The notes under the pieces are model-generated. The model did not search any database. It saw only the letters and a list, made by a program, of their open reading frames with translations, and had not been told where the DNA came from. Shown here one piece after another: positions 1 to 64,000 of a stretch of 64,000 bases of DNA (its first letter is position 1; each line of letters opens with the position of its first letter). The position numbers and the translations under genes were made by a program. Location: assembly GCF_000151205.2 (NCBI RefSeq), contig NC_016051.1:1-64000 (forward strand). The letters are read 5' to 3'. The DNA comes from Thermococcus sp. AM4. GTDB taxonomy: Archaea > Methanobacteriota_B > Thermococci > Thermococcales > Thermococcaceae.

Positions 1-355
1 CCCCCGGCAACCTTTGCTTGCGCAAAGCTTGACCAAAATAGTTTAACTGTCCAGAAGGGCAGAGGGAAAGTTGCATGCGTTATTAAAAAGTCGAATGGAT
101 TCAGGTTTACTCTCATGATAGCGTGTGGAGGGAAGTTTTTAGTTTTAAACAGCGCCCGGAGGGCGCTAACGGGAGGAAAACACATTCAAAACTGGCAGGT
201 TTGGAAGTAAACCCCCTGAGAACAAACTATTCAAAAGGCATGCCAACTTTGATGAAACTTTGCTTGGCAAAGTTTCTTAACGTGGGGCGAAGCCCCACTC
301 CGGGGGTTTGAGAGTACAGAGAGATAAGGGGGCGGAGCCCCCCTTGTCTTTCGTA
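1..355. other. Gene-free region with five short hairpins
   Basis: No convincing gene is seen; the only open frame (123-311) has no family resemblance and is crossed by hairpins. The stretch holds five perfect or near-perfect inverted repeats with tiny loops: 12-27 (CTTTGC arms), 151-167 (AGCGCCC/GGGCGCT, loop GGA), 254-276 (10-bp arms GAAACTTTGC, loop TTG), 282-298 (GTGGGGC/GCCCCAC, loop GAA) and 326-345 (GGGGGC/GCCCCC, loop GGA). It lies directly downstream of the 3' end of the minus-strand tRNA-Lys gene. The hairpins could be terminators for converging transcripts, a structured RNA or remains of a mobile element; the sequence does not decide. Confidence 0.6.
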
Positions 356-433
356 TGGCGGGCCGGGCGGGATTTGAACCCGCGGCCACGGGGTTAAAAG
401 CCCCGCGCTCTAACCAGGCTGAGCTACCGGCCC
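356..433 (-). tRNA. tRNA-Lys (anticodon TTT)
   Basis: Read on the minus strand the sequence starts GGGCCGG and closes with CCGGCCC, discriminator G and an encoded CCA. The anticodon loop is CTTTTAA, giving anticodon UUU, and the T arm GGTTCAAATCC is intact. There is no intron. A TATA-like element (minus strand CTTATAAAAGC, about 456-466) lies some 25 bases upstream, the usual distance for an archaeal tRNA promoter. Confidence 0.95.
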
Positions 434-476
434 ACCCGCGACTGATATTCCAGGAGCTTTTATAAGCTTTGCCCCA

Positions 477-1316
477 TCATTTGAAGACCCTGACGTCCAC
501 TACGACGTGCCACACTCCCGGAGCGTAGCGTTTGATGATCAGCTCGTTCAGCTTTTCGACCTCAACCCCGTATTCTCGGGCGATCTCCCTGAATGTCTTA
601 AACGGCTCCTCCGGCATTAGCCTCTCTGGGACCGTGTTGTGGTAGTGAATTACCGCCCCGCTCTTGGCTATGCTCAGAGCTTTGGGAATGAACTCGTGAG
701 TTCTTACAACGTAGCCCATGATCACCCTATCCGCAACGTTCTCGCCGGGAAAATCCCTGTTGTCGATGTTGTATGCCGTCATCCGATCCCAAACGCCGTT
801 GAGCTCTATGTTCTCCACGAGGAATTTGAACGTGTAGGGACTTTTCTCGATCGCAATAACCCTCGCACCCCCATGAACGGCCATGGGAAGACTCAAATGT
901 CCAATCCCGGCGAACATGTCCACGACCATCTCACCAGGTCGAGCGACCTTTGCCATCCTAACGCGTTCTTTAACGTTCGCCGGCGAGAACATTATCCTCG
1001 CCACGTCGAGCTTGTATTTAACGCCGTTTTCCACGTGAACGGTTATCGTATCGCTTCCGTAGAGAATTTCGTAGTTCGTCTCCCGGAACTCCCCCGAAAT
1101 CCGCCCTTTCCTGAGAACGGTTTTAACCCCAAGTACCTCGGCGTAGACTTCGGCTATTCTGTGCTTGTAGGGTTCAAGCTCCGTCCTGAGGGGAAGGATG
1201 AGAACGTCCCCTATCCTGACCCAGTGCTTTGGCAGGAGATCCATGAGCTCACCGGGAAGCTCCCTGCCCAGTATCTCGCGTATCCTTGGTTTTATTACCT
1301 GCGTCCCCCTCTTCAT
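477..1316 (-). CDS. taw2: tRNA(Phe) wyosine-pathway aminocarboxypropyltransferase Taw2
   Basis: Taw2 transfers the 3-amino-3-carboxypropyl group of S-adenosylmethionine to C7 of 4-demethylwyosine at position 37 of tRNA-Phe. The 279-residue protein has an N-terminal RNA-binding part and a Rossmann methyltransferase-like core with the SAM loop DMFAGIGHLSLP. Where the related m1G37 methyltransferase Trm5 carries an N-[LP]-P catalytic motif, this protein reads RVIMGYVVRTHEF, the Taw2 signature, so I prefer Taw2 over Trm5. A start 51 bases further up is open, but the methionine of MKRGTQVIKPR at 1316 fits the family and has GGGGAG upstream. The gene ends just before the tRNA-Lys promoter. Confidence 0.88.
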   Translation of the reverse strand: MKRGTQVIKPRIREILGRELPGELMDLLPKHWVRIGDVLILPLRTELEPYKHRIAEVYAEVLGVKTVLRKGRISGEFRETNYEILYGSDTITVHVENGVKYKLDVARIMFSPANVKERVRMAKVARPGEMVVDMFAGIGHLSLPMAVHGGARVIAIEKSPYTFKFLVENIELNGVWDRMTAYNIDNRDFPGENVADRVIMGYVVRTHEFIPKALSIAKSGAVIHYHNTVPERLMPEEPFKTFREIAREYGVEVEKLNELIIKRYAPGVWHVVVDVRVFK

Positions 1317-1435
1317 CGAGTTTAACTCCCCTATGCAGGTTATTATGCTTTTCTGTCGCTTCGTCAAAAAGCGATGAGAAAGCCTTAAAAAGGAAAAGGC
1401 CGGAGTTAGTGTGAGAACGTATCGACCGGAGGTCG

Positions 1436-1786
1436 ATGAGGAATATGGATGAAGACCCCTCAGGCAGTAGTTGGTTTTCGAGACTGTTTGGTGGAAAAAA
1501 GGAGTTCCTTCTTGAGCAGGATCTCAGCAGCAGGGCGTACGAGGAATACCGCAGGCTTCTCATGAAAGCAAGACCCGAGGTTAATGGAAAAGAGCTCCGC
1601 CTTCAGCTCCCCAGCGGCGAGGTTGTTCTCTCCGAAGGAAAGCTGAGGATAAGGGCGCGCGACAAAAAAACCGCCGAGAAGATCCTGAGGAATCTCCACC
1701 ACTACGAGCAGCCCCCGAGTCTCTGGCCGGCCTACGGGCTCAGCTACTCTCTGAAAAAACACGACAAACCAAGGGTTCAGACCTAA
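1436..1786 (+). CDS. Small conserved hypothetical protein
   Basis: A 116-residue charged soluble protein that I do not recognise by function. It has no signal peptide or membrane segment. The middle (about residues 30-60) is rich in Glu, Arg and Leu and the C-terminal part contains KKTAEKILRNLHHYEQPPSLWP, suggesting a small alpha/beta fold. A GGAGGT at 1428-1433 is too close to the ATG at 1436 and a little far from the ATG at 1445, so either start is possible. It is divergent from taw2, and the short gap contains AT-rich promoter-like sequence (CCTTAAAAAGG near 1383-1393). Confidence 0.6.
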   Translation: MRNMDEDPSGSSWFSRLFGGKKEFLLEQDLSSRAYEEYRRLLMKARPEVNGKELRLQLPSGEVVLSEGKLRIRARDKKTAEKILRNLHHYEQPPSLWPAYGLSYSLKKHDKPRVQT

Positions 1787-1819
1787 GGGGCTAAGGTTTT
1801 AAAATGCTTCCTCCATCCT

Positions 1820-1880
1820 ATTTTGGATGACGACCCTTGCCCAGTCTGATCTGTGATGACGTCGGTATTAGCTGACAGCG
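1820..1880 (+). ncRNA. Box C/D guide sRNA (2'-O-methylation guide)
   Basis: All elements of an archaeal C/D sRNA are present in order and at canonical spacing: box C ATGACGA (1827-1833, one mismatch to RUGAUGA), a 12-nt guide (1834-1845), box D' CTGA (1846-1849), a 3-nt spacer, box C' GTGATGA (1853-1859), a second 12-nt guide (1860-1871) and box D CTGA (1872-1875). A TATA element GTTTTAAAAT sits at 1795-1804, about 25 bases before the expected 5' end. By the D-plus-5 rule the guides would direct methylation of the G in ACUG[G]GCAAGGG and the U in CUAA[U]ACCGACG. I have not confirmed those targets in rRNA or tRNA. Confidence 0.8.
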
Positions 1881-1926
1881 GGCGGGGAGGTTGCGGGCCG
1901 ATGAACCGCCCGACGGAGGGAAGGAA

Positions 1927-2559
1927 ATGGACGGGGAGCTCATTGAGTTCTATGCAAGCGAGGCGTTGAGCTGTCCAAGGCGTATTTACTTCCGGCTGAT
2001 GGGTTATCCCGAGAGGTGGCCCGAGTTTGTAAAGGTCAGGCTGAACCAGGGAGTAAACACGCACGGTGTCCTCGGGGAGATACTGAACAAGAGGTTCGGC
2101 TTTGAGCTGGAAAAGCACCTCGTCTTGAGATCGAGAAAGCTTGGGTTTGAAATCCACGGCAGAATAGACGCCTTTCGGGAGTTTCCAATCGAGATCAAGG
2201 GCAAAACGAGCCTCCCCCGGGTTCCCTACGAGTCTCACCTTGCTCAGCTCAACGTGTACCTCAGATGGGCTGAGGCCGAATACGGGTACCTCTACTACGT
2301 CAAACTCCACGAGAGGCCTTTAACGGTGATAAGCAAGCTTGACTTCTCCAATTTCCCAGTCATCAAGGGGCCCAACTTCAGGGCGTTTGAAATCCCGTAC
2401 GATGAGAAGCTCTTCAAGGAGACTCTGCGCCATTTCTATAACGTCAAAAAGGCCTATGAGCGGGGTAAACCTCCCAAGGGGGAGTACTCTTACCTGTGCC
2501 GGTTCTGTCCATACAGGTATCTGTGCTATCCCGACGGAAACGGGTTTGAGAAGGATTGA
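1927..2559 (+). CDS. Cas4/Dna2-like PD-(D/E)XK nuclease with Fe-S cysteines, stand-alone
   Basis: The 210-residue protein has the Cas4/RecB-nuclease layout: His46 in the THGVLGEIL helix, Asp81 in GRIDAF, and Glu89-x-Lys91 in IEIKGK form the metal-binding nuclease site. Cys16 (SCPRR) together with Cys191, Cys194 and Cys200 (CRFCPYRYLC) would bind a 4Fe-4S cluster that staples the N and C termini. The start at 1927 follows GGAGGGAAGGAA; an upstream in-frame start is less well placed. There is no CRISPR array or other cas gene in the window, so a role in DNA repair or processing rather than spacer acquisition is my inference. Confidence 0.8.
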   Translation: MDGELIEFYASEALSCPRRIYFRLMGYPERWPEFVKVRLNQGVNTHGVLGEILNKRFGFELEKHLVLRSRKLGFEIHGRIDAFREFPIEIKGKTSLPRVPYESHLAQLNVYLRWAEAEYGYLYYVKLHERPLTVISKLDFSNFPVIKGPNFRAFEIPYDEKLFKETLRHFYNVKKAYERGKPPKGEYSYLCRFCPYRYLCYPDGNGFEKD

Positions 2560-2636
2560 CTCGTCTCGGTTTTTGATCCCTGATCCGCCCGCTGGAGGGC
2601 AAAGCTTATAAAAGACATCCCTCTCTATGAGTTCGA

Positions 2637-2713
<77 letters not shown>

Positions 2714-2722
2714 TACCCTTCG

Positions 2723-2753
2723 AAAGTTCCTGAGGGTTCTCCCCTGGAACTTT
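2723..2753 (+). terminator. Hairpin downstream of tRNA-Arg
   Basis: An inverted repeat with 8-bp arms AAAGTTCC/GGAACTTT and an inner stem AGGG/CCCT begins 10 bases after the CCA of tRNA-Arg. It is not followed by a long T run, so it may aid 3' processing or termination rather than being a classical terminator. Confidence 0.35.
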
Positions 2754-2855
2754 AGAAGAATTAATCTCATTCTTTGAGGCCTTTAAGATAGGTTTTCTTG
2801 GAAGTTAGCCTTCTTTAACGCAAAGCCACTGACAGAACAGCACACGGAAGAATTC

Positions 2856-2933
2856 TGGTGCCCCGGCCGGGATTTGAACCCGGGGCGCGGGCTCGAAAGG
2901 CCCGCATGTTTGACCGGGCTACACCACCGGGGC
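2856..2933 (-). tRNA. tRNA-Glu (anticodon TTC)
   Basis: On the minus strand the gene begins GCCCCGG, ends CCGGGGC, A and an encoded CCA, and has the anticodon loop CTTTCGA (anticodon UUC). The GGTTCAAATCC T arm is intact and no intron is seen. A TATA element (minus strand GATTTTTAAACG, about 2950-2961) lies just upstream, back to back with the promoter of trm10. Confidence 0.95.
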
Positions 2934-3017
2934 TCGATATTAGGGAAGGGCGAGCGTTTAAAAATCTTTCGTCAGGTCTCGGCAAACCTTTTTAAACCTC
3001 CACCCGAGCCTCAAGCG

Positions 3018-4133
3018 ATGGCCATGAAGACCCTCGCGGACGTTCTCAGGGATGCACTGAGGGAGAAGGGCATAGAGAGCATCGGAACCCTCTCGAAGCG
3101 TTTCCGAAAGTCTAAAAACAAGCTCCAGGACATTGCGATTGAGATAGTCCACGGCAAGGGTGCAATCTTCCGCGTTCCGGAGAAGACGGCAGTTGCGTGG
3201 GACCTGAACGGAAACCGCGTTGAGGGCTCTTACTACGCCTACGCCCCCCTCTGCATGGCAGATAAGTTCGAGATGGTTCTCTCCCCGGAGGAGCTCCGCT
3301 CGAAGCTTCCGGAGTGGCCCTACTTCATAATCGACCTCCAGCTCTGGGATAAGCACACTCAAAAGGAGAAGGGCAAGGTCTGCCTCCAGATTAACCAGAG
3401 CTACGGCCTTCTACGCGACTACTTCACCGGGAGAGAGCTGGCCGTGACGTGGGCCAACGAGGAGTTCCGAGAGATGTTCCACGGCCCCCTTGACAGGATT
3501 ACCTCCTACGAGGGTCCGACTGCCGAGTTTTTAAAGGAGAAAGGAATAGATGAGGTCGTTCTCCTTGACCCCTGGGCGGACGAGGTTTTAAGCGAAAAAG
3601 ACTTCGACGTTAAGGCCTTTGTAATCGGCGGAATCGTGGATACTGGTCATGATAAAAAGCTGACGCCGAAAATAGGCGAGGAGCTTGAAAGGACAGGGAT
3701 AAGAGTTAGGCGGAGGAAGATAGTCCTCAGGGGCGACATCACAGGCGTTCCTGATAGAATAAACAGAATCCTCGGGATAATTCTCAAGATGATGGTGGAA
3801 GGAAAGTCAATGGACGAGGCCGTTTACGAGTTCCAGGAACCGCTTCACGCGCGCTGGAGGCTCAGAAAGGAGCTTCCTAAGAGGGCAACCCGCTACATGG
3901 TGGACGGAAAGACCTACCGCGTCGTCGAGAAGGAACTCTTCAACGAGTACTCGAAGTGGCTCAAAATCCGCTGGGAGGACTTTGTTAAAGTTCTTAGGGA
4001 GCTGGACCTGATAGCGCTTGAAAGGAAGAGGATTCACCACCTCAACAAGATTTCGAACGCGAGGATAATAAAGGGGAAGCTCTACCGCGTGATTCTGCTC
4101 AAAAAGGCCGCGATGTTATGCTACAATTGTTGA
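3018..4133 (+). CDS. trm10: tRNA (position 9) methyltransferase Trm10, archaeal type
   Basis: SPOUT-family enzyme that methylates N1 of the purine at position 9 of tRNA; the Thermococcus enzyme acts on both adenine and guanine. The protein is 371 residues from MAMKTLADVL. The central SPOUT region includes YFIIDLQLWDKHT, AFVIGGIVDTGHDKK (SAM-binding knot region) and the helix DRINRILGIILKMM, flanked by a basic N-terminal segment and a C-terminal winged-helix-like part. The longer open frame to 2874 runs through the antisense of tRNA-Glu and is not credible. A TATA element (CCTTTTTAAACC, about 2987-2998) places the transcription start next to the ATG, so translation is near leaderless. Confidence 0.88.
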   Translation: MAMKTLADVLRDALREKGIESIGTLSKRFRKSKNKLQDIAIEIVHGKGAIFRVPEKTAVAWDLNGNRVEGSYYAYAPLCMADKFEMVLSPEELRSKLPEWPYFIIDLQLWDKHTQKEKGKVCLQINQSYGLLRDYFTGRELAVTWANEEFREMFHGPLDRITSYEGPTAEFLKEKGIDEVVLLDPWADEVLSEKDFDVKAFVIGGIVDTGHDKKLTPKIGEELERTGIRVRRRKIVLRGDITGVPDRINRILGIILKMMVEGKSMDEAVYEFQEPLHARWRLRKELPKRATRYMVDGKTYRVVEKELFNEYSKWLKIRWEDFVKVLRELDLIALERKRIHHLNKISNARIIKGKLYRVILLKKAAMLCYNC

Positions 4134-4135
4134 GA

Positions 4136-4684
4136 TCACTTTATGTATCCCCTTTTGATTCCAATGATGAGCGTCAACATGATTACGATGATCTTGCTGA
4201 GAAAATGCGTTTTGTAGGAACTTCCGGCAGAAGGTTCATCACTGACGACTCCAAAGTGGAGGAGAATAACCAAAAATACAACCGCGACTGCAAAGAGCTT
4301 GGCTTTTCTAATCCACCATGGTTCGCCGACCTTTATTTTTCCCTCGAAAAGATCGTTGACGAAGTTTTCAAGGCCTTTCTCACTTGTTATTAGAACCTCC
4401 TCAACTCTTGCTTTTAACAGTTTAACAGTGGTATCCTTCAGGGTCTTTTTCTTTTCTTCGGGCGTACTCAGCTTGAGGTTGGGAATCACATAGAGGCTCT
4501 GACCTATTCTTAAAACGATGATTTCATCGTATTCTCTACACAAATTCATCAAAACCCTCTTCATTTCGTGGCGTTCGTACACTGGTAGGGGTTTTATCTT
4601 CATACCCTCAAGTTTGCCTGAGAGAGAAGGCCATTCCTCAGGCCTTTTCGCCTTTTCGATTAAATAAATGGAGCAGATTCCCAT
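4136..4684 (-). CDS. Hypothetical protein with two C-terminal membrane segments
   Basis: About 182 residues. The N-terminal two thirds look soluble and mixed alpha/beta (EYDEIIVLRIGQSLYVIPNL, then a basic helix EEKKKTLKDTTVKLLKARVEEVLI). The C-terminal third has two hydrophobic helices, KLFAVAVVFLVILLHFGVV and IIVIMLTLIIGI, separated by a short polar loop. I do not recognise a family. A GTG at 4690 is also possible; the ATG at 4684 follows GGGGGGTGGGT. It converges with trm10, the two stop codons being almost adjacent. A TATA-like stretch lies at about 4714-4722 on the minus strand. Confidence 0.65.
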   Translation of the reverse strand: MGICSIYLIEKAKRPEEWPSLSGKLEGMKIKPLPVYERHEMKRVLMNLCREYDEIIVLRIGQSLYVIPNLKLSTPEEKKKTLKDTTVKLLKARVEEVLITSEKGLENFVNDLFEGKIKVGEPWWIRKAKLFAVAVVFLVILLHFGVVSDEPSAGSSYKTHFLSKIIVIMLTLIIGIKRGYIK

Positions 4685-4760
4685 ACCCACCCCCCAGGTA
4701 TGGGGATCAACCCTCTTAAAAAATTAATTCTTCAGTAAAATTGGGAAATCAAAAAGAACT

Positions 4761-7427
4761 TCAGAAGAACACTATAACCGCGTCCCCAACGACGGCAGTC
4801 TCGACCTCTTCTCCTTCGCTGAACACCGCCTTTCTGATGACGACGTCGTCCTTGCCGAGCTCGACCTTTTCTCCATCGACCTCGAACTCGACCTTTCCGG
4901 TCTCCTTGAGGGCCTTCGCCACCTCATCGGCGTGCTCCTTGAGGTAGGCGGTAATCTTCGGCACGAGCTTGCCGTATCTCGGCCCAACGGTTCTGAAGTT
5001 GGGCTTTATCTCGGTTATGCGCTCCTCTAAAGCCGGCTCGCCCCTAATGACCTCAAGCCTCTCGATGTTCATCGTTCCGGCTATGTCCCTCTCGATGGTC
5101 TTGAGCTTCTCGTAGGAGTCTGTTGCGTAGATGGCCACGTGCTTGAGCTTGGCGTTGAGGGCGAGGCCGTGAGAGTTCTTGTAGCGCCTTATCGCGCCGA
5201 CTATTTCCCTCGCCAGCTCGCCGAGCTTCTCGGCCTCTTCGTCAATTCTGTCCTCCCTGAACTTCGGCCAGTCGAGGAGGTGGACGCTTTTAGCGCCAAT
5301 CTGCTCGCGGAAGAGGTTCTGGTAGAGCTCTTCGGTGATGTGCGGGACGAACGGCGCCATCAGGAGCATCAGGTTGTAGAGGAGCTCGTAGAGCGCCGTC
5401 TTAGCCTTCAGCTTGCTCTCCTCGTCGTCGCCGTAGAGACGGTACTTAATCATCTCGATGTAGTCATCCGCCACCTCGTGCCAGACGAAGGTTATCAGCT
5501 CGCGCGTGAGCAGGTTGAAGCGGTAGCGCTCCATCTCCTCGGTGGCGAACTTGATGAGCCTGTGGAGCCTGCTGAGAATCCAGCGGTCGAGCGGTTCGAG
5601 CTCCTCGGGCGCTTTGGCCGGGTCAAAGTCGGCCAAATGGCGCTCGGCGAAGCGGTAGATGTTCCAGACCTTCTGCAGGAAGCGGTAGTTGTAATCGACG
5701 GTCTCCCACTTGAAGGGATGGTCTTCTCCGGGCGGCGCTAAAGCAGTCCAGAGGCGGAGAGCGTCGGCGCCGTACTTCGGAATGACCTCGTCTGGGGCAA
5801 CGACGTTGCCGTAGCTCTTGCTCATCTTCCTGCCGTCGGGCCCGGCAACCATTCCGTTGATGAGAACGTCGCGCCAGGGCTTCTGGCCGGTGAGCATGTA
5901 GGTCCTGAATATCGTGTAGAATGCCCACGTCCTTATGATGTCGGTTCCCTGGGGCCTGAGCGCGGTCGGGAAGTTGTGCTCGAACCAGCGCTTCGCTTCC
6001 TCGTTGCCCTTAATCGCGTCGTGCCACCTGCTTATTATCAGCGGGGTTATGCTTGAGTCGACCCAGCAGTCGAGGACGTCGGTGACGGGCTTCGGTTCGC
6101 TTCCGTCGGAGCACTTCCTCGGAGGCTTATCAAAGCGCGGGTCAACCGGAAGCTTATCCTCGTCAGGCAGTATTATCTCGCCGTTATCGCAGACCCAGAA
6201 GGGAATCGGCGTTCCAAAGACCCTCTGCCTGCTTATGACCCAGTCCCAGTCCATTGACTCGGCCCAGTCCTTGAGGCGGAGGAACATGTCCTCGGGATAC
6301 CAGTTGATTTCCTTTGCGACCTTGACTATCTCGTCCGTGAAGTCCTTGACCTTTATGAACCACTGCTTCTTGGGCAACAGCTCAATCGGGGCCATACAGG
6401 AGCTTCTCTCGGTGTGTCTCAAAACTCTGTGCCTTATCTCCTCCTTCTTGTACAAGAGCCCCATCTTCTCAAGGTCTTCCGCAATCTTCTTCCTCGCTTC
6501 CTCGGTCTTGAGGCCCGCATAAGGCCCGGCGTTCTCGTTCATCGTTCCATCTTCGTTGATGGCTATGATGACAGGCAGGTTGTAACGCTTCTGCCAGACG
6601 ACGTCCTGCTCGTCACCGTAGGTACAGTTGTAGACCGCTCCGGTTCCAAAGCTCGGGTCAACGTCCTCGTCAGCCAAGACCGGCACCTCGCGCTCGAATA
6701 TTGGCAGTTTAACCTTCTTGCCGACGACGTCTTTGTAGCGCTCGTCCTCGGGATGGACGAAAACTGCCACACAGGCGGGCATGAGCTCGGGCCTCGTCGT
6801 CGCTATCGGAACGTAACCGGAACCGTCAGCGAGCGGGAGCTTGATGTAGTAGAGGAAGCCGTCCTCCTCGACGTAGCCGACCTCAGCCTTGGCAAGGCTC
6901 GTCCTACAGCGCGGGCACCAGTAAACGGGGTGCTCGGCCTGGTAGAGGAGGCCCTTCTTGTAGAACTCGATGAGGGACTTCTGGACGGCTGCCTTGTACC
7001 AGTCGTCCATCGTGTGGTATTCCAGGTCCCAGTCGGCCGAGTAGCCTATCCTGATGAACTGGTTGCGCATGGCCTCGATGGCCTGCCAGGTCCACTCAAC
7101 GCACTTCTGGAGGAACTTCTCGGGCTGGTCCTTGCTTATTCCGAACTCCTTCTCGACCTTCAGCTCGGTCGGAAGCCCGTGGTTGTCGAAGCCCTGCGGG
7201 AAGAGCACGTTGTAGCCGGTCATTCTCTTATAGCGCGCGATGATGTCAATCCACGTGTGGCTGAGCACGTGACCGAGGTGGAGCGTTCCGCTCGTGAACG
7301 GGGGCGGAGTGTCAATCGCGTAGCTCGGCCTCTTCTCGTCGAGCTCGTACTTGTAGATTTTCTCATCGAGCCAGAACTTCTGCCACTTGGGCTCAATCTC
7401 GTTCGGGTCGTAGTTCTTCGGGAGCAT
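4761..7427 (-). CDS. valS: Valyl-tRNA synthetase
   Basis: Class I aminoacyl-tRNA synthetase that charges tRNA-Val and edits misactivated threonine. The 888-residue protein shows the HIGH motif as HLGH (residues 50-53) after PPPFTSGTL, a long CP1 editing insertion (residues about 150-345) containing TTRPELMPACVAVFVHPED, the KMSKS loop GRKMSKSYGN near residue 532, and an anticodon-binding helical domain ending in a C-terminal region of about 90 residues. The ATG at 7427 follows GGTGATAGG and starts 4 bases after the MFS stop begins, so valS is probably translated from the same message as the transporter gene upstream. Confidence 0.97.
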   Translation of the reverse strand: MLPKNYDPNEIEPKWQKFWLDEKIYKYELDEKRPSYAIDTPPPFTSGTLHLGHVLSHTWIDIIARYKRMTGYNVLFPQGFDNHGLPTELKVEKEFGISKDQPEKFLQKCVEWTWQAIEAMRNQFIRIGYSADWDLEYHTMDDWYKAAVQKSLIEFYKKGLLYQAEHPVYWCPRCRTSLAKAEVGYVEEDGFLYYIKLPLADGSGYVPIATTRPELMPACVAVFVHPEDERYKDVVGKKVKLPIFEREVPVLADEDVDPSFGTGAVYNCTYGDEQDVVWQKRYNLPVIIAINEDGTMNENAGPYAGLKTEEARKKIAEDLEKMGLLYKKEEIRHRVLRHTERSSCMAPIELLPKKQWFIKVKDFTDEIVKVAKEINWYPEDMFLRLKDWAESMDWDWVISRQRVFGTPIPFWVCDNGEIILPDEDKLPVDPRFDKPPRKCSDGSEPKPVTDVLDCWVDSSITPLIISRWHDAIKGNEEAKRWFEHNFPTALRPQGTDIIRTWAFYTIFRTYMLTGQKPWRDVLINGMVAGPDGRKMSKSYGNVVAPDEVIPKYGADALRLWTALAPPGEDHPFKWETVDYNYRFLQKVWNIYRFAERHLADFDPAKAPEELEPLDRWILSRLHRLIKFATEEMERYRFNLLTRELITFVWHEVADDYIEMIKYRLYGDDEESKLKAKTALYELLYNLMLLMAPFVPHITEELYQNLFREQIGAKSVHLLDWPKFREDRIDEEAEKLGELAREIVGAIRRYKNSHGLALNAKLKHVAIYATDSYEKLKTIERDIAGTMNIERLEVIRGEPALEERITEIKPNFRTVGPRYGKLVPKITAYLKEHADEVAKALKETGKVEFEVDGEKVELGKDDVVIRKAVFSEGEEVETAVVGDAVIVFF

Positions 7428-7431
7428 CCTA

Positions 7432-8641
7432 TCACCTTCCACCGGGTTTTTCCGGGATGTTACACCCTTCGCAGGGGGCGCTTAAAAAGGTTAATCCCCA
7501 GATTGGCAGGGCCGAAAGGGCCCCGGTCAGGCCGGCCACGAGGTAGGCCGTGCCGAGTCCGGACTTTCCGGCGAGCAGGCCTACCGCGACGTTTGCAATC
7601 GCCGTGAACCCGCTTCCTAAGGTGCTCAGCGTCGAGCTGACCGTCGAGCGGACTTCCGAGGGAATGAGGTCGTTCCTGAGGACTGCCATCAGCGGTCCCC
7701 TCGCCCCGAGGGTAACCTCTACCGCGAAGAGGAGAGCCACGCTCTCCCAGAGGCCGGGGGTGAGGCCGAGGAGGGCAACCTCAACGCCGAGCAGGGCAGA
7801 CGTCAGGGCGACTGTTTTCGGGGACGGTTCGAGTTTCCTCGCAAGCAACGCACCGAGGGAAGTCGAGAGCAACATCGTCGCGAAGAGAGGTCCAAGGGCT
7901 TCGTCCGGCAGTCCCCGGCCCTTCAGCAGGAGCATCCAGAACGTGAAGAACGCCCTGCCCGTGAAGCTCAGCAGGAACGAAGAGAGGAGGAGCAGGTGCA
8001 GTCTCCTGTCTCCAAGGACCACATGCAGGCCCCTGCGCAGTATTCCAGAGTAGCCGAGTTCCGCCTTACCCCTGTTGTCTGGCAGAAGGATGACCGCCAT
8101 AACGCCGGAAGCCATCGCGAGAAGCCCCGCGATGACCACCGGGGCGTTCGGAGCGAATCCAGCGAGTGCACCGCCGAGGAAGCCACCAACAAACCTGACC
8201 GGCCCGGAGAGGGCCTTCAGCCTGCTCAGGACGTCCTTTACCCGCTTTCTATCTCCAAGGGCATCGTAGAGCCAGGGGACCATCGTTCCGCTGACGAGGG
8301 CGCTTCCGAGGCCGGAAAGGGACGCGCCAGCGAGAACGCTCCAGAGCCCTCCTGAGAGGCCCACCACGACCAGTCCGAGGCCGAAGAGGGAGCTTCCTAG
8401 GGAGTAGACCCTGACCCTGCCGTACCTGTCCGCGAGACCGCCGGTCGGGAAGTCCGTGAGAAGCTGGGCAATCTCTGAAACGCTCTGAGCTAATCCAATC
8501 TCAGAAAAGCTCAGGCCAACCGACTTAAGCCAGAGGCTCAGGTAAGGCCCAAGAACCGCTGAGCTCAACGAGCCCACTAAAGCCGTCGCCGTGTAGCGCC
8601 ATTTCAGACCACGCTCCCGTCTTTCCGTGGACGATAGGCAT
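7432..8641 (-). pseudogene. MFS transporter, apparent frameshift near its 5' end
   Basis: The body (381 residues from a GTG at 8577) is a major facilitator protein of about 11-12 hydrophobic helices; after the first comes FPTGGLADRYGRVRVYS, matching the loop 2-3 MFS motif. The natural start is likely the ATG at 8641, which follows GGGTG and lies 27-34 bases from a TATA element at 8668-8675, but that ATG is one base out of frame. The body frame stays open from 8640 and reads RGLKWRYTATALVGSL, a plausible start to helix 1, yet has no ATG, GTG or TTG before 8577. One extra base between about 8633 and 8640 would explain this. It may be a sequencing error or a true mutation. Substrate unknown. Confidence 0.65.
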
Positions 8642-8668
8642 CACCCGTGCACTGAAATGGGGAGGGGT

Positions 8669-9718
8669 TTAAAAAGGTTTTTCACTTTCGGGCAAGGTAG
8701 CATCGAGCTCCTTTGCAAGCATGGTGATAAGATCCTCTTTGCCCATGAGGCTGGATAGCTCTCCATTCCCGTCCCTTAGCTTCTCTATTATCATCCCAAC
8801 TGTATTTGCCGCCACACTCTCCACCTCTTCTTTCTTTACCCCAATGACGGAGCCCGTTTTAACGTTCACAAAAACAAGCTCACTACCCTTCTTGAACACA
8901 AACACCGTTCCCGGCCACTCTGCCCCAAACCAGAGCACGAGGTAGTCGGAAACCTTCTCATCGCCAACTAACGACATTGCCCTTTCAACGATGTCATTAT
9001 ACGGCGTCATGTCAACCTCACATCCGACTTCTATTCCCTTAGCGAGCTTCAGGAGATTTATCAGGGCTCCGGCAAAAGCTAAGGGTTCGACGAGCCCGCT
9101 GAATATTTCCCTTCCACAGCTCACAACGGTGTAGACCAGCGGGAGCCTTTCTCTCCTGCAGTTAACCTCTCCAAGCCATTCGACCTTGATTTCAAACTTT
9201 TCCTCAGCAGGAAGCAGGCCCTCCCTCCTCGCCAGCTCCTCTGCAATTTCAAGCTCCCTCATTAATTCCTCATCCGGAAACGCCTCAAGGGAAGAACGAA
9301 GGAAGCTCAGGGCAGATGAAACGAACTCTCCACGGGGGATTTCCACAGTTTCAATATCTTTTCCCTCCTCCCAGTATATCTCAAGCCTGAGGAGGTCGTC
9401 CACAATTTTAAAGCGGACGTGGGATAGAGGTTCATAAGTGCCGAACTTCAGGACAATGCTATTGTCATGACAATACTTACCGGGGAATAACAAAACGTCA
9501 CACCGTCCACTTCTTAGATACAGCTCCTTAACGCCCCTGCATGAACCGGCTGCAAAGGCCGTTGCTTCAATAACATCCTTAACTGCGTCCCTGGTAAAGC
9601 ATTGGCCCAGGAGTATGGTCCTGTCTCCGTATTTAATAGCGATGGTTAGTGTGTCCTCCGAAATTTCCCCACGGAGAGTCTCTTCCAAACCGAAGAAAAT
9701 AAAGGAGAAAGACAACAC
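8669..9718 (-). CDS. Hypothetical protein, 349 aa
   Basis: An acidic soluble protein that I do not recognise. It contains alternating beta strands and helices, several scattered cysteines (residues about 40, 60, 73, 83 and 195-215) and helices such as EELMRELEIAEELARREGL. No signal peptide or membrane span is evident despite the hydrophobic first ten residues. The GTG at 9718 is well supported by GGAGGTGAGCC immediately upstream. It lies between a broken methyltransferase gene and the MFS/valS pair on the same strand, but has its own gap of 57 bases upstream. Confidence 0.7.
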   Translation of the reverse strand: MLSFSFIFFGLEETLRGEISEDTLTIAIKYGDRTILLGQCFTRDAVKDVIEATAFAAGSCRGVKELYLRSGRCDVLLFPGKYCHDNSIVLKFGTYEPLSHVRFKIVDDLLRLEIYWEEGKDIETVEIPRGEFVSSALSFLRSSLEAFPDEELMRELEIAEELARREGLLPAEEKFEIKVEWLGEVNCRRERLPLVYTVVSCGREIFSGLVEPLAFAGALINLLKLAKGIEVGCEVDMTPYNDIVERAMSLVGDEKVSDYLVLWFGAEWPGTVFVFKKGSELVFVNVKTGSVIGVKKEEVESVAANTVGMIIEKLRDGNGELSSLMGKEDLITMLAKELDATLPESEKPF

Positions 9719-9775
9719 GGCTCACCTCCCTAACCACTCTAAGTACGCAGTAATAATTTCATATTGACCTATGCA

Positions 9776-10523
9776 TCATTTCACCGCCACCAGCCAGTAC
9801 CTTCTGTCGTTGGGCCTCGGCTCGTGAAGGTTTCCGTAAATTTTAACCCGCCTGAAGTGCCTCTCAGCTAAAAGCCTCATCTCCCTCGGCGTGTAAATGT
9901 TGAGTTCATCGTCCACCATGAACGCTTTAATGCTCCCGTTGGGCTTCACTATCTGCACGAGTCTCTTAAATCGGAGCTTCTGGAAAGCCGGCTCCACCTC
10001 ACGCCAGTCGGTTATGACCAGCCTTTCTTCGCCCCTTCTCTCATCCCATACTATTGGACCGTCCCTTCCGCCGTAGTACCAGCACGGGAAGTCCGCTATG
10101 AAGATTCCCCCGGGCCTTAGGGCACGAGCTATGGCTTCAAATAACCTGTGGAGGAGGGACTCGTCAAAGTACATGATGGACGAGAAGAAGGTCGTTACCG
10201 CGTCGAACTCCTCCTCGAAGTCGAGCTCAAGCGCGTTTCCCCGGATAAACTCGATGCTGAGCCCTTCCCTTTCGGCCTTTCTTCTCGCAACTGCCAAGCA
10301 TCTCCTCGTGGAGGTCGAGGCCCATAACTTCGTAACCGTGCCTCGCGAGTTCGAGCGTAGGAATCCCGGTTCCGCAGGCCAGGTCGAGGATTTTCTCTAC
10401 TTCCCTTTTGGCCTCTTTCCGGAACAGCTCCTCCACGAAGTCAATCTCCTTACCAACCCGCTCGGCCCTTCGCCTGTAAATCGCGTCGTAGTACTCGGCC
10501 AGAACGGTGTAGAGCTCGTGCAT
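9776..10523 (-). pseudogene. Class I SAM-dependent methyltransferase, frameshifted
   Basis: Two overlapping frames together give one complete small methyltransferase of about 248 residues. The first part (10523 down to about 10295) carries the SAM loop LDLACGTGIPTLELARHG and the acidic motif GLDLHEEML. The second part (from about 10293 down to 9776) continues AVARRKAEREGLSIEFIRGNALEL, FDAVTTFFSSIMYFD and the LRPGGIFIADFP strand. Joining requires removing one C at 10293-10294, which would restore ATG CTT GCA GTT GCG. The target is unknown. If the extra base is real the gene is a recent pseudogene, because both halves are otherwise intact. Confidence 0.85.
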
Positions 10524-10603
10524 GGCACCACCAGAAAAGTTTCAGCGTTTCCCAATAAAAAGCCTGTCTTGAAATTGACGGAAAACAAAAAGAGGGGAAA
10601 GGC

Positions 10604-13519
10604 TCACTTTCTCCTCCTGAGGAGGAGCGGGATTATTGCGAGGCCGACTATGGCGGCCGGACCGCAGAAGCCCTTGCCACCACCGGTAGTGGTCGTGGTA
10701 GTGGTAGTCGTTGTGGTGGTTGTGGTCGTCTGGAGCGGGGTGAGTTTGTAGTTGAGCTTGAGCTCCTTCCCTGCCTCAACGGTTATCTCGTGGGTCTCCT
10801 CCTTGTAGCCGTCCTTCTTGATGACAATAGTGTGCTTGCCGACGGTCAGGACGTACTGCTCAAGCGGTGTGGTTCCAACTTTCTTGCCGTCAATGTAGAC
10901 TTCAGCACCGCTCGGGTCGGTGGTTATGGTCACCATTCCGGTCTGCGGGGAGAGCTCAACGTTGAAGGTGAGCTCCTTGCCCTCCTGTATTGACACGTTG
11001 AAGACCTCGTCCTTGTAGCCAGGCATCTTGACTATGACCTGGTGGAGACCGATCGGGAGGACGTAGTGCTCGAGCGGGGTTGTTCCGACCTTCTGACCGT
11101 CGATGTAGACCTCGGCACCGGTGGGGGTGCTGTTGATGGTTATCATTCCCGTCTTTGGAGAGAGCTCGACGTGGAAGGTCAGCAGCTTTCCGGCCTGTAT
11201 TGACACGTTGAAGACCTCGTCCTTGTAGCCAGGCATCTTGACTATGACCTGGTGCAGGCCGACGGGCAGGGTGTAGTTCTCGAGCGGGGTCTTGCCGACC
11301 TCTTTACCGTCGATGATCACCGTGGCGTTAGTGGGTTTGCTTGTTATGGTGAGCTTACCGGTGAGCACCTTGAGCGTGGCGTTCACGAGGGTAACTTCCT
11401 TGGGCTTGACAGTAACGGTCTCCTTGTACTCGTGGTAGTTGTGCATGCTCACGGTTACGTTGTGCTCTCCAGCCGGGACGAGGTAGTACTTGAGGGGTGT
11501 GGTTCCGACGCTCTTGCCGTCAACGCTGACGTCGGCCCCGCTCGGGGTTGAAATGACCGTGAGGAAGCCGTAGTTCTCTGAGACGGGTATCATGTCAACG
11601 GTGGCAAGCTTCTTGTCCTTGGCATCGTAACTGCTCAGCTGCTCCTCCTGGGTTGGGTGGAACCAGCTTGGGACGAGGAGGTCCATGACGCGCGGGGCAA
11701 CGCCAGCTATAATAGCGTCAGCGTCACCACCACCAATCCTCCACTGGGAAGCGTTAACCTGAACATCACGCCACTCGTCAACGCCGTAACCGTCCTGGCT
11801 GCCAACGAGGACTGCGTAGAAGGTGTCCGGGGTTATGTTGAGGTACTCCCTCGGGACCTTGACGATAACGGTGTTGGTGGAAAGGTCGGCACTGGCCTCA
11901 ATATCGACGGTGCTCATGTTCGGGAGGACGAGCTTTGACGTCCAGCCGGTTACCCTGAATGCGACGTCCCAGGGCCTGTTGAACTGCACGTTCGCTCCCG
12001 GCCCGTTGTCGGCCAGTTTGATGGCTGAGGTGTTGCCTCCGTCCTTGAAGTCGAAGTAGGCTTCGATTATCTGCAGGCTGAAGCCGTTCGGTCCGTTCCA
12101 CGGGTTGCCTCCGAGGTTCTTGAAGTGGAAGTAGAAGACGTAGTCGTTTGGAGTCTCGTAAACGTCCATTCCGGTTATGTCGAAGAGTCCGGTCTTGTTG
12201 AAGACGGGGTCGGTCGGATAGGTGTAGGTTCCCGGACCGTGGTCGTCACCAACGGGATCTGAAACGCTGAGAACAGGCGCTATCGCCTTCAGCGAGTTGA
12301 ACTCCGCGGTGGTGTTCACGAACTCGGCACTGGTTTCAACGACGCTTGACTCAACGGGGCTGAGGATCAGGTGGGCTTTGCTTACGCTAACGTTGGCGTC
12401 CTCAACGGTTACCTCGACCGGGGCGGCGAGTCCGCATGCGGGTATGGTGAGATCGCCCGCGGGAACGGCCATGGCGAGGGCGTTGTCGTTCATTACACCC
12501 GCGAGGAAGACCTTACCGCCAATGGTCACTCCGTTGAAAGCTCCGGTGCCGTAGGTGACGGCCTTTATGACGTTTCCGTCCTCATCGAGCTTCATAACGA
12601 GGGCCTTTCCGTCCATCTCGCCCGCGGCAATGATGTAGTCACCGTCCTTGTAGAGGGCCCTTATCTGAACGCCCTTGTAGAGCTTCTCCCACTTGAGGTT
12701 TCCGAAGTAGTCAAACTTGATGAGCATGCTCCCATCGCCGGTTACGGCGGCGGTGATGGTTCCCTTTGTTGCAGGGACTATTGCAACGGCCTTTCCGCTG
12801 GTCTCGATGACGTTCTGCCAGTAGGTCCTGCTCCCGTCTCCCTTGAACTTGACGACGAGAGGAGCACCGTTGAGCCAGCCAACGGCGTAGTAGTACTTGT
12901 AGTCCTTGAGAACGTTGGTGAAGCCGTAGCTTCCCTCTCCCTTGAGGACGGCCTCCCAGTTAACGCTTCCGTTCTCGTCGAAGGTGACTATCCACGGGAA
13001 TCCGTTGTAGGTTCCAACGAACGCGTCTCCAGAAACCGCGACCGCCTTCTGGTCTCCATCGCCGCCGATGGCCTTCTGCCACACCACGTTTCCGTCCTTG
13101 TCGAACTTAACGATCCAGGCATCGTTCTGTGCGATATCGGCTCCGTTGGCCCAGCCAACGGCTATGTACCCATCTCCAGCCGCTTCAATATCACTGAAGC
13201 CGTAGTTTCCACTCGCAGCCTTCTGCCAGGCTATGCTTCCATCGTCGTTGACCTTGACTATCCAGGCGCTGGAGTGGTCAACACCGGCCCCGTTGAGCCA
13301 GCCGATGAAGGCCAGGCCCGAATCAGAGTAAGCCAGTGAAAGTGCTTCGCTCCTCTCGGCCGTGTACGTGGCGGCCCAGAAGAAGCCCGTTGATCCGGAG
13401 GCGCTGACGAATCCGGTATTCGCTCCGAACCCTATAATACCTCCAAGCAGCAGAAGCATCAGCGGAAGCGCTTGTAATTTCCTGCGCCAAATCTCTTTAA
13501 ATCCCTTCTTGGATTTCAC
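10604..13519 (-). CDS. Secreted PEGA-repeat surface protein with CGP-CTERM anchor
   Basis: The 971-residue exported protein starts with a basic stretch and hydrophobic signal segment (LPLMLLLLGGIIGFG). Residues about 45-370 contain repeated strands of the type WIVKVNDDGSIAWQKA, suggesting a seven-bladed propeller. Residues about 425-640 (SDPVGDDHGPGTYTYPTDP, DYVFYFHFKNLGGN) resemble the glucodextranase/DOMON-like carbohydrate-binding module of thermococcal amylopullulanases. Four PEGA repeats follow (about residues 655-930, each with S-V/I-DGK-VG-TPL), then a poly-Thr linker and CGPAAIVGLAIIPLLLRRRK, the CGP-CTERM sorting signal of Thermococcales. The GTG start follows GGGGAGGTGAAG. The protein is presumably anchored at the cell surface and may bind glycans. 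Confidence 0.88.
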   Translation of the reverse strand: MKSKKGFKEIWRRKLQALPLMLLLLGGIIGFGANTGFVSASGSTGFFWAATYTAERSEALSLAYSDSGLAFIGWLNGAGVDHSSAWIVKVNDDGSIAWQKAASGNYGFSDIEAAGDGYIAVGWANGADIAQNDAWIVKFDKDGNVVWQKAIGGDGDQKAVAVSGDAFVGTYNGFPWIVTFDENGSVNWEAVLKGEGSYGFTNVLKDYKYYYAVGWLNGAPLVVKFKGDGSRTYWQNVIETSGKAVAIVPATKGTITAAVTGDGSMLIKFDYFGNLKWEKLYKGVQIRALYKDGDYIIAAGEMDGKALVMKLDEDGNVIKAVTYGTGAFNGVTIGGKVFLAGVMNDNALAMAVPAGDLTIPACGLAAPVEVTVEDANVSVSKAHLILSPVESSVVETSAEFVNTTAEFNSLKAIAPVLSVSDPVGDDHGPGTYTYPTDPVFNKTGLFDITGMDVYETPNDYVFYFHFKNLGGNPWNGPNGFSLQIIEAYFDFKDGGNTSAIKLADNGPGANVQFNRPWDVAFRVTGWTSKLVLPNMSTVDIEASADLSTNTVIVKVPREYLNITPDTFYAVLVGSQDGYGVDEWRDVQVNASQWRIGGGDADAIIAGVAPRVMDLLVPSWFHPTQEEQLSSYDAKDKKLATVDMIPVSENYGFLTVISTPSGADVSVDGKSVGTTPLKYYLVPAGEHNVTVSMHNYHEYKETVTVKPKEVTLVNATLKVLTGKLTITSKPTNATVIIDGKEVGKTPLENYTLPVGLHQVIVKMPGYKDEVFNVSIQAGKLLTFHVELSPKTGMITINSTPTGAEVYIDGQKVGTTPLEHYVLPIGLHQVIVKMPGYKDEVFNVSIQEGKELTFNVELSPQTGMVTITTDPSGAEVYIDGKKVGTTPLEQYVLTVGKHTIVIKKDGYKEETHEITVEAGKELKLNYKLTPLQTTTTTTTTTTTTTTTGGGKGFCGPAAIVGLAIIPLLLRRRK
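10984..11254. repeat. 61-bp perfect direct repeat inside PEGA domains
   Basis: Copies at 10984-11044 and 11194-11254 are identical over 61 bp and lie exactly 210 bp apart, one 70-residue PEGA unit. They encode the end of repeats 2 and 3 (HQVIVKMPGYKDEVFNVSIQ). Such identity at DNA level, including silent positions, points to recent duplication or gene conversion. Confidence 0.9.
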
Positions 13520-13728
13520 GACACTTCACCTCCCCTGAGGGGTTCAGTTCTCTTTAAGGGCGTTTGTGCTTTTAACTCTATTGCCCATGGCCAGCTGGGC
13601 CGGACTAAGGTTTGGGGACGACCTAAATAAAATTAACGTTCTTCGGAAAATTTTGACGTTCCGGAGGAAGTTATAGCCGAACCGCAATCCCTTAAAACCC
13701 TCTCGCGGTAATTCCTCAGGTGAATGAA
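13520..13728. promoter_or_regulatory. Divergent promoters of the PEGA protein gene and ychF
   Basis: The 209-base gap carries a minus-strand TATA element (CCTTAAAGAG, about 13551-13560) for the surface protein and a plus-strand element CCCTTAAAAC at about 13689-13698 for ychF. The AT-rich centre (13623-13665) shows no further gene or recognisable operator. Confidence 0.5.
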
Positions 13729-14922
13729 ATGGAGATAGGCGTTGTGGGAAAGCCAAACGTCGGAAAGTCAACGTTCTTCTCAGCGGCGACGCTCGTTGAC
13801 GTTGATATAGCGAACTACCCCTTCACCACCATCGATGCCAACGTCGGCGTGAGCTATGCCATAGCGGAGCACCCCTGCAAAGAGCTCGGCTGTAAGCCGA
13901 ACCCCCAGAACTACGAGTACCGCGATGGGAAGGCCCTGATTCCGATAAAGATGATTGACGTCGCCGGTCTCGTGCCAGGAGCTCATGAGGGGCGCGGTCT
14001 GGGCAACAAGTTCCTCGACGACCTGAGAATGGCCTCTGCCTTAATCCACGTCATAGACGCCACCGGAAAGACCGACGCCGAGGGTCAGCCGACGGATTAC
14101 CACGACCCAGTTGAGGACATCGAGTTCCTTGAGAGGGAGATAGACTACTGGATTTACGGAATCCTCAAGAAGGGCTGGGAGAAGTTTGCGAAGAGGATTA
14201 AACTCCAGCACATGAAATTAGAGCAGGCAATAGCCGACCACCTCTCCGGAATTGGTGTAACCGAGGAGGACGTCTGGGAGGCTATCCACAAGGTGGGCCT
14301 TCCGGGCGACCCCACCAAGTGGAGCGACGAGGATTTGCTCGCCTTCGTCCGCGAGCTGAGAAAAATCAACAAGCCGATAATAATAGCCGCGAACAAGGCC
14401 GATGCCGCCACAGACGAGCAAATCAAGAGGCTCATCGAGGAGGGAAAGAAGAGGGGCTACATCGTCGTCCCCACTTCAGCGGCAGCGGAGCTGACCCTCA
14501 GGAAGGCGGCAAAGGCGGGCTTCATCGAGTACATTCCGGGCTCGAGCGACTTCAAAATCGTCAAGAAGATGAACCCCAAGCAGGAGAAGGCCCTTCAGCT
14601 GATCAAGGAGAAAGTCCTCGACCGCTTCGGCTCGACCGGCGTTCAGGAGGTCATAAATCGGGCCGTCTTCGAGCTGCTCAATCTCATCCCGGTTTACCCT
14701 GTTCAGGACGAGAACAAGCTCACCGACCAGTTCGGCAACGTCCTGCCCCACGTCTACCTGCTCCCGAAGGGCTCGACGCCGAGGGATTTGGCGTATAAGG
14801 TCCACACCGACCTTGGAAGGACTTTCCTCTACGCGGTGAACGCCAGAACGAAGAGGCGCGTCGGGGAGGACTACGAGCTTCAGTTCAACGACATAATCAA
14901 GATAGTCGCGACGGCCAAGTGA
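13729..14922 (+). CDS. ychF: YchF/OLA1-family NTP-binding protein
   Basis: TRAFAC-class P-loop protein of the Obg-related YchF family, which tends to prefer ATP and associates with ribosomes. G1 is GKPNVGKST near the N terminus, G3 is DVAGLVPGA, and the base-recognition region reads AANKADAA. A helical insertion follows the G domain, and the C-terminal TGS domain includes [15 protein letters not shown] and [19 protein letters not shown]. The 397-residue length is normal for the archaeal form. The ATG at 13729 sits behind AGGTGAATGAA; the GTG at 13720 overlaps that ribosome site and is less likely. Confidence 0.93.
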
Positions 14923-14985
14923 CCTCCAAACCTTTATAAATTTCCCTTTTCTATGCCCCTCGGCGAGAGAATAGGGGTGATGCTC

Positions 14986-16233
14986 ATGTCTCACAAGTCA
15001 GCGGAAATGTACGAGCTCAAGAAGAAGGTTGAGGAACTCAAGAGCTATCGAGGTCGAGCGACCGAACTCGTGAGCCTCTACATCCCGGCGGGCTACGACA
15101 TCAACAAGGTCATGCAGCAGCTTCGCGAGGAGTACGGAACGGCCCAGAACATCAAGAGCAAGTCCACTCGAAAGAACGTTTTAGGAGCGCTTGAAAGGGC
15201 GATGCAACACCTCAAGCTCTACCGCAAAACTCCGGAGAACGGCCTTGCCCTGTTCGTTGGTAACGTCAGCGAGCAGGAGGGAGTCAGCGACATAAGGCTC
15301 TGGGCTATAGTCCCGCCGGAACCGCTCAAAGTCCGCCTCTACCGCTGTGACCAGACCTTCGTCACCGAACCGCTTGAGGAGATGCTCCGCGTTAAAGATG
15401 CGTACGGCCTCATAACCGTCGAGAAGAACGAGGCAACGATAGGCCTCCTCAGGGGCAAGAGGATTGAGGTGATAGACGAGCTCACCTCGAACGTCCCGGG
15501 AAAGACGAGGGCCGGTGGTCAGTCGGCGAGGCGTTACGAGAGGATTCGTGAGCAGGAGACGCACGAGTTCATGAAGCGCATCGGAGAGCACGCCAATCAG
15601 GCATTCCTCCCGCTCCTTGAGAAAGGTGAGCTGAGGGGAATCATCATAGGCGGTCCCGGACCGACCAAGGAGGAGTTCGTTGAAGGTGATTACCTCCACC
15701 ACGAGCTGAGGAAGAAGATTATCGGTGTCGTCGACATAAGCTACCACGGCGAGTACGGCCTGAGGGAGCTCGTTGAGAAGGCCAGCGATATACTCAGAGA
15801 CCATGAGGCGGTCAAGGAGAGGAAGCTTATCCAGGACTTCTTCAAGCACCTCGTCAAGGACACGGGGATGATAACCTACGGTGAGAAGGAAGTTAGAAAC
15901 GCCCTCGAACTCGGCGCCGTGGACACGCTCCTCATCAGCGAGGGCTACGACAAGGTCCGCGTCAAGGCCAAGTGCAACAACTGTGGCTGGAGCGAGGAGA
16001 AAACGATGAGCGAGCAGGAGTTCCACGTCTACAAGAAGAAGCTGACCCACTGCCCGAAGTGTGGTAGTCAGAACATAACCTTCGAGAAGTGGGACGTCGC
16101 GGAGGAGCTCATAAAGATGGCGGAGGAAGCCGGCTCGAACGTGGAGATAATCTCCCTCGATACCGAGGAGGGCCAGCAGTTCTATACGGCTTTCGGCGGG
16201 CTTGGAGCGTTCCTGAGGTACAAGATTCATTGA
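14986..16233 (+). CDS. prf1: Peptide chain release factor aRF1
   Basis: Recognises all three stop codons in the ribosomal A site and triggers peptide release. The 415-residue protein has the NIKS stop-codon motif at residues 55-58, the GGQ catalytic motif in the segment [10 protein letters not shown] near residue 180, and a C-terminal domain that binds the ABCE1/aPelota partners. It also carries a zinc-ribbon-like insert, [12 protein letters not shown] and CPKCGSQN, near residues 330-365. I chose the ATG at 14986 because GGGGTGA lies 5 bases upstream. A TATA element CTTTATAAATT is at about 14931-14941. Confidence 0.96.
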
Positions 16234-16304
16234 GCTACCTGCGGGCTTCTTTTTTACACCTTCATTATATATCGCTGTTGTTTGTCTCGTTTGTCTCAGC
16301 AACA

Positions 16305-16344
16305 TTTAAGTATCGGTACCGATACTTAGTATCGGGGGCGATAC
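16305..16344 (+). promoter_or_regulatory. Promoter with two GTATCG/CGATAC palindromes
   Basis: A perfect 20-bp palindrome AAGTATCGGTACCGATACTT occupies 16308-16327 and a second copy of the half-sites, GTATCGGGGGCGATAC, occupies 16329-16344, ending two bases before the ATG at 16347. A TATA-like TTTAAGTA (16305-16312) overlaps the first copy. A protein bound here would cover both the TATA region and the start site, so repression is the likely mode. Confidence 0.75.
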
Positions 16345-16346
16345 CT

Positions 16347-17417
16347 ATGCTGTTTGACCCGAGGCCGAAGAGCAGGAGGGAGGAGATTTTCGACAGGGAG
16401 AAGGAGCTGAACTCGCTGATTAAAGGGGTTGAGGAGTATCCAATAACGGTTCTCATCGGAATCCGGAGGGTGGGGAAGAGTTCCCTCCTGAGGGTGACTC
16501 TTAATGAATTTGACGGTCTCGGCCTTTACCTCGACGCGAGGAGACTCTATGCATCCGGTGGAGGGATGATAAGCCCCGCCGTTCTTGTGGATGAGATTAG
16601 AAAGATACTCCTTGGAAAGGGCAGGTTTGGTTTTCTGAGCGGGATAAAGCTTGAGAGCGTTAATTTGGCCGGGATAAGACTCAAACCTAAGGAGACAACG
16701 ATAATAGATGTCTTTGAACTCCTGAACGGCCTCGGGGAGAAGTTCGGGAGGGTCGTCTTGGCTTTCGATGAGGCCCAGTATCTTCGATTCTACGGACCGA
16801 GGGGTGGAAAAGACCTCTTAGCGGGGATAGCCTACGCCTACGACTCCCTGCCAAACCTCGGGTTCGTGTTTACCGGCTCAGAGGTCGGCCTCCTCCACGA
16901 TTTCATAGGTATAGACGACTACTCAAGTCCGCTCTTCGGCAGGGTCTACGAAGAAGTTGAAGTTAAGCCATTTCCGAGGGAACTCTCAGAGGCTTTCCTG
17001 CGGGAAGGATTTGAAGAAGTCGGCTTAAGAGTTCGGGAAGAAGAAATAAAGAGAGCTGTCGATGAGCTCGACGGCATTCCGGGCTGGCTCGTGGAGTTTG
17101 GGTTTAACTACTGGAAGAGCGGAAGTTTCGAGAGGGCCATGGAGAGAACCGTTGAGAGGGCCCGGGCAATGATACGGGAAGAGCTCCTTGAACTCGAAAA
17201 GCGCTCTCCAAGGTACTCCCTAATCCTCAGGGCGATAGCAATGGGCCTCTCACGCTGGAGGGAGGTTAAGGACTACGTGGAAGCAAAAAGCGGGCCGGTA
17301 ACGAACGCGAGACTATCTGCGCTCCTGAAGAACCTTGAGAAAATGGGCTGGGTGAGGAAAGAAAACGGGGAGTACAGGATAATAGACCCCCTAGTGGAAA
17401 AAATATTGAAGGGCTAA
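16347..17417 (+). CDS. Archaeal AAA-type ATPase (ATPase_2 family) with winged-helix tail
   Basis: A 356-residue P-loop ATPase of the family abundant in Pyrococcus and Thermococcus, function generally unknown. Walker A is GIRRVGKSS (residues 38-46), Walker B is VVLAFDEAQYL and a sensor-like FTGSEVGLL follows. The C terminus (VTNARLSALLKNLEKMGWVRKENGEYRIIDPL) looks like a winged helix that could bind DNA. The open frame extends far upstream through the end of prf1, but the ATG at 16347 directly after the paired palindromes is the sensible start. It is a single-gene unit, ending head-on against argS with no gap. The protein may bind its own promoter palindromes; that is inference. Confidence 0.82.
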   Translation: MLFDPRPKSRREEIFDREKELNSLIKGVEEYPITVLIGIRRVGKSSLLRVTLNEFDGLGLYLDARRLYASGGGMISPAVLVDEIRKILLGKGRFGFLSGIKLESVNLAGIRLKPKETTIIDVFELLNGLGEKFGRVVLAFDEAQYLRFYGPRGGKDLLAGIAYAYDSLPNLGFVFTGSEVGLLHDFIGIDDYSSPLFGRVYEEVEVKPFPRELSEAFLREGFEEVGLRVREEEIKRAVDELDGIPGWLVEFGFNYWKSGSFERAMERTVERARAMIREELLELEKRSPRYSLILRAIAMGLSRWREVKDYVEAKSGPVTNARLSALLKNLEKMGWVRKENGEYRIIDPLVEKILKG

Positions 17418-19364
<1,947 letters not shown>

Positions 19365-19403
19365 CTAACCTTTAAAAAGTTCTCCCGCGAGTTTACAACG
19401 GGG

Positions 19404-19688
19404 ATGGGTATGAAGCACCACGTCGGTGAGCACAAGGCCAAGAAGGGTCTCATTAGGATTGAGTTCGACGAGGAGAACGGGATAGCCGAGCACGTTAAGA
19501 TTACGGGGGACTTCTTCGTTCACCCGGAGGAGACCGTCCACGAGCTCGAGAAGAAGCTTGAAGGGCACCGCCTTGACGAGCTCGAGCACCTGATTGACGA
19601 GTTCTTTGCTATGCGCCTTGACGTTGAGATGCCCTACGTGAACGTCGAGGACTTCAAGATTGCCCTTAAGAAGGCACTGGAGGGGTGA
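19404..19688 (+). CDS. Lipoate-protein ligase accessory (C-terminal) domain protein
   Basis: A 94-residue protein matching the free-standing C-terminal domain of archaeal lipoate ligase (LplB type): KHHVGEHKAKKGLIRIEFDEENG, then KITGDFFVHPEE and a helical end. In archaea such as Thermoplasma this domain works with a separate catalytic subunit LplA to adenylate and attach lipoate; no LplA gene lies in this window. ATG 19404 or 19410 are both possible; a TATA element CCTTTAAAAAG at about 19369-19379 suggests a leaderless start near 19404. Its stop overlaps the next gene by four bases. Confidence 0.75.
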   Translation: MGMKHHVGEHKAKKGLIRIEFDEENGIAEHVKITGDFFVHPEETVHELEKKLEGHRLDELEHLIDEFFAMRLDVEMPYVNVEDFKIALKKALEG

Positions 19689-20260
19689 GGGTGAGGCTCT
19701 CGCTGGGAGAGAGGGCCAAGGAGCTGGTCATAAATCAGCTCATTCGACTGGCGATCGGGTTCGTGGTGAGCGCCTTTCTGGGCGTTCTTGTTGCTGTCGT
19801 TTTTCCCAAAACCGCTACGAACCTCTTCGTTGATATCGGGAAGTCTATAGCCGGTAAAGTTGGAGATCGGGAGGGTTTTGGCGCTTTCCTGTCGATATAC
19901 GTCAACAACCTCACCGTCGCAACCTCCGCGTACGCCCTCGGTATATTCTTCGGCATCGTGCCCTGGATCATCGTTCTGATAAACGGGTTCATCCTCGGCC
20001 TCGTTTTGGCAGTCGTCGTATCAATGGGTCTCATCAGTCCGGTAACGGCGATGCTAGCCGTGCTCCCCCATGGGATACTCGAAATTCCCGCGATACTGCT
20101 GGCAGCGGCGGCTGGAATTCTGGTTTACAGGGGAACTTTGAAAAGGGAGGGCCTTGATGTTGTTTACGACTCGCTGAAGCTCTACGCCCTCTCCGCCGTC
20201 CTGCTCCTCGTGGCGGCGTTCATAGAGGCGTTCATAACGCCCAGGGTCGCCGGACTCTAA
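19685..20260 (+). CDS. SpoIIM/DUF95-family membrane protein
   Basis: A 191-residue integral membrane protein with about five hydrophobic helices (LAIGFVVSAFLGVLVAVVF, TSAYALGIFFGIVPWIIVLI, FILGLVLAVVVSMGLI, IPAILLAAAAGILVY, LYALSAVLLLVAAFIEAF). The conserved LPHGILEIPA motif marks the stage II sporulation protein M family, widespread in archaea with unknown transport or scaffold roles. It starts with GTG overlapping the stop of the lipoate-ligase accessory gene (GTGA), so the two are co-translated, although I see no functional link. Confidence 0.82.
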   Translation: MRVRLSLGERAKELVINQLIRLAIGFVVSAFLGVLVAVVFPKTATNLFVDIGKSIAGKVGDREGFGAFLSIYVNNLTVATSAYALGIFFGIVPWIIVLINGFILGLVLAVVVSMGLISPVTAMLAVLPHGILEIPAILLAAAAGILVYRGTLKREGLDVVYDSLKLYALSAVLLLVAAFIEAFITPRVAGL

Positions 20261-20327
20261 ACCTCTATGGTGAGGGTGGCGTGAGGATTGGATTCCAGCA
20301 AGAAAACGGAAAGACGAGGACGGGAAC

Positions 20328-21005
20328 TCAGGATCCCTTAGGGTGTAGGGTTTTTGCCCACCCTTCAATTTCCTTCCCGATTTTCTCTGCAAGGGCGCTC
20401 CAGCATTTCTCCTCGGAGGTACCTGCCGTTCTAACCTTCAGCTCCTTCCAGTAAACCACCTCCAGGGAGTAGGGCCCGACCTCTCCCATCTGCGCTCTTT
20501 TGAACAGCTCCTCCGCTAAGCGCTCCAGATCGTGGTCGCTTGAGGAGTAGTCACCCGCCATACTGAAATAGTAGCTGTCCAGATCGGGGTTGGAGTTCAT
20601 GTATAGTAAGACGGTTGCGTGGCACTCTTCGTAGAGAACCATGCTCTTTCTGCCATAGGAAGGAATGAAGATGACGACCACGGGCCCCTCAGGCTCTGGC
20701 AATTGAACCCCCGGGATGTAAAGGTTGAGGGCCTCTCCCCGGAACTCTGCTTTGAGACCCCTTGATTCTAGCGTTCCGTTCACCTCGCTGAGGATGGTGT
20801 GGGAGAACTCATCGAGTGTCCCCTCGTCCATACCTGCCGAGAGCGTTACAACGGGTATGAACACCGAAACGTTGCCATCGACCGTTACATTTTCGTAGTG
20901 TTTAAAAACGACCTTGGAGTCCTCGGAGACGTTAACAGTCACATGTACCGCGGCAAAAACGAGGGAAACGACCAAACCGAGGAGGATCAGGGTTTTCGGC
21001 TTCAT
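20328..21005 (-). CDS. Secreted hypothetical protein, paralogue of its neighbour
   Basis: The 225-residue protein starts with a clear signal peptide or anchor (KTLILLGLVVSLVFAAVHV). The mature part has several Asn-x-Ser/Thr sites, two cysteines (EECHAT, EEKCWSAL) and the C-terminal segment YSLEVVYWKELKVRT. That segment aligns with VSVAYWWNLKAKVG in the next gene upstream, and both proteins share the FIPSYGR/YLPHAFS strand and the final amphipathic helix, so they are tandem paralogues. Function unknown. It begins 14 bases after the stop of its paralogue, behind GGGGGAT, and is likely the second gene of an operon. Confidence 0.75.
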   Translation of the reverse strand: MKPKTLILLGLVVSLVFAAVHVTVNVSEDSKVVFKHYENVTVDGNVSVFIPVVTLSAGMDEGTLDEFSHTILSEVNGTLESRGLKAEFRGEALNLYIPGVQLPEPEGPVVVIFIPSYGRKSMVLYEECHATVLLYMNSNPDLDSYYFSMAGDYSSSDHDLERLAEELFKRAQMGEVGPYSLEVVYWKELKVRTAGTSEEKCWSALAEKIGKEIEGWAKTLHPKGS

Positions 21006-21019
21006 GGTATCCCCCGGAT

Positions 21020-21691
21020 TCAGGAGCTTTTAAGGAAGTTATCGAGCTGGGCCGCTATCTCTTCCGCTATCATTTTGTAGGGATCCCCGTCTTTGAGTTT
21101 TCCTACCTTGGCCTTCAGGTTCCACCAGTAGGCTACGGAAACCGTCTGGTTGAGAATGTGCTCTTTGTTAAGCCTCCTAACGCTCGAAAACTTCAACTCA
21201 AGGGCGAGCTTTTCGAGTGTATCCGCTGTTTCCTCAGGGACATTCCGCTTCATCATGATATCGACGAAAGTTTTGGCGTCGCCGGGGTAGGAGTAGTAGA
21301 GGATTCCCGAAACGCCGCACTCACGGGAGAGGAGGTCATCTCTTGAAAAGGCGTGGGGCAGGTAAACTACAACGACCCTGCCCTTCAGGTCGTAGTCCTC
21401 TATTGAGCCGTTGACGTAAACCGGCTTTAGGTTGTGGGCGCGGATCACGTTGGTGAGGGCCTCTCTAATGGCCTTCTTAAGCCGAACGTTTGGGGCGACG
21501 ATTTCAATGTAGACCGTTTGCGGATCCTCCGGAGCGCTCCTCCATCCGGATTTGTTGAGGATTAGAGAACCACCGTACTGGGATTCCCCAGAGAACTCGG
21601 AAACAACGGTCGATTCACTGGCGACTGCCACGGCGAGGATGGAGAGGACTATCAGGATTGAGATGCCTATGGCAAGGATTACGCGTTTCAT
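21020..21691 (-). CDS. Secreted hypothetical protein, first of tandem pair
   Basis: The 223-residue protein carries an N-terminal hydrophobic segment (VILAIGISILIVLSILAVAVA) and an extracytoplasmic domain of alternating strands and helices. Recognisable pieces are RVVVVYLPHAFSRDDLLSRECG and the C-terminal VSVAYWWNLKAKVGKL followed by a helix. I do not recognise the family. Its ATG follows GGTGAGGGCGT, and a TATA element (minus strand ACTTTTTAAAGT) lies at about 21721-21732, so it heads the two-gene unit with its paralogue. Confidence 0.75.
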   Translation of the reverse strand: MKRVILAIGISILIVLSILAVAVASESTVVSEFSGESQYGGSLILNKSGWRSAPEDPQTVYIEIVAPNVRLKKAIREALTNVIRAHNLKPVYVNGSIEDYDLKGRVVVVYLPHAFSRDDLLSRECGVSGILYYSYPGDAKTFVDIMMKRNVPEETADTLEKLALELKFSSVRRLNKEHILNQTVSVAYWWNLKAKVGKLKDGDPYKMIAEEIAAQLDNFLKSS

Positions 21692-21736
21692 ACGCCCTCA
21701 CCGGGAATAGTCGAAAAAATTACTTTAAAAAGTTTT

Positions 21737-22996
21737 TCAGACTTCCCTTCCGATGTAAATCCCGTGCCTCGTCCTCACTATCCGCACCCTTATCCTGTCG
21801 CCGACCTGAGCCTTCGTTCCAACGACCTCGATGAGCCTGTTCCTGGCTTTTGCGAGCATTTCACCTTCAATCCTTCCAGGGAGGACGACCTCCGCCTTGA
21901 CGACTTCTCCGGGCCGGAAAGCGAGGGGAATGAACTCCCGCTTTTCCATGCCGAAGTGGCTCGGCTTCAGGACGAGGGGCCTCATCCCGGTTTTCTCCTC
22001 CAGTCCTCTCAGCCAGGCGTAGAACTCCTTGAAGGGGACGGTCTTGGCTATGACGGGGTTCCTGCCGAACTTGTAGGGGACGTAGTTCTGGAAGCCGAGG
22101 GCAGGCCAGCGCTTTCCGGCACCGATTTTTCTGGCGAACTCTATGAAGGCCTCCGCCTCGTCGTCGTTGATCCCGAAGATTATGACCGGGGCGATGAGGA
22201 CGTCTATTCCAGCATTCACAAGAGCCTCGGCCATCTCCAGAACGTGCTCCAGATCATAGCTCTTCATTCCCATTAGCATCTTCGCCTTTTCAGGGTCGAG
22301 GGAGTGGATTGACAGGTTCACCCTGTCGAGGCCCGCCTCGGCTAGCTCTTCAACGAGCTTGTCAGTTAAAAGCGTCCCGTTGCTCTGCATGGAGATTACT
22401 GAAACGTTCGGGTGCTCCCGCAACGCCTGAACGAGCTCGACGCGGAAGGGGTAGATAAGAGGTTCCCCTTGACCGTCGAGATGGGCCTCCAATCCCTTTC
22501 CCTTTATCCTCGCGACCTCGTCGAACCACTTCATCAGGTAGTCGATATCGACGACGTAGTCGAGCTTTCTGGTTCGCGAATACGGCCCCTCATCAACGGA
22601 GCAGAAGATGCAGCTCAGGTTACAGCCGCTCACGCCCCTTATCTGGATGAGGTTCGTTCCCCGGTCTATTAGGCCAAAGGCGTTGTAGCCGAGGAGCGGG
22701 ACATCAAGCCCTTCATGGATGTAGAGGACCTTTCTCTTCGTGTAGCGGTTCCTCAGCAGGGCTCCGAGGTTGTTCTGGATGTAGAGCGCTATGAAGCCTT
22801 CAACCTTCTCGTAGTCGGTGTCTATGATCAGCGCGCCTTCTCTGGCAGTTATTTGGGGCGAGACGCGGTACTTCTTCCGAATGACCCGTTCAAGCTCTCG
22901 CTTTGGGAAGTCGGCGTAGAGGGTCTCGCGCCAGATCAGCCTTACGCTATCACCGAGATCCTCAAAGCGTGAGTTCGGCAGGCGGAGCTCTATCAT
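21737..22996 (-). CDS. Radical SAM protein with C-terminal TRAM-like domain
   Basis: A 419-residue radical SAM enzyme. The 4Fe-4S motif is CNLSCIFC (CxxxCxxC), followed by GQGEPL, a radical SAM glycine-rich strand, MQSNGTLLT and NLSIHSLDPEKA, typical of the TIM-barrel core. An N-terminal domain of about 125 residues precedes it, and the final 60 residues (GRIEGEMLAKARNRLIEVVGTKAQVGDRIRVRIVR) look like a TRAM beta-barrel, which suggests an RNA substrate. The exact reaction is unknown. The start at 22996 fits a TATA element (CTTTTTAAGT on the minus strand, about 23017-23026); the upstream extension does not. Confidence 0.82.
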   Translation of the reverse strand: MIELRLPNSRFEDLGDSVRLIWRETLYADFPKRELERVIRKKYRVSPQITAREGALIIDTDYEKVEGFIALYIQNNLGALLRNRYTKRKVLYIHEGLDVPLLGYNAFGLIDRGTNLIQIRGVSGCNLSCIFCSVDEGPYSRTRKLDYVVDIDYLMKWFDEVARIKGKGLEAHLDGQGEPLIYPFRVELVQALREHPNVSVISMQSNGTLLTDKLVEELAEAGLDRVNLSIHSLDPEKAKMLMGMKSYDLEHVLEMAEALVNAGIDVLIAPVIIFGINDDEAEAFIEFARKIGAGKRWPALGFQNYVPYKFGRNPVIAKTVPFKEFYAWLRGLEEKTGMRPLVLKPSHFGMEKREFIPLAFRPGEVVKAEVVLPGRIEGEMLAKARNRLIEVVGTKAQVGDRIRVRIVRTRHGIYIGREV

Positions 22997-23032
22997 GGCC
23001 CTTGTTCGGGGACGGGGACTTAAAAAGCAAAC

Positions 23033-23120
23033 GATGGATGAAAAATCCATCACTGTCACCGCTGGATGCATGTGAGCATGGAAACATTTTAATATCAGTG
23101 ATGCAAAACGGTTAGTGATG
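23033..23120. promoter_or_regulatory. Dyad-rich divergent promoter region
   Basis: Between the radical SAM gene and the ACT-domain regulator lie an inverted repeat GATGGAT/ATCCATC (23033-23051, 5-base spacer), CATCACTG at 23048-23055 facing CAGTGATG at 23096-23103, and another AGTGATG at 23114-23120. The latter pair brackets a TATA element (CATTTTAATATC, about 23085-23096) of the plus-strand gene. These are candidate binding sites for a regulator acting on one or both genes. Confidence 0.5.
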
Positions 23121-23140
23121 AACTACTATGGGTGATGAGT

Positions 23141-23641
23141 ATGTGGGGAAAGATCGAGCACTACTTTGACGAGTACCCCGTGAGGAAGCTCATAGCGAAG
23201 ACGCTCCTTAAGTATGGCCTCAGGGTTTCGGACGACCTCAAGATAAAGGCCGGTGACATCGAGGTGCCCTACACGAAGATAGCCAAGGCCCTCGACGTCG
23301 ACAGGAGAGTCGTCAAGGAGACCGTCAGCATGATACTCAAGATCCCTGACTTGAGGGAGATCTACACGAACCTTGAGCCAACGGTCCATATGAAGCACGT
23401 TAGCAGGCACGTTGGCTACGGTGTCATCGAGATCGAACCCGAGCCGAGGGCCGTGGGGATACTCGCCAAGATAGCACAGAAAATAGCGGACAGGGGGATA
23501 AACATCGTCCAGGTCGTTGCGGAGGATCCAGAGCTCTATCCCGAGGCGACGCTCACGATAATCACGGAGAAACCGATTCCGGGCGATCTCATCAACGAGC
23601 TCTCCAAACTTGAGGGAGTGAAGAGGATTTCGATATACTGA
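23141..23641 (+). CDS. HTH plus ACT-domain regulator of amino acid metabolism
   Basis: A 166-residue protein of the archaeal family described as predicted regulators of amino acid metabolism. The N-terminal half (residues about 1-75) holds an HTH with VPYTKIAKALDVDRRVVKETVSMIL, and the C-terminal half (about 85-166) is an ACT domain with GVIEIEPEPRAVGILAKIAQKIADRGINIVQVVAED, a ligand-binding fold that usually senses amino acids. The ATG at 23141 lies behind GGTGATGAGT; two earlier start codons overlap this ribosome site. Repeats around its promoter suggest autoregulation, which is inference. Confidence 0.8.
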   Translation: MWGKIEHYFDEYPVRKLIAKTLLKYGLRVSDDLKIKAGDIEVPYTKIAKALDVDRRVVKETVSMILKIPDLREIYTNLEPTVHMKHVSRHVGYGVIEIEPEPRAVGILAKIAQKIADRGINIVQVVAEDPELYPEATLTIITEKPIPGDLINELSKLEGVKRISIY

Positions 23642-23740
23642 GCTCCCGTTCTTTTCTTCCAGCCCTTGGTTTAACCATGGAGCCTGAAGAACCCTCCGAT
23701 GCATTAAAGGACAAATTTGCTTCCTCCAATCAAACCAAAA

Positions 23741-23800
23741 GTTTCAAACCTTTGTTCTCCTCAAGCAAGGTTTATAAGCAATTGTTTTCAACCCTCGGTA
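23741..23800 (+). promoter_or_regulatory. mbx promoter with two SurR-type sites
   Basis: The TATA element TTTATAAG is at 23771-23778. Upstream lies GTTTCAAAC (23741-23749), a match to the SurR core GTTn3AAC. Downstream lies GTTTTCAAC at 23784-23792 followed after five bases by GTA (23798-23800), nearly the extended SurR site GTTn3AACn5GTT. The second site covers the expected transcription start about 25 bases from the TATA box, so bound SurR should block initiation. In Pyrococcus furiosus SurR leaves DNA when sulfur is present. Confidence 0.75.
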
Positions 23801-23840
23801 GCTCACGGTTAAACTTCCACCACCTCTGGAGGGTTGATAA

Positions 23841-24374
23841 ATGGAAGAAGCGGGCAAAATAAGCAGGTACCTGTACACAGTGATCGTCCTGTTCTTGATA
23901 TGGCTGTTCCTAACGGCAAGCACGGATCCACAGGAACTTGCGATGGGATTGGTGTTTTCCCTGCTGATAGGGGCCTTCACGTATCCGATCTTCACGACCA
24001 GAGGCCTGGCAAACCTCCATCCCCGAAGGGTCGCCTACGCGATAGCGTACGTACCCTACTTCCTGTGGGCCATGATCATGGCCAACCTCGACGTGGCTTA
24101 CAGGGTTCTCCATCCGGCAAGGCCGATAAGGCCGGGCATAGTCCACTGTAAGACCGTCCTGAAGACGAACCCCGGCAAGCTCGCCCTGGCCAACTCGATA
24201 ACCCTCACGCCGGGAACCATAACCCTCGACGTCGACGGTGAAAACTACTTCATCCACTGGATCTGGGTTCCTGATGAGGTTCTCCACGCGGAGAGCGATG
24301 AGGAGCACGTTGAGAGGGCCTCCTCCAGCATAACGGCCCCCTTTGAAAAGTTCCTGAGGGTGATCTTCGGATGA
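23841..24374 (+). CDS. mbxA: MBS complex subunit MbxA (MrpE-like)
   Basis: First gene of a 13-gene operon whose order (A B C D F G H H' M J K L N) is that of the membrane-bound sulfane-sulfur reductase. MbxA is a 177-residue homologue of the MrpE/MnhE subunit of Mrp sodium/proton antiporters: two or three N-terminal helices (VIVLFLIWLFLTAS, GLVFSLLIGAFTYPIF, AYVPYFLWAMIMANL) and a soluble tail with ANSITLTPGTITLDVDGENYFIHWI, the MnhE signature. It helps form the ion-translocating membrane arm. The stop overlaps mbxB by four bases. Confidence 0.92.
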   Translation: MEEAGKISRYLYTVIVLFLIWLFLTASTDPQELAMGLVFSLLIGAFTYPIFTTRGLANLHPRRVAYAIAYVPYFLWAMIMANLDVAYRVLHPARPIRPGIVHCKTVLKTNPGKLALANSITLTPGTITLDVDGENYFIHWIWVPDEVLHAESDEEHVERASSSITAPFEKFLRVIFG

Positions 24375-24625
24375 TAGGGATAAACGTCTATCTCGCACTC
24401 ATAGCGATTGCAACGCTCCTGAGCATGTACAGGGTCTTCAGAGGGCCAACGACCGTGGACAGGCTCGTGGCGGTTGATATAATGACCACCATAACCACGG
24501 GCCTGATGGTGCTATTCGCCCTCTACTACAAGCGCATGATCTTCCTGGACGTGGCTCTGGTTTACGCAGTTCTGGCGTTTGGAGGCGTTATAGCCTTCGC
24601 GCGCTACATGGAGGGAGGCCTATGA
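24371..24625 (+). CDS. mbxB: MBS complex subunit MbxB (MrpF-like)
   Basis: An 84-residue protein with three hydrophobic helices and the MrpF/MnhF hallmark MYRVFRGPTTVDRLVAVD between the first two. It belongs to the sodium-translocating part of MBS. The ATG overlaps the mbxA stop (ATGA) and its own stop overlaps mbxC, indicating tight translational coupling along the operon. Confidence 0.92.
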   Translation: MIGINVYLALIAIATLLSMYRVFRGPTTVDRLVAVDIMTTITTGLMVLFALYYKRMIFLDVALVYAVLAFGGVIAFARYMEGGL

Positions 24626-25020
24626 ACGCTCTCGCAATCATCGGTGAGATCCTGGTCCTCATAGGAACGTTCTTCTACTTCCTCTCGGCGCTCGGTCTGA
24701 TCAGGATGCCCGACGTTTACAACAGGATGCAGACCTCGACGAAGAGCGCGACCCTCGGAAGCCTCGGCGTCATGATAGGCGTTGGCCTCTGGGCCCTCGG
24801 AAGCAGCTTCGGAAGCGTTGCCTGGCTCACCAAGACGATAGTCATCGCGGTTTTCCTGCTCCTCACCAACCCGATAAGCGCCCACGCGCTCATAAGGGCC
24901 GCCTACAAGAGCGGAATTCCCCTCTGGCACGGCAGCGTCGTTGACAAGTACCACGAGTACATAGCGAGCAAGACCGGGGCCGAGAATGCTGAAGAGACTG
25001 CTGAGGAGGTGAGCGAATGA
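24622..25020 (+). CDS. mbxC: MBS complex subunit MbxC (MrpG-like)
   Basis: A 132-residue MrpG/MnhG homologue with three membrane helices and the family motif LGLIRMPDVYNRMQTSTKSATLG. The C-terminal tail is acidic (AENAEETAEEVSE). It is part of the Mrp-like ion-pumping module. Start and stop both overlap the neighbouring genes by four bases. Confidence 0.92.
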   Translation: MNALAIIGEILVLIGTFFYFLSALGLIRMPDVYNRMQTSTKSATLGSLGVMIGVGLWALGSSFGSVAWLTKTIVIAVFLLLTNPISAHALIRAAYKSGIPLWHGSVVDKYHEYIASKTGAENAEETAEEVSE

Positions 25021-25301
25021 ACTGTATCACCTGCGTTGAGTACATAATCGTCGCCCTCATGATCCTTTCGGCGGTTCTCGCGGTCGAGTGGCGCGACCTC
25101 TTAGCGGCAGCCGTTGGAATGGCCGCGGTTAGCCTCTTCGCGTCGATCCTGTTCTTCATGCTCCAGGCCCCGGACGTGGCAATGACCGAGGCTGCCATAG
25201 GCGCTGCCCTCAGCGGTGCCGTGTTCATCTTCGCAATCAAGAGAACCCAGCGCTTTGAAACCGAGGATGAGGAGAAGCCCGGCTGGTGGGTGAGGTGGTG
25301 A
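25017..25301 (+). CDS. mbxD: MBS complex subunit MbxD (DUF4040, MrpA/B-like)
   Basis: A 94-residue membrane protein with three helices and the conserved segment QAPDVAMTEAAIGAALSGAVFIFAIK, matching the DUF4040 domain found at the C-terminal side of MrpA and in MbhD. The glutamates and aspartate within the membrane helices are typical of the proton/sodium path. It overlaps mbxC by four bases, and mbxF starts two bases after its stop. Confidence 0.9.
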   Translation: MNCITCVEYIIVALMILSAVLAVEWRDLLAAAVGMAAVSLFASILFFMLQAPDVAMTEAAIGAALSGAVFIFAIKRTQRFETEDEEKPGWWVRW

Positions 25302-25303
25302 AC

Positions 25304-26011
25304 ATGATCAAGCGCGCACTCGCGATAATCACCCTGCTCATAATCGGTTATTGGCTTGCCCAGGGTTTGGCAGGCGTTCCCTTCGGGCAGGACAAGATGC
25401 TCGTTGGCAGGTACTACCTCGAACACGTTAAGGAGCAGACCGGTGCGGTAAACGCAGTTACAGCCGTTGTCGTCAACTACCGTGGTTTCGATACGCTCGG
25501 TGAGGTTACCGTGCTCTTCATAGCATCAACCGGTGTTGGTGCACTTCTCTGGAGGAAGAAGAAAAAGAGAACTGCCAGAACAGAGGGTTCCGTTGTCCTG
25601 ACGACGGGGACTTCTCTGCTGTTCCCCTTCGTGGTTCTCTTCGGTGCATACATCTTCATTCACGGACACCTCACACCGGGTGGAGGATTCCCGGGAGGAG
25701 CGACCATCGCCACCGCCTTCCTGCTGCTCTACATGGCCTTCGTCACCTACGAGATCCCGCACAAGGTCTTCGAGAAGACCGAGGGGCTGGCGGGAATGGG
25801 CTACGTTGCGGTCGGTCTCATAGGCCTAGCCATAGGCGGCTACTTCCTCTTCGACTGGATATGGCAGACCTGGGGCTGGGGGCAGAGCAACATCGGCAGG
25901 CTCTTCAGCGGCGGCTTCATACCGATAATCTACACGCTGATAGGCATCAAGGTGGGAACTGAACTGAGCGGCATCATCGACAACATGCTCAAGGAGGGGG
26001 TGAGCGAATGA
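25304..26011 (+). CDS. mbxF: MBS complex subunit MbxF (MrpB-like, fused E+F)
   Basis: A 235-residue protein. The first 85 or so residues (including VVVNYRGFDTLGEVTVLFIA) correspond to the separate MbhE subunit of the related hydrogenase; the rest is an MrpB/MnhB domain with HGHLTPGGGFPGGA, its signature. This fusion explains why the mbx operon lacks an E gene. I chose ATG 25304 behind GAGGTGGTGAAC; an earlier GTG at 25286 lies inside mbxD. Confidence 0.9.
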   Translation: MIKRALAIITLLIIGYWLAQGLAGVPFGQDKMLVGRYYLEHVKEQTGAVNAVTAVVVNYRGFDTLGEVTVLFIASTGVGALLWRKKKKRTARTEGSVVLTTGTSLLFPFVVLFGAYIFIHGHLTPGGGFPGGATIATAFLLLYMAFVTYEIPHKVFEKTEGLAGMGYVAVGLIGLAIGGYFLFDWIWQTWGWGQSNIGRLFSGGFIPIIYTLIGIKVGTELSGIIDNMLKEGVSE

Positions 26012-26364
26012 ACGTTCCCCACATAAGCGTCTACTACTTTGGCGCGATAGCCCTCGTGCTCATTGGCCTCTACGCGGTCCTCGTCAAGAAGAATGTCCTT
26101 AAGATGCTCATCGGGCTCAGCATTATGGAAACCGGCGTTAACCTGCTCCTCATAAGCATAGGCTACGTCTCGGGCAGGAGTGCGCCAATCCTGAGCGAAG
26201 GAATAACGGCTTCAAAGGCCGTCGATCCGATTCCGCAGGCGCTGGTTCTCACGGCGATAGTTATCGGTGTTGCCACGACCGCCATGGCCCTGAGCGTTGC
26301 CATAATCCTGTACGAGAAGTACGGAACGCTTAACGTTGAGGAGATAAGGAGGTTGAGAGGATGA
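26008..26364 (+). CDS. mbxG: MBS complex subunit MbxG (MrpC/NuoK-like)
   Basis: A 118-residue homologue of MrpC and NuoK with three membrane helices. The helix 1-2 and 2 region LVKKNVLKMLIGLSIMETGVNLLLI carries the conserved membrane glutamate, and VDPIPQALVLTAIVIGVATTA matches the MnhC signature. It is the small partner of the antiporter-like subunit MbxH. Both ends overlap the adjacent genes by four bases. Confidence 0.93.
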   Translation: MNVPHISVYYFGAIALVLIGLYAVLVKKNVLKMLIGLSIMETGVNLLLISIGYVSGRSAPILSEGITASKAVDPIPQALVLTAIVIGVATTAMALSVAIILYEKYGTLNVEEIRRLRG

Positions 26365-27848
26365 ACGCGCAGTACGCTTCGCTCCTCATCGCGGTTCCGC
26401 TCATAAGTGCCTTCTTCGTTCCCCTGATCAAGGGATTCGGCAAGAGGGCGGTTAAGTACTACCTCATAGCGGTAACCCTGATCCAGACCGCAATCGCTGG
26501 AGCCGTCTTCGTAAACGTCTACCGCACCGGCAAGCCAATGATAGTCATGGCGGGCGGATGGAAGCCACCGGTTGGAATAAACCTCTACGTTGGTTCCTTC
26601 GCGGCACTCTTCGTCCTCATCGTCGCGATCATAAGCCTTTTCATGGCCGTCTTCAGCCTCGAGGCGATTGAGACCGAGCCCATCGACAAGTACGCCATGC
26701 TCTTCCTCCTGCTCATGCTCGGTTCGACGGGCATGATAGCGACCGGCGACATCTTCAACCTCTTCGTCTTCATGGAGATAACCGCAATAACTGCCTACGC
26801 GCTGACCGCCTACAACAAGACCGGTGAGGCGGCCGAGGCTTCGCTCAAGTACATGATCCTCGGTGGAATCGGCTCGAGCTTCTTCCTCATCGGCATAGCC
26901 CTGATCTACGGCGCGACCGGGACGCTCAACATGGCCCAGCTGGCCCAGCTAATCGGGGGAGTAAACGGCACGGTTGCCCAGATAGGCCTGGCCCTCCTCA
27001 TCTTCGGCTTAGCGGTTGAGGCCGAGCTCTTCCCGCTCAACGCGTGGGCGCCAGACGCTTACCAGGCCGCCCCTCATCCGGTAACGGTCATGTTCTCTGC
27101 CTTCGTCGTCAAGGCCGGCCTTTACGCGGCCGCGAGGCTGCTCTACATAATGCAGAACGCCAGCGGCTGGGGTTCAGTGCTCAAGATGGTCGTCATAATG
27201 GCGGCGCTTACGGTGTTCGTTGCCGAGTTCTCGGCTCTGAGGCAGAAGGACGTCAAGAGGATGATAGCTTACTCCTCGATAAGCCAGGTTGGAATGATAG
27301 CCTTTGCCCTAGCCTTGGGCACGCAGGCGGGCGTCGAGGCTGGAGTCTTTCACATGATCAACCACGCCATAGTTAAGGCCCTCCTCTTCCTGACGGTCGG
27401 CTACGTTGGAATAACCCTCGGCGGAACCGGGATCGAGAAGTTCTCCGGCCTCGGCAGGAGGATGCCCCTGACGGCCTTCGCAATAACGGTCGGCTCCCTT
27501 GCCGCCGTTGGAATACCGCTGTTCAACATCTTCTGGAGCAAGATCAGGATCCTCATAGCGGGCGTAGAGGCGGGCTACACCTGGGGAGTCGCTTTGATCC
27601 TCGGTGCGAGCGTCGTCGAGGCCGTCTATTACATCAGGCTGATACACACGATATGGTTCGGAGAGGGCGAGGGAAGGATCAGGGAGAACCTCGCGATAGG
27701 CACCATCGCGCTCTTCCTGGTGCTGCTGATACTCTTCATAGGAATCTACCCCAACTACTTCTGGACGGTGTCCCAGAAGGCTGGAGAGGACATCTTCAAC
27801 GTGGTTAACTACGTCAAGAACGTTCCGTTGATGGGGGTGGGACCATGA
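26361..27848 (+). CDS. mbxH: MBS antiporter-like subunit MbxH (MrpD type)
   Basis: A 495-residue polytopic protein of the MrpD/NuoN/NuoL ion-translocating family, about 14 helices. Visible landmarks are DIFNLFVFMEITAITAYALTAY, the helix-7 segment FPLNAWAPDAYQAAPHPV with the nearby lysine FVVKAGLY, the broken-helix region AYSSISQVGMIAFALALG, and HMINHAIVKALLFLTVGY. It likely forms one of two ion channels in MBS. Confidence 0.93.
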   Translation: MNAQYASLLIAVPLISAFFVPLIKGFGKRAVKYYLIAVTLIQTAIAGAVFVNVYRTGKPMIVMAGGWKPPVGINLYVGSFAALFVLIVAIISLFMAVFSLEAIETEPIDKYAMLFLLLMLGSTGMIATGDIFNLFVFMEITAITAYALTAYNKTGEAAEASLKYMILGGIGSSFFLIGIALIYGATGTLNMAQLAQLIGGVNGTVAQIGLALLIFGLAVEAELFPLNAWAPDAYQAAPHPVTVMFSAFVVKAGLYAAARLLYIMQNASGWGSVLKMVVIMAALTVFVAEFSALRQKDVKRMIAYSSISQVGMIAFALALGTQAGVEAGVFHMINHAIVKALLFLTVGYVGITLGGTGIEKFSGLGRRMPLTAFAITVGSLAAVGIPLFNIFWSKIRILIAGVEAGYTWGVALILGASVVEAVYYIRLIHTIWFGEGEGRIRENLAIGTIALFLVLLILFIGIYPNYFWTVSQKAGEDIFNVVNYVKNVPLMGVGP

Positions 27849-29722
27849 TGTTCGTTGACTGGATAGTTGGACATGCCATCCCTCTCCTCCTCTTCATCCC
27901 AGCGGTCAGCGGAGTCATCGCCTGGCTCCTTGACAGGGATTCATTCGGAGAGCTTAAGGACGTCTTTGGGCTCATCGGTGGCCTTTCGCCGCTCGTGATC
28001 ATAGCCATCACCTACGGAAGGCTCGGGGACGGAATAAAGTGGACCGTTGACACCGGCGTCTTCAAGCTGTTCTTCCACCTCGGCTACATGTCGTGGTACC
28101 TTTCAGCGGTTGCCGCCGTTGTCGCCGCCGCCATGGCCTTCGGCATGGTCTCGACCTCGAGGAGCGGCTACGAGTGGATGTTCGCCCTCTTCAGCGTCTC
28201 CGGACTGCTAGGTGTGTTCCTCAGCGGGGACTTCGCGGGCTTCTTCCTGTTCTGGGAGCTCATGACCTTCGCGAGCTTTATGATGGTGCTCCGCTACAAC
28301 AAGGGGGCCTCGCTCAAGTACTTCGTGCTCAGCATAATCGGCGCCTACGCAATGCTCCTGGCCATAGCGATCCTCTACGCCAAGACCGGAACGCTGGAGT
28401 TCCAGTCACTCAGGGGGATGATCTACAACTCCATCTACGGCATGGTTCCACTCACCAAGACCGACACGATACTGGTTTACGCGCTATTCCTCCTTGCCTT
28501 CGGCGTTAAGGCCGGGACCTGGCCGCTCCACGTCTGGGCGCCCGATGCCTACAGCGAGACCAACCAGAGCTACACGAGCTTCTTCAGCGGCGCTTTAAGC
28601 AAGGCCGGTGTCTACGGTTTCGTCCTCATGTTCATACTCCTCGGCATCAAGCTCTACGTCGACATGGGAACCTTCCATGGGCATATGGTGTTCACGTACA
28701 TCCTCGCGTGGCTCGGAGCGATAACGGTTGTAGTCGCGGGTTTCTTGGCGGTTCTCCAGGAGGACCTCAGGAAGCTCCTCGCTTACTCCTCTGTCAGCCA
28801 GGTCGGTTACATAGTCCTCGCCCTTGGAATCGGAAGCGGGATCGGTTTCGCCGGGGCGTTCTTCCACATCCTCAGCCACGCGGTCTTCAAGGGCCTCTTC
28901 TGGCTGATCACCGCCGCCTTAATCCTCCGGACGGGCAAGACCAAGTTCGAGGACTTCGGCGGCTTAGCTGAGAAGATGCCGGTGACCTTCGCCATGGCCC
29001 TGATAGCGGTTCTCAGCCTGGCGGGAATTCCGCCGATGGCGGGCTTCGCCAGCAAGTGGCTGATCTACGAGGCAGCGATCAGTGCACACATGCCGCTCGT
29101 CGCCGGCGCCATATTCCTGGGCAGCGGTTTAGCTTTTGCCTACGTCGTCAGGTTCCTCTACTCCATCTGGTTCGGCCAGAGGCCCAGCGATCTTGAAGAC
29201 GTTGAGGAGGCCCCGCTCCCGCTCCTCATAGGCATGGCGATACTCGCGATCCCCAACATCGTCTTCGGCATAGCCCCAGGACTTGCGGTGAAGCTCATCA
29301 ACAAGTTCATCCCCAACAGCGGCGTTGCTGCCAACGGCTACTACTCGATAAGCACGGGAGTTGGAACCTACAACGCGCTCAGCGTCACCCTGATCCTCGT
29401 TGTCGGCCTCGCCATAGCGGGACTGATCTACATCTACGGCGCTAAAGCGAGGAAGATCCCGGTTACCGACACATACCAGTCTGGTAACCCCGTAACGGAG
29501 GACTACAACCTCAGCATAAGGAGGAACTTCTACAGGCCTCTAGCCGAAGCCCTTGAGTTCTGGCTCAGATACAGCTTCGACAGGTTCTACGCCAGGCTGG
29601 CCAGGATGGCGGAGGACTTCGCAGACTCACTGAGGGAGGGCTTCTACAACGGAAACGTCCAGAGCTACTCATGGTACCTCGCGATCGTGCTGCTGATCTT
29701 AGCGCTGTGGGGGGTGTTGTGA
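27845..29722 (+). CDS. mbxH': MBS antiporter-like subunit MbxH' (second copy)
   Basis: A 625-residue member of the same antiporter-like family, with a longer C-terminal part (YIYGAKARKIPVTDTYQSGNPVTEDYNLSIRRNFYRP, then a long amphipathic region and a final membrane helix). Core landmarks are FWELMTFASFMMVLRYNK, WPLHVWAPDAYSETNQS, AYSSVSQVGYIVLALGIG and FHILSHAVFKGLFWLIT. The presence of two such subunits (H and H') distinguishes MBS from the single-copy MBH hydrogenase and suggests a second coupling site. It overlaps mbxH by four bases. Confidence 0.93.
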   Translation: MMFVDWIVGHAIPLLLFIPAVSGVIAWLLDRDSFGELKDVFGLIGGLSPLVIIAITYGRLGDGIKWTVDTGVFKLFFHLGYMSWYLSAVAAVVAAAMAFGMVSTSRSGYEWMFALFSVSGLLGVFLSGDFAGFFLFWELMTFASFMMVLRYNKGASLKYFVLSIIGAYAMLLAIAILYAKTGTLEFQSLRGMIYNSIYGMVPLTKTDTILVYALFLLAFGVKAGTWPLHVWAPDAYSETNQSYTSFFSGALSKAGVYGFVLMFILLGIKLYVDMGTFHGHMVFTYILAWLGAITVVVAGFLAVLQEDLRKLLAYSSVSQVGYIVLALGIGSGIGFAGAFFHILSHAVFKGLFWLITAALILRTGKTKFEDFGGLAEKMPVTFAMALIAVLSLAGIPPMAGFASKWLIYEAAISAHMPLVAGAIFLGSGLAFAYVVRFLYSIWFGQRPSDLEDVEEAPLPLLIGMAILAIPNIVFGIAPGLAVKLINKFIPNSGVAANGYYSISTGVGTYNALSVTLILVVGLAIAGLIYIYGAKARKIPVTDTYQSGNPVTEDYNLSIRRNFYRPLAEALEFWLRYSFDRFYARLARMAEDFADSLREGFYNGNVQSYSWYLAIVLLILALWGVL

Positions 29723-30616
29723 ATGTTCGACTGGAAGCTGATCCTCGAGGCTATAGGCATGATAATCTACGCGACCTTCGTGGGCTTCATCTTCATGGGT
29801 ATCGAGAGGAAGGCCATGGCGAGGATACAGAGGAGGATCGGGCCACCGATCTACCAGCCCATAATAGACACGCTTAAGCTTCTCGGCAAGAAGGAAAGCG
29901 TCAGCCACGGCTTCATCTACGACTTTGGGCCGATATTCGCCCTTGGGGCTAGCATAACGGCTTTACTCTTCCTTCCGATAGCCAACTTCCAGCTCTTCAG
30001 CAGCAACGCCGATTTAATCGTCGTTGCCTACCTCCTCGAGGTGCCGATGCTGGGAATAATGCTCGGTGCCATGAGCTCTGGAAACCCCTACTCTGCCGTC
30101 GGTGTCCAGCGTGGCCTGCTCACGATGGTGGCCATGCAGTTACCGTACGGCCTCGCGCTGATAGCGCTGATCCAGTACTACGGCAGCTTCAAGCTCAGCG
30201 ACATCGTCGCCCTCCAGAGCCTTCACGGCTGGAGCATTCTCGTCCCGGCTCTCCTGATAGCGATGGTGGTCTTCGACATAGTCTTCCAGGCGATGCTCGG
30301 CCTCGAGCCCTTCGACATAATCACAGCTCCCGCGGAAATCTCGATGGGTCCGATGGTCGAGTACGGTGGAAAACACGCCGCTTTGCTCTTCACACAGCAC
30401 GCGGTTCAGCTGTTTGCGGAGACTGCCTTCTTCGCGATACTGTTCCTCGGCGGGGCCAGTAACCTGCTCGAGCTCCTCGTGAAGCAGATAGCGGTGCTCT
30501 TCATCGCGATATTCATAGCCAGCATCTACCCGCGCTTCACCATCGACCAGGCCGCGAAGTTCTTCTGGAAGTGGCCGACGATACTGGGAATAATAGCCGT
30601 GTTGCTGACGATGTGA
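29723..30616 (+). CDS. mbxM: MBS complex subunit MbxM (NuoH-like)
   Basis: A 297-residue membrane protein homologous to complex I subunit NuoH (ND1), which links the peripheral redox arm to the ion-pumping arm. The conserved loop ERKAMARIQRRIGPPIYQPIIDTLKLLGKKE is followed by about eight helices; GLEPFDIITAPAEISMGPMVEYGGKHAALLF is the acidic loop near the E channel. It begins immediately after the mbxH' stop. Confidence 0.94.
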   Translation: MFDWKLILEAIGMIIYATFVGFIFMGIERKAMARIQRRIGPPIYQPIIDTLKLLGKKESVSHGFIYDFGPIFALGASITALLFLPIANFQLFSSNADLIVVAYLLEVPMLGIMLGAMSSGNPYSAVGVQRGLLTMVAMQLPYGLALIALIQYYGSFKLSDIVALQSLHGWSILVPALLIAMVVFDIVFQAMLGLEPFDIITAPAEISMGPMVEYGGKHAALLFTQHAVQLFAETAFFAILFLGGASNLLELLVKQIAVLFIAIFIASIYPRFTIDQAAKFFWKWPTILGIIAVLLTM

Positions 30617-30626
30617 GGTGGTGTGG

Positions 30627-31211
30627 ATGAGCGAGAACGATGGTTTCATAAGCTATGAACTTCAGGAGTTCAAGCTATTCGAGCCCCTGTTCAGGTGGGC
30701 GAGAAAGAAGAGCCTCTGGATAGTGGCGTTCTGTACGGGCTGCGGCGGTATAGAGATGCCGCCCCTCTTTACAGCTCGCTACGACCTCGAGAGGTTCGGT
30801 ATGATGCCCAACCCCGCCCCGAGGATGGCCGACCTGTTCCTGATTACGGGCTACGTCACTCCAAAAACGCTGAAGAGGATCATCATAACCTACGAGATGA
30901 TGCAGGATCCCAAGTACGTCTTAGCTCATGGCTCCTGCCCGATCAACGGCGGCGTCTACTGGGACTCCTACAACGTCGTCAAACAGCTCGACAAGTACAT
31001 CCCGATCGATGTGGCGATAGCCGGCTGCATGCCGAGGCCCGAGGCGGTGATGGACGGTATCAGGGAGATAATGAGGAAGATAGAGACCGGGGAAGCCGAC
31101 GGCTGGAAGAGGTATAGAGAGAACTACGAGTGGTACAGGAAGAACCAGGACGAGCTCTTTGGAGAGGGATGGCGTGAGAAGGACGCCAAGAGGTGGTTGG
31201 CATGGCTGTGA
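30627..31211 (+). CDS. mbxJ: MBS complex subunit MbxJ (NuoB-like Fe-S protein)
   Basis: A 194-residue homologue of NuoB and hydrogenase small subunits, holding the proximal 4Fe-4S cluster. Cysteine ligands are visible at Cys36 and Cys39 (FCTGCGGIE), in HGSCPINGG, and in AGCMPRPEA. It docks MbxL to the membrane arm. ATG 30627 follows GAGGTGGTG; the earlier GTG overlaps the ribosome site. Its 3' end overlaps mbxK by ten bases. Confidence 0.93.
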   Translation: MSENDGFISYELQEFKLFEPLFRWARKKSLWIVAFCTGCGGIEMPPLFTARYDLERFGMMPNPAPRMADLFLITGYVTPKTLKRIIITYEMMQDPKYVLAHGSCPINGGVYWDSYNVVKQLDKYIPIDVAIAGCMPRPEAVMDGIREIMRKIETGEADGWKRYRENYEWYRKNQDELFGEGWREKDAKRWLAWL

Positions 31212-31801
31212 ACGATAAGGAAGTTAAGAACAAGGTTGAGACCGTTGAGGAGGCTCCTCAGGAGACACAGGAGGCCAAGCCCGAGTTCCCGGACACCAAG
31301 GAGGGCAGGCTCGTGAGGGAGCTCCTCGGAAAGGCCCCTTACGCTGAGGGAAGCGTCAGGCGCGAGAGAAGGGTGGAGTTCAGGGTCCCTGCCGAGAAGA
31401 TACACGAGTTCCTCGAGCTGGCGAGCGAGAGGTTCGAGATGCTCATTCAGATAAGCGTTGTCGACTGGCTCAAGGAGGGTGAGTTTGAGCTTGTCTACCA
31501 GCTTTGGAGCGTCAGCGAGAGCGTTCACGCCTTCGTCAAGACGAGGATTCCAAGGGAGAACGCGGAGATGCCCACTGTAATGGACATCTGGCCGGTGGCG
31601 GAGACCTACGAGAGGGAAGCGCACGAGTTCTTCGGCATAAACTTCAAGGGCAACCCGAGACTTGGGCCGTTCATCCTCGAGCCGCGCGAATACGAGAAGC
31701 ACCCGTTCAGGAAGGACTTCAACACGCTGAGCTACGTCAAGGCCATCTACGGTGACGATTTCGACAGGTACGACGAGAGTAAGACGAACTACGTGATATG
31801 A
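31202..31801 (+). CDS. mbxK: MBS complex subunit MbxK (NuoC-like)
   Basis: A 199-residue NuoC-type (30-kDa) structural subunit. The core includes MLIQISVVDWLKEGEFELVYQLWS, PTVMDIWPVAETYEREAHEFFGINFKGNP and the end FRKDFNTLSYVKAIYG. The first 40 residues are highly charged and probably disordered (VKNKVETVEEAPQETQEAK). I chose ATG 31202 with GAGGTGG upstream; the longer frame adds only three residues. Confidence 0.92.
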   Translation: MAVNDKEVKNKVETVEEAPQETQEAKPEFPDTKEGRLVRELLGKAPYAEGSVRRERRVEFRVPAEKIHEFLELASERFEMLIQISVVDWLKEGEFELVYQLWSVSESVHAFVKTRIPRENAEMPTVMDIWPVAETYEREAHEFFGINFKGNPRLGPFILEPREYEKHPFRKDFNTLSYVKAIYGDDFDRYDESKTNYVI

Positions 31802-31811
31802 GGTGATGCTC

Positions 31812-32996
31812 ATGGCGAATTTGGAGGTTCCAAAGGAGCTTAGGGAGGAAGCGAGAAAGCACGACATGTATCTAACACCCATAGCGAAGGACACCTACGA
31901 GTTGTTCTTCGGTCCGCAGCACATGGCCACCGAGAACTTCAGCATAATCCTCAAGATGGACGGCAACAGGGTTGAAAAGGCCATAGTCAACCCCGGATTC
32001 CTTCACAGAGGTTTCGAGAAGCTCGCCGAGCAGAGGCCCTACTTCACCAACATCGCCCTACTGCTTAGAATCTGTGTTCCCGAGAGCGACGTGCCCGAGA
32101 ACATCTACTCTATGGCTGTCGATGAAATCATCGGCTGGGAGGTTCCCGAGAGGGCGATATGGATTAGAACGACCGTTCTCGAGATGGCGAGGGTTTCAGC
32201 CTGGATGTTCTGGATAATGGGCTTTGGAAACGAGATAGGCCTCTACACAGCGGGTCAGTGGGCGGCCGCCTACCGTGAGAGGTTCATGCGCCTCTTCGAG
32301 GAGCTCACCGGCGGGAGGGTTTACCACATCTACACCGTTCCCGGAGGAGTCAGGAGGGACATACCGGGTGACAAGTGGCTGAGGCAGTTGAGGGACACCG
32401 TTGAATACGTTAAATCCAAGCTCAAGGACTTCGATGAGATACTCTTTGACAACTACATAACCTTCGAGAGGACTGAGGGCGTTGGCGTTATGGACAAGAA
32501 GTTCGCCCTCAAGCACGCCGTCACGGGTCCGAATCTTAGAGCTGTCGGCGTTCCCTACGACGTCAGGAAGGACGACCCCTATTACCTCTACCCCGAGCTC
32601 GACTTCGAGGTGCCCGTTCTCAAGGAAGGCGACAGCCTCGCGAGGGTTCTCGTCAGGAGGTACGAGCTGGAGCAGGACCTCTACATACTGGAGCAGCTCC
32701 TCGACATGGGGCCGCCGAGCGGGCCCTACATGGTAAAGGACCCCAAGCTCAAGAACCTGCCGAGGTTCAAGGTTCCGGCAGGAGACGCCTACGCCCACGT
32801 CGAGAGCACAAAGGGCGACTTCGGAGCCTACGTCGTCAGCGACGGAAGCCACAAGCCCTACCGCGTCCACATACGCGGACCGAGCCAGAGCCATGGGGTT
32901 ACTGTGCTTGAGGAGCTCCTCAAGGGAGCCCGCCTCGCCGACGTGCCGGTCATATTGAAGACCCTTGACAACTGTCCGCCCGACATAGACAGGTGA
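31812..32996 (+). CDS. mbxL: MBS catalytic-arm subunit MbxL (NuoD-like, NiFe site lost)
   Basis: A 394-residue homologue of NuoD and of NiFe-hydrogenase large subunits. A working hydrogenase needs CxxC near the N terminus and CxxC at the C terminus to bind NiFe. Here only one cysteine remains in each: Cys88 in LRICVPES and Cys388 in LDNCPPDIDR. This is the expected MbxL pattern and argues against a hydrogenase. In MBS this subunit with MbxJ forms the site of sulfane sulfur reduction. ATG 31812 follows AGGTGATGCTC. Its stop overlaps the region upstream of mbxN. Confidence 0.94.
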   Translation: MANLEVPKELREEARKHDMYLTPIAKDTYELFFGPQHMATENFSIILKMDGNRVEKAIVNPGFLHRGFEKLAEQRPYFTNIALLLRICVPESDVPENIYSMAVDEIIGWEVPERAIWIRTTVLEMARVSAWMFWIMGFGNEIGLYTAGQWAAAYRERFMRLFEELTGGRVYHIYTVPGGVRRDIPGDKWLRQLRDTVEYVKSKLKDFDEILFDNYITFERTEGVGVMDKKFALKHAVTGPNLRAVGVPYDVRKDDPYYLYPELDFEVPVLKEGDSLARVLVRRYELEQDLYILEQLLDMGPPSGPYMVKDPKLKNLPRFKVPAGDAYAHVESTKGDFGAYVVSDGSHKPYRVHIRGPSQSHGVTVLEELLKGARLADVPVILKTLDNCPPDIDR

Positions 32997-33001
32997 TGAG
33001 T

Positions 33002-33682
33002 ATGGCGAGAGTCGTTGGTGAGGAAAAGGTCAAGCTCAAGAAGTCCTTCGTCAAGCCCTGGATGGGCATCAAGTACCTCTTCAAGAAGCCGGTAACGATA
33101 AAGATACCCTTTGAGAAGATAGAGCCGGCTCCAAAGTACAGGGGATTCCACACGCTCGACTGGAAGAAATGTGTAGGCTGTAACTTCTGCGGCCAGATAT
33201 GCCCGGCAAGGGCAATAGAGATGACCTGGCTCGAAGTGGACGGCAAGATGGAGAAGAGGCCCCACCCGAAGGTCGACTACGGGCGCTGTACCTTCTGCCA
33301 GTTCTGTGTAGACGTCTGCCCGACGGGGGCGCTCGGCTTCAGCGAGGCCTACATCCTGACGACCGACGGAACTGAGGATGCCCTTGAGCTCTTCAACTGG
33401 GTGCCGATTCACCCGGACAAGGTCAGGGAGCTCAACGAGAAGTACGGCGACTACCGCTTCCCGGTCGTCAAGATCGAGAGGAAGGCGGACGGAACCTACG
33501 TCTACCACCTCCGTGACGGCGAGACAATAGAGTTCAAGATAATCGGCTACGGCATAAGGCCGCCCAAGAAGCCCACCCCCGCCAAACCCGCCATCAAGTC
33601 CACTGCAAAGAAGGAGACCAGCAAACCCGCCGAAAAGAAGGAATCAAAGCCGGCCGAGAAGGAAGAGAAATCCTCCCAGTGA
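33002..33682 (+). CDS. mbxN: MBS electron-input subunit MbxN (NuoI-like ferredoxin)
   Basis: A 226-residue protein with two 4Fe-4S ferredoxin motifs, CVGCNFCGQICP (about residue 57 on) and CTFCQFCVDVCP (about residue 97 on), homologous to NuoI and MbhN. It passes electrons from soluble ferredoxin to MbxJ. The last 40 residues form a Lys/Pro/Glu/Ala-rich tail (KKPTPAKPAIKSTAKKETSK and on) outside the conserved fold. ATG 33002 follows GGTGATGAGT. It ends the operon and is followed by a T-rich terminator. Confidence 0.93.
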   Translation: MARVVGEEKVKLKKSFVKPWMGIKYLFKKPVTIKIPFEKIEPAPKYRGFHTLDWKKCVGCNFCGQICPARAIEMTWLEVDGKMEKRPHPKVDYGRCTFCQFCVDVCPTGALGFSEAYILTTDGTEDALELFNWVPIHPDKVRELNEKYGDYRFPVVKIERKADGTYVYHLRDGETIEFKIIGYGIRPPKKPTPAKPAIKSTAKKETSKPAEKKESKPAEKEEKSSQ

Positions 33683-33683
33683 G

Positions 33684-33696
33684 GCTTTTTCTTTTG
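33684..33696 (+). terminator. T-rich terminator after mbxN
   Basis: GCTTTTTCTTTTG follows the mbxN stop by two bases, typical of the T-run termination signals of Thermococcales. A TATA element for the next gene (AATTTTTAAATC, about 33702-33713) lies just beyond. Confidence 0.55.
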
Positions 33697-33743
33697 CCGG
33701 CAAATTTTTAAATCGTTCTTTTTTCGTTTTCCGGGGATGGCGA

Positions 33744-34358
33744 ATGGTAAACGTGAGAACCGAGAAGATGCTCGGTGTCTCTGGTTTCAGCCTGATGCTC
33801 CTCACCAGAATCGCCCCTCCTGGAATGGATCTTCTCCTCTACATAGCTGGCGTTATCGTTCTGCTGATGGCCCTCAGGGATATAGGGAACAAACTCGACG
33901 ACGGGCGACCCTTCCGCTACGGGCTCATTGGTTTTGTCGGCCTGTTTGTGCTCGCGATTGTCTTTGCGGTGGCCCTTCTCTTCACTGGCTACCTGGACGA
34001 GTTCCTCGCCGATGTGCCGCCTGACGTTAGCTGGGGGGCAATAGTCGCGATGTTCCTTGGGATGTTTTCGCTGATTGCCCTTCATTCCTACTTCCTGATG
34101 AAGAGTTTCTCGGCGATGCACGAGATCACGGGAGTGGGGGAGTTCGGATGGGCCGCGAGGCTCTTCAAGTGGGGTGCCGTGTTGATATTCGTGATCGTTG
34201 GGGCGTTCCTGATCCTGCTCGGCTACGTCTTTGCCCTGGTTGGCTTCGCAAAGATGCCGGATGAAATAGAAAAGGTAGAAAAGGGCTCACCCGAGAACCA
34301 CCTGGAGGATGGCCTCTCCCCCGGGTTCCAGCTCGTCTATGCTCCAGACGACCTTTGA
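33744..34358 (+). CDS. DUF996-family membrane protein
   Basis: A 204-residue protein with four or five hydrophobic helices (LLLYIAGVIVLLMAL, YGLIGFVGLFVLAIVFAVALL, AIVAMFLGMFSLIALHSYFL, AVLIFVIVGAFLILLGYVFALVGF), matching the archaeal DUF996 family of unknown role. The start follows GGGGATGGCGA. The last 24 residues overlap the end of the convergent gene by 72 bases; the family fold appears complete before that point (FAKMPDEIEK), so the tail may be an extension read antisense to the neighbour. Confidence 0.7.
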   Translation: MVNVRTEKMLGVSGFSLMLLTRIAPPGMDLLLYIAGVIVLLMALRDIGNKLDDGRPFRYGLIGFVGLFVLAIVFAVALLFTGYLDEFLADVPPDVSWGAIVAMFLGMFSLIALHSYFLMKSFSAMHEITGVGEFGWAARLFKWGAVLIFVIVGAFLILLGYVFALVGFAKMPDEIEKVEKGSPENHLEDGLSPGFQLVYAPDDL

Positions 34359-35864
34359 TCCCTCGATCTTTGCGTTTCCTTTCGTCGCCCTGACCTCGAC
34401 CGCGTTCATCCCCTTCTCCCACCGGAAGTTCCGTAGGGGGACGAGCCTCGGTGCCCTGAGCTTCACGAAGTAGTACTTCCCAAGCTCCTCCTCTATGATA
34501 TGGGGCCTCAGGAAGGCCAGGTAAAAGCTTCCACCGAACACTGCCAGTCCAAGGAGAAGTGAACCTACGAGACCCCAGCTGATGCCGGCCTGCTTTTCAG
34601 AAGTACGCCCGGAGGGAAGTCCCGTTTCAGTTGTTGAACTGCTCTCTGATGTGCTCGTGGTGCTTGATGATGTCGTCGTGGTGGTTCTGATGGAGGTCGT
34701 CGTCGACGAGGGGGGCGGCACAGCGATGGTCAGGCTGGATCCAACGTAGTTCTCGGCGCTGGCGGTTATCGATATCGTGCCGTATCCGAGCGCGCTGAGA
34801 GGGAGCGACGCCCTGCCTTCTCCGTCCGTTACGGCCTGGTACTCCCCCTTGGGGCCGGCTATGCTAAGGGTTACGTTGGGGACTGGGTTTCCGTTGGAGT
34901 CGAGAACCCTCAGTTCAAGGGTGCTGCCTTTCACCTCGTAGTTTATGAAGAGCCTCCCCACGTAGAGGGCTGTTTTCTCGACGACGCCGTCGAGGTTGAG
35001 CTCTATCTCGTAGAGGCCGGGCGAAGTGGTTGGATACCGAACGAGACCGTTCTCATCGGTCTTCAGCTTTAACCCGTTCACGGTGACCTCGATGCCCTTC
35101 ACGGGCGAGCCGTTGATGAGCTTGACCTGAACCTTCAGCTCGCCGTCGGAGTACCAGGCCCGGTAAGTGAACCTCCGCCGGTAGACCACGAAGGTTTTCT
35201 CGACCTTCCTGTAAACGCCGGACATGTTCGCAGACAGAGTGACGCTGTAGATGCCGATCTTGGGCTTGGTGAGCACGAGGGTGTAGTTCCACTTCTCTCC
35301 AGGGTCCAGGTACGTTATCTCCGTCTTCTCGGCGACGATAGTTCCGTTCCTGTAGACCTTCATCCATATCGGCCCGATTATCCTATCGTTGGAGTGGGAA
35401 ACCAGTGAGAACCCTATCTTCACGTTGTTCCCGTAGATGTAGCGCTCTCCGACGTCGATTGACAGGGTGTAGAGGATCTCCTTCTCAACGCGGAGGACGA
35501 GCTTTCTCTCGACGCTGACGTTTCCGAGGGTTCCGCGGACGGTCACGTTGTAGTCCCCTGAGGGCAGCTCGGGAACCTTCAGCGTCAGGTCGAAGACCCT
35601 GCTCTCGTTCACCCCCACGTAAACGGTCTTGTTCACCACGTAGAGGCCGTTCTCCATGTTCCAGACGAGGGACAGCGTCAGGTTGCTCAGCGGCTCGCTC
35701 CCCGTGTTGGTAACCCTTACCGGGACGGAGACTATTGACCCAGGCGGCGCGCTGATGACCTCCTTAACGGGTGAAACGTCGAAGGACACCGAGGCGGCAA
35801 CGCCGCTCAGGGGAACCATCGAGGCGAGGAGGACGATCAGGAGGATCGAGGCTTTAACCTTCAT
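34287..35864 (-). CDS. Membrane-anchored surface protein with Ig-like domains
   Basis: A 525-residue exported protein. A signal peptide (SILLIVLLASMVPLSGVAA) is followed by an NEW3/CARDB-like beta domain (VPVRVTNTGSEPLSNLTLSL), two or three further beta-sandwich domains with LKTDENGLVRYPTTSPGLY and DSNGNPVPNVTLSI (transthyretin/CNA-B-like) motifs, a Ser/Thr-rich stalk, a transmembrane helix (LVGSLLLGLAVFGGSFYLAFL) and an 80-residue C-terminal domain that would lie in the cytoplasm. Many Asn-x-Ser/Thr sites suggest glycosylation. It overlaps hjc by 11 bases at its start, so the two are co-transcribed. Confidence 0.75.
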   Translation of the reverse strand: MKVKASILLIVLLASMVPLSGVAASVSFDVSPVKEVISAPPGSIVSVPVRVTNTGSEPLSNLTLSLVWNMENGLYVVNKTVYVGVNESRVFDLTLKVPELPSGDYNVTVRGTLGNVSVERKLVLRVEKEILYTLSIDVGERYIYGNNVKIGFSLVSHSNDRIIGPIWMKVYRNGTIVAEKTEITYLDPGEKWNYTLVLTKPKIGIYSVTLSANMSGVYRKVEKTFVVYRRRFTYRAWYSDGELKVQVKLINGSPVKGIEVTVNGLKLKTDENGLVRYPTTSPGLYEIELNLDGVVEKTALYVGRLFINYEVKGSTLELRVLDSNGNPVPNVTLSIAGPKGEYQAVTDGEGRASLPLSALGYGTISITASAENYVGSSLTIAVPPPSSTTTSIRTTTTTSSSTTSTSESSSTTETGLPSGRTSEKQAGISWGLVGSLLLGLAVFGGSFYLAFLRPHIIEEELGKYYFVKLRAPRLVPLRNFRWEKGMNAVEVRATKGNAKIEGSKVVWSIDELEPGGEAILQVVLG

Positions 35865-36267
35865 TCCCACCACCCTTTATTACATCGAGAAGGCTCTTCT
35901 GCTTTCCCACAACCTCCTCCAGGCTCATGCCGGCATCACCGTAGTCTATGCGGTAGTTCTTGCCCGTTCTCTTTCCGGAGATGTCCTCCGCCCGGAAGAA
36001 CCTCCACTCCCGTCCGATGAACTTTACCGCTATGTAGGGCTTTCCCCCGAACCTTTGCGAGAACGAGAGGAGCTTTTCGAGGTCTTCCCCGCTTAGGTAG
36101 ATTCTCCTGCCCTTGGTGCTCTTGACCTCTATGCAGAGGTACAGCTTTCCGTTTCCGGCTATAACGTCAACCTTCTTGCTCCCCGCGGATCTGACGACCG
36201 CGAAGCCGAGCTCTTCAAGTTTGTGTATGAGTTCCCTCTCCGCGCTGGCCCCTCTCCTGTACCTCAT
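35854..36267 (-). CDS. hjc: Holliday junction resolvase Hjc
   Basis: Homodimeric nuclease that cuts four-way DNA junctions in recombination and fork repair. The 137-residue protein shows the complete active site: Glu10 (GASAERELI), Asp34 (KKVDVIAG), and Glu47-x-Lys49 (CIEVKST), plus the basic N-terminal RYRRG. Length and motifs match Pyrococcus Hjc. A minus-strand TATA element (TATATAAGG, about 36298-36306) drives it divergently from the carbonic anhydrase gene. Confidence 0.95.
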   Translation of the reverse strand: MRYRRGASAERELIHKLEELGFAVVRSAGSKKVDVIAGNGKLYLCIEVKSTKGRRIYLSGEDLEKLLSFSQRFGGKPYIAVKFIGREWRFFRAEDISGKRTGKNYRIDYGDAGMSLEEVVGKQKSLLDVIKGGGNEG

Positions 36268-36362
36268 GGCTCAACACACCCCTATTCGATCACCCGGCCT
36301 TATATACCTGTTCCCGGTTAGGTTTATAAGCCGTCCATCCAACTCACGCGGGGGTGGGTGAA
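36268..36362. promoter_or_regulatory. Divergent promoters of hjc and carbonic anhydrase gene
   Basis: Two TATA elements lie back to back: TATATAAGG on the minus strand (about 36298-36306) for hjc and GGTTTATAAG on the plus strand (36321-36330) for the gamma-carbonic anhydrase. Confidence 0.6.
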
Positions 36363-36887
36363 ATGGCCGTTTACGAGCTGGAAGGAAAGAAACCCAAGAT
36401 TCATCCGACGGCTTTTATCGATGAGAGCGCTTCCATCATAGGCGACGTTGTTCTTGAGGAGAAAACGAGCGTCTGGCCTTCCGCGGTTCTGAGGGGGGAC
36501 ATAGAGCAGATATACATCGGCTGCTGCTCGAACGTTCAGGACAACGTGAGCATACACACCTCCCACGGCCAGCCGACGATAATAGGCAAATACGTCACCA
36601 TAGGCCACAACGCCGTCGTTCACGGGGCCGAGATAGGTGACTACGTCATCATCGGCATGGGCGCGGTCATACTCGACGGGGTCAAGATAGGCAAGCACGT
36701 GGTCATCGGCGCGGGAGCGCTGGTTCCACCGGGCAAGGAGATCCCCGACTACAGCCTCGTCATAGGTGTCCCAGGGAAAGTTGTGAGGCAGCTCAGCGAG
36801 GAGGAAATCGAGTGGACCAAGAAGAACGCTGAGATCTACATGGAGCTGGCGGAGAAGCACCTCAAATCAAGGAAGAGGATCGAGTGA
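36363..36887 (+). CDS. Gamma-class carbonic anhydrase-like protein
   Basis: A 174-residue left-handed beta-helix protein built from hexapeptide repeats (IIGDVVLEEKTSVWPSAVLRGD, IIGKYVTIGHNAVVHGA, KIGKHVVIGAGALV). The three metal-binding histidines of gamma carbonic anhydrase are present, one in VSIHTSHG and two in IGHNAVVHG. It would hydrate CO2 as a trimer with Zn or Fe. The acidic loop of the archetype Cam is missing, as in most shorter homologues, so activity is not certain. ATG 36363 follows GGGTGAA. Confidence 0.85.
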   Translation: MAVYELEGKKPKIHPTAFIDESASIIGDVVLEEKTSVWPSAVLRGDIEQIYIGCCSNVQDNVSIHTSHGQPTIIGKYVTIGHNAVVHGAEIGDYVIIGMGAVILDGVKIGKHVVIGAGALVPPGKEIPDYSLVIGVPGKVVRQLSEEEIEWTKKNAEIYMELAEKHLKSRKRIE

Positions 36888-37687
36888 GGGAAATGCTCTA
36901 CAGACTGCTCTCCCACGTTCCCCACGTTGTTTTCAAACCCTTTTACGACTTTTACGAGAGGTACCTGTTTGAGAGGGTCAAATCGGGGAACATTCCGAGG
37001 CACGTGGCAATAATCATGGATGGAAACAGGAGATGGGCGAGAAAGCTCGAAAAGCCGCCCTGGTACGGCCATTTCTTCGGATCGAGGAAGCTTGAGGAGA
37101 TCCTCGACTGGTGCAGGGAGCTCGGGATAAGGACGCTGACCGTCTACGCCTTCTCAACCGAGAACTTCAAGCGCTCCCGGGAGGAAGTTACCGCGCTTAT
37201 GAACCTCTTCGAGGAGAAGTTCAAGGAGCTGATAGAGGACGAGAGGGTTCACAGGTACGGAATAAGGGTGAACGTCCTCGGAAGGAAGGAACTCCTGCCC
37301 GAGAACGTTAGAAAAGCTGCCGAGGAAGCGGAGAGGGCAACCAGGAAGTACAACAATTACACCCTCAACATTGCCCTGGCCTACGGCGGGAGGAGCGAGA
37401 TCGCCGATGCGGTGAAGGACATAGTTAACGACGTCTTAGCCGGAAGGCTGAAGCCCGAGGAGATTGACGAGGATCTGATAAAGCGCTACCTCTACTACCC
37501 GAACATGCCCGACCCGGACATCGTGATAAGAACCGGCGGGGAGGTCAGGATAAGCAACTTCCTCCTCTACCAGATAGCCTACAGCGAACTCTTCTTCGTG
37601 GACGTCTACTTCCCGGAGTTCAGGAAGATAGACTTCCTCAGGATAATCAGGGAGTACCAGAAGAGGCAGAGACGCTTTGGGCGCTAA
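36884..37687 (+). CDS. uppS: cis-Prenyltransferase (polyprenyl diphosphate synthase, UppS family)
   Basis: Makes the long-chain polyprenyl carrier used for archaeal glycoprotein and surface-sugar synthesis. The 267-residue protein has IIMDGNRRWAR with the catalytic aspartate, TVYAFSTENFKRS, LNIALAYGGRSEI, and the C-terminal DIVIRTGGEVRISNFLLYQ and ELFFVD motifs of the family. A GTG at 36884 overlaps the preceding stop and is preceded by AGAGGA; ATG 36893 is an alternative. It is co-translated with the carbonic anhydrase-like gene. Confidence 0.93.
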   Translation: MREMLYRLLSHVPHVVFKPFYDFYERYLFERVKSGNIPRHVAIIMDGNRRWARKLEKPPWYGHFFGSRKLEEILDWCRELGIRTLTVYAFSTENFKRSREEVTALMNLFEEKFKELIEDERVHRYGIRVNVLGRKELLPENVRKAAEEAERATRKYNNYTLNIALAYGGRSEIADAVKDIVNDVLAGRLKPEEIDEDLIKRYLYYPNMPDPDIVIRTGGEVRISNFLLYQIAYSELFFVDVYFPEFRKIDFLRIIREYQKRQRRFGR

Positions 37688-38628
37688 AGCTCGACGGATA
37701 TGTTGAGCTTCTTTTCCTCTTCGAGCCTTACGAGTATCTCGTGGGCCTTTCTCTGTTCCAGGGGAATTCTCTTGAGCTGCTCGTAGGCGGCCATTATCTC
37801 CCTCTTCTCGTCCCCAAAGGCCTTCTGTCCCATGTAGAGCAGAACCGCGAGCAGGACGCCCTTCATTGTCCTCTCCGGGAGGGGGAGCAGCTTCCAGCCG
37901 TTGTCGTAGACGTAGGCGACCTTCGGGTTCTCGTGCCCCTCCAGCAGGTGTATCGGAACTATTCTCTTCCCCCGATCGACCTTGAGGTACTCGAAGAGGG
38001 CCTCCCTCGGGTAGCCTTCCTTGACGAGCCCCATGAAGCTCAGCTCAAGGGCCTTTAGAAGGGAGGAAATGCGCTCCATTTCGAGGATCCTCGACTTGGA
38101 GAAGAGGGAGAGCTTGAGCGCGGCCTTCATCGGGGGTTCGTTGAGCAGGTTCACCTTGACGAGGATTCTCTCCCTCAAACTCGAGCCGACTTCAAAGGCC
38201 TTAACCCCTATCCACACCGCTCCATTGGTGAGTATGCCGTACCTCACGCCGGTGTTGAAGCAGTACTTGGCGAGCTGTCTCAAAGGCTCCTCGCGCTTCT
38301 CTATGTTCACGCCGAGGTTCTTGGCCTCGACGTACGCCACTATCTCCCCGCCTAGGATGAGCGCGTAGTCGGCCCTTCCCTCCTCAGTCCTCGATTCGGG
38401 CCTTACCTCCTCCGGGTTGTCCCACTCCCAGCCGAGGGTTCGCATTATCTCCCCTATGAGGTGCTGCTTAACCGCCTCTTCGTTCGACTCGTAGAGCTTC
38501 CTGTGGGCGTTTATCTTCTTCAGAACCTTCATTATGCCCTCGGCTATCGGCCCGATGTCGGAGGATCCAGTTTCAATCCGCGCCAGTTCGTGGGTTGAAC
38601 TCAACGCGTCAAGGTTGCTCTCGGCCAT
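37684..38628 (-). CDS. HsdR-N-type PD-(D/E)XK nuclease-domain protein
   Basis: A 314-residue protein resembling the N-terminal nuclease domain of type I restriction subunit R. The active site is visible: Asp87 in GRADYALIL, Glu101 and Lys103 in YVEAKNLG, with supporting glutamates upstream (EEAVKQHLIGEIMRTLGWEW). There is no helicase part and no HsdM or HsdS gene nearby, so this is not a complete restriction system; such orphan proteins are common in archaea. A longer open frame reaches 38784 but runs over the promoter of the divergent gene. The stops of this gene and uppS overlap. Confidence 0.78.
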   Translation of the reverse strand: MAESNLDALSSTHELARIETGSSDIGPIAEGIMKVLKKINAHRKLYESNEEAVKQHLIGEIMRTLGWEWDNPEEVRPESRTEEGRADYALILGGEIVAYVEAKNLGVNIEKREEPLRQLAKYCFNTGVRYGILTNGAVWIGVKAFEVGSSLRERILVKVNLLNEPPMKAALKLSLFSKSRILEMERISSLLKALELSFMGLVKEGYPREALFEYLKVDRGKRIVPIHLLEGHENPKVAYVYDNGWKLLPLPERTMKGVLLAVLLYMGQKAFGDEKREIMAAYEQLKRIPLEQRKAHEILVRLEEEKKLNISVEL

Positions 38629-38722
38629 GGTTTCCGTCCCATAAACTGTACCCCTCCCGCTAAAAAACGTTTTTGGTGGGAAACCTTTTATCCACTCCCG
38701 AGTACTGGCGAAGGTGATCGTG

Positions 38723-39517
38723 GTGTGCAGAGTTCTCTTCGCGGTTGGAGACGGGGACAAACTGGTCCCCCTCGTTGAGGCCATCGTCCGTGCATCCGAG
38801 AACGATCCCTACAAGGAGGCCAGGGGGAGGGGAAGCCAGCACCGCGACGGCTGGGGCTACGTTCTCCTTGGAGATGGTTCCGTTCGCCACTACCGCTCGG
38901 TCAGGCCCGTTTTTGAGGATGAACCCGGAGTGGAGGGGCTCGTTGGATCGCTCGACGGGTTCTCGGTTCTCCTCGTGCACACGAGGGCCGCGTCCCAGGG
39001 AAGCAAAGGACTGCTTAACACCCAGCCCTTCGCGCTCTCTTCAGCCGGATTCTCGTGCTGGCTCTACCACAACGGCGACCTCAACAAGTCCGGTCTACTC
39101 GAGAGGATGGGCCTTGATAGAGGCTCCCTGGAGAAGGCCTCGGACAGCTACGTCATGGCCCTTCACGTTTGCGGGGCAATCCGCTCGGTTGAGAGGGACG
39201 AGCTCCTCCGAGTCTACTCCTCGCTGATGCCCCTGGTCAACACCAGCCTTAACACGGGTTCGCTCTTCCTCGGCCCCGACTGGGTGAGGGGCTTTATAAC
39301 CGCCTACTCCCGGCCCGAGTACCTGCTGAGAAGGGAGAACTGGGACTACGTGAGGCAGATGCTCCTCAGGGGTGAAGACCTCTTCGCGGTCGCTTCTTCG
39401 ACCCTCGAACTGTATCACCGGGCCGAGTGGAGCCCCCTGAGGAACGGAACTGCCCTTTACCTTGAGATCTCGCCCGGGGAGGAACGCTTTACCGTCGAGG
39501 AGCTGGTGATGGGATGA
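38723..39517 (+). CDS. Class II glutamine amidotransferase-like protein
   Basis: A 264-residue N-terminal-nucleophile hydrolase. The GTG at 38723 gives a protein starting Met-Cys-Arg, placing the catalytic cysteine at position 2 as the family requires; upstream frames would bury it. Supporting motifs are HRDGWGYV, LLVHTRAAS with the glutamine-binding Arg/Thr, and LYHNGDLN. It resembles the YafJ/Gn-AT-II glutaminase family, without a fused synthase domain. The amide acceptor is unknown. GGTGAT lies upstream, and the divergent HsdR-N-like gene shares the promoter region. Confidence 0.8.
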   Translation: MCRVLFAVGDGDKLVPLVEAIVRASENDPYKEARGRGSQHRDGWGYVLLGDGSVRHYRSVRPVFEDEPGVEGLVGSLDGFSVLLVHTRAASQGSKGLLNTQPFALSSAGFSCWLYHNGDLNKSGLLERMGLDRGSLEKASDSYVMALHVCGAIRSVERDELLRVYSSLMPLVNTSLNTGSLFLGPDWVRGFITAYSRPEYLLRRENWDYVRQMLLRGEDLFAVASSTLELYHRAEWSPLRNGTALYLEISPGEERFTVEELVMG

Positions 39518-39562
39518 GCTACCGTTTTATACTTTCGTGCCCTATTCCCTCGGGTGATCACG

Positions 39563-39973
39563 GTGGACATGAAGGCCCCCATCAGGGTTTACATGAGCAG
39601 GAAGCTCATAGGCATAAGGCCCGACGACACGGTTAAGAGGGCCGGCGAGGTCATGACCGAGTTCGAGATAGGCTCCCTCGTCGTGGTGGACGAGAACGAC
39701 AACGTCGTTGGATTCCTCACCAAGGGAGACATCATAAGGCGCCTCGTGGTTCCCGGCCTTCCGAACACGACACCGGTTAAGGAGATCATGACGAAGGACC
39801 TCGTTACGGTGCCCGCTGAGACACCCCTCCAGGACGTCCTCGACATAATGGCAAAGAAGGGGATAAAGCACATCCTCATAGAGGAAAACGGAAAGATAGT
39901 CGGGATATTCTCGATAACCGACCTCCTTGAGGCGAGCAGGAGAAAGCTTGAAACGGCGATAGCAACGGAGTGA
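39563..39973 (+). CDS. Two-CBS-domain protein
   Basis: A 136-residue protein made only of a CBS pair: first unit VYMSRKLIGIRPDDTVKRAGEVMTE with SLVVVDENDNVVGFLTKGDI, second EIMTKDLVTVPAETPLQDVLDIM with HILIEENGKIVGIFSITDLLE. Such pairs bind adenine nucleotides and act as energy or metabolite sensors. ATG 39569 is an alternative start. A TATA element GTTTTATAC lies at about 39525-39533. The stop overlaps the start region of the metallophosphoesterase gene, so the two may work together. Confidence 0.82.
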   Translation: MDMKAPIRVYMSRKLIGIRPDDTVKRAGEVMTEFEIGSLVVVDENDNVVGFLTKGDIIRRLVVPGLPNTTPVKEIMTKDLVTVPAETPLQDVLDIMAKKGIKHILIEENGKIVGIFSITDLLEASRRKLETAIATE

Positions 39974-39978
39974 TGGCG

Positions 39979-41481
39979 ATGATAAAGATAGCGCACATAA
40001 GCGACACCCATATAACCAACGAAGGGGCCTTCAAGGGCTACGCCTTCGACCTCATCGTCGAGGAGATCAACAGGGGAGACTTCGATTTCGTCGTCCACAC
40101 CGGGGACATAACCAACCAGGGGCTGAGGGAGGAGTACGAGCAGGCCGCCTACCAGCTCGGCAAGATTAAGAAGCCGCTCGTCGTCATCCCCGGCAACCAC
40201 GACGTCCGGAACGTCGGCTACAAGCTCTTCGAGAAGTTCATAGGGCCCCTAAACGGCGTCTACGAGTTCGACAACGGGGTTCTGATCTGGGTTGACTCAA
40301 CGATCCCCGATCTGAGCGACGGCAGGATAGGCGGCCATAAATTCCGCTGGCTCAAGGCGAAGCTTGAGGAATATTCCAGCAAAAAGTTCAAGATAGTCGC
40401 CGCCCACCACCACCTCGTGCCCCTCCCCGATACGGGAAGGGAGAGAAACGTCCTGTTCAACGCGGGCGACGTCCTCGACCTTCTCCTACGCCACGAGGTG
40501 ACCCTCTACACCTGCGGCCACAAGCACGTCCCCAACGTCTACCGCGTCGAGGATCTAGTCATCGACAACGCGGGCTGCACCTCCTGCCGGAAGACGAGGA
40601 GGGGCGACGTGAACAGCTACAACATCATCCGGCTCCACGACGACGGAAGGGTTAGCGTCACGATAAGGCGCGTTACCGGCGACGAGGAGAGGAAGGAGCA
40701 CAGGCCCATAAGGCCGAAGATCTTCGTTCCCTCCGGAAAGAGGGTTCTCCGCATCGTCCAGATAAGTGAGAGCAACGTTTCCGACAGGGTTTACTTCAGG
40801 AGGAAGGTCTTCGAGAACGTCATCCGGATGATCAACGAGAGGCTTAAGCCAGATCTGGTCATACACAACGGCGATGTCGTGGATGCCGGCATAGAGAGGT
40901 ACTACGAGCGGGCCTACGAGTACTACCGCGCGATCTCCACGGAGAAACTCGTCGTGCCGGGCCACAACGACATAACCTACCTCGGTCACGAGCTCTTCGA
41001 GGAGTACTTTGGGGAACCCCAGCTCATTGAGTTCGACGGGTACGTTATAATCCCCGTTCTGAGCGCCCAGTACGAGACTCCCATCGGGGTCGTCGGCAGG
41101 ATGGGCCAGAGAAAGCTGGAGAGAACGCTCGAGGAGTACAACGACAGGTTCCGCATCGTCGTCATGCACCACAACGTCATCCCCATCCCGAGGAGCAGGG
41201 AGATCGGCTTCCTCGAAGACGGAGGGGATGTACTCAAGCTCCTCACCAGGGAGCGGACCGAGCTGGTTCTCACGGGTCACGGGGGCAACGCCTACGGGGT
41301 TAAGGTTGAGGGAACGCCCATAGTCAACGCAGGCTCCGTGAGCTGGGAGCTCCACAGAAACCCCTTTGGAAACAGCTTCAACCTGATAGACATCTACGAG
41401 GACATGGTTGTCGTCTGGCAGGTTCAGGCCACGTGGGGCAGCAGGAAGCTCCTGGGAATATGGAAGAGGAAGGGCAACTAG
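39979..41481 (+). CDS. Tandem-domain metallophosphoesterase
   Basis: A 500-residue protein with two consecutive calcineurin-like phosphoesterase domains. The first (residues 1-230) has the full set of metal ligands: [33 protein letters not shown] and TCGHKHVPN. The second (about 255-500) keeps the fold but is degraded in part: QISESNV replaces D-x-H, while [26 protein letters not shown] and LTGHGGNAY remain. It may therefore pair an active domain with a regulatory or differently metallated one. Substrate unknown. The gene follows the CBS-pair gene with overlapping stop/start. Confidence 0.85.
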
Positions 41482-42347
41482 GCTTTTCCTTTCAGCCTTT
41501 TCATCAGATCCTCCATTATCGTTGCCACAGCCCTCTCCAGCTCGACGTTCTCAACAACGGGGATTCCCATTTCCCGGGCCCGATCGACGACGTAATCCTG
41601 GATGCGCATGATCCGCTCAAGGTTCTCGACGTACCTCTCGGCCCCCCTCGTGGAGTACCTGGCCCTCTCGTAGAAATGCGCGAGTAAGCTCTCCCTCCCC
41701 GGGACGGTGATAACGTACATGAACTCGTTCTCCTCGAGCTCTATGAAGCCCGGAACCACGTGGATACCTTCTATGATGGCGTTCAGGCCTTCCCTCCTCG
41801 ACCGCTCAAGAACCGCTTTAATGCCAACCGATACGTGCTTCACCTGCGTTTCAAAGCCGTAGATGAGCGGATCGACGCCCCTCGGCGCGTTCACCACGTT
41901 GCCCGCCATGAACGAGGACACGTGTATGTCGGGCAGGAGCTCCCTCGCTATAACCTTTCTGAGGACCTCCCGTATCGTGTCGGTTCCGATTATGCTCCTT
42001 ATACCCAGCCTGAAGGCCAGCTCCGTTGCTATCGTGGACTTCCCAACACCGGTCGCTCCCCCTAGGAGAATCGTGAGCCTCACCTTCCTCCGCCTCAGGT
42101 TGCGCCAGAAGAGGTACCTCTCGGCCTCTTCCTTCAGTCCCCGCTCGAGGAGGGTGGAATAGGTCAGTTCTCTTATCTCATCGGTCGTCACGAACCGCTT
42201 TCCCCGCCTTATCAGCTCCTTCTGAACCTCGGAGGCTATCGCGTAGGCGACTCCAACGTCCACTCCCGAGAGCGTTATCGACCTGGTCAGTATTCCCCTC
42301 GAAAATGGCAGCTTCGCCCCGGTTTCCCTGTCAACGACGATTATCAT
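41478..42347 (-). CDS. 2-Phosphoglycerate kinase
   Basis: Phosphorylates 2-phosphoglycerate to 2,3-diphosphoglycerate with ATP. The 289-residue protein has an N-terminal ATP-cone-like domain ([21 protein letters not shown]) and a P-loop kinase core with Walker [11 protein letters not shown] and the family segment [15 protein letters not shown]. It overlaps the 3' end of the next gene upstream (cyclic 2,3-diphosphoglycerate synthetase) by 17 bases, so together they make cyclic 2,3-diphosphoglycerate, a thermoprotective solute known from hyperthermophilic methanogens. Confidence 0.88.
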
Positions 42348-43647
42348 CGCCCCGCCTCCCTAAGACGTTCCTGCCCAGCCTCAAAACGGCCTCACGGAGG
42401 TTCTTCCCATCGACGTTAACCGGCTCGTTGTCGAGATAGATGACCTCAACTCCACGCTCAAGGGCCCATCTGGTGACTACATCGACCGCGGCCGCCTTGA
42501 GCTCCACCGCCACCGCATCTATCCCCCTGAATTCCTTGAGATCCTCGAGCAGGGCCTTTCTCCTCGACAGGTTTCCAGATAGGTGAAGCACCTCCGCCCC
42601 CAGCGATTCCAAGTGCCTCGCGGAGCTCTCGAGGGCCTCTTTGGACGTCATGACGAGCCCTATTCTCTTTCCCGAAACATCCCCCAAGGGCCTCGGCCTG
42701 AAGGCCGTTACGTGCACCTCTGCCCTAGGGTTCACCCCTTCAACGACCCCCAGTATCTTCTCGATCTTCTCCTCAGTCACGAGATCCGCCATCGTGACGA
42801 CGACGAGATCGGCGAGGGAAATCCTGAAGGGGCCGAAGTAGTTCGCTATCGAGCTGAGCTCCTGCTTCGCCCCGACGACCACGATCGACGCATCGGCCCT
42901 GTACGGGGGGAACGTTGCCCCGCTTCCCTCAAGGACTATCAGCTCGTGGGGGAGCGATTCCGCGAGGGAAACACCCTTCTCAACGGCATCGAAGAAGGGA
43001 AAACCGGCCATTCCCCCGCCGCATCTCCTGCACCCTATCGTCGTAACTCTCGCCGTAAGGGCGTCCTCGAAGTGATCCGATGCCGCGTGCCTTCCGCTCT
43101 CCGCTATCCTGAGGAGGAACTCCGGCGTTATCTCGAGCTTTTCTCCATCTATAACTTCCGGCTCCTCAGGTCCTCCCCTGCCCATCGTGACAACTACCGG
43201 TCTGGTTATCTCCTTGAGGGTTCTCGCGACGAAGCCGCTGACGGCCGTTTTTCCCACCCTCTTCCCGGTTCCTATGACGGCTATGCTCGGTTTTGAAGTT
43301 CTCCGCAGGGGCCGGGGTTTGAACACGAAATCGGCCCCCCTGTAGGCAACGCCGTGGAGTAGGCAGAGAGAGGCTATCCTGAACCGATCCTCGTAGCTAA
43401 CCACCGGCTCGTCGCTTAGATCCACAACCTCCTCAACTCCAGGGTTCTCCGCGAGGGCCTTAGCAAGGGCCGTTAGGTAGTCATCATGACGGTAGAGGGG
43501 TACGCCGAGGCGCCTTTCAACTTCCTCCAGACTGCCTATTTTCTCCGAACCTCCGAGGAAAACCGCGCAGCAAACGTTTCCAAGCTTCTCAAGGGCCCAT
43601 TCGACAACATCCGGGTAGTGCTCGCCGTCTATGAGTGCCATCCTCAT
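42331..43647 (-). CDS. cpgS: Cyclic 2,3-diphosphoglycerate synthetase
   Basis: Catalyses ATP-dependent ring closure of 2,3-diphosphoglycerate. The 438-residue protein has an N-terminal domain ([20 protein letters not shown]), the P-loop [15 protein letters not shown], the conserved [15 protein letters not shown] and the cysteine-bearing [13 protein letters not shown]. Length and motifs match cDPGS of Methanothermus and relatives. ATG 43647 lies behind GGTGGG; MALIDG at 43641 is an alternative. It heads the two-gene unit with 2-phosphoglycerate kinase. Confidence 0.87.
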
Positions 43648-43765
43648 GGGGCCCACCAATGGGGTTACCGGGGGAGAAGATTTAACCTTTTGTGTTGCGA
43701 GACCTTAAGGCCCTGCCTCCTCCAATGGGAAGAGTTATAAACTCTCCGTGCCAGATATAGACGGC

Positions 43766-43782
43766 GCTGTCCACTGGACAGC
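43766..43782 (+). promoter_or_regulatory. Hairpin in the leader of the small DUF1931-like gene
   Basis: GCTGTCC and GGACAGC, separated by ACT, form a 7-bp stem in the leader between the TATA element GTTATAAAC (about 43735-43743) and the ribosome site AGGAGGTG (43789-43796). It could affect mRNA stability or act as an operator near the transcription start. Confidence 0.5.
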
Positions 43783-43803
43783 CCGCAAAGGAGGTGTTGA
43801 GAA

Positions 43804-43983
43804 ATGGCCGAGATTATAGTTAAGTCAAAGGTTAAGGAGTTCGTTAAGAGCCTCGACGCCGAGATGAGGGTCAGCCCGGAGTTCTACGACGCCCTCGAGG
43901 CCGAGGTCAAGGCTCTCATCGAGAAGGCCGTCAAGAGGGCCAAGGAAGAGGGCAGAAAGACCCTCTACGCCAGGCACGTCTGA
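43804..43983 (+). CDS. Small histone-fold-like protein (DUF1931 type)
   Basis: A 59-residue protein (MAEIIVKSKVKEFVK at the start, RKTLYARHV at the end) with the helix-strand pattern and final TLYARHV element of histone-fold proteins, closest to the short archaeal DUF1931 type. It may bind DNA or act in a small complex. It is too short for many gene callers but has every sign of a real gene: TATA element GTTATAAAC, an ideal AGGAGGTG ribosome site eight bases from the ATG, and strong codon bias. A hairpin lies in its leader. It is a single-gene unit. Confidence 0.82.
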   Translation: MAEIIVKSKVKEFVKSLDAEMRVSPEFYDALEAEVKALIEKAVKRAKEEGRKTLYARHV

Positions 43984-44031
43984 TTTTGGATACCCTTTTA
44001 TTCTCCCTTTCCAATATTCTCCGGTGGTTTC

Positions 44032-44910
44032 ATGGCCCTGAGAAAGTTGTCCGATTTTGCCTACCTTTACCCCGGCAGTCCCTCAACGCTCCTCCGCGTC
44101 CATGAAGGGAAGCTCGTGATCGTTGATCCCGGGCACGGAAAGGGAAGGCACAAGGATCTGAGAAGGGAAGCTAAAAAGCTAGGCCTTGAGCTCAAAGCCC
44201 AGCTCGTCACCCACGGGCACGCGGATCACGTTGCGGTTGCGCCGAGACTCGATGTTCCTCTCTACGCCCACAGGTTCGAGTTTTCGGTTGCCGAGAGCCC
44301 CCTCTCCCGTGAGATCCTCACCTTCGGTTCGAAGGCACCTAAGGGGTTCCTCGCCTTCCAGTTCCCCGGGGAGGTGAAGGTCCACGCGGTTTTCGAGTGG
44401 GGCGATGATCTCTTCGGTCTCAAGGCCCTGAACCTTAGCGGCCATTCACCGGGAATGACCGGTTTCTTGGACCGGGAGAGCGGGCTGGTCTACGCGGGCG
44501 ATGCCTTCTTCGGGGAGAGGGTTCTCGAAACCGTTGGCCTTCCCTACTTCGTCGATCTGGCCGGGTTTAAGGACTCCCTCGGGAGACTACTCCGCTACGC
44601 CGATGAAGGCTGCCTCCTGATACCCTCCCACGGCAGACCCGTCGATGGGGAGGAAGCGCGATCCCTGATCCGGAAGAACCTCGAACGGGTGGAGGAGATC
44701 GAGGAACTCATTCCAGAGCTTCTTGAAAGTCCGATGGGAATCGACGAGATAGCGTTCAAGCTGATGCGCCGTTATTCTATCGAGGTAACGCCCCAGAAAC
44801 TCGCCCTGAACCTCGTCCCGGTTAGGGCCGTTATAGCGGAACTCTACAACGGTGGAATAATCGAGGCGGTTGTGGAAAAGGGGTTGAAATGGAAAACCGT
44901 GAGGAACTGA
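44032..44910 (+). CDS. Metallo-beta-lactamase-fold hydrolase
   Basis: A 292-residue MBL-fold protein. Metal ligands are in THGHADHVAVAP, LSGHSPGMTGF, YAGDAFF and PSHGRPVD. The last 80 residues (LIRKNLERVEEIEELIPELL and on) form a helical domain similar to the LACTB2/winged-helix tails of some MBL hydrolases. The order of motifs is that of glyoxalase II-like and RNase-like hydrolases; the substrate cannot be told. Its stop lies two bases from that of the convergent asnS. Confidence 0.85.
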   Translation: MALRKLSDFAYLYPGSPSTLLRVHEGKLVIVDPGHGKGRHKDLRREAKKLGLELKAQLVTHGHADHVAVAPRLDVPLYAHRFEFSVAESPLSREILTFGSKAPKGFLAFQFPGEVKVHAVFEWGDDLFGLKALNLSGHSPGMTGFLDRESGLVYAGDAFFGERVLETVGLPYFVDLAGFKDSLGRLLRYADEGCLLIPSHGRPVDGEEARSLIRKNLERVEEIEELIPELLESPMGIDEIAFKLMRRYSIEVTPQKLALNLVPVRAVIAELYNGGIIEAVVEKGLKWKTVRN

Positions 44911-44912
44911 CC

Positions 44913-46205
44913 TCACGGATACAGCCTGCTCGGCGTCCTCGGGAAGAGCGTGGCCCAGCGGATGTGGTCGAGCTTGAGGACCCACGCGACGAGCCTCTCA
45001 AGGCCGAGACCGAAACCGCTGTGCGGAACGGAGCCGTACTTCCTGAGGTCGAGGTACCACTGGTAATCTTCGGGGTTCATTCCCTCCTCCAAAATGCGCT
45101 GCACGAGCTTGTCGTAGTCGTCCTCACGCTGGGAGCCACCGATTATCTCGCCGTAGCCTTCGGGCGCGAGCATATCCGCCGCGAGAACCTTCCTCGGGTC
45201 CTCCGGGTCCTCCTTCATGTAGAAGGCCTTGATACCCTTCGGATAGCCGTAGACGAAGAACGGGGCCTCGAACTCCTCGGTAAGAACCCTCTCCTCGTCG
45301 GCACCCATGTCCTCGCCCCACTCTATCTCGACGCCCTTGCTCTGGAGTACCTCTATGGCCTCGTCGTAGCTTATCCTCGGGAACGGCGGAACGGCGTTCT
45401 TGAGCGTGGTCAAATCCTTTCTAAAGGTCTCAATCTCGCTCTTCCTGAGCTCAAGCGCGCGCTGAACCATGTAGCTTACCAGCTCCTCCTCGACCTTCAT
45501 GATGTCCCAGAGGTCCATCCACGCGGCCTCAAGCTCGAGGTGCCAGAACTCGGTGAGGTGCCTCCTCGTCCTGCTCTTCTCGGCCCTGAAGCTCGGCGTG
45601 AGCGACCAGACCTTTTCGAGGCCAAATATTGCCGCCTCAAGGTAGAGCTGGGCCGACTGGCTCAGGTAGGCGTAGCGGTCAAAGTACTTGAGCTTGAAGA
45701 GCGTTGAGCCGCCCTCCACCGCCCCGGTGACGAGTATCGGCGGGAAAACCTCGTACCAGCCGTCTTGGAGGAGCCACTCACGAGCGGCCTGAACGAGCGT
45801 GGCCTTCACCTTCATTATGCTCGCGACCTTGGGCGAGCGGAGGTGCAGGTGCCTGACGTCGAGCAGGAACTCCGGGCTCGCGTCCTTCGTTATCGGGAAG
45901 AAGTCAACGTTCTGGAGTACCTCGAGCTTGTCGGCCCGAACCTCGGCGCCGGTTGGGGCGCGCGGGTCAGCTTTGACGGTTCCCTCGATGATGACGCTCG
46001 ACTCGATGCCAAGCTTCTTGGCCTCCCTGTAGGCCTCTTCGTTGAGTTCCTTGGAGAAAACCACTTGGACGATTCCACTTGAGTCCCTGAGCACTATGAA
46101 GACCTTCTTTCCGACTTCCCTCTTCCTGTAAACCCATCCGGCGAGCTTAACCCTCTTCCCTTCCATTTCGGGCTTAACGTCGGCACAGTAAACCTTATCA
46201 ATCAC
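44913..46205 (-). CDS. asnS: Asparaginyl-tRNA synthetase
   Basis: Class IIb synthetase. The 430-residue protein begins with an OB-fold anticodon-binding domain (VKLAGWVYRKREVGKKVFIVLRDSSG) and continues with the catalytic domain: motif 2 PSFRAEKSRTRRHLTEFWHLE and motif 3 GFGLGLERLVAWVL. GGSQREDDYD and EAAWMDLWDIM favour asparaginyl over the closely related aspartyl enzyme. I chose the GTG at 46205 with GGAGGTGG upstream; an earlier in-frame TTG lies in front of that ribosome site. A minus-strand TATA element GTTATAAAC is at about 46236-46244. Confidence 0.92.
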   Translation of the reverse strand: MIDKVYCADVKPEMEGKRVKLAGWVYRKREVGKKVFIVLRDSSGIVQVVFSKELNEEAYREAKKLGIESSVIIEGTVKADPRAPTGAEVRADKLEVLQNVDFFPITKDASPEFLLDVRHLHLRSPKVASIMKVKATLVQAAREWLLQDGWYEVFPPILVTGAVEGGSTLFKLKYFDRYAYLSQSAQLYLEAAIFGLEKVWSLTPSFRAEKSRTRRHLTEFWHLELEAAWMDLWDIMKVEEELVSYMVQRALELRKSEIETFRKDLTTLKNAVPPFPRISYDEAIEVLQSKGVEIEWGEDMGADEERVLTEEFEAPFFVYGYPKGIKAFYMKEDPEDPRKVLAADMLAPEGYGEIIGGSQREDDYDKLVQRILEEGMNPEDYQWYLDLRKYGSVPHSGFGLGLERLVAWVLKLDHIRWATLFPRTPSRLYP

Positions 46206-46424
46206 CTTTACCACCTCCAAAAGCTTTTCAGCGGGGTTTATAACGCTAACCCAATCAGAAGAGGCTATTCAGCCAGAGCGACAGGACCCTTAGCCTTGAC
46301 TCAATCCGAACGAGCCGGGGCATGGTAGGGATTTTTCGTTTTGGGATTTAAATCCTTTGGGCGTTTGAATGTCACAACGTCAAAAGGTTTAAGTTCTTCC
46401 CTGCCGTATGTTCAACGGTGGAGG
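46206..46424. promoter_or_regulatory. Divergent promoter region of asnS and the deaminase gene
   Basis: The gap holds TATA elements for asnS (minus strand, about 46236-46244) and for the amidohydrolase gene (GGTTTAAG, about 46386-46393). Between them, about 46250-46370, I see no gene, tRNA or guide RNA signature; two CTGA boxes on the minus strand lack a partner C box. Confidence 0.5.
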
Positions 46425-47621
46425 ATGTTCGCGCTGGTCGGAAAGCTCGTCGATTACCGCTCCGTTCGAGATGGGGCCGTCATCGTTGAGGATAACGTCA
46501 TTCGGGCCGTCGTTCCGGTGGGAGAACTGGGGGAGTGGGGCGTTGACGAAGTTTACGGCGGAGAGAACTACCTCGTGATTCCCGGCCTAATCAACGCCCA
46601 CACCCACGTGGCGATGGCGCGCTTTAGGGGTCTCGGTGAGGACCTGCCGACGGAGGAGTGGCTTGGGAAAATCATCTGGCCGATGGAGATGGAATGGACG
46701 CGGAAGGAAATCCGCGAGTGGGCTGAAATCGGCCTTAGAGAGGCTTTGATGAACGGCTCGACGACGGTAAACGACCACTACTTCTTCGCGGACGAGATAG
46801 CAAAGGTCGCCGAAAGGCTTGGCGTAAGGGCCTTCCTCGGGCAGACGGTTATGGACGAGGTCGATTTCCCTCTCGCGAGTCCTGAGGAGGGCTTCAGATT
46901 CTTCAAGCGCTGGAGCCGGAGCGAGCTCGTAACGCCCACCCTGGCACCTCACGCAACGAACACCGTCTCGCCTGAGCTGATGAAAGAACTTGCCGAACTC
47001 TCCCGGGAAAGCGGCGCGAGGGTTCACATCCATCTCGCCCAGAGCAGGGCGGAGGTTTCCGAGGTTAAAAGGCGCTACGGCCTTTCGCCCGTTGGCCTCC
47101 TCGAAAGGGCCGGGCTTTTGAACGAAAGTTTAATCGGCGTTCACGGCGTTTACCTGAACGATTCTGACTTCGAGAGGCTGGTCGGGGCCGGCTCGACCCT
47201 CGTTCACTGCCCGACGAGCAACGTCAAGCTTGAGGCCCGGACGGTAAACCTGAGGAAACTCCTTGACCTCGGTCTCAACGTGGCTCTGGGCAACGACTCG
47301 CCGAATCCAACCGGAATCCTCGACCCCTTCCTTGAGATGAGAACCGCCGGAATCATCGCGAACCTGACAGCCGGAAAGGCGCATGCGGTTCCAGCTCGGG
47401 AGCTCTTCGGAATGGCGACCGTTGGAGGCGCGAGGGCCCTTGGATTAAAGGCCGGACTCATTGAGCCCGGCTATCTCGCGGATTTGCTCCTGATAAACGC
47501 CAATAAGCCTTGGTTCAGGCCGCTGGAGAACGTTTACTCGCTCATCGTTTATTCCACGAGGGGAAGCGACGTTGAGATGACTGTGGTTAACGGCCGGGTT
47601 GTCCACCGCAAAATTTATTAA
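46425..47621 (+). CDS. Amidohydrolase, MTA/SAH deaminase-like
   Basis: A 398-residue member of the TRZ/ATZ amidohydrolase family. Metal and catalytic residues appear in LINAHTHVAMARFRG, HIHLAQSRAEV, IGVHGVYL and GNDSPNPTG. The family in archaea deaminates 5'-methylthioadenosine, S-adenosylhomocysteine or 5'-deoxyadenosine to the inosine derivatives as part of SAM by-product recycling; the exact substrate is not visible in the sequence. The ATG at 46425 follows GGTGGAGG; the longer open frame upstream runs through the promoter. Confidence 0.85.
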   Translation: MFALVGKLVDYRSVRDGAVIVEDNVIRAVVPVGELGEWGVDEVYGGENYLVIPGLINAHTHVAMARFRGLGEDLPTEEWLGKIIWPMEMEWTRKEIREWAEIGLREALMNGSTTVNDHYFFADEIAKVAERLGVRAFLGQTVMDEVDFPLASPEEGFRFFKRWSRSELVTPTLAPHATNTVSPELMKELAELSRESGARVHIHLAQSRAEVSEVKRRYGLSPVGLLERAGLLNESLIGVHGVYLNDSDFERLVGAGSTLVHCPTSNVKLEARTVNLRKLLDLGLNVALGNDSPNPTGILDPFLEMRTAGIIANLTAGKAHAVPARELFGMATVGGARALGLKAGLIEPGYLADLLLINANKPWFRPLENVYSLIVYSTRGSDVEMTVVNGRVVHRKIY

Positions 47622-47702
47622 CCTTAATTAACTAAAATCCCCGCGGTTGCAAAGGTTTAAATCCCCAGAGAACCAATATATAAATTGCAGGAGGTGGCAG
47701 AA

Positions 47703-48875
47703 ATGGTCGGAATTCAGGTGCAGGAGGTAATGACGGACAGGTTCCAGAAGATAGACATCGACGCCCCCCTTTCTGAGGCGATAGGAATCTTCGAGAAGGA
47801 AGACCCCGACCTCATTCTCGTGTTCGATGGGAACCTGTACAAAGGTGTCCTAACGCAGGATTTGATCATACGCTCCCACCTCAAGTGGGACCCGACCAAG
47901 GCCAAGGTTAGGGACGTTTACAAGCCCGCCCCGGTCATAAAGCCGGATGAGGACCTGAGCAAGGCGGCAAAGCTCATGATGGAGGTTGACCTCCGCTCCC
48001 TCCCCGTCGGGGAGAGCAAGGCTGAAATCATCGGTGTTATAAACGATATAGCCCTCCTCGAGAGGGTTGCCGAGGGCGATTTCGGAAAGAGAAAGGTTGA
48101 GGAGTTCATGACCAAGGAGGTCATAACCCTCGGACCTAACGACACGGTCGCCAAGGCCCTCGCGACGATGCGCGACCATGCTATATCGAGGATTCCGATC
48201 GTTGACGAGGAGGGCAAACTTGAGGGCCTCGTAACGCTCCACGACCTAATCGTCAGGTTCATAAAGCCCCGCTTCAGGGCCAAGGCAGGTGAGCTGGCCG
48301 GCGAGAAGATCCCGCCCTTCAGCATGCCCCTCCGCGATGTTATGATCCGGGGCGTCATAACGATCCTCCCGGACGCGAAGGTCAGGGAAGCCGTTGCCAC
48401 GATGAGGGACAACGATATAGACGGCCTCGTCGTCGTCAACGAGAACAACAAGGTCGTCGGAATACTCACCGTCAAGGACCTGCTCCTGCCGATTTCGAAG
48501 ATGACCGAGAAGGAGGCTCGCTTCTACCTCCAGCTCGGCGGTGACGCGGCGATACTCAGCGACTTCACGAGGGAGAGAATAATAAGCGACATCAGGCGCT
48601 TCGTCGACGGCTACGAGGACCTGCTCGGTCAGGAGGGCATAATCTACCTCCACATCAGGCGCTTCAGGGAGAAGTTCAGGGGAGTGCACCTCTATCAGGC
48701 CAGGATGAGGGTCGTTACAGACAGGGGCGTCTTCGTGGCGACTGGCGAGACATGGGGTGCGATTCAGGCGGTTCACGACGCCCTCCGTGCCATCGAGAGA
48801 CAGCTCCTTCAGAAGGCCGAGCTCGAAAAGGACATCAGGTACGCCAAGAGGTTCCTTGAGAAGCTCGAATTCTGA
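47703..48875 (+). CDS. Four-CBS-domain protein with HPF-like C-terminal domain
   Basis: A 390-residue protein. Residues 1-270 hold four CBS units (VQEVMTDRFQKIDIDAPLSEAI, VRDVYKPAPVIKPDEDLSKAA, VEEFMTKEVITLGPNDTVAKAL, LRDVMIRGVITILPDAKVREAV). After a linker, residues about 310-375 (IYLHIRRFREKFRGVHLYQARMRV, then TDRGVFVATGETWGAIQAVHDALRAIERQL) resemble the S30AE/HPF domain that binds the ribosomal small subunit. A nucleotide-sensing ribosome hibernation factor is therefore my inference. ATG 47703 follows GCAGGAGGTGG. TATA-like elements lie at about 47661 and 47679. Confidence 0.78.
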   Translation: MVGIQVQEVMTDRFQKIDIDAPLSEAIGIFEKEDPDLILVFDGNLYKGVLTQDLIIRSHLKWDPTKAKVRDVYKPAPVIKPDEDLSKAAKLMMEVDLRSLPVGESKAEIIGVINDIALLERVAEGDFGKRKVEEFMTKEVITLGPNDTVAKALATMRDHAISRIPIVDEEGKLEGLVTLHDLIVRFIKPRFRAKAGELAGEKIPPFSMPLRDVMIRGVITILPDAKVREAVATMRDNDIDGLVVVNENNKVVGILTVKDLLLPISKMTEKEARFYLQLGGDAAILSDFTRERIISDIRRFVDGYEDLLGQEGIIYLHIRRFREKFRGVHLYQARMRVVTDRGVFVATGETWGAIQAVHDALRAIERQLLQKAELEKDIRYAKRFLEKLEF

Positions 48876-48916
48876 TCCCCTTTTCTTTTGGGCTTAACTT
48901 TAATAACCCCTTCTTC

Positions 48917-48937
48917 CCTATCACCCCCGGTGATAGG
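48917..48937 (+). promoter_or_regulatory. Thermococcales glycolytic motif (TGM) at apgM
   Basis: TATCAC (48919-48924), five bases, GTGATA (48930-48935) is an exact match to TATCAC-N5-GTGATA, the site of Tgr/TrmBL1. The full inverted repeat is 9 bp per arm. It lies about 15 bases downstream of the TATA element (CTTTAATAACC, about 48898-48907) and covers the likely transcription start, the position at which this regulator represses glycolytic genes when sugars are absent. The right arm also forms the ribosome site. Confidence 0.9.
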
Positions 48938-48938
48938 T

Positions 48939-50174
48939 ATGAAGAAGAGGAAGGGACTTCTCATAATCCTCGACGGTCTCGGCGACAGACCGATTAAAGA
49001 GTTTGGAGGAAAGACCCCGCTGGAGTACGCAAAGACCCCAAACATGGACAAGCTTGCGAAACTCGGAATCCTCGGCCAGCAGGACCCGATAAAGCCCGGC
49101 CAGCCGGCAGGGAGCGACACGGCACATTTGAGCATCTTCGGCTACGACCCCTACAAGGTCTACCGCGGAAGGGGCTTCCTTGAGGCCCTCGGCGTCGGGT
49201 TGGATTTGGATGAGGACGATTTGGCCTTTAGGGTTAACTTCGCAACAATCGAGAACGGGATAATCGTTGACAGGAGAGCGGGAAGGATAAGCACCGAGGA
49301 AGCCCACGAGCTCGCGAAGGCGATACAGGAGAAGGTAAAGCTCCCGGTTGACTTCATCTTCGTTGGGGCCACCGGTCACAGGGCCGTTCTGGTCCTCAAG
49401 GGCATGGCCAAGGGCTACCGCGTCGGCGAGAACGACCCCCACGAGGCCGGAAAGCCACCCCACAGGTTCACCTGGGAGGACGAGGAGAGCAAGAAGGTCG
49501 CGGAAATCCTCGAGGAGTTCGTCAGGCAGGCCCACGAGGTTCTTGAGAAGCACCCAATCAACGAGAAGCGCAGGAAGGAAGGAAAGCCACCGGCGAACTA
49601 CCTGCTCATCCGCGGTGCCGGAACATACCCGAACATCCCGATGAAGTTCACCGAGCAGTGGAAGGTCAGGGCCGGAGCCGTCATAGCGGTCTCGCTCGTC
49701 AAGGGCGTCGCGAGGGCGATAGGCTTCGACGTTTACACCCCAGAGGGAGCAACTGGAGAATACAACACCGACGAGATGGCTAAAGCAAAGAAGACCGTCG
49801 AACTGCTCAAGGAGTATGATTTCGTGTTCCTCCACTTCAAGCCGACAGATGCTGCCGGCCACGACAACAACCCGAAGCTCAAGGCTGAGATGATTGAGAA
49901 GGCCGACAGGATGATAGGCTACATCATCGAGCACGTTGACCTTGAAGATGTCGTGATAGCGATAACCGGCGACCACTCAACTCCCTGTGAGGTCATGAAC
50001 CACAGCGGGGACCCCGTTCCGGTTCTCATAGCCGGCGGTGGCGTCAGGCCGGACCACACCGAGAGCTTCGGCGAGCGCGAGTGCATGCGTGGCGGACTCG
50101 GCAGGATAAGGGGCCACGACATAGTGCCGGTAATGATGGACCTCATGAACCGCTCCGAGAAGTTCGGGGCTTAA
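48939..50174 (+). CDS. apgM: Cofactor-independent phosphoglycerate mutase, archaeal type
   Basis: Interconverts 3- and 2-phosphoglycerate in glycolysis and gluconeogenesis. The 411-residue alkaline-phosphatase-superfamily enzyme has LLIILDGLGDRPIKEFGGKTPLE with the first metal aspartate, the nucleophile serine in PAGSDTAHLSIFGYDPY, KPTDAAGHDNNPKLKA and ITGDHSTPCEVMNHSGDPVP. The ATG at 48939 follows GGTGATAGGT, which is also the right arm of a TGM operator. 2-Phosphoglycerate from this enzyme is the substrate of the kinase encoded at 41478-42347. Confidence 0.93.
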   Translation: MKKRKGLLIILDGLGDRPIKEFGGKTPLEYAKTPNMDKLAKLGILGQQDPIKPGQPAGSDTAHLSIFGYDPYKVYRGRGFLEALGVGLDLDEDDLAFRVNFATIENGIIVDRRAGRISTEEAHELAKAIQEKVKLPVDFIFVGATGHRAVLVLKGMAKGYRVGENDPHEAGKPPHRFTWEDEESKKVAEILEEFVRQAHEVLEKHPINEKRRKEGKPPANYLLIRGAGTYPNIPMKFTEQWKVRAGAVIAVSLVKGVARAIGFDVYTPEGATGEYNTDEMAKAKKTVELLKEYDFVFLHFKPTDAAGHDNNPKLKAEMIEKADRMIGYIIEHVDLEDVVIAITGDHSTPCEVMNHSGDPVPVLIAGGGVRPDHTESFGERECMRGGLGRIRGHDIVPVMMDLMNRSEKFGA

Positions 50175-50461
50175 GTTGGTTCGCCCTTCACTCCTTTTTT
50201 CATCAAATACAGGGACATCGGGATAAGGGTCAGGGTGAAGGCCCATATTATCAGGGCATAGATGCCCACGCCGATTCTGTTCTCCCTCAGAAGAAAAGTT
50301 AGTGCTCCCAGGGTTATCAGATACGCTCCCAGTTCCAGAGTGAAAAGCCATGAAAGCCGGGATGCCCTTTGTGGAGTAGAGAACTTGTGTTTGAGCTCAA
50401 CCAGGAGATAAACGGCCCCCATGAGCACGGCAAGCAGTGCGGCGAGCAGACCCGTGTCCAT
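50171..50461 (-). CDS. Small three-helix membrane protein
   Basis: A 96-residue hydrophobic protein with three likely membrane helices (LLAALLAVLMGAVYLLVEL, LFTLELGAYLITLGALTFLL, VGIYALIIWAFTLTLIPMSLYL). I do not recognise a family. Its stop overlaps the apgM stop, and its start lies about 60 bases from the TATA element of the DUF2202 gene, so it may share the palindrome-containing promoter region. Confidence 0.6.
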   Translation of the reverse strand: MDTGLLAALLAVLMGAVYLLVELKHKFSTPQRASRLSWLFTLELGAYLITLGALTFLLRENRIGVGIYALIIWAFTLTLIPMSLYLMKKGVKGEPT

Positions 50462-50517
50462 TATCTTTCCCCTCAGGCTCTTTCTCGCGATCCGTTAAAA
50501 GGTTTCCCGACCGAAAA

Positions 50518-50566
50518 CTTTATAAACTCTGCATGCATATGTAATATTGAAGTTACACATGCAGAG
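50518..50566 (+). promoter_or_regulatory. Promoter with 40-bp nested palindrome before the DUF2202 gene
   Basis: The TATA element ACTTTATAAAC is at 50518-50528. From 50527 to 50566 runs a long dyad: outer arms CTCTGCATG/CATGCAGAG and inner arms TGTAA/TTACA around TATTGAAG. It covers the expected start of transcription, and its right arm includes the ribosome site GAGGTGA region, so it looks like a repressor operator. The ArsR-like protein encoded downstream at 52892 is a natural candidate. Confidence 0.7.
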
Positions 50567-50576
50567 GTGAAGAGAC

Positions 50577-51425
50577 ATGCGGAAAATATGGATGGGTGTG
50601 GGGCTCATTGCCCTCCTTATAGGTACGGTGTTTGGACTCGCGGCGGCGTGGAGGGGCCAGCCGGGACCCAGTCCCTACGCGGCAGTGGATTCCCAGCAAC
50701 TCAACGGAACGGTTAGCACCTACTACTCCGATCTCAGCCAGGATGAGATCGACGGCCTGCTCTACATGGTTGAGGAAGAGAAGCTCGCCAGGGACGTTTA
50801 CATTACCCTCTACAACCTAACGGGTCTTCAGGTGTTCGACAACATCGCCAAGAGCGAGCAGAGGCACATGGATGCCGTGCTAAGCCTGATAGAGAAGTAC
50901 AACCTGACCGCGCCGGACACGCTCGACCAGGTCGGGGTCTTCCAGAACGAGGAGCTCCAGAACCTCTACGACCAGCTCGTCCAGATGGGAAGCCAGAGCA
51001 CCGAGGACGCCCTTAAGGTCGGTGCCCTCATCGAGGAGACCGACATAAAGGACCTCGAGGACTGGATCGCCAAGACCGACAACGAGGACATCAAGACCGT
51101 CTACAGCAACCTCATGGCCGGCAGTGAGAACCACCTCAGGGCCTTCGTTGGCCAGCTCGAGAGGCTCGGTGTGGACTACACGGCCCAGGTGCTTCCTCAG
51201 GAGCAGGTCGATGAGATCCTTTCAAGCGAGTGGAGCCACGGAAAGGGCATGGGAATGGGAGCCGCTCAGGAGATGAGGAAGAATGGAATGAGGGGAGGTG
51301 ATGCCCCAGGACATGGAAACGGAATGTGCGATGGCCAGATGGAGATGAAAAAGGGTGGACATGGAGGACACGGAAAGGAACACACCTGCGGATGCGAGGA
51401 TCGTGCCTTCAGGGGGCACCGCTGA
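50577..51425 (+). CDS. Exported DUF2202 ferritin-like protein with metal-binding tail
   Basis: A 282-residue protein with an N-terminal membrane anchor or signal (GVGLIALLIGTVFGLAAAW). The DUF2202 domain has ferritin-like metal-ligand patterns: EEEKLARDVYITLYN with SEQRHMDAV, and GALIEETDIKDLEDWI with SENHLRAF, that is two E...ExxH sets. The last 60 residues are rich in Gly, His, Met and Cys (HGKGMGMG, GHGNGMCDGQMEMKKGGHGGHG, HTCGCED), suggesting metal binding outside the cell. It is about 60% alike over the domain with the second DUF2202 protein at 52126. ATG follows AGAGGTGAAGAGAC. Confidence 0.8.
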   Translation: MRKIWMGVGLIALLIGTVFGLAAAWRGQPGPSPYAAVDSQQLNGTVSTYYSDLSQDEIDGLLYMVEEEKLARDVYITLYNLTGLQVFDNIAKSEQRHMDAVLSLIEKYNLTAPDTLDQVGVFQNEELQNLYDQLVQMGSQSTEDALKVGALIEETDIKDLEDWIAKTDNEDIKTVYSNLMAGSENHLRAFVGQLERLGVDYTAQVLPQEQVDEILSSEWSHGKGMGMGAAQEMRKNGMRGGDAPGHGNGMCDGQMEMKKGGHGGHGKEHTCGCEDRAFRGHR

Positions 51426-51493
51426 ACCCCTTTTCTTTTCTTTGGGGTGATGGAGATGATATGCCGATTTAAATGCCCACCGGAGGTGGTCCC

Positions 51494-52129
51494 ATGAGGG
51501 CATCTGCGCTGGTGAGGAGCATCGTCGATCTCCTGCTCACCGTAACGTTCATCGTTATAGCCATCACGGGTATAGGTCTGTACCTTGCCCCAAGCGGAAG
51601 GATAGCCCACACCGTTAACTGGACCTTCCTCGGAATGGATAAGGATACCCTTACCCTGATCCACACGTACTTCGGGTTCGTGATGATCGCCCTGGTGGCG
51701 GTTCACCTGATAATAGGTTTCCGCAGCATGCTGATCATGCTCAAGTCCGCCCTGCGGAGTTCAAAGCTGAAGGTCGTTGCCGCCCTGCTGGTACCCCTCC
51801 TGCTGATAGCGGGCGGTTATTCGGTCTTCGCGGCCTACAGCGGGGAGGAAGAGGAGCAGTCCACAGGTCTGGAGGAGTACAACACTACCGAGGGCGTCGA
51901 GGGAGTGTATATTACCGGCACCATGATGAAGTACTACACCGTTCAGGAGCTCGCCGACGAGTTCCACGTTCCCGTCGATGGCCTCATCGAGAAGCTGAAG
52001 GAGAGGGGAATCGAGGCAACGCCCGACGAGAGCCTCGCCGAGATCGAGTACAAGTACGATCTGGACAGGGAGGAGTTCAAGGCCATGCTTGAGGAGATAA
52101 TAGCGGAGCTTGGAGGGGGTGGTTCATGA
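51494..52129 (+). CDS. DUF4405-like membrane protein, possible b-type cytochrome
   Basis: A 211-residue protein with three N-terminal membrane helices (IVDLLLTVTFIVIAITGIGLYLA, YFGFVMIALVAVHLIIGF, VVAALLVPLLLIAGGYSVFAAY). Histidines in the membrane region (IAHTVNW, LIHTYFG, VAVHLII) could hold heme, as in DUF4405/cytochrome b561-like proteins. The C-terminal 80 residues (YYTVQELADEFHVPVDGLIEKLKERG and on) form a small helical domain resembling an HTH-like fold outside the membrane. ATG 51494 follows GGAGGTGGTCCC. It overlaps the next gene by four bases (ATGA). Confidence 0.72.
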   Translation: MRASALVRSIVDLLLTVTFIVIAITGIGLYLAPSGRIAHTVNWTFLGMDKDTLTLIHTYFGFVMIALVAVHLIIGFRSMLIMLKSALRSSKLKVVAALLVPLLLIAGGYSVFAAYSGEEEEQSTGLEEYNTTEGVEGVYITGTMMKYYTVQELADEFHVPVDGLIEKLKERGIEATPDESLAEIEYKYDLDREEFKAMLEEIIAELGGGGS

Positions 52130-52833
52130 GGAAGGTACTCGGCATCCTGCTGGTCGGTTTGATGGTGTTGGCCGTCTTTGGAGCGGGATGCATCACGGGG
52201 GAAACAACAACGACCGGTGAGGGAACGGGTTCCTCGATGGGGCACGGTCCCCCGGAGGGTAAGGGATACGGGGGTAGGGGACCAGGATCATCCACCCAGG
52301 AGGTCACCAACGTATCCTCGTATCCGGCTCAAAACCTGAGCCAAGATGAGATTGAGGCAATCCTCTACATGAGGGAGGAAGAGAAGCTCGCCAGGGACGT
52401 TTACCTCACCCTCTACAACCTGACGGGCCTCCAGATATTTGACAACATAGCGAGAAGCGAGCAGACTCACATGGACATGGTGCTCGGCCTCATCGAGAAG
52501 TACAACCTCACGGACCCCGTTGCCGGTATGGGAGTCGGGGAGTTCAACAGTACTGAGATGCGGGACCTCTACGAAAAGCTCGTTGCGCAGGGAAGCAAAA
52601 GCGAGGTCGATGCCCTCAAGGTAGGGGCCCTCATAGAGGAGATCGACATCAAGGATCTCGACGAATGGCTTGAGAGGACTGACAACGAGGACGTAAAGGT
52701 CGTCTTTGAAAGCCTCAGGGAGGGCAGCGAGAACCACCTGCGGGCGTTTACGCGGATACTCTCCAACCGGTACGGAGTGACCTACGAGCCCCAGGTGCTC
52801 AGCAAGGATGAATACGAGTCCATAGTCGGTTAG
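52126..52833 (+). CDS. DUF2202 ferritin-like lipoprotein
   Basis: A 235-residue protein with a lipoprotein-type signal (VLAVFGAGCITG, cysteine near residue 22), a Gly/Thr/Ser-rich linker and a DUF2202 domain. The domain repeats the metal-ligand patterns EEEKLARDVYLTLYN, SEQTHMDMV, GALIEEIDIKDLDEWL and SENHLRAF. It lacks the His/Met tail of its paralogue at 50577. Translation is coupled to the DUF4405-like gene, so the two products probably act together at the outer face of the membrane. Confidence 0.8.
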   Translation: MRKVLGILLVGLMVLAVFGAGCITGETTTTGEGTGSSMGHGPPEGKGYGGRGPGSSTQEVTNVSSYPAQNLSQDEIEAILYMREEEKLARDVYLTLYNLTGLQIFDNIARSEQTHMDMVLGLIEKYNLTDPVAGMGVGEFNSTEMRDLYEKLVAQGSKSEVDALKVGALIEEIDIKDLDEWLERTDNEDVKVVFESLREGSENHLRAFTRILSNRYGVTYEPQVLSKDEYESIVG

Positions 52834-52891
52834 TCGGAAAGCTTTTATCTCCCTTTTCTTATTCCCTCCAAGGGAACCAGCGGTGTTGAAA

Positions 52892-53185
52892 ATGGTGCAG
52901 AGTGTCGAGGAACTTGCAACGGTTTGCGAGGCATTGGCCAATCCCGTTCGAATACGGTTACTCAAGCTTCTCTCCCAGAAGGAATGGTACGTCTACGAGC
53001 TGGCCAAAACCCTCGGGATATCGCGGCAGCTTCTCTACCTTCACCTGAAAAAGCTTGAGAAGGCGGGACTCGTTGAAAGCGAACTCAGACTTGAGCCGGA
53101 CGATCCCAGAGCCAAGAAGTACTACCGAGCAAAGCCCTTCAGGCTGGTTATAGACAACCAGACGATAATGAATTTGGAGGGATGA
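52892..53185 (+). CDS. ArsR-type winged-helix regulator
   Basis: A 97-residue HTH protein: ALANPVRIRLLKLLSQKEWYVYELAKTLGISRQLLYLHLKKLEKAGLVES is a typical ArsR-family winged helix with the recognition helix SRQLLYLHLKKLEK. There is no cysteine pair for classical metal sensing, so any signal is likely different. It lies in the DUF2202/DUF4405 cluster, and I suggest it binds the palindrome at 50527-50566, without direct evidence. ATG 52892 is preceded by GCGGTG; a TATA-like CTTTTATC is at about 52842. Confidence 0.82.
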   Translation: MVQSVEELATVCEALANPVRIRLLKLLSQKEWYVYELAKTLGISRQLLYLHLKKLEKAGLVESELRLEPDDPRAKKYYRAKPFRLVIDNQTIMNLEG

Positions 53186-53208
53186 AAATGCCTTGGGGAG
53201 GTGAGCAC

Positions 53209-53397
53209 ATGTCCACGCCAAGCGGATGGATAAGCATAATCCTCGGTTTGATCATTCTCGTAGTTCTCGTGTTCGCGTTCTACCAGGTGAACAAGACGCT
53301 GAACGAGTTCAAGGTTGAGATTGAGCGGCTTAAGAGCGCCCTCGAGGAAACAAAGAGGAACACCGAAGAAGTGAAGAAAAAGCTCGAAGAGGTTTAA
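53209..53397 (+). CDS. Small membrane protein with coiled coil
   Basis: A 62-residue protein with one membrane helix (WISIILGLIILVVLVFAFYQV) followed by a coiled-coil helix with heptad-spaced hydrophobics (LNEFKVEIERLKSALEETKR and on). ATG 53209 is chosen because GGGGAGGTGAGCAC lies just upstream; the start at 53182 would overlap this ribosome site. It follows the ArsR-like gene closely and may be part of the same unit. Confidence 0.7.
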   Translation: MSTPSGWISIILGLIILVVLVFAFYQVNKTLNEFKVEIERLKSALEETKRNTEEVKKKLEEV

Positions 53398-53696
53398 CTC
53401 CTCAAAAGCTCCAGCTCCTTTTTCATTATGCCTCTGTTCATGATCAGATGGATAATTATCAGAGCCATCATGATCAGGCCGTACTTCGACCTGAGCTTGA
53501 GGAAGTCCATTTGGGTCATCCCCATAAAGCTTCCATGCTTCGCCGAAATGAACGTCCCGATCGTTATGAAGATAACGCCGAGGAACGCCACGAGCAGTAT
53601 CAAGGAGAATGTGGCCTTGATCTTCAGCTTCTTTTTCATTTTCGGGTTTTTCTTCGCCTCTTCAAACACCTTCGCCATTGGATCTACTTGTATCAC
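53394..53696 (-). CDS. Two-helix DUF4405-like membrane protein
   Basis: A 100-residue basic protein with two membrane helices (FSLILLVAFLGVIFITIGTFI and YGLIMMALIIIHLIM). The stretch LRSKYGLIMMALIIIHLIMNRG resembles HTYFGFVMIALVAVHLIIGFRS of the DUF4405-like protein at 51494, including the in-helix histidine, so it looks like a shortened relative. GTG 53696 or ATG 53678 could be the start. The stop overlaps that of the convergent coiled-coil gene by four bases. Confidence 0.65.
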   Translation of the reverse strand: MIQVDPMAKVFEEAKKNPKMKKKLKIKATFSLILLVAFLGVIFITIGTFISAKHGSFMGMTQMDFLKLRSKYGLIMMALIIIHLIMNRGIMKKELELLRS

Positions 53697-53811
53697 CGGA
53701 AGGTTTACGGGGCCGGCTTTAAAAAGGTGCTGCTACACGTTTCTGTCCATCTTAGCGTTCAGACCCAAACTTTAAAAGGATTAAATGCCTCTATCTTACC
53801 AAGGTGATAGC

Positions 53812-54639
53812 GTGGGCGTTTTTAGGGACTTAAAGGTTATAGGCTCGGACAGGGTAACTGCGATAGGCCTCGGCACCTGGGGAATAGGTGGCTACGAGAG
53901 CCCTGACTACTCGCGGGACGAGGAGAGCGTCGAGGTTCTCCGCTACGGCCTCGAACTCGGCATAAACCTCATAGACACCGCCGAGTTCTACGGCGCCGGC
54001 CACTCGGAGGAGCTCGTCGGAAGGGCCATCGAGGGCTTTGACAGGGACGAACTCTTCATCATCAGCAAGGTCTGGCCCACGAACTTCGGCTACGAAAGGG
54101 CGAAGAGAGCGGTAAGGGCGAGCACTAAGAGGCTCGGCACCTACATTGACCTTCACCTTCTCCACTGGCCCGGCGAGAGCTGGAGGAAGATAGAAGAAAC
54201 TTTACACGCGTTGGAGGAACTCGTTGATGAAGGCCTCATCCGCTACATCGGCGTCAGCAACTTCGATTTGGAGCTTCTGAAACGCTCTCAGGAGGCAATG
54301 AAGAAGTACGAAATCGTCGCCAACGAGGTAAAATACTCCCTCCGCGACCGCTGGCCCGAAACGAGTGGACTTCTCGACTACATGAAGAAGGAAAAGATTG
54401 CGCTGATAGCTTACACCCCGCTGGAGAAGGGTTCCCTCGCGAGGAACCCATGCCTGGCCGAGATTGGGAGAAAATACGGAAAAACATCGGCCCAAGTCGC
54501 GCTAAACTACCTGATATGGGAGGAGAACGTTATAGCGATTCCCAAAGCCAGCAGGAAGGAGCACGTGGAAGAGAACGCCGGAGCTATGGGCTGGAGATTG
54601 AGCAGGGAAGATAGGGAGAAAGCCCGGAGGTGCCTTTGA
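53812..54639 (+). CDS. Aldo/keto reductase
   Basis: A 275-residue NADPH-dependent TIM-barrel oxidoreductase. Catalytic Asp, Tyr, Lys and His are in NLIDTAEFYGAGHSEELVG, IISKVWPTN and LLHWPG; RYIGVSNFDLELL and cofactor-binding IPKASRKEHVEENAGA complete the family pattern. The GTG at 53812 follows AAGGTGATAGC and gives the usual N terminus MGVFRDLKVIG. It overlaps the tungstoenzyme gene by one base, suggesting both act on the same aldehyde or carbonyl compounds. Confidence 0.9.
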   Translation: MGVFRDLKVIGSDRVTAIGLGTWGIGGYESPDYSRDEESVEVLRYGLELGINLIDTAEFYGAGHSEELVGRAIEGFDRDELFIISKVWPTNFGYERAKRAVRASTKRLGTYIDLHLLHWPGESWRKIEETLHALEELVDEGLIRYIGVSNFDLELLKRSQEAMKKYEIVANEVKYSLRDRWPETSGLLDYMKKEKIALIAYTPLEKGSLARNPCLAEIGRKYGKTSAQVALNYLIWEENVIAIPKASRKEHVEENAGAMGWRLSREDREKARRCL

Positions 54640-56504
54640 TGTATGGATACAAGAACAGGATAGCGAGAGTAAACCTGACCGAGGGAAAGGTCACCTACGA
54701 GGAACTGCCCGACGAGGTGATAAGGAAGTTCGTCGGCGGAAAGGGCCTCGGCTACTACCTGATTTATCGGGAGGTCCCGCCGGGAACCGACCCGCTCAGC
54801 CCGGCCAACAAGTTCGTTTTCGCCACCGGTGGATTGACAGGCCTGATTCCGGGTTCGAGCAAGGTCATAGCCGTTAGCAAGAGCCCTGAGACGAGACTTA
54901 TAAGCGATTCAAGCGGTGGAGACGCCTTCGGACCCAAGCTCAAGGGGCACTTCGACGCGATAATCATCGAAGGTAAGGCGGAAGAGCCGGTTTACCTCTA
55001 CATCCATGATGGGGAGGTCGAAATCCGGAATGCGAAGCACCTCTGGGGCAGGGGCAACTACGAGGTTGCCAAGGAACTCTGGAAGGAGCACCCGAAGGCA
55101 AGCCTAGCTTTAATTGGCCCGGCCGGCGAGAGGCTCAGCAGAATTGCCAACGTGATTTACGACACCGAGCGCGCGAGCGGAAGGGGCGGTCTTGGAGCCG
55201 TCCTCGGGAGCAAGAAGGTTAAGGCCGTTGTGGTTGAGCCGGGGGAGAAGCCAACGGTTGCCAGCCCGGAGGAGTTCCAGAAACTGTGGCAGGAGTTCTA
55301 CGAGCACTTCGCGACAGACCCGAAGTACGAGCACCTGAGGAACTACGGGACGAGCGACGGAGTTAGGAGCTCCGCCTCGCTCGGAATGAGCCCGGCCTAT
55401 AACTTCTCAAGGCCATACATCCCGGAGGAGCTGGCGGAGAAGCTGAGCGGGGACGAGGTCAAGAAGTACGAGGTAGAGCCGGAGTGGTTCGTCCACGGCA
55501 AGAGCTGTCCGATTAAGTGCGCCAGGTATGTAGAGGTCGAATACAAGGGCAGGAGAATCCGCGTCAAGCCCGAGTACGAGAGCATCGCGATGCTTGGAGC
55601 GTCAACGGGCGTCTTCAACTTTCCAGCGGTAGCCTACTTCAACTGGCTCGTCAACAACCTCGGCCTCGACAGCATAGCGACCGGCAACACAATAGCCTGG
55701 TTCTTTGAGCTGGTCGAGAGGGGCCTCATAAGCGAGGAGGAGATAGGGTTCCCTGTCAGGGGCTTCGGCGACGAGGAGGCCGAGGAGAGGCTCATCAAGC
55801 TGATGGCCGAGAGGAGGGGCATTGGAGCGATTCTCGCCGATGGCGTGAAGAGGGCCTGCGAGAGGCTCGGCAGAGGTTGCGAGTTCGCCGTGCACGTGAA
55901 GGGCATGGAAGCGCCCGCATGGGACCCGCGCGGAAGGAGGACCTACGCCCTCAGCTACGCCACCGCCGACGTTGGAGCGTCTCACCTGAGGGGCTGGCCG
56001 AGGCCCCATCAGCTACCGAACCAGGGGCCGGCGAAGGAGCTCGTGCCGTCGATGATAGAGGGCAGGGACGAGAGCTACATCACCGACATGCTCGGAACGT
56101 GCAAGTTCGTGTCCTACAAGATGGAAGACCTGGCTAAGTTCTACTCGCTCGCGACCGGCGAGGAATGGACGGTCGAGAGGCTAAGGAAAATTGCTCAGGC
56201 CGTTGAGAGCATCGCGCGCATACACGACGCCCTCGACTGGGTGACGCCTCCGCTCGACGACACGATTCCACCGCGCTGGTGGGAGCCGGAGCCGGACGGG
56301 CCGGCCAAGGGCAACAAGGCCTTCATCGACTACAACGACTTCCTTGAGGCGAGGAGAGAGTTCTACAGGCTCAGGGGATGGCACGAGGAGCTCGGCGTCC
56401 CGTTGCCGGAGACGATGGAAGAGCTCGGCTATCCGGAGTTCAGGGAAGATGCCGAGAAGGCTTTGGAAGTCGTAAAGAAGAGGGCTGGCATCCAGATCTC
56501 CTGA
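54639..56504 (+). CDS. Tungsten-dependent AOR-family oxidoreductase (WOR4-like)
   Basis: A 621-residue member of the aldehyde:ferredoxin oxidoreductase family, which oxidises aldehydes and reduces ferredoxin with a tungstopterin. The N terminus (GGKGLGYYLIYREVPPGTDPLSP), GGLTGLIPGSSKV, RASGRGGLGAVLGSKKVKA and GMEAPAWDPRG are family motifs. The usual cluster motif CxxCxxxC is incomplete: only the last two cysteines exist (GKSCPIKC), with Gly in place of the first; the fourth is in LGTCKF. A three-iron cluster was reported for P. furiosus WOR4, which would fit. Substrate unknown. It follows GGAGGTG and is coupled to the aldo/keto reductase gene. Confidence 0.83.
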   Translation: MYGYKNRIARVNLTEGKVTYEELPDEVIRKFVGGKGLGYYLIYREVPPGTDPLSPANKFVFATGGLTGLIPGSSKVIAVSKSPETRLISDSSGGDAFGPKLKGHFDAIIIEGKAEEPVYLYIHDGEVEIRNAKHLWGRGNYEVAKELWKEHPKASLALIGPAGERLSRIANVIYDTERASGRGGLGAVLGSKKVKAVVVEPGEKPTVASPEEFQKLWQEFYEHFATDPKYEHLRNYGTSDGVRSSASLGMSPAYNFSRPYIPEELAEKLSGDEVKKYEVEPEWFVHGKSCPIKCARYVEVEYKGRRIRVKPEYESIAMLGASTGVFNFPAVAYFNWLVNNLGLDSIATGNTIAWFFELVERGLISEEEIGFPVRGFGDEEAEERLIKLMAERRGIGAILADGVKRACERLGRGCEFAVHVKGMEAPAWDPRGRRTYALSYATADVGASHLRGWPRPHQLPNQGPAKELVPSMIEGRDESYITDMLGTCKFVSYKMEDLAKFYSLATGEEWTVERLRKIAQAVESIARIHDALDWVTPPLDDTIPPRWWEPEPDGPAKGNKAFIDYNDFLEARREFYRLRGWHEELGVPLPETMEELGYPEFREDAEKALEVVKKRAGIQIS

Positions 56505-56506
56505 GG

Positions 56507-56530
56507 TTTTGTTTTTGTTATTTTTATGCG
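56507..56530 (+). terminator. T-rich terminator after the tungstoenzyme gene
   Basis: A T-rich stretch (GGTTTTGTTTTTGTTATTTTT) begins a few bases after the stop codon, a typical Thermococcales termination signal. Confidence 0.5.
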
Positions 56531-56567
56531 TGGAGAACCTGGTTCGGCTGGATAAAAAGGGAAAAAC

Positions 56568-57146
56568 TCAATCTTCTTCCTCTACCTCTTCACCGGCGAG
56601 CTTTCTGAGCTTGTCGAGGTCGGGGCTGACGGCGATGAGGACGTCGCCTTCCTCTATAATGTCGTCCTTTCCGGGGTTGTAGATGTACCTGCTGCCCCTC
56701 TTTATCGCCAGGATTCTCGTTCCGATCTTGCTGGGGAGTTTGAGCTGCTTGAGGGTTTTGCCTATGAGTATCGAGCCGGGCCTTACCGTAACGCGGCCGA
56801 GTTCCTCCTCGGTGTCCTCCATTATGACGCGGATTATCGGGTGGGGCTCTATATCCCTCAGGATTATGTCCGCTATCGCGTAGGCCGCGTCGCTGATGCG
56901 CTCGTTGATGTCCGCGAGGTCGATTATGCTGAGCAGGCTCTCGGGGTCTTCCTCGTGTTTGGCCGCCCTGAGCGCCAGCCTCTTGACCTTCAGCGTTAGA
57001 TCGTCCATCTTCTCCTCCAGCAGGTAGACCTCCTCCGCTATGTCCTCGCTGTTGTACAGCACCGAGGAGAAGGCGAGATCGACCATCAGAGCGGATAGAT
57101 CCTTCATCTCTATCAGGCAGTTCCTGATCTCGTCGAGCTCATTCAT
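56568..57146 (-). CDS. PhoU-like protein with RCK-C domain (transport regulator)
   Basis: A 192-residue protein. Residues 1-105 form a PhoU-type helical bundle (ALMVDLAFSSVLYNSEDIAEEVYLLEEKMDDL), and residues about 110-180 an RCK-C/TrkA-C domain (GSILIGKTLKQLKLPSKIGTRILAIKRG, IEEGDVLIAVSPD), which binds small ligands such as nucleotides and gates cation channels. It overlaps its paralogue upstream by eight bases and lies divergent from an MgtE-like transporter, the probable target. Confidence 0.87.
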   Translation of the reverse strand: MNELDEIRNCLIEMKDLSALMVDLAFSSVLYNSEDIAEEVYLLEEKMDDLTLKVKRLALRAAKHEEDPESLLSIIDLADINERISDAAYAIADIILRDIEPHPIIRVIMEDTEEELGRVTVRPGSILIGKTLKQLKLPSKIGTRILAIKRGSRYIYNPGKDDIIEEGDVLIAVSPDLDKLRKLAGEEVEEED

Positions 57147-57744
57147 GTTTCATCACCTTCAGGATCCCCCTCGCTATCTCCTTCAGGTAATCGAGGGCCG
57201 TTCTCGTGCCCCTGCCTATGATTATGTCCCCGGGCATTATCTTGGTGTCCTCGTCGGGGTCGAATATCCAGCGCTTGCCTCTCCTTATCGCCGAGACCCA
57301 GACGCCGGTGTTCGTCGCCAGGTCAAGCTCCTCCAGGGTTTTGCCGACCAGTATCGAGTCAGGTGACACCTGCACCTTTCCGATGGTCTCCTCGCTTTCG
57401 AGGATAACGTCCCTGACCACGGGATGGAGCTTCTCTTCGAGCACCATCTTGGCGAGGTCCGCGGCCGCGTTGGAGATGTCGTCTATGGCCCTGCCCATCT
57501 GCAGGATCGCCGTTATCTGCTCCGCTTCCTTCGGGCTTCTCGCCGCGAGCACGGCCTTTACCATGAGGTGGTAGTTGAGCAGGTCGAGGTACTCCTCAAG
57601 CTCGAGAACCTCCTCCGCTATCTCCTTCTCCTGGAACAGAACGGAGGAGTACGCCAGATCAACCATGAGCTCGGCGGTGTTCTTCATCTCTATGAATATC
57701 TCCTTGACGTTGTTGGGAACCTCAATCTCGTCCCATTCTTCCAT
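57139..57744 (-). CDS. PhoU-like protein with RCK-C domain, paralogue
   Basis: A 201-residue protein of the same design as its neighbour: PhoU-like helices (ELMVDLAYSSVLFQEKEIAEEVLELEEYLD) then an RCK-C domain (DSILVGKTLEELDLATNTGVWVSAIRRG, IMPGDIIIGRG). The pair probably forms a heteromeric regulatory ring for the divergent permease. ATG 57744 is preceded by GGTGAAAACGGGA; a minus-strand TATA-like AAATAAATAAG lies at about 57779-57789. Confidence 0.87.
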   Translation of the reverse strand: MEEWDEIEVPNNVKEIFIEMKNTAELMVDLAYSSVLFQEKEIAEEVLELEEYLDLLNYHLMVKAVLAARSPKEAEQITAILQMGRAIDDISNAAADLAKMVLEEKLHPVVRDVILESEETIGKVQVSPDSILVGKTLEELDLATNTGVWVSAIRRGKRWIFDPDEDTKIMPGDIIIGRGTRTALDYLKEIARGILKVMKHE

Positions 57745-57852
57745 TCCCGTTTTCACCAGACTGTGAAAGGGGTGAAATCTTATTTATTTTTCGCTTCGAA
57801 AGGTTTAATACCTGCCTTGGCCGTTAACCTTTGGGTTTCAACGGTGTCTTCG

Positions 57853-59034
57853 ATGGATGGTGAACTGAAGGAACTGAAGTCAAAGGTCAGAACCGCCTAC
57901 AGGGTAACCCTGCCGTCGCTCGTTACGTCCCAGGTGTTCGGGTTATTCGGGGGTACCTTCCTCGGCAAGTACTTCGGCACAATTCGCAGCAGGTTCCCCG
58001 GCCTTCTCGTCGTCCTGCCCGGTATAATGGGCCTCCGCGGGAACGTTTTTGGATCGATGGCTTCCCGCTTCTCCACGATGCTATACCTGGGTGAGCTCAG
58101 CCCCTCGATCAGGGACAGGAAGGTTCTCAAGGAGATAGTCCTCAGGATGCTGCTCTCCCTCATACCAGTGATCCTGCTGTGGGGAATTGGCGTTCTAACG
58201 GGCATAAAGAAGAACGCCTTCGACGTCCTGCTAATAGTCATAACCTCGACGATACTCGTCTCTTTCATCCTCGGCTACTTCACTTCCTTCGTGACCATAT
58301 TCTCCTTCCGGAGGGGCACCGACCCGGACAGCGTCGCCGCTCCCCTCGTTGCCTCGATGGGCGACTTCCTGACGGTTCCGTCCCTCGTCCTCTTCATTCT
58401 CCTCATCGAGGACTCGCCAGCCCTGTTCAGGACCTTCAACTACGTCATGATAGCGTTCTTCCTGTTCGTCACAGCTCTGAGCAGGGTCCGCTTCCACGAG
58501 TTCATGGAGCTGAAGCAGGTTTTCGTGACGATAACGGCACTCGCACTCCTCTCAACGATCTCCGGCTCCCTGCTGGCCAAGTTCGGCGGAATAATTCAGG
58601 CCTCGGGGATACTGAGCTTCATATACCCCTCCCTCCTGAGCTCCTTCGGGAACTACGGTTCTGTTATAGCGGCGAAAACGTCCACCAAGCTCCACCTCGG
58701 TGAGATAGAGGAGTTCCTTTCGATCAGCGCGCTCACCGACGTTTTAGCTCTTCTCTCGACGACCCCGGTCATAGGCCTCCTGATGGTTCTCCTCGGTGGC
58801 GGGCTCATGCACCTCACCACCGGTGCTCCGATACCTTCCAGCGTCATCTGGCTGCTCCTGACTTACCCCCTCATGGCGCTCTTCATAATGGCCTACGCCT
58901 ACACGCTCTCCTACTTCATGTTCAAATACAACATAGACCCCGACCACGTGGCGATCCCCCTCATCTCCAACAACAGCGACATATTCGGAACCCTCTACGT
59001 GGTTTTAATGGCCAAGCTGATGGTGGGAGCATGA
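57853..59034 (+). CDS. MgtE-type divalent cation transporter (tandem TM domains)
   Basis: A 393-residue membrane protein containing two MgtE transmembrane domains in tandem, without the cytoplasmic N and CBS domains of bacterial MgtE. The halves share the signature PGIMGLRGNVFGSMASRFST and PSLLSSFGNYGSVIAAKTSTKLHLG, each with the Gly-Asn ion-path motif, and both have acidic residues DPDSVAAPLVASMGDFLT and DPDHVAIPLISNNSDIFGT. Regulation is probably supplied in trans by the two PhoU/RCK proteins encoded divergently. The ATG at 57853 follows ACGGTGTCTTCG; the long upstream frame is antisense to those genes. Confidence 0.88.
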   Translation: MDGELKELKSKVRTAYRVTLPSLVTSQVFGLFGGTFLGKYFGTIRSRFPGLLVVLPGIMGLRGNVFGSMASRFSTMLYLGELSPSIRDRKVLKEIVLRMLLSLIPVILLWGIGVLTGIKKNAFDVLLIVITSTILVSFILGYFTSFVTIFSFRRGTDPDSVAAPLVASMGDFLTVPSLVLFILLIEDSPALFRTFNYVMIAFFLFVTALSRVRFHEFMELKQVFVTITALALLSTISGSLLAKFGGIIQASGILSFIYPSLLSSFGNYGSVIAAKTSTKLHLGEIEEFLSISALTDVLALLSTTPVIGLLMVLLGGGLMHLTTGAPIPSSVIWLLLTYPLMALFIMAYAYTLSYFMFKYNIDPDHVAIPLISNNSDIFGTLYVVLMAKLMVGA

Positions 59035-59804
59035 TCGGGCTCTCCATGACCGCATTCAGGGGAAAATGGCCCGGGGACTTTGAGGAGTGGCTGAGCGGGG
59101 TTGAGGGGCTCGGCTTCGAGTTCGTCGAGCTGGTCAGCGAGTGGCCGCACTACCTGACTCCTGAGACGAAGGCCCTCTTCGAGGATGCCCTCGGCTCCCA
59201 CAACCTCAAACTCACCGTCCACGCCCCCTTCAGCGACCTCAACATAGCCTCCTTCAACGAGAGTATCAGAAGCGCTTCCCTGGGAATTCTCAGGGAAACC
59301 CTCTCACTGGCGTCGGAACTCGGAGCTATGGTGGTTACCATTCACCCCGGGCACTGCTCGCCCCTCAGCAGGAGGTACAGCGAGGAGTACCTCACCATCC
59401 ACCGGCGGTCGCTCGAAATGATAGCGGAGTGGAGCGAGGAGTTCGGCGTTAAGGTCGGCGTTGAGAACATGCCGAGCTTTCCGATACTCGATGCACAGAC
59501 GTGCCTCCGCCTCGCTGAGCTCCTCGATGGGGTCGATCTGGGGGTTACTTTCGACGTGGGGCACCTGAACACGACCACCCGCGACTTCCGGGGGTTCCTC
59601 AGGACTTTCGGGGACAGGATAGTGCACCTTCACCTCCACGACAACCACGGCGATAGGGACGAGCACCTGCCGCCGGGCGACGGAACGGTTCCCTGGGGAG
59701 AGCTTCTCCCCCTTTTACCGGAAGCTCCCATTGCTCTGGAGGTTACGGATCTCCCCTCCGCGGAGAGGGGGCTCGCGTTCCTTAGGCGTTCAATGAAGCT
59801 CTAA
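59031..59804 (+). CDS. Xylose isomerase-like TIM-barrel protein
   Basis: A 257-residue sugar phosphate isomerase/epimerase-like (AP endonuclease 2 fold) protein. Putative metal ligands appear in LKLTVHAPFSDLN, VTIHPGHCSP, KVGVENMPSFP, TFDVGHLNT, HLHLHDNHG and ALEVTD. The family includes sugar epimerases and endonuclease IV; the short length and lack of the extra endonuclease IV metal motif favour a carbohydrate or cyclitol enzyme. It overlaps the transporter gene by four bases. Confidence 0.82.
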   Translation: MIGLSMTAFRGKWPGDFEEWLSGVEGLGFEFVELVSEWPHYLTPETKALFEDALGSHNLKLTVHAPFSDLNIASFNESIRSASLGILRETLSLASELGAMVVTIHPGHCSPLSRRYSEEYLTIHRRSLEMIAEWSEEFGVKVGVENMPSFPILDAQTCLRLAELLDGVDLGVTFDVGHLNTTTRDFRGFLRTFGDRIVHLHLHDNHGDRDEHLPPGDGTVPWGELLPLLPEAPIALEVTDLPSAERGLAFLRRSMKL

Positions 59805-59895
59805 TAAGTTCATTGAAGCTCGTTTTTACAAAACGCAACCCTTTTATACATTCCGGGCGAATTTTTCACGAGAACGGGTTTTTGGAGGGATAGGA

Positions 59896-61317
59896 ATGGT
59901 GGAACGAATAGTCGAGGAGCTCAGGCCCTTCTTCGACCCGAAGGCGGTCGCTATCATCGGTGCAACCAACAAGAAGGGGAAGGTCGGCAACGTCATCTTC
60001 GAGAACTTCAAGATGAACAAGGAGAGAGGCATCTTCAAGGGGAAGGTCTACCCCGTGAACCCCAAGCTCGATGAGATTGACGGATACAGGGTTTACCACA
60101 GCGTTAAGGAGCTTCCCGATGACACTGATTTGGCCGTCATATCGATTCCAGCTCCCTACGTCCCGGCCACGATGAGGGACATAGCGGAGAAGGGCATAAA
60201 GGCCGTCATCATCATCACCGGCGGTTTCGGAGAGCTTGGCGAGGAAGGAAAGAAGCTCGAAAGGGAAATCTACGAGATAGCCAAGGCCAACGGCATACGC
60301 GTCATCGGTCCGAACTGTGTTGGCGTTTACGTTCCAGACACCGGCGTTGACACCGTCTTCCTACCGGAGAGCAAGATGGACAGGCCCGAGAGCGGGCCGA
60401 TAGCGTTCGTCAGCCAGAGCGGTGCCTTCGCCGCTGCGATGCTCGACTGGGCGGCAGGAGCGGGCATAGGTATCGGCAAGATGGTCAGCTACGGAAACAA
60501 GCTCGACGTTGATGACGCCGATTTGATGGACTACTTCATCCACGACGACGAGATAAACGTCGTTACGTTTTACATCGAGGGCGTCAAGGACGGAAGGAAG
60601 TTCATGGAGAGCGCCAAGAGAATAACGAGGGTCAAGCCCGTCATCGCTCTCAAGAGCGGAAGGACCGAGTACGGAGCCAAAGCGGCATCGAGCCACACCG
60701 GTTCTCTGGCTGGAGCTGACACGATTTACGATGCAGTCTTCAAGCAGACGGGCATTATAAGGGCTGAGGACTTCGAGCACATGTTCGACCTGGCTAAAGC
60801 CTTTGCCCAGCTCGTTCACAAGCTCCCGAAGGGCGACAGGATAGGCATCATCACCGACGGCGGTGGCGCCGGAGTCATGGCCAGCGACGCGGTGGCGAAG
60901 TTCGGCCTCAAGATGGCCGAGCTGAGCGAGGAAACCGTCAAGTTCCTCAAGGAGAAGTTCCCACCGCACGCGGTCGTTGGCAACCCCACTGACGTCGTTG
61001 GAGACACCGACGCGGAGCGCTACAGACTCGCTTTGGAGGCCTTCACCAAGGACCCGAACGTTGACGCGATACTCGTCATAGTACTCTTCCAGGTTCCGCT
61101 CCTCGAGGAGGAGAAGGTCATCGACATCATAGCGGACTACCAGAAGAAGAGCGACAAGCCGATTGTGGCCGTTGCGATGGGCGGTAAGAAGACCGACCGC
61201 TACGCGAGAATGCTGGAGGAGAAGGGCGTTCCCGTTTACCCGACCCCCGAGAGGGGCGTCCGCGCCTTAGCGGGCCTCGTTAGGTACGCCCAGTACCGGG
61301 AGAAGGTGAAGGAGTAA
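59896..61317 (+). CDS. acdA: ADP-forming acyl-CoA synthetase alpha subunit
   Basis: Converts acyl-CoA, ADP and phosphate to acid, CoA and ATP, the main substrate-level ATP step of peptide and sugar fermentation in Thermococcales. The 473-residue subunit has the CoA-binding domain (DPKAVAIIGATNKKGKVGNVIF), succinyl-CoA-synthetase-like domains, and the phosphorylated histidine in KAASSHTGSLAGAD. TATA element CCCTTTTATACA lies at about 59848-59859, and the ATG follows GGAGGGATAGGA. The subfamily (acetate, aryl-acid or succinate preference) cannot be set from sequence alone. The beta subunit gene is 16 bases downstream. Confidence 0.92.
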   Translation: MVERIVEELRPFFDPKAVAIIGATNKKGKVGNVIFENFKMNKERGIFKGKVYPVNPKLDEIDGYRVYHSVKELPDDTDLAVISIPAPYVPATMRDIAEKGIKAVIIITGGFGELGEEGKKLEREIYEIAKANGIRVIGPNCVGVYVPDTGVDTVFLPESKMDRPESGPIAFVSQSGAFAAAMLDWAAGAGIGIGKMVSYGNKLDVDDADLMDYFIHDDEINVVTFYIEGVKDGRKFMESAKRITRVKPVIALKSGRTEYGAKAASSHTGSLAGADTIYDAVFKQTGIIRAEDFEHMFDLAKAFAQLVHKLPKGDRIGIITDGGGAGVMASDAVAKFGLKMAELSEETVKFLKEKFPPHAVVGNPTDVVGDTDAERYRLALEAFTKDPNVDAILVIVLFQVPLLEEEKVIDIIADYQKKSDKPIVAVAMGGKKTDRYARMLEEKGVPVYPTPERGVRALAGLVRYAQYREKVKE

Positions 61318-61333
61318 ACCCGGTGGTGGTAGC

Positions 61334-62095
61334 ATGAAGGAGGAAGCCCTTAAAGTTATTGAGTCCGTCCTGTCCCAGGGCAGGACGGCCATGGTTGAGT
61401 ACGAGGCCAAGCAGGTTTTAAAGGCTTACGGCCTCCCCGTTCCGAACGAGAAGCTCGCCAAGACCCTCGATGAGGCTCTCAAGTACGCGGAGGAGATAGG
61501 CTACCCCGTTGCCCTGAAGTTGATGTCGCCCCAGATACTCCACAAGAGCGACGCGAAGGTCGTCATGCTGAACATAAAGAGCCCCGAGGAGCTCAAGCAG
61601 AAGTGGGAGGAGATACACGAGAACGCAAGGAGATACCGCCCAGATGCAGAAATCCTCGGCGTCCTCGTCGCCCCGATGCTCAGGCCGGGCAGGGAGATAA
61701 TCATAGGCGTCACCGAGGACCCGCAGTTCGGCCACGCGATAATGTTCGGTCTCGGCGGAATCTTCGTCGAGGTTCTCAAGGACGTGACCTTCCGCATTAT
61801 CCCAATTACGGAGCGCGACGCGAGGAAGATGATTAGGGAAATCAAGAGCTACCCGATTCTGGCAGGAGCGCGTGGAGAGGAGCCAGCTGATATAGACGCC
61901 ATCGTTGACCTGCTCCTCAAGGTCAGCCAGCTCGTCGACGAGCTCAGGGACTACATCAAGGAGATGGACCTCAACCCCGTCTTCGTCTACGAGAAGGGCA
62001 AGGGCGCGGTCATAGTCGATGCGAGGATTATCCTCAAGGAGCCGAAGGAGAAGAAGCCCGAGATAAGCTCGGAGTACAGGGAGAGGTGCGCCTGA
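61334..62095 (+). CDS. acdB: ADP-forming acyl-CoA synthetase beta subunit (ATP-grasp)
   Basis: The 253-residue nucleotide-binding partner of AcdA. The ATP-grasp fold is visible as VLKAYGLPVPNEKLAKTLDEAL, YPVALKLMSPQILHKSDAKVV, APMLRPGREIIIGVTEDPQFGHAIMFGLGGIFVEVLKDVTFRI and LNPVFVYEKGKGAVIVDARI. GGTGGTGGTAGC precedes the ATG. In P. furiosus the genes of ACS I are apart, while here alpha and beta are neighbours in one operon. The C-terminal 15 residues (EKKPEISSEYRERCA) extend past the core. Confidence 0.92.
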   Translation: MKEEALKVIESVLSQGRTAMVEYEAKQVLKAYGLPVPNEKLAKTLDEALKYAEEIGYPVALKLMSPQILHKSDAKVVMLNIKSPEELKQKWEEIHENARRYRPDAEILGVLVAPMLRPGREIIIGVTEDPQFGHAIMFGLGGIFVEVLKDVTFRIIPITERDARKMIREIKSYPILAGARGEEPADIDAIVDLLLKVSQLVDELRDYIKEMDLNPVFVYEKGKGAVIVDARIILKEPKEKKPEISSEYRERCA

Positions 62096-62301
62096 GCCTT
62101 TGTTTTACCATTTGCGATTATTTTTCCTTCAATATTCTCGTCTCTATCTGGCCTTGACTTCTTCTTCAGACCCTGGGATCGATCTGAGGTAGTGGAATCT
62201 GTTTTTATAATTTTTAGTAATCGAGACATTATGCACAACAAGCCGAAAAGTTTTTGAAATATGCCGGGTTACAGATTAATGTGCCCCTGGAGGTGAGGGC
62301 C
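62096..62301. promoter_or_regulatory. Terminator of acdAB and promoter of the tandem membrane genes
   Basis: T-rich runs at about 62100-62130 probably terminate acdAB. AT-rich TATA-like sequence (CTGTTTTTATAATTTTTAG, about 62199-62217) and CTGGAGGTGA at 62287-62296 serve the next gene. No other gene is seen in this stretch. Confidence 0.45.
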
Positions 62302-63204
62302 ATGGGAAGAAAAAGGACTTACCTCAAAGCGGGACTCATCATGCTGGCTCTTGCATTTCTGATAATCATTTATCCCGTAGCTTCATACTACTTTGGCATC
62401 TACCTCGGATCAAATCACACAATTCATAAACCGGGGTCCTCTTTCACCTATGCCGGGGGATTGATGACAAAGAATTATGTCTATCACTTCGAGGTTCTCA
62501 AGAACGGGAGCTATAACTTCACGGCTATTCTCTATGGAGGGAAGCCCCTCCCCGGCTACGGATTTGGCCACCATGGGAGACCTCCCAGGGACTGGAGGTG
62601 GCCTTTCTTCGGGAAAATGAACTCCTCCGTTGTCAAGATCTGTGAGGTAAACCGCATACTCCCGCCCAACGATCCGCTTGTTCAGTTCCTGTTCCCCAAG
62701 GATCGGGTTTACATATTCAACAAGACAAGGGACATAGTTAGGTTGCCCGGTCCCGATGAGGGCGTTTTAGTTGTGAACTGGTACTTCCTTCCCCACTACC
62801 TCGGATTTCCCCGGCTTTATGCTCCACAGGGATTGGAGCGCTTTGACCGCAACCTGGCGATTAAGTTTGGAACTTCCCTTTACTTCCCGGTCGTTAAGTA
62901 CGTGAAGGGAAGTGATGGCTATTATGCACTTGAGGTATACCCTAGGTTCTACGGAACAGTTGAGTTGCTTCAGCTGGAGCGCTTTTTCAACTCCTCCTGT
63001 CTTGGAAACGAAATTGAAATGTACGGAACGGAGCCCGGCGGTTTTCCGCCGTTAATGCTCGTCAAAACTAACGTACAGCCAGTCTCACAGGATTGGTTTA
63101 GGGCCATTAAATGGAGTGCAACACAGTATACAGCCCCGGTGGATTACGTCTTTGCTCTCGTTGGGCTCGTCTTACTGATACTTGCTGGGAGGGTGAAGAA
63201 TTAA
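62302..63204 (+). CDS. Membrane-anchored extracellular protein, first of tandem pair
   Basis: A 300-residue protein with an N-terminal membrane helix (AGLIMLALAFLIIIYPVASYYF) and a C-terminal one (APVDYVFALVGLVLLILAGRV), enclosing a 230-residue outside domain with several Asn-x-Ser/Thr sites. Distinctive segments are KPGSSFTYAGGLMTKNYVYHFEVL, RDWRWPFFGKMN and NWYFLPHYLGFPRLYAPQGLERF. I do not recognise the family. ATG 62302 follows GGAGGTGAGGGC. A close paralogue starts 24 bases downstream. Confidence 0.75.
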   Translation: MGRKRTYLKAGLIMLALAFLIIIYPVASYYFGIYLGSNHTIHKPGSSFTYAGGLMTKNYVYHFEVLKNGSYNFTAILYGGKPLPGYGFGHHGRPPRDWRWPFFGKMNSSVVKICEVNRILPPNDPLVQFLFPKDRVYIFNKTRDIVRLPGPDEGVLVVNWYFLPHYLGFPRLYAPQGLERFDRNLAIKFGTSLYFPVVKYVKGSDGYYALEVYPRFYGTVELLQLERFFNSSCLGNEIEMYGTEPGGFPPLMLVKTNVQPVSQDWFRAIKWSATQYTAPVDYVFALVGLVLLILAGRVKN

Positions 63205-63227
63205 TGAGATTAACCGGGGGTGCCGCA

Positions 63228-64000
63228 ATGAGAAAGAAAAAACTGTATCTCAAAGCCGGCCTGTTTTTCTTGGCGTTCTCCTTTCTCATCGTGATGTATC
63301 CCATAGCGTCATACTACTTCAGTATCTACCTCGGGTCAGATCATGCCGTTCACAAACCCGGATCATCCTTCACCTACGCCGGCAATTTAATAACACGGAA
63401 CTACGTCTATCACTTTGAAGTGCTCGAAAATGGGAGTTACAACTTTACGGCGATAATGTACAGGGGACTTCCCCTTCCCGGGTATGGCTACAGTCAGAGA
63501 AAAAGTCCCCCAAAGGACTGGAGATGGCCGTTCTTCGGCCCGAAGAATCAAAGTGTCATCAAGGTGTGTGAAATAAACCGCATACTCCCACCCAATGATT
63601 CACTTGTGCAGCTCCTCTTTCCAGCCGATGATAGTGTGTACATCTTCAACAAGACTCGCAGGATAGTTAAGCTTCGAGGCTTCAGCGAGGGGGGCTACAT
63701 AAACTGGTACTTCCTTCCCCACTACCTTGGTTTTCCCCAGCTTTATGCCCCAGAGGGTTTGGAGCGCTTCAACAGGACGCTGGCTCTCAAATTTAATACC
63801 ACCGAGTACTTCCCTGTAATCAGGTACCTCAAAGGAAGTGATGGCTACTATTCCATAGGTGTTGTTCCATCAACTCCGGAGAACCTCAAGCTTCTCCAGC
63901 TCCAGAGGTTCTTCAACCAGAGCTGTATTGGGGTTAACCTCTCAATGTACCTCCGCGGAGGCTTTCCGGAGATGATGCTCGTTAAGACCAACGTACAGCC
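63228..64000 (+). CDS. Membrane-anchored extracellular protein, second copy, cut by window end
   Basis: The frame from ATG 63228 (behind GGGGGTGCC) runs open to the end of the window, giving at least 257 residues. It is closely similar to the gene before it along the whole length: KKLYLKAGLFFLAFSFLIVMYPIASYY, HKPGSSFTYAGNLITRNYVYHFEVL, KDWRWPFFGPKN, NWYFLPHYLGFPQLYAPEGLERF. The C terminus lies outside the window. The pair arose by tandem duplication and is probably co-transcribed. Function unknown. Confidence 0.78.
   Translation, partial: MRKKKLYLKAGLFFLAFSFLIVMYPIASYYFSIYLGSDHAVHKPGSSFTYAGNLITRNYVYHFEVLENGSYNFTAIMYRGLPLPGYGYSQRKSPPKDWRWPFFGPKNQSVIKVCEINRILPPNDSLVQLLFPADDSVYIFNKTRRIVKLRGFSEGGYINWYFLPHYLGFPQLYAPEGLERFNRTLALKFNTTEYFPVIRYLKGSDGYYSIGVVPSTPENLKLLQLQRFFNQSCIGVNLSMYLRGGFPEMMLVKTNVQ

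Follow-up and report, generated by a model that had tools for sequence, protein, structure and literature searches.

Comparison of Thermococcaceae genomes indicates that a conserved DNA palindrome, ATATGTAA-N8-TTACATAT, marks a putative regulon made up of DUF2202, DUF4405 and two other unannotated families, and the DNA switch that would join these genes appears to be undescribed so far. In the window analysed (64,000 nucleotides of Thermococcus sp. AM4, positions 1 to 64,000 of contig NC_016051.1), six genes, A to F, carry the core of this group. We consider them, with somewhat better than even confidence, to be the main operon of a small Thermococcaceae redox/metal regulon that would be switched by the product of D and in which the DUF2202 proteins and B would take part in electron transfer at the cell surface. 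An earlier note, made from the sequence alone, had proposed an undescribed metal or redox system at this place; its linkage of the genes, extracytoplasmic ferritin-like protein, b-type subunit and operator were retained, whereas the word undescribed, a metal-sensing ArsR protein and a heme-binding role for F were not.

Organization of the cluster

All six genes, comprising the two DUF2202 genes, the DUF4405 gene, the ArsR gene and the coiled-coil membrane gene already noticed here as a cluster, were verified by Pfam matches and sequence reading. Gene A (50577-51425, forward strand) encodes an exported ferritin-like DUF2202 protein (Pfam E 3e-61) with a signal peptide and a tail carrying 16 H/M/C residues. 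Gene B (ORF 51473-52129, start more likely at 51494, forward) encodes a DUF4405 membrane protein (E 2e-16) and overlaps by four nucleotides gene C (52126-52833, forward), which specifies a DUF2202 lipoprotein with the lipobox FGAGC (E 9e-59). Gene D (ORF 52883-53185, start more likely at 52892, forward), coding for an ArsR-type winged-helix regulator, overlaps to the same extent gene E (53182-53397, forward), whose small product has one TM segment and a coiled coil predicted to be cytoplasmic. Gene F (53394-53696, reverse strand), kept at some loci only, encodes a short two-TM DUF4405-like protein; it was set aside as a functional heme DUF4405 because its profile match is below the family cut-off (17.8 bits, cut-off 26.7) and the sequence has Arg in place of the first heme-type His. 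A scan for sigma-70 promoters and terminators gave no signal exceeding that of shuffled sequences.

DUF2202 proteins and their cytochrome neighbours

The product of A matches PF09968 above the cut-off and AlphaFold/Foldseek place it with a four-helix bundle related to MJ0754 (phmmer E 7.5e-58); A and C are 51% identical across the aligned region. An extracytoplasmic ferritin-like protein, as suggested previously, is supported. Residues E66-E68, E94xxH97, E153 and H186 are maintained among 32 diverse sequences. Helix 4 reads SxNH where ExxH is expected in the diiron set E + ExxH + E + ExxH, and a standard diiron site is therefore not certain. Literature searches for DUF2202, MJ0754 and COG4902 gave no matches, and no assigned function for DUF2202 was found. 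Ferritin-like genes Tk1059 and Tk1099 are named in an iron-stress transcriptome of T. kodakarensis (PMC12827226).

Outside Thermococcaceae, genes for DUF4405 or cytochrome b561 are found next to DUF2202 in Chloroflexota, Calditrichota and Gammaproteobacteria. Of the Pfam families represented in 65 same-strand neighbours of DUF2202, DUF4405 is the most frequent (4, with cytochrome b561 in 2 more), and, within the genomes of the fetched loci, DUF2202-DUF4405 pairs occur in 4 genomes with ~0.1 expected (P ~4e-6), two of them related Anaerolineales that were counted separately. The majority of bacterial DUF2202 genes are without a DUF4405 neighbour.

The strongest competing explanation, which we nevertheless hold to be unlikely, is that DUF2202 serves as a passive surface scavenger or store of Fe, Zn, Cu or Ni and is functionally uncoupled from DUF4405. 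The H/M/C-rich tail of A, the incomplete diiron motif of the fourth helix and the H/M-rich N termini of secreted co-regulated proteins (family c5) are in keeping with such a role, as is one MJ0754 PDB entry, described with Zn2+ in the Foldseek match; zinc is not redox-active. Against uncoupling, the association with DUF4405 or cytochrome b561 recurs in several phyla and B and C overlap by four nucleotides.

DUF4405 protein B and the source of heme

B has three predicted TM helices, the motif H64-x13-H78 and an IF2_N-like C-terminal domain expected outside. Its PF14358 match and a pair of conserved His within a single TM helix place it with the DUF4405 cytochromes b. All 34 Thermococcaceae DUF4405 proteins compared keep both His (100%), as do the Caldithrix and Chloroflexota partners. 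These features support the b-type cytochrome-like subunit of the earlier interpretation as a prediction; a purified bacterial DUF4405 protein binds heme b (PMC11334425). AlphaFold gave a model of B that is too weak to judge, with a pTM of 0.37 and a best PDB match at E 1.8.

All 94 Thermococcaceae genomes searched lacked a match to either HemB or HemC; the same search was positive in 11 of 14 controls. The Thermococcus host thus seems unable to make the heme that a B cytochrome would require, and heme would need to be scavenged rather than synthesized de novo. The same absence would fit a Thermococcaceae DUF4405 that has lost heme and binds metal ions or acts as a membrane anchor. We regard such a loss as quite improbable: neutral drift would not have maintained both heme-type His at 100%, and, according to PMC5898192, T. 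barophilus carries a cytochrome b5-like fusion, a second heme domain among these heme auxotrophs.

An operator over the first promoter

The first promoter consists of a TATA box, TTTATAAA (50519-50526, forward strand), preceded by a BRE-like element, CCGAAAAC (50511-50518). Next to it lies a strandless 40-bp outer palindrome, CTCTGCATG-N22-CATGCAGAG (50527-50566), which has exact 9-bp arms (50527-50535 and 50558-50566) and is unique within the 2.09 Mb genome. The palindrome exceeds chance and is real, as claimed before, and encloses the operator (50537-50560, likewise strandless; window copy ATATGTAATATTGAAGTTACACAT, one mismatch). Family-wide conservation is confined to this inner ATATGTAA-N8-TTACATAT; few relatives share the outer arms. 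The operator is placed 18-19 bp downstream of the TATA box, and in nearly all aligned promoters a TATA box is located 17-21 nt upstream of it. Transcription is expected to start ~25 bp beyond a TATA box. An mRNA hairpin was rejected as a reading of the 40-bp palindrome since the left arm precedes the expected start and the conserved part is a DNA palindrome of fixed spacing.

With up to two mismatches, 177 operator matches were obtained compared to 37 for a reversed-pattern control. When spacers of 2-16 were permitted, all 62 exact sites listed had a spacer of 8; they come from 44 genomes, 42 of which carry the ArsR gene. In the genome of the window only two sites occur, at 50537-50560 and at 887428, and each precedes a DUF2202 gene (control, zero). 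At the fetched loci 84 of the 87 promoter-placed sites precede DUF2202, DUF4405 or the two other unannotated families (c5 and VPVRGF). Secreted members of the putative regulon (c5) have, like A, H/M-rich segments, here at their N termini.

The ArsR protein as predicted operator binder

D is an ArsR-type winged-helix protein (HTH_20 E 2e-13, HTH_5 E 2e-12) that scores below the NCBIfam metalloregulator cut-off (51.7 bits vs 55). In the alignment of its orthologues no conserved Cys/His metal site was found; only H54, in the recognition helix, is universally conserved, and no Cys is. The metal-sensing role initially considered for D was rejected as the conserved metal ligands are absent. Of 54 orthologues, 50 have C31, in place of which D of the window has S31, with a Cys at position 15; the near-conserved C31 hints that the orthologues may be redox switches. 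In T. gammatolerans the ArsR genes tg0841, tg0849 and tg1583 respond to Cd (PMC3407056); none of the three could be matched to the orthologue of D.

D is the predicted binder of the operator on account of their co-occurrence and of a paralogue with a same-spaced site. The operator is present in 50 of 50 near-complete ArsR-positive genomes and in 7 of 20 ArsR-negative ones, so that the site proposed over the first promoter tracks ArsR presence. At nearly every ArsR locus an orthologue of E follows, and the ArsR paralogue (39% identical), followed by its own small TM coiled-coil gene, has GTAA-N8-TTAC with the same spacing at its own promoter. That another regulator binds the operator, the ArsR-coiled-coil pair being only a target or neighbour, has about the same low probability as loss of heme from DUF4405. 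It would account for the failure to find an operator directly before the ArsR gene, for ArsR-coil pairs that have neither DUF2202 nor a nearby operator (L050, L059, L065, L066 and L068) and for exact sites persisting in two ArsR-minus draft genomes (G047 and G057). It sits poorly with the presence of sites in all 50 ArsR-positive genomes, with the site of the paralogue, and with the make-up of the ArsR-negative set, in which sites are mostly two-mismatch, lie at the ArsR paralogue (G077) or come from the two drafts.

Linkage in Thermococcaceae

Across the 94 Thermococcaceae genomes, the presence of DUF2202, DUF4405 and one ArsR orthologue goes together, and their genes are linked: 49 of 57 ArsR-bearing contexts have DUF2202 and/or DUF4405, and 39 have both. 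In genomes at least 95% complete, the ArsR by DUF2202 table reads 47/3/2/18 (p ~1e-11, nominal as the genomes are related). Some genomes (loci L062 and L071) retain DUF4405 and ArsR but no DUF2202. The linkage anticipated for archaea and bacteria therefore holds in Thermococcaceae, and its DUF2202-DUF4405 part recurs in bacteria. PGM, AKR and AOR neighbours are often retained too. Although this retention would suit a functionless cluster brought together by chance or kept by inherited synteny, such an explanation is barely credible, being already contradicted by an unchanged core in several distinct syntenic contexts in 6 genera, by an operator common to unlinked DUF2202 loci and by the recurrence of the DUF2202-cytochrome pairing in bacteria.

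A model for the regulon

From the directly supported elements (gene identities, cross-lineage linkage, operator conservation, regulon membership, operator/ArsR co-occurrence and invariant ligand residues) we infer a biochemical role for the cluster. D would bind ATATGTAA-N8-TTACATAT over the expected transcription start and would repress, rather than activate, the downstream genes, and E may tether or antagonise D at the membrane through its coiled coil. Derepression would place DUF2202 outside the membrane, A free with its metal-binding tail and C lipid-anchored, together with B. A dimer of B, with two His on one helix (H-x13-H), could hold two b-type hemes and would carry electrons through the membrane, either towards the DUF2202 metal site or away from it. 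Our best guess for the task is that an oxidant or iron would be reductively handled at the cell surface under a switch set by redox state.

More speculatively, and in our judgement doubtful, a heme-auxotrophic hyperthermophile may drive an outward-facing ferritin-like enzyme via a membrane wire dependent on scavenged heme b, switched by a new kind of archaeal regulator in which a small ArsR protein and a single-helix coiled-coil membrane partner report membrane or redox state to DNA. The second, paralogous ArsR-membrane pair in Thermococcaceae would suggest a general two-gene signalling design, and such pairs may be a simple, unrecognised one in archaea. DUF2202 is widespread and structurally solved. 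The conserved operator, together with the list of genes behind it, provides a direct handle on its function: in a genetically tractable Thermococcus one can switch, measure and delete the regulon. Conserved heme-type His where the family cannot make heme raise a sharp, testable question on heme scavenging in vent archaea.

Comparison with known systems

The Thermococci neighbourhood of arCOG04002 (DUF4405), CL1_0239-CL1_0246, was described in 2015 by Makarova, Galperin and Koonin, with a proposal of iron-dependent electron transfer (PMC5898192); the system is thus not undescribed. Neither the neighbourhood nor a heme-b-binding DUF4405 is new, as PMC5898192 and PMC11334425 precede. The operator, the regulon, its unlinked targets, the bacterial recurrence and heme auxotrophy are not mentioned in the passages of the 2015 article that were consulted.

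MJ0754 of Methanocaldococcus jannaschii (PDB 3q4n/3q4o/3q4q/3q4r) shares the DUF2202 domain (~56% identity in the Foldseek alignment); to our knowledge it is known from structure only, with no function assigned. The DUF4405 domain and conserved His of B recur in ferrosome FezC and in DUF4405 cytochromes linked to flavinylation (PMC11334425). Those proteins have six TM segments and ApbE/flavodoxin-like partners or are ferrosome components, whereas B has three TM segments, an IF2_N-like domain and DUF2202 partners; no match to ApbE or FMN-binding/flavinylation families was found among the scanned cluster genes. Like D, SurR, MsvR and OxsR are ArsR-type or small winged-helix archaeal regulators of redox genes (PMC9426492). 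SurR and MsvR are ArsR-family thiol switches with 2 and 5 Cys, respectively, and most orthologues of D carry one Cys rather than the two or more redox Cys of that type. In its single near-conserved Cys the D family resembles OxsR, a single-Cys switch of the TrmB family (PMC9426492). D differs from SurR and MsvR in being shorter, in having at most one conserved Cys and another operator, and in its membrane coiled-coil partner.

The cluster and its genes

The 64 kb window opens a Thermococcus-group genome that consists of a single contig of 2,086,428 bp. Gene reading and Pfam matches recovered all six genes (A to F) that the earlier note had placed at 50518-53696. Genes A and C, 51% identical across the aligned region, encode DUF2202 proteins (PF09968, E = 3e-61 and 9e-59), A with a signal peptide and a 65-residue His/Met/Cys-rich tail and C with a lipobox. 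Gene B encodes a DUF4405 protein (E = 2e-16) with three predicted transmembrane helices and, C-terminal to them, an IF2_N-like domain predicted from the topology to be extracellular; its start is better placed at 51494, since this Met is preceded by a GGAGGTGG ribosome site and is conserved in relatives. Gene D encodes a 100-residue ArsR-type winged helix and gene E a membrane protein with one helix and a coiled coil. B and C, as well as D and E, overlap by four nucleotides. Gene F, proposed to be a DUF4405 relative, matches this family only below threshold and lacks the first His.

The system cannot be regarded as undescribed, since a passage by Makarova, Galperin and Koonin presents such a neighbourhood in Thermococcus CL1 and proposes iron-dependent electron transfer (PMC5898192). 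The literature searched gave no published account of the operator or a regulon with unlinked targets, nor of ArsR-coiled-coil pairs, recurrence in bacteria or the heme paradox. Downstream of the cluster (53785-56504) lie aldo-keto reductase and aldehyde ferredoxin oxidoreductase genes, which lack the operator; such genes are also close to the cluster in several rearranged loci (L044, L062, L088, L090).

An operator shared by unlinked genes

The 9-bp arms of the 40-bp palindrome noticed over the first promoter (50527-50566) are unique in the AM4 genome but present in only few relatives. Inside these arms, a site with the sequence ATATGTAA-N8-TTACATAT (50537-50560), termed the operator, precedes the first gene of nearly all modules. 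With up to 2 mismatches, 177 operator sites were found in 94 genomes compared to 37 for a reversed-pattern control, and when spacers of 2-16 were allowed, all 62 exact sites among the matches listed had a spacer of 8. The operator mostly starts 18-19 nt past the first TATA-box base and would cover the position at which transcription is expected to begin, a place suited to an archaeal repressor.

The AM4 genome carries exactly two operator sites. The second lies 837 kb away, 5' of a lipoprotein gene whose product has two DUF2202 domains. Among 87 promoter-placed sites in fetched loci, 55 precede DUF2202, 15 c5, 9 DUF4405 and 5 VPVRGFLF family genes, proportions biased by the choice of some loci for holding DUF2202 or ArsR. 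The VPVRGFLF and stand-alone c5 targets were found through the operator alone. VPVRGFLF proteins (L208:653-955(-), L209:3202-3510, L214:3259-3576, L216:3062-3379(-)) are cytosolic, have about 105 residues with a V-P-V/I-R-G-F-L motif and no significant Pfam match, and their genes have the same operator in several genomes. The c5 proteins (L210:3125-3586, L215:2930-3397(-), L078:3687-4154), preceded by the same operator, are secreted, have about 150 residues with a signal peptide, PGPNP and an H/M-rich stretch, and belong to no Pfam family; their signal-peptide region is similar to that of gene A.

Linkage of DUF2202, DUF4405 and ArsR genes

Of the 94 Thermococcaceae genomes, 60 have DUF2202, 74 have DUF4405 and about 60 have a close ArsR orthologue (mostly at least 69% identical). 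In this family, the linkage expected in the earlier note was borne out: DUF2202 and DUF4405 occur together in 39 contexts, and ArsR and DUF2202 co-occur in genomes at least 95% complete (47/3/2/18, p ~1e-11, a nominal value since the genomes are related). In the 60 neighbourhoods read, ArsR is followed by the coiled-coil gene in 55 of 57 ArsR contexts. The genes 5' of ArsR come in two arrangements. The short one, as in the window, is DUF2202 - [c5] - DUF4405 - DUF2202; the long one is c5 - DUF4405 - CC2 - CWB2-like 390-residue surface protein - DUF2202 - c5 - small transmembrane protein.

In bacteria the expectation held in part. In a survey that took a single genome for each species, 80 DUF2202 loci were found. 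DUF4405 directly adjoins DUF2202 in a Caldithrix MAG, two Anaerolineales and one further Chloroflexota, compared to about 0.1 pairs within 1.5 kb expected by chance in 46 genomes, the two Anaerolineales being non-independent. The Caldithrix and Chloroflexota partners share the architecture of B, with similar repeats C-terminal to the membrane part, and DUF4405 is the commonest Pfam family among 65 same-strand DUF2202 neighbours. Full-length cytochrome b561 genes (L105:7297-7872, L128:8899-9534) adjoin DUF2202 in Thiothrix and a tubeworm symbiont, both sulfur-oxidising Gammaproteobacteria. The majority of bacterial DUF2202 genes in the survey have neither neighbour; the pairing with cytochromes is thus recurrent, not obligate.

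Other contexts were also seen. A Thiothrix DUF2202 pair (L104) has an EF-hand protein gene directly after it, and DUF2202 lies 3' of psbA, heme oxygenase, flavoprotein and methyltransferase genes on a Pseudanabaena plasmid (L094, 5854-6507). On an Ideonella dechloratans plasmid, an unannotated DUF2202 frame (L095, 5767-6486) is interrupted by an in-frame stop and may be a pseudogene; G004, G007 and G011 likewise have broken DUF2202 copies. A 787-residue Chloroflexota frame (L134:1879-4242) ends in DUF2202, its remainder being without Pfam match.

Metal and heme ligands

Solved DUF2202 relatives are represented by MJ0754 of Methanocaldococcus jannaschii, with Zn2+ in one entry. A structure model of A matches MJ0754; its matches to aldehyde-deformylating oxygenase, symerythrin and bacterioferritin are far weaker. 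E66-E68, E94xxH97, E153 and H186 are invariant over 32 diverse DUF2202 sequences, but helix 4 has Ser183 where a usual diiron site has a glutamate.

In DUF4405, H64 and H78 are present in 34/34 Thermococcaceae proteins as well as in the bacterial partners, and H-x13-H is the spacing of bc1-type cytochrome b helices. Heme-type DUF4405 proteins are common in Thermococcaceae despite the absence of HemB and HemC from 94/94 genomes (both present in 11/14 control genomes). This leaves two possibilities, uptake of heme or another role for these His. Binding of heme b has been shown for a DUF4405 protein from a bacterium (PMC11334425).

The predicted operator-binding protein

Operator sites occur in 50/50 near-complete ArsR-positive genomes and in 7/20 ArsR-less genomes, mostly with two mismatches and in one case at an ArsR paralogue (G077). 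Two of the seven, the draft genomes G047 and G057, have good sites, and ArsR was not found in them. The paralogue (L240-L253, e.g. L247:2484-2795, partner at 2197-2487, both on the minus strand) is 39% identical, and has GTAA-N8-TTAC directly past its own TATA box. Most copies have, as the next gene, one for a 96-residue coiled-coil protein with two transmembrane segments. The two appear to form another pair of regulator and membrane partner, built in the same way as D-E. Mainly because of this paralogue, with its partner and the related site at its own promoter, D is assigned as the predicted binder of the operator.

No metal ligands are conserved among D orthologues. Thiol sensing by D is possible by analogy with OxsR, an archaeal winged-helix switch with a single Cys (PMC9426492). 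Cys31 is found in 50/54 D orthologues, but the AM4 copy has Ser31, with Cys15 instead.
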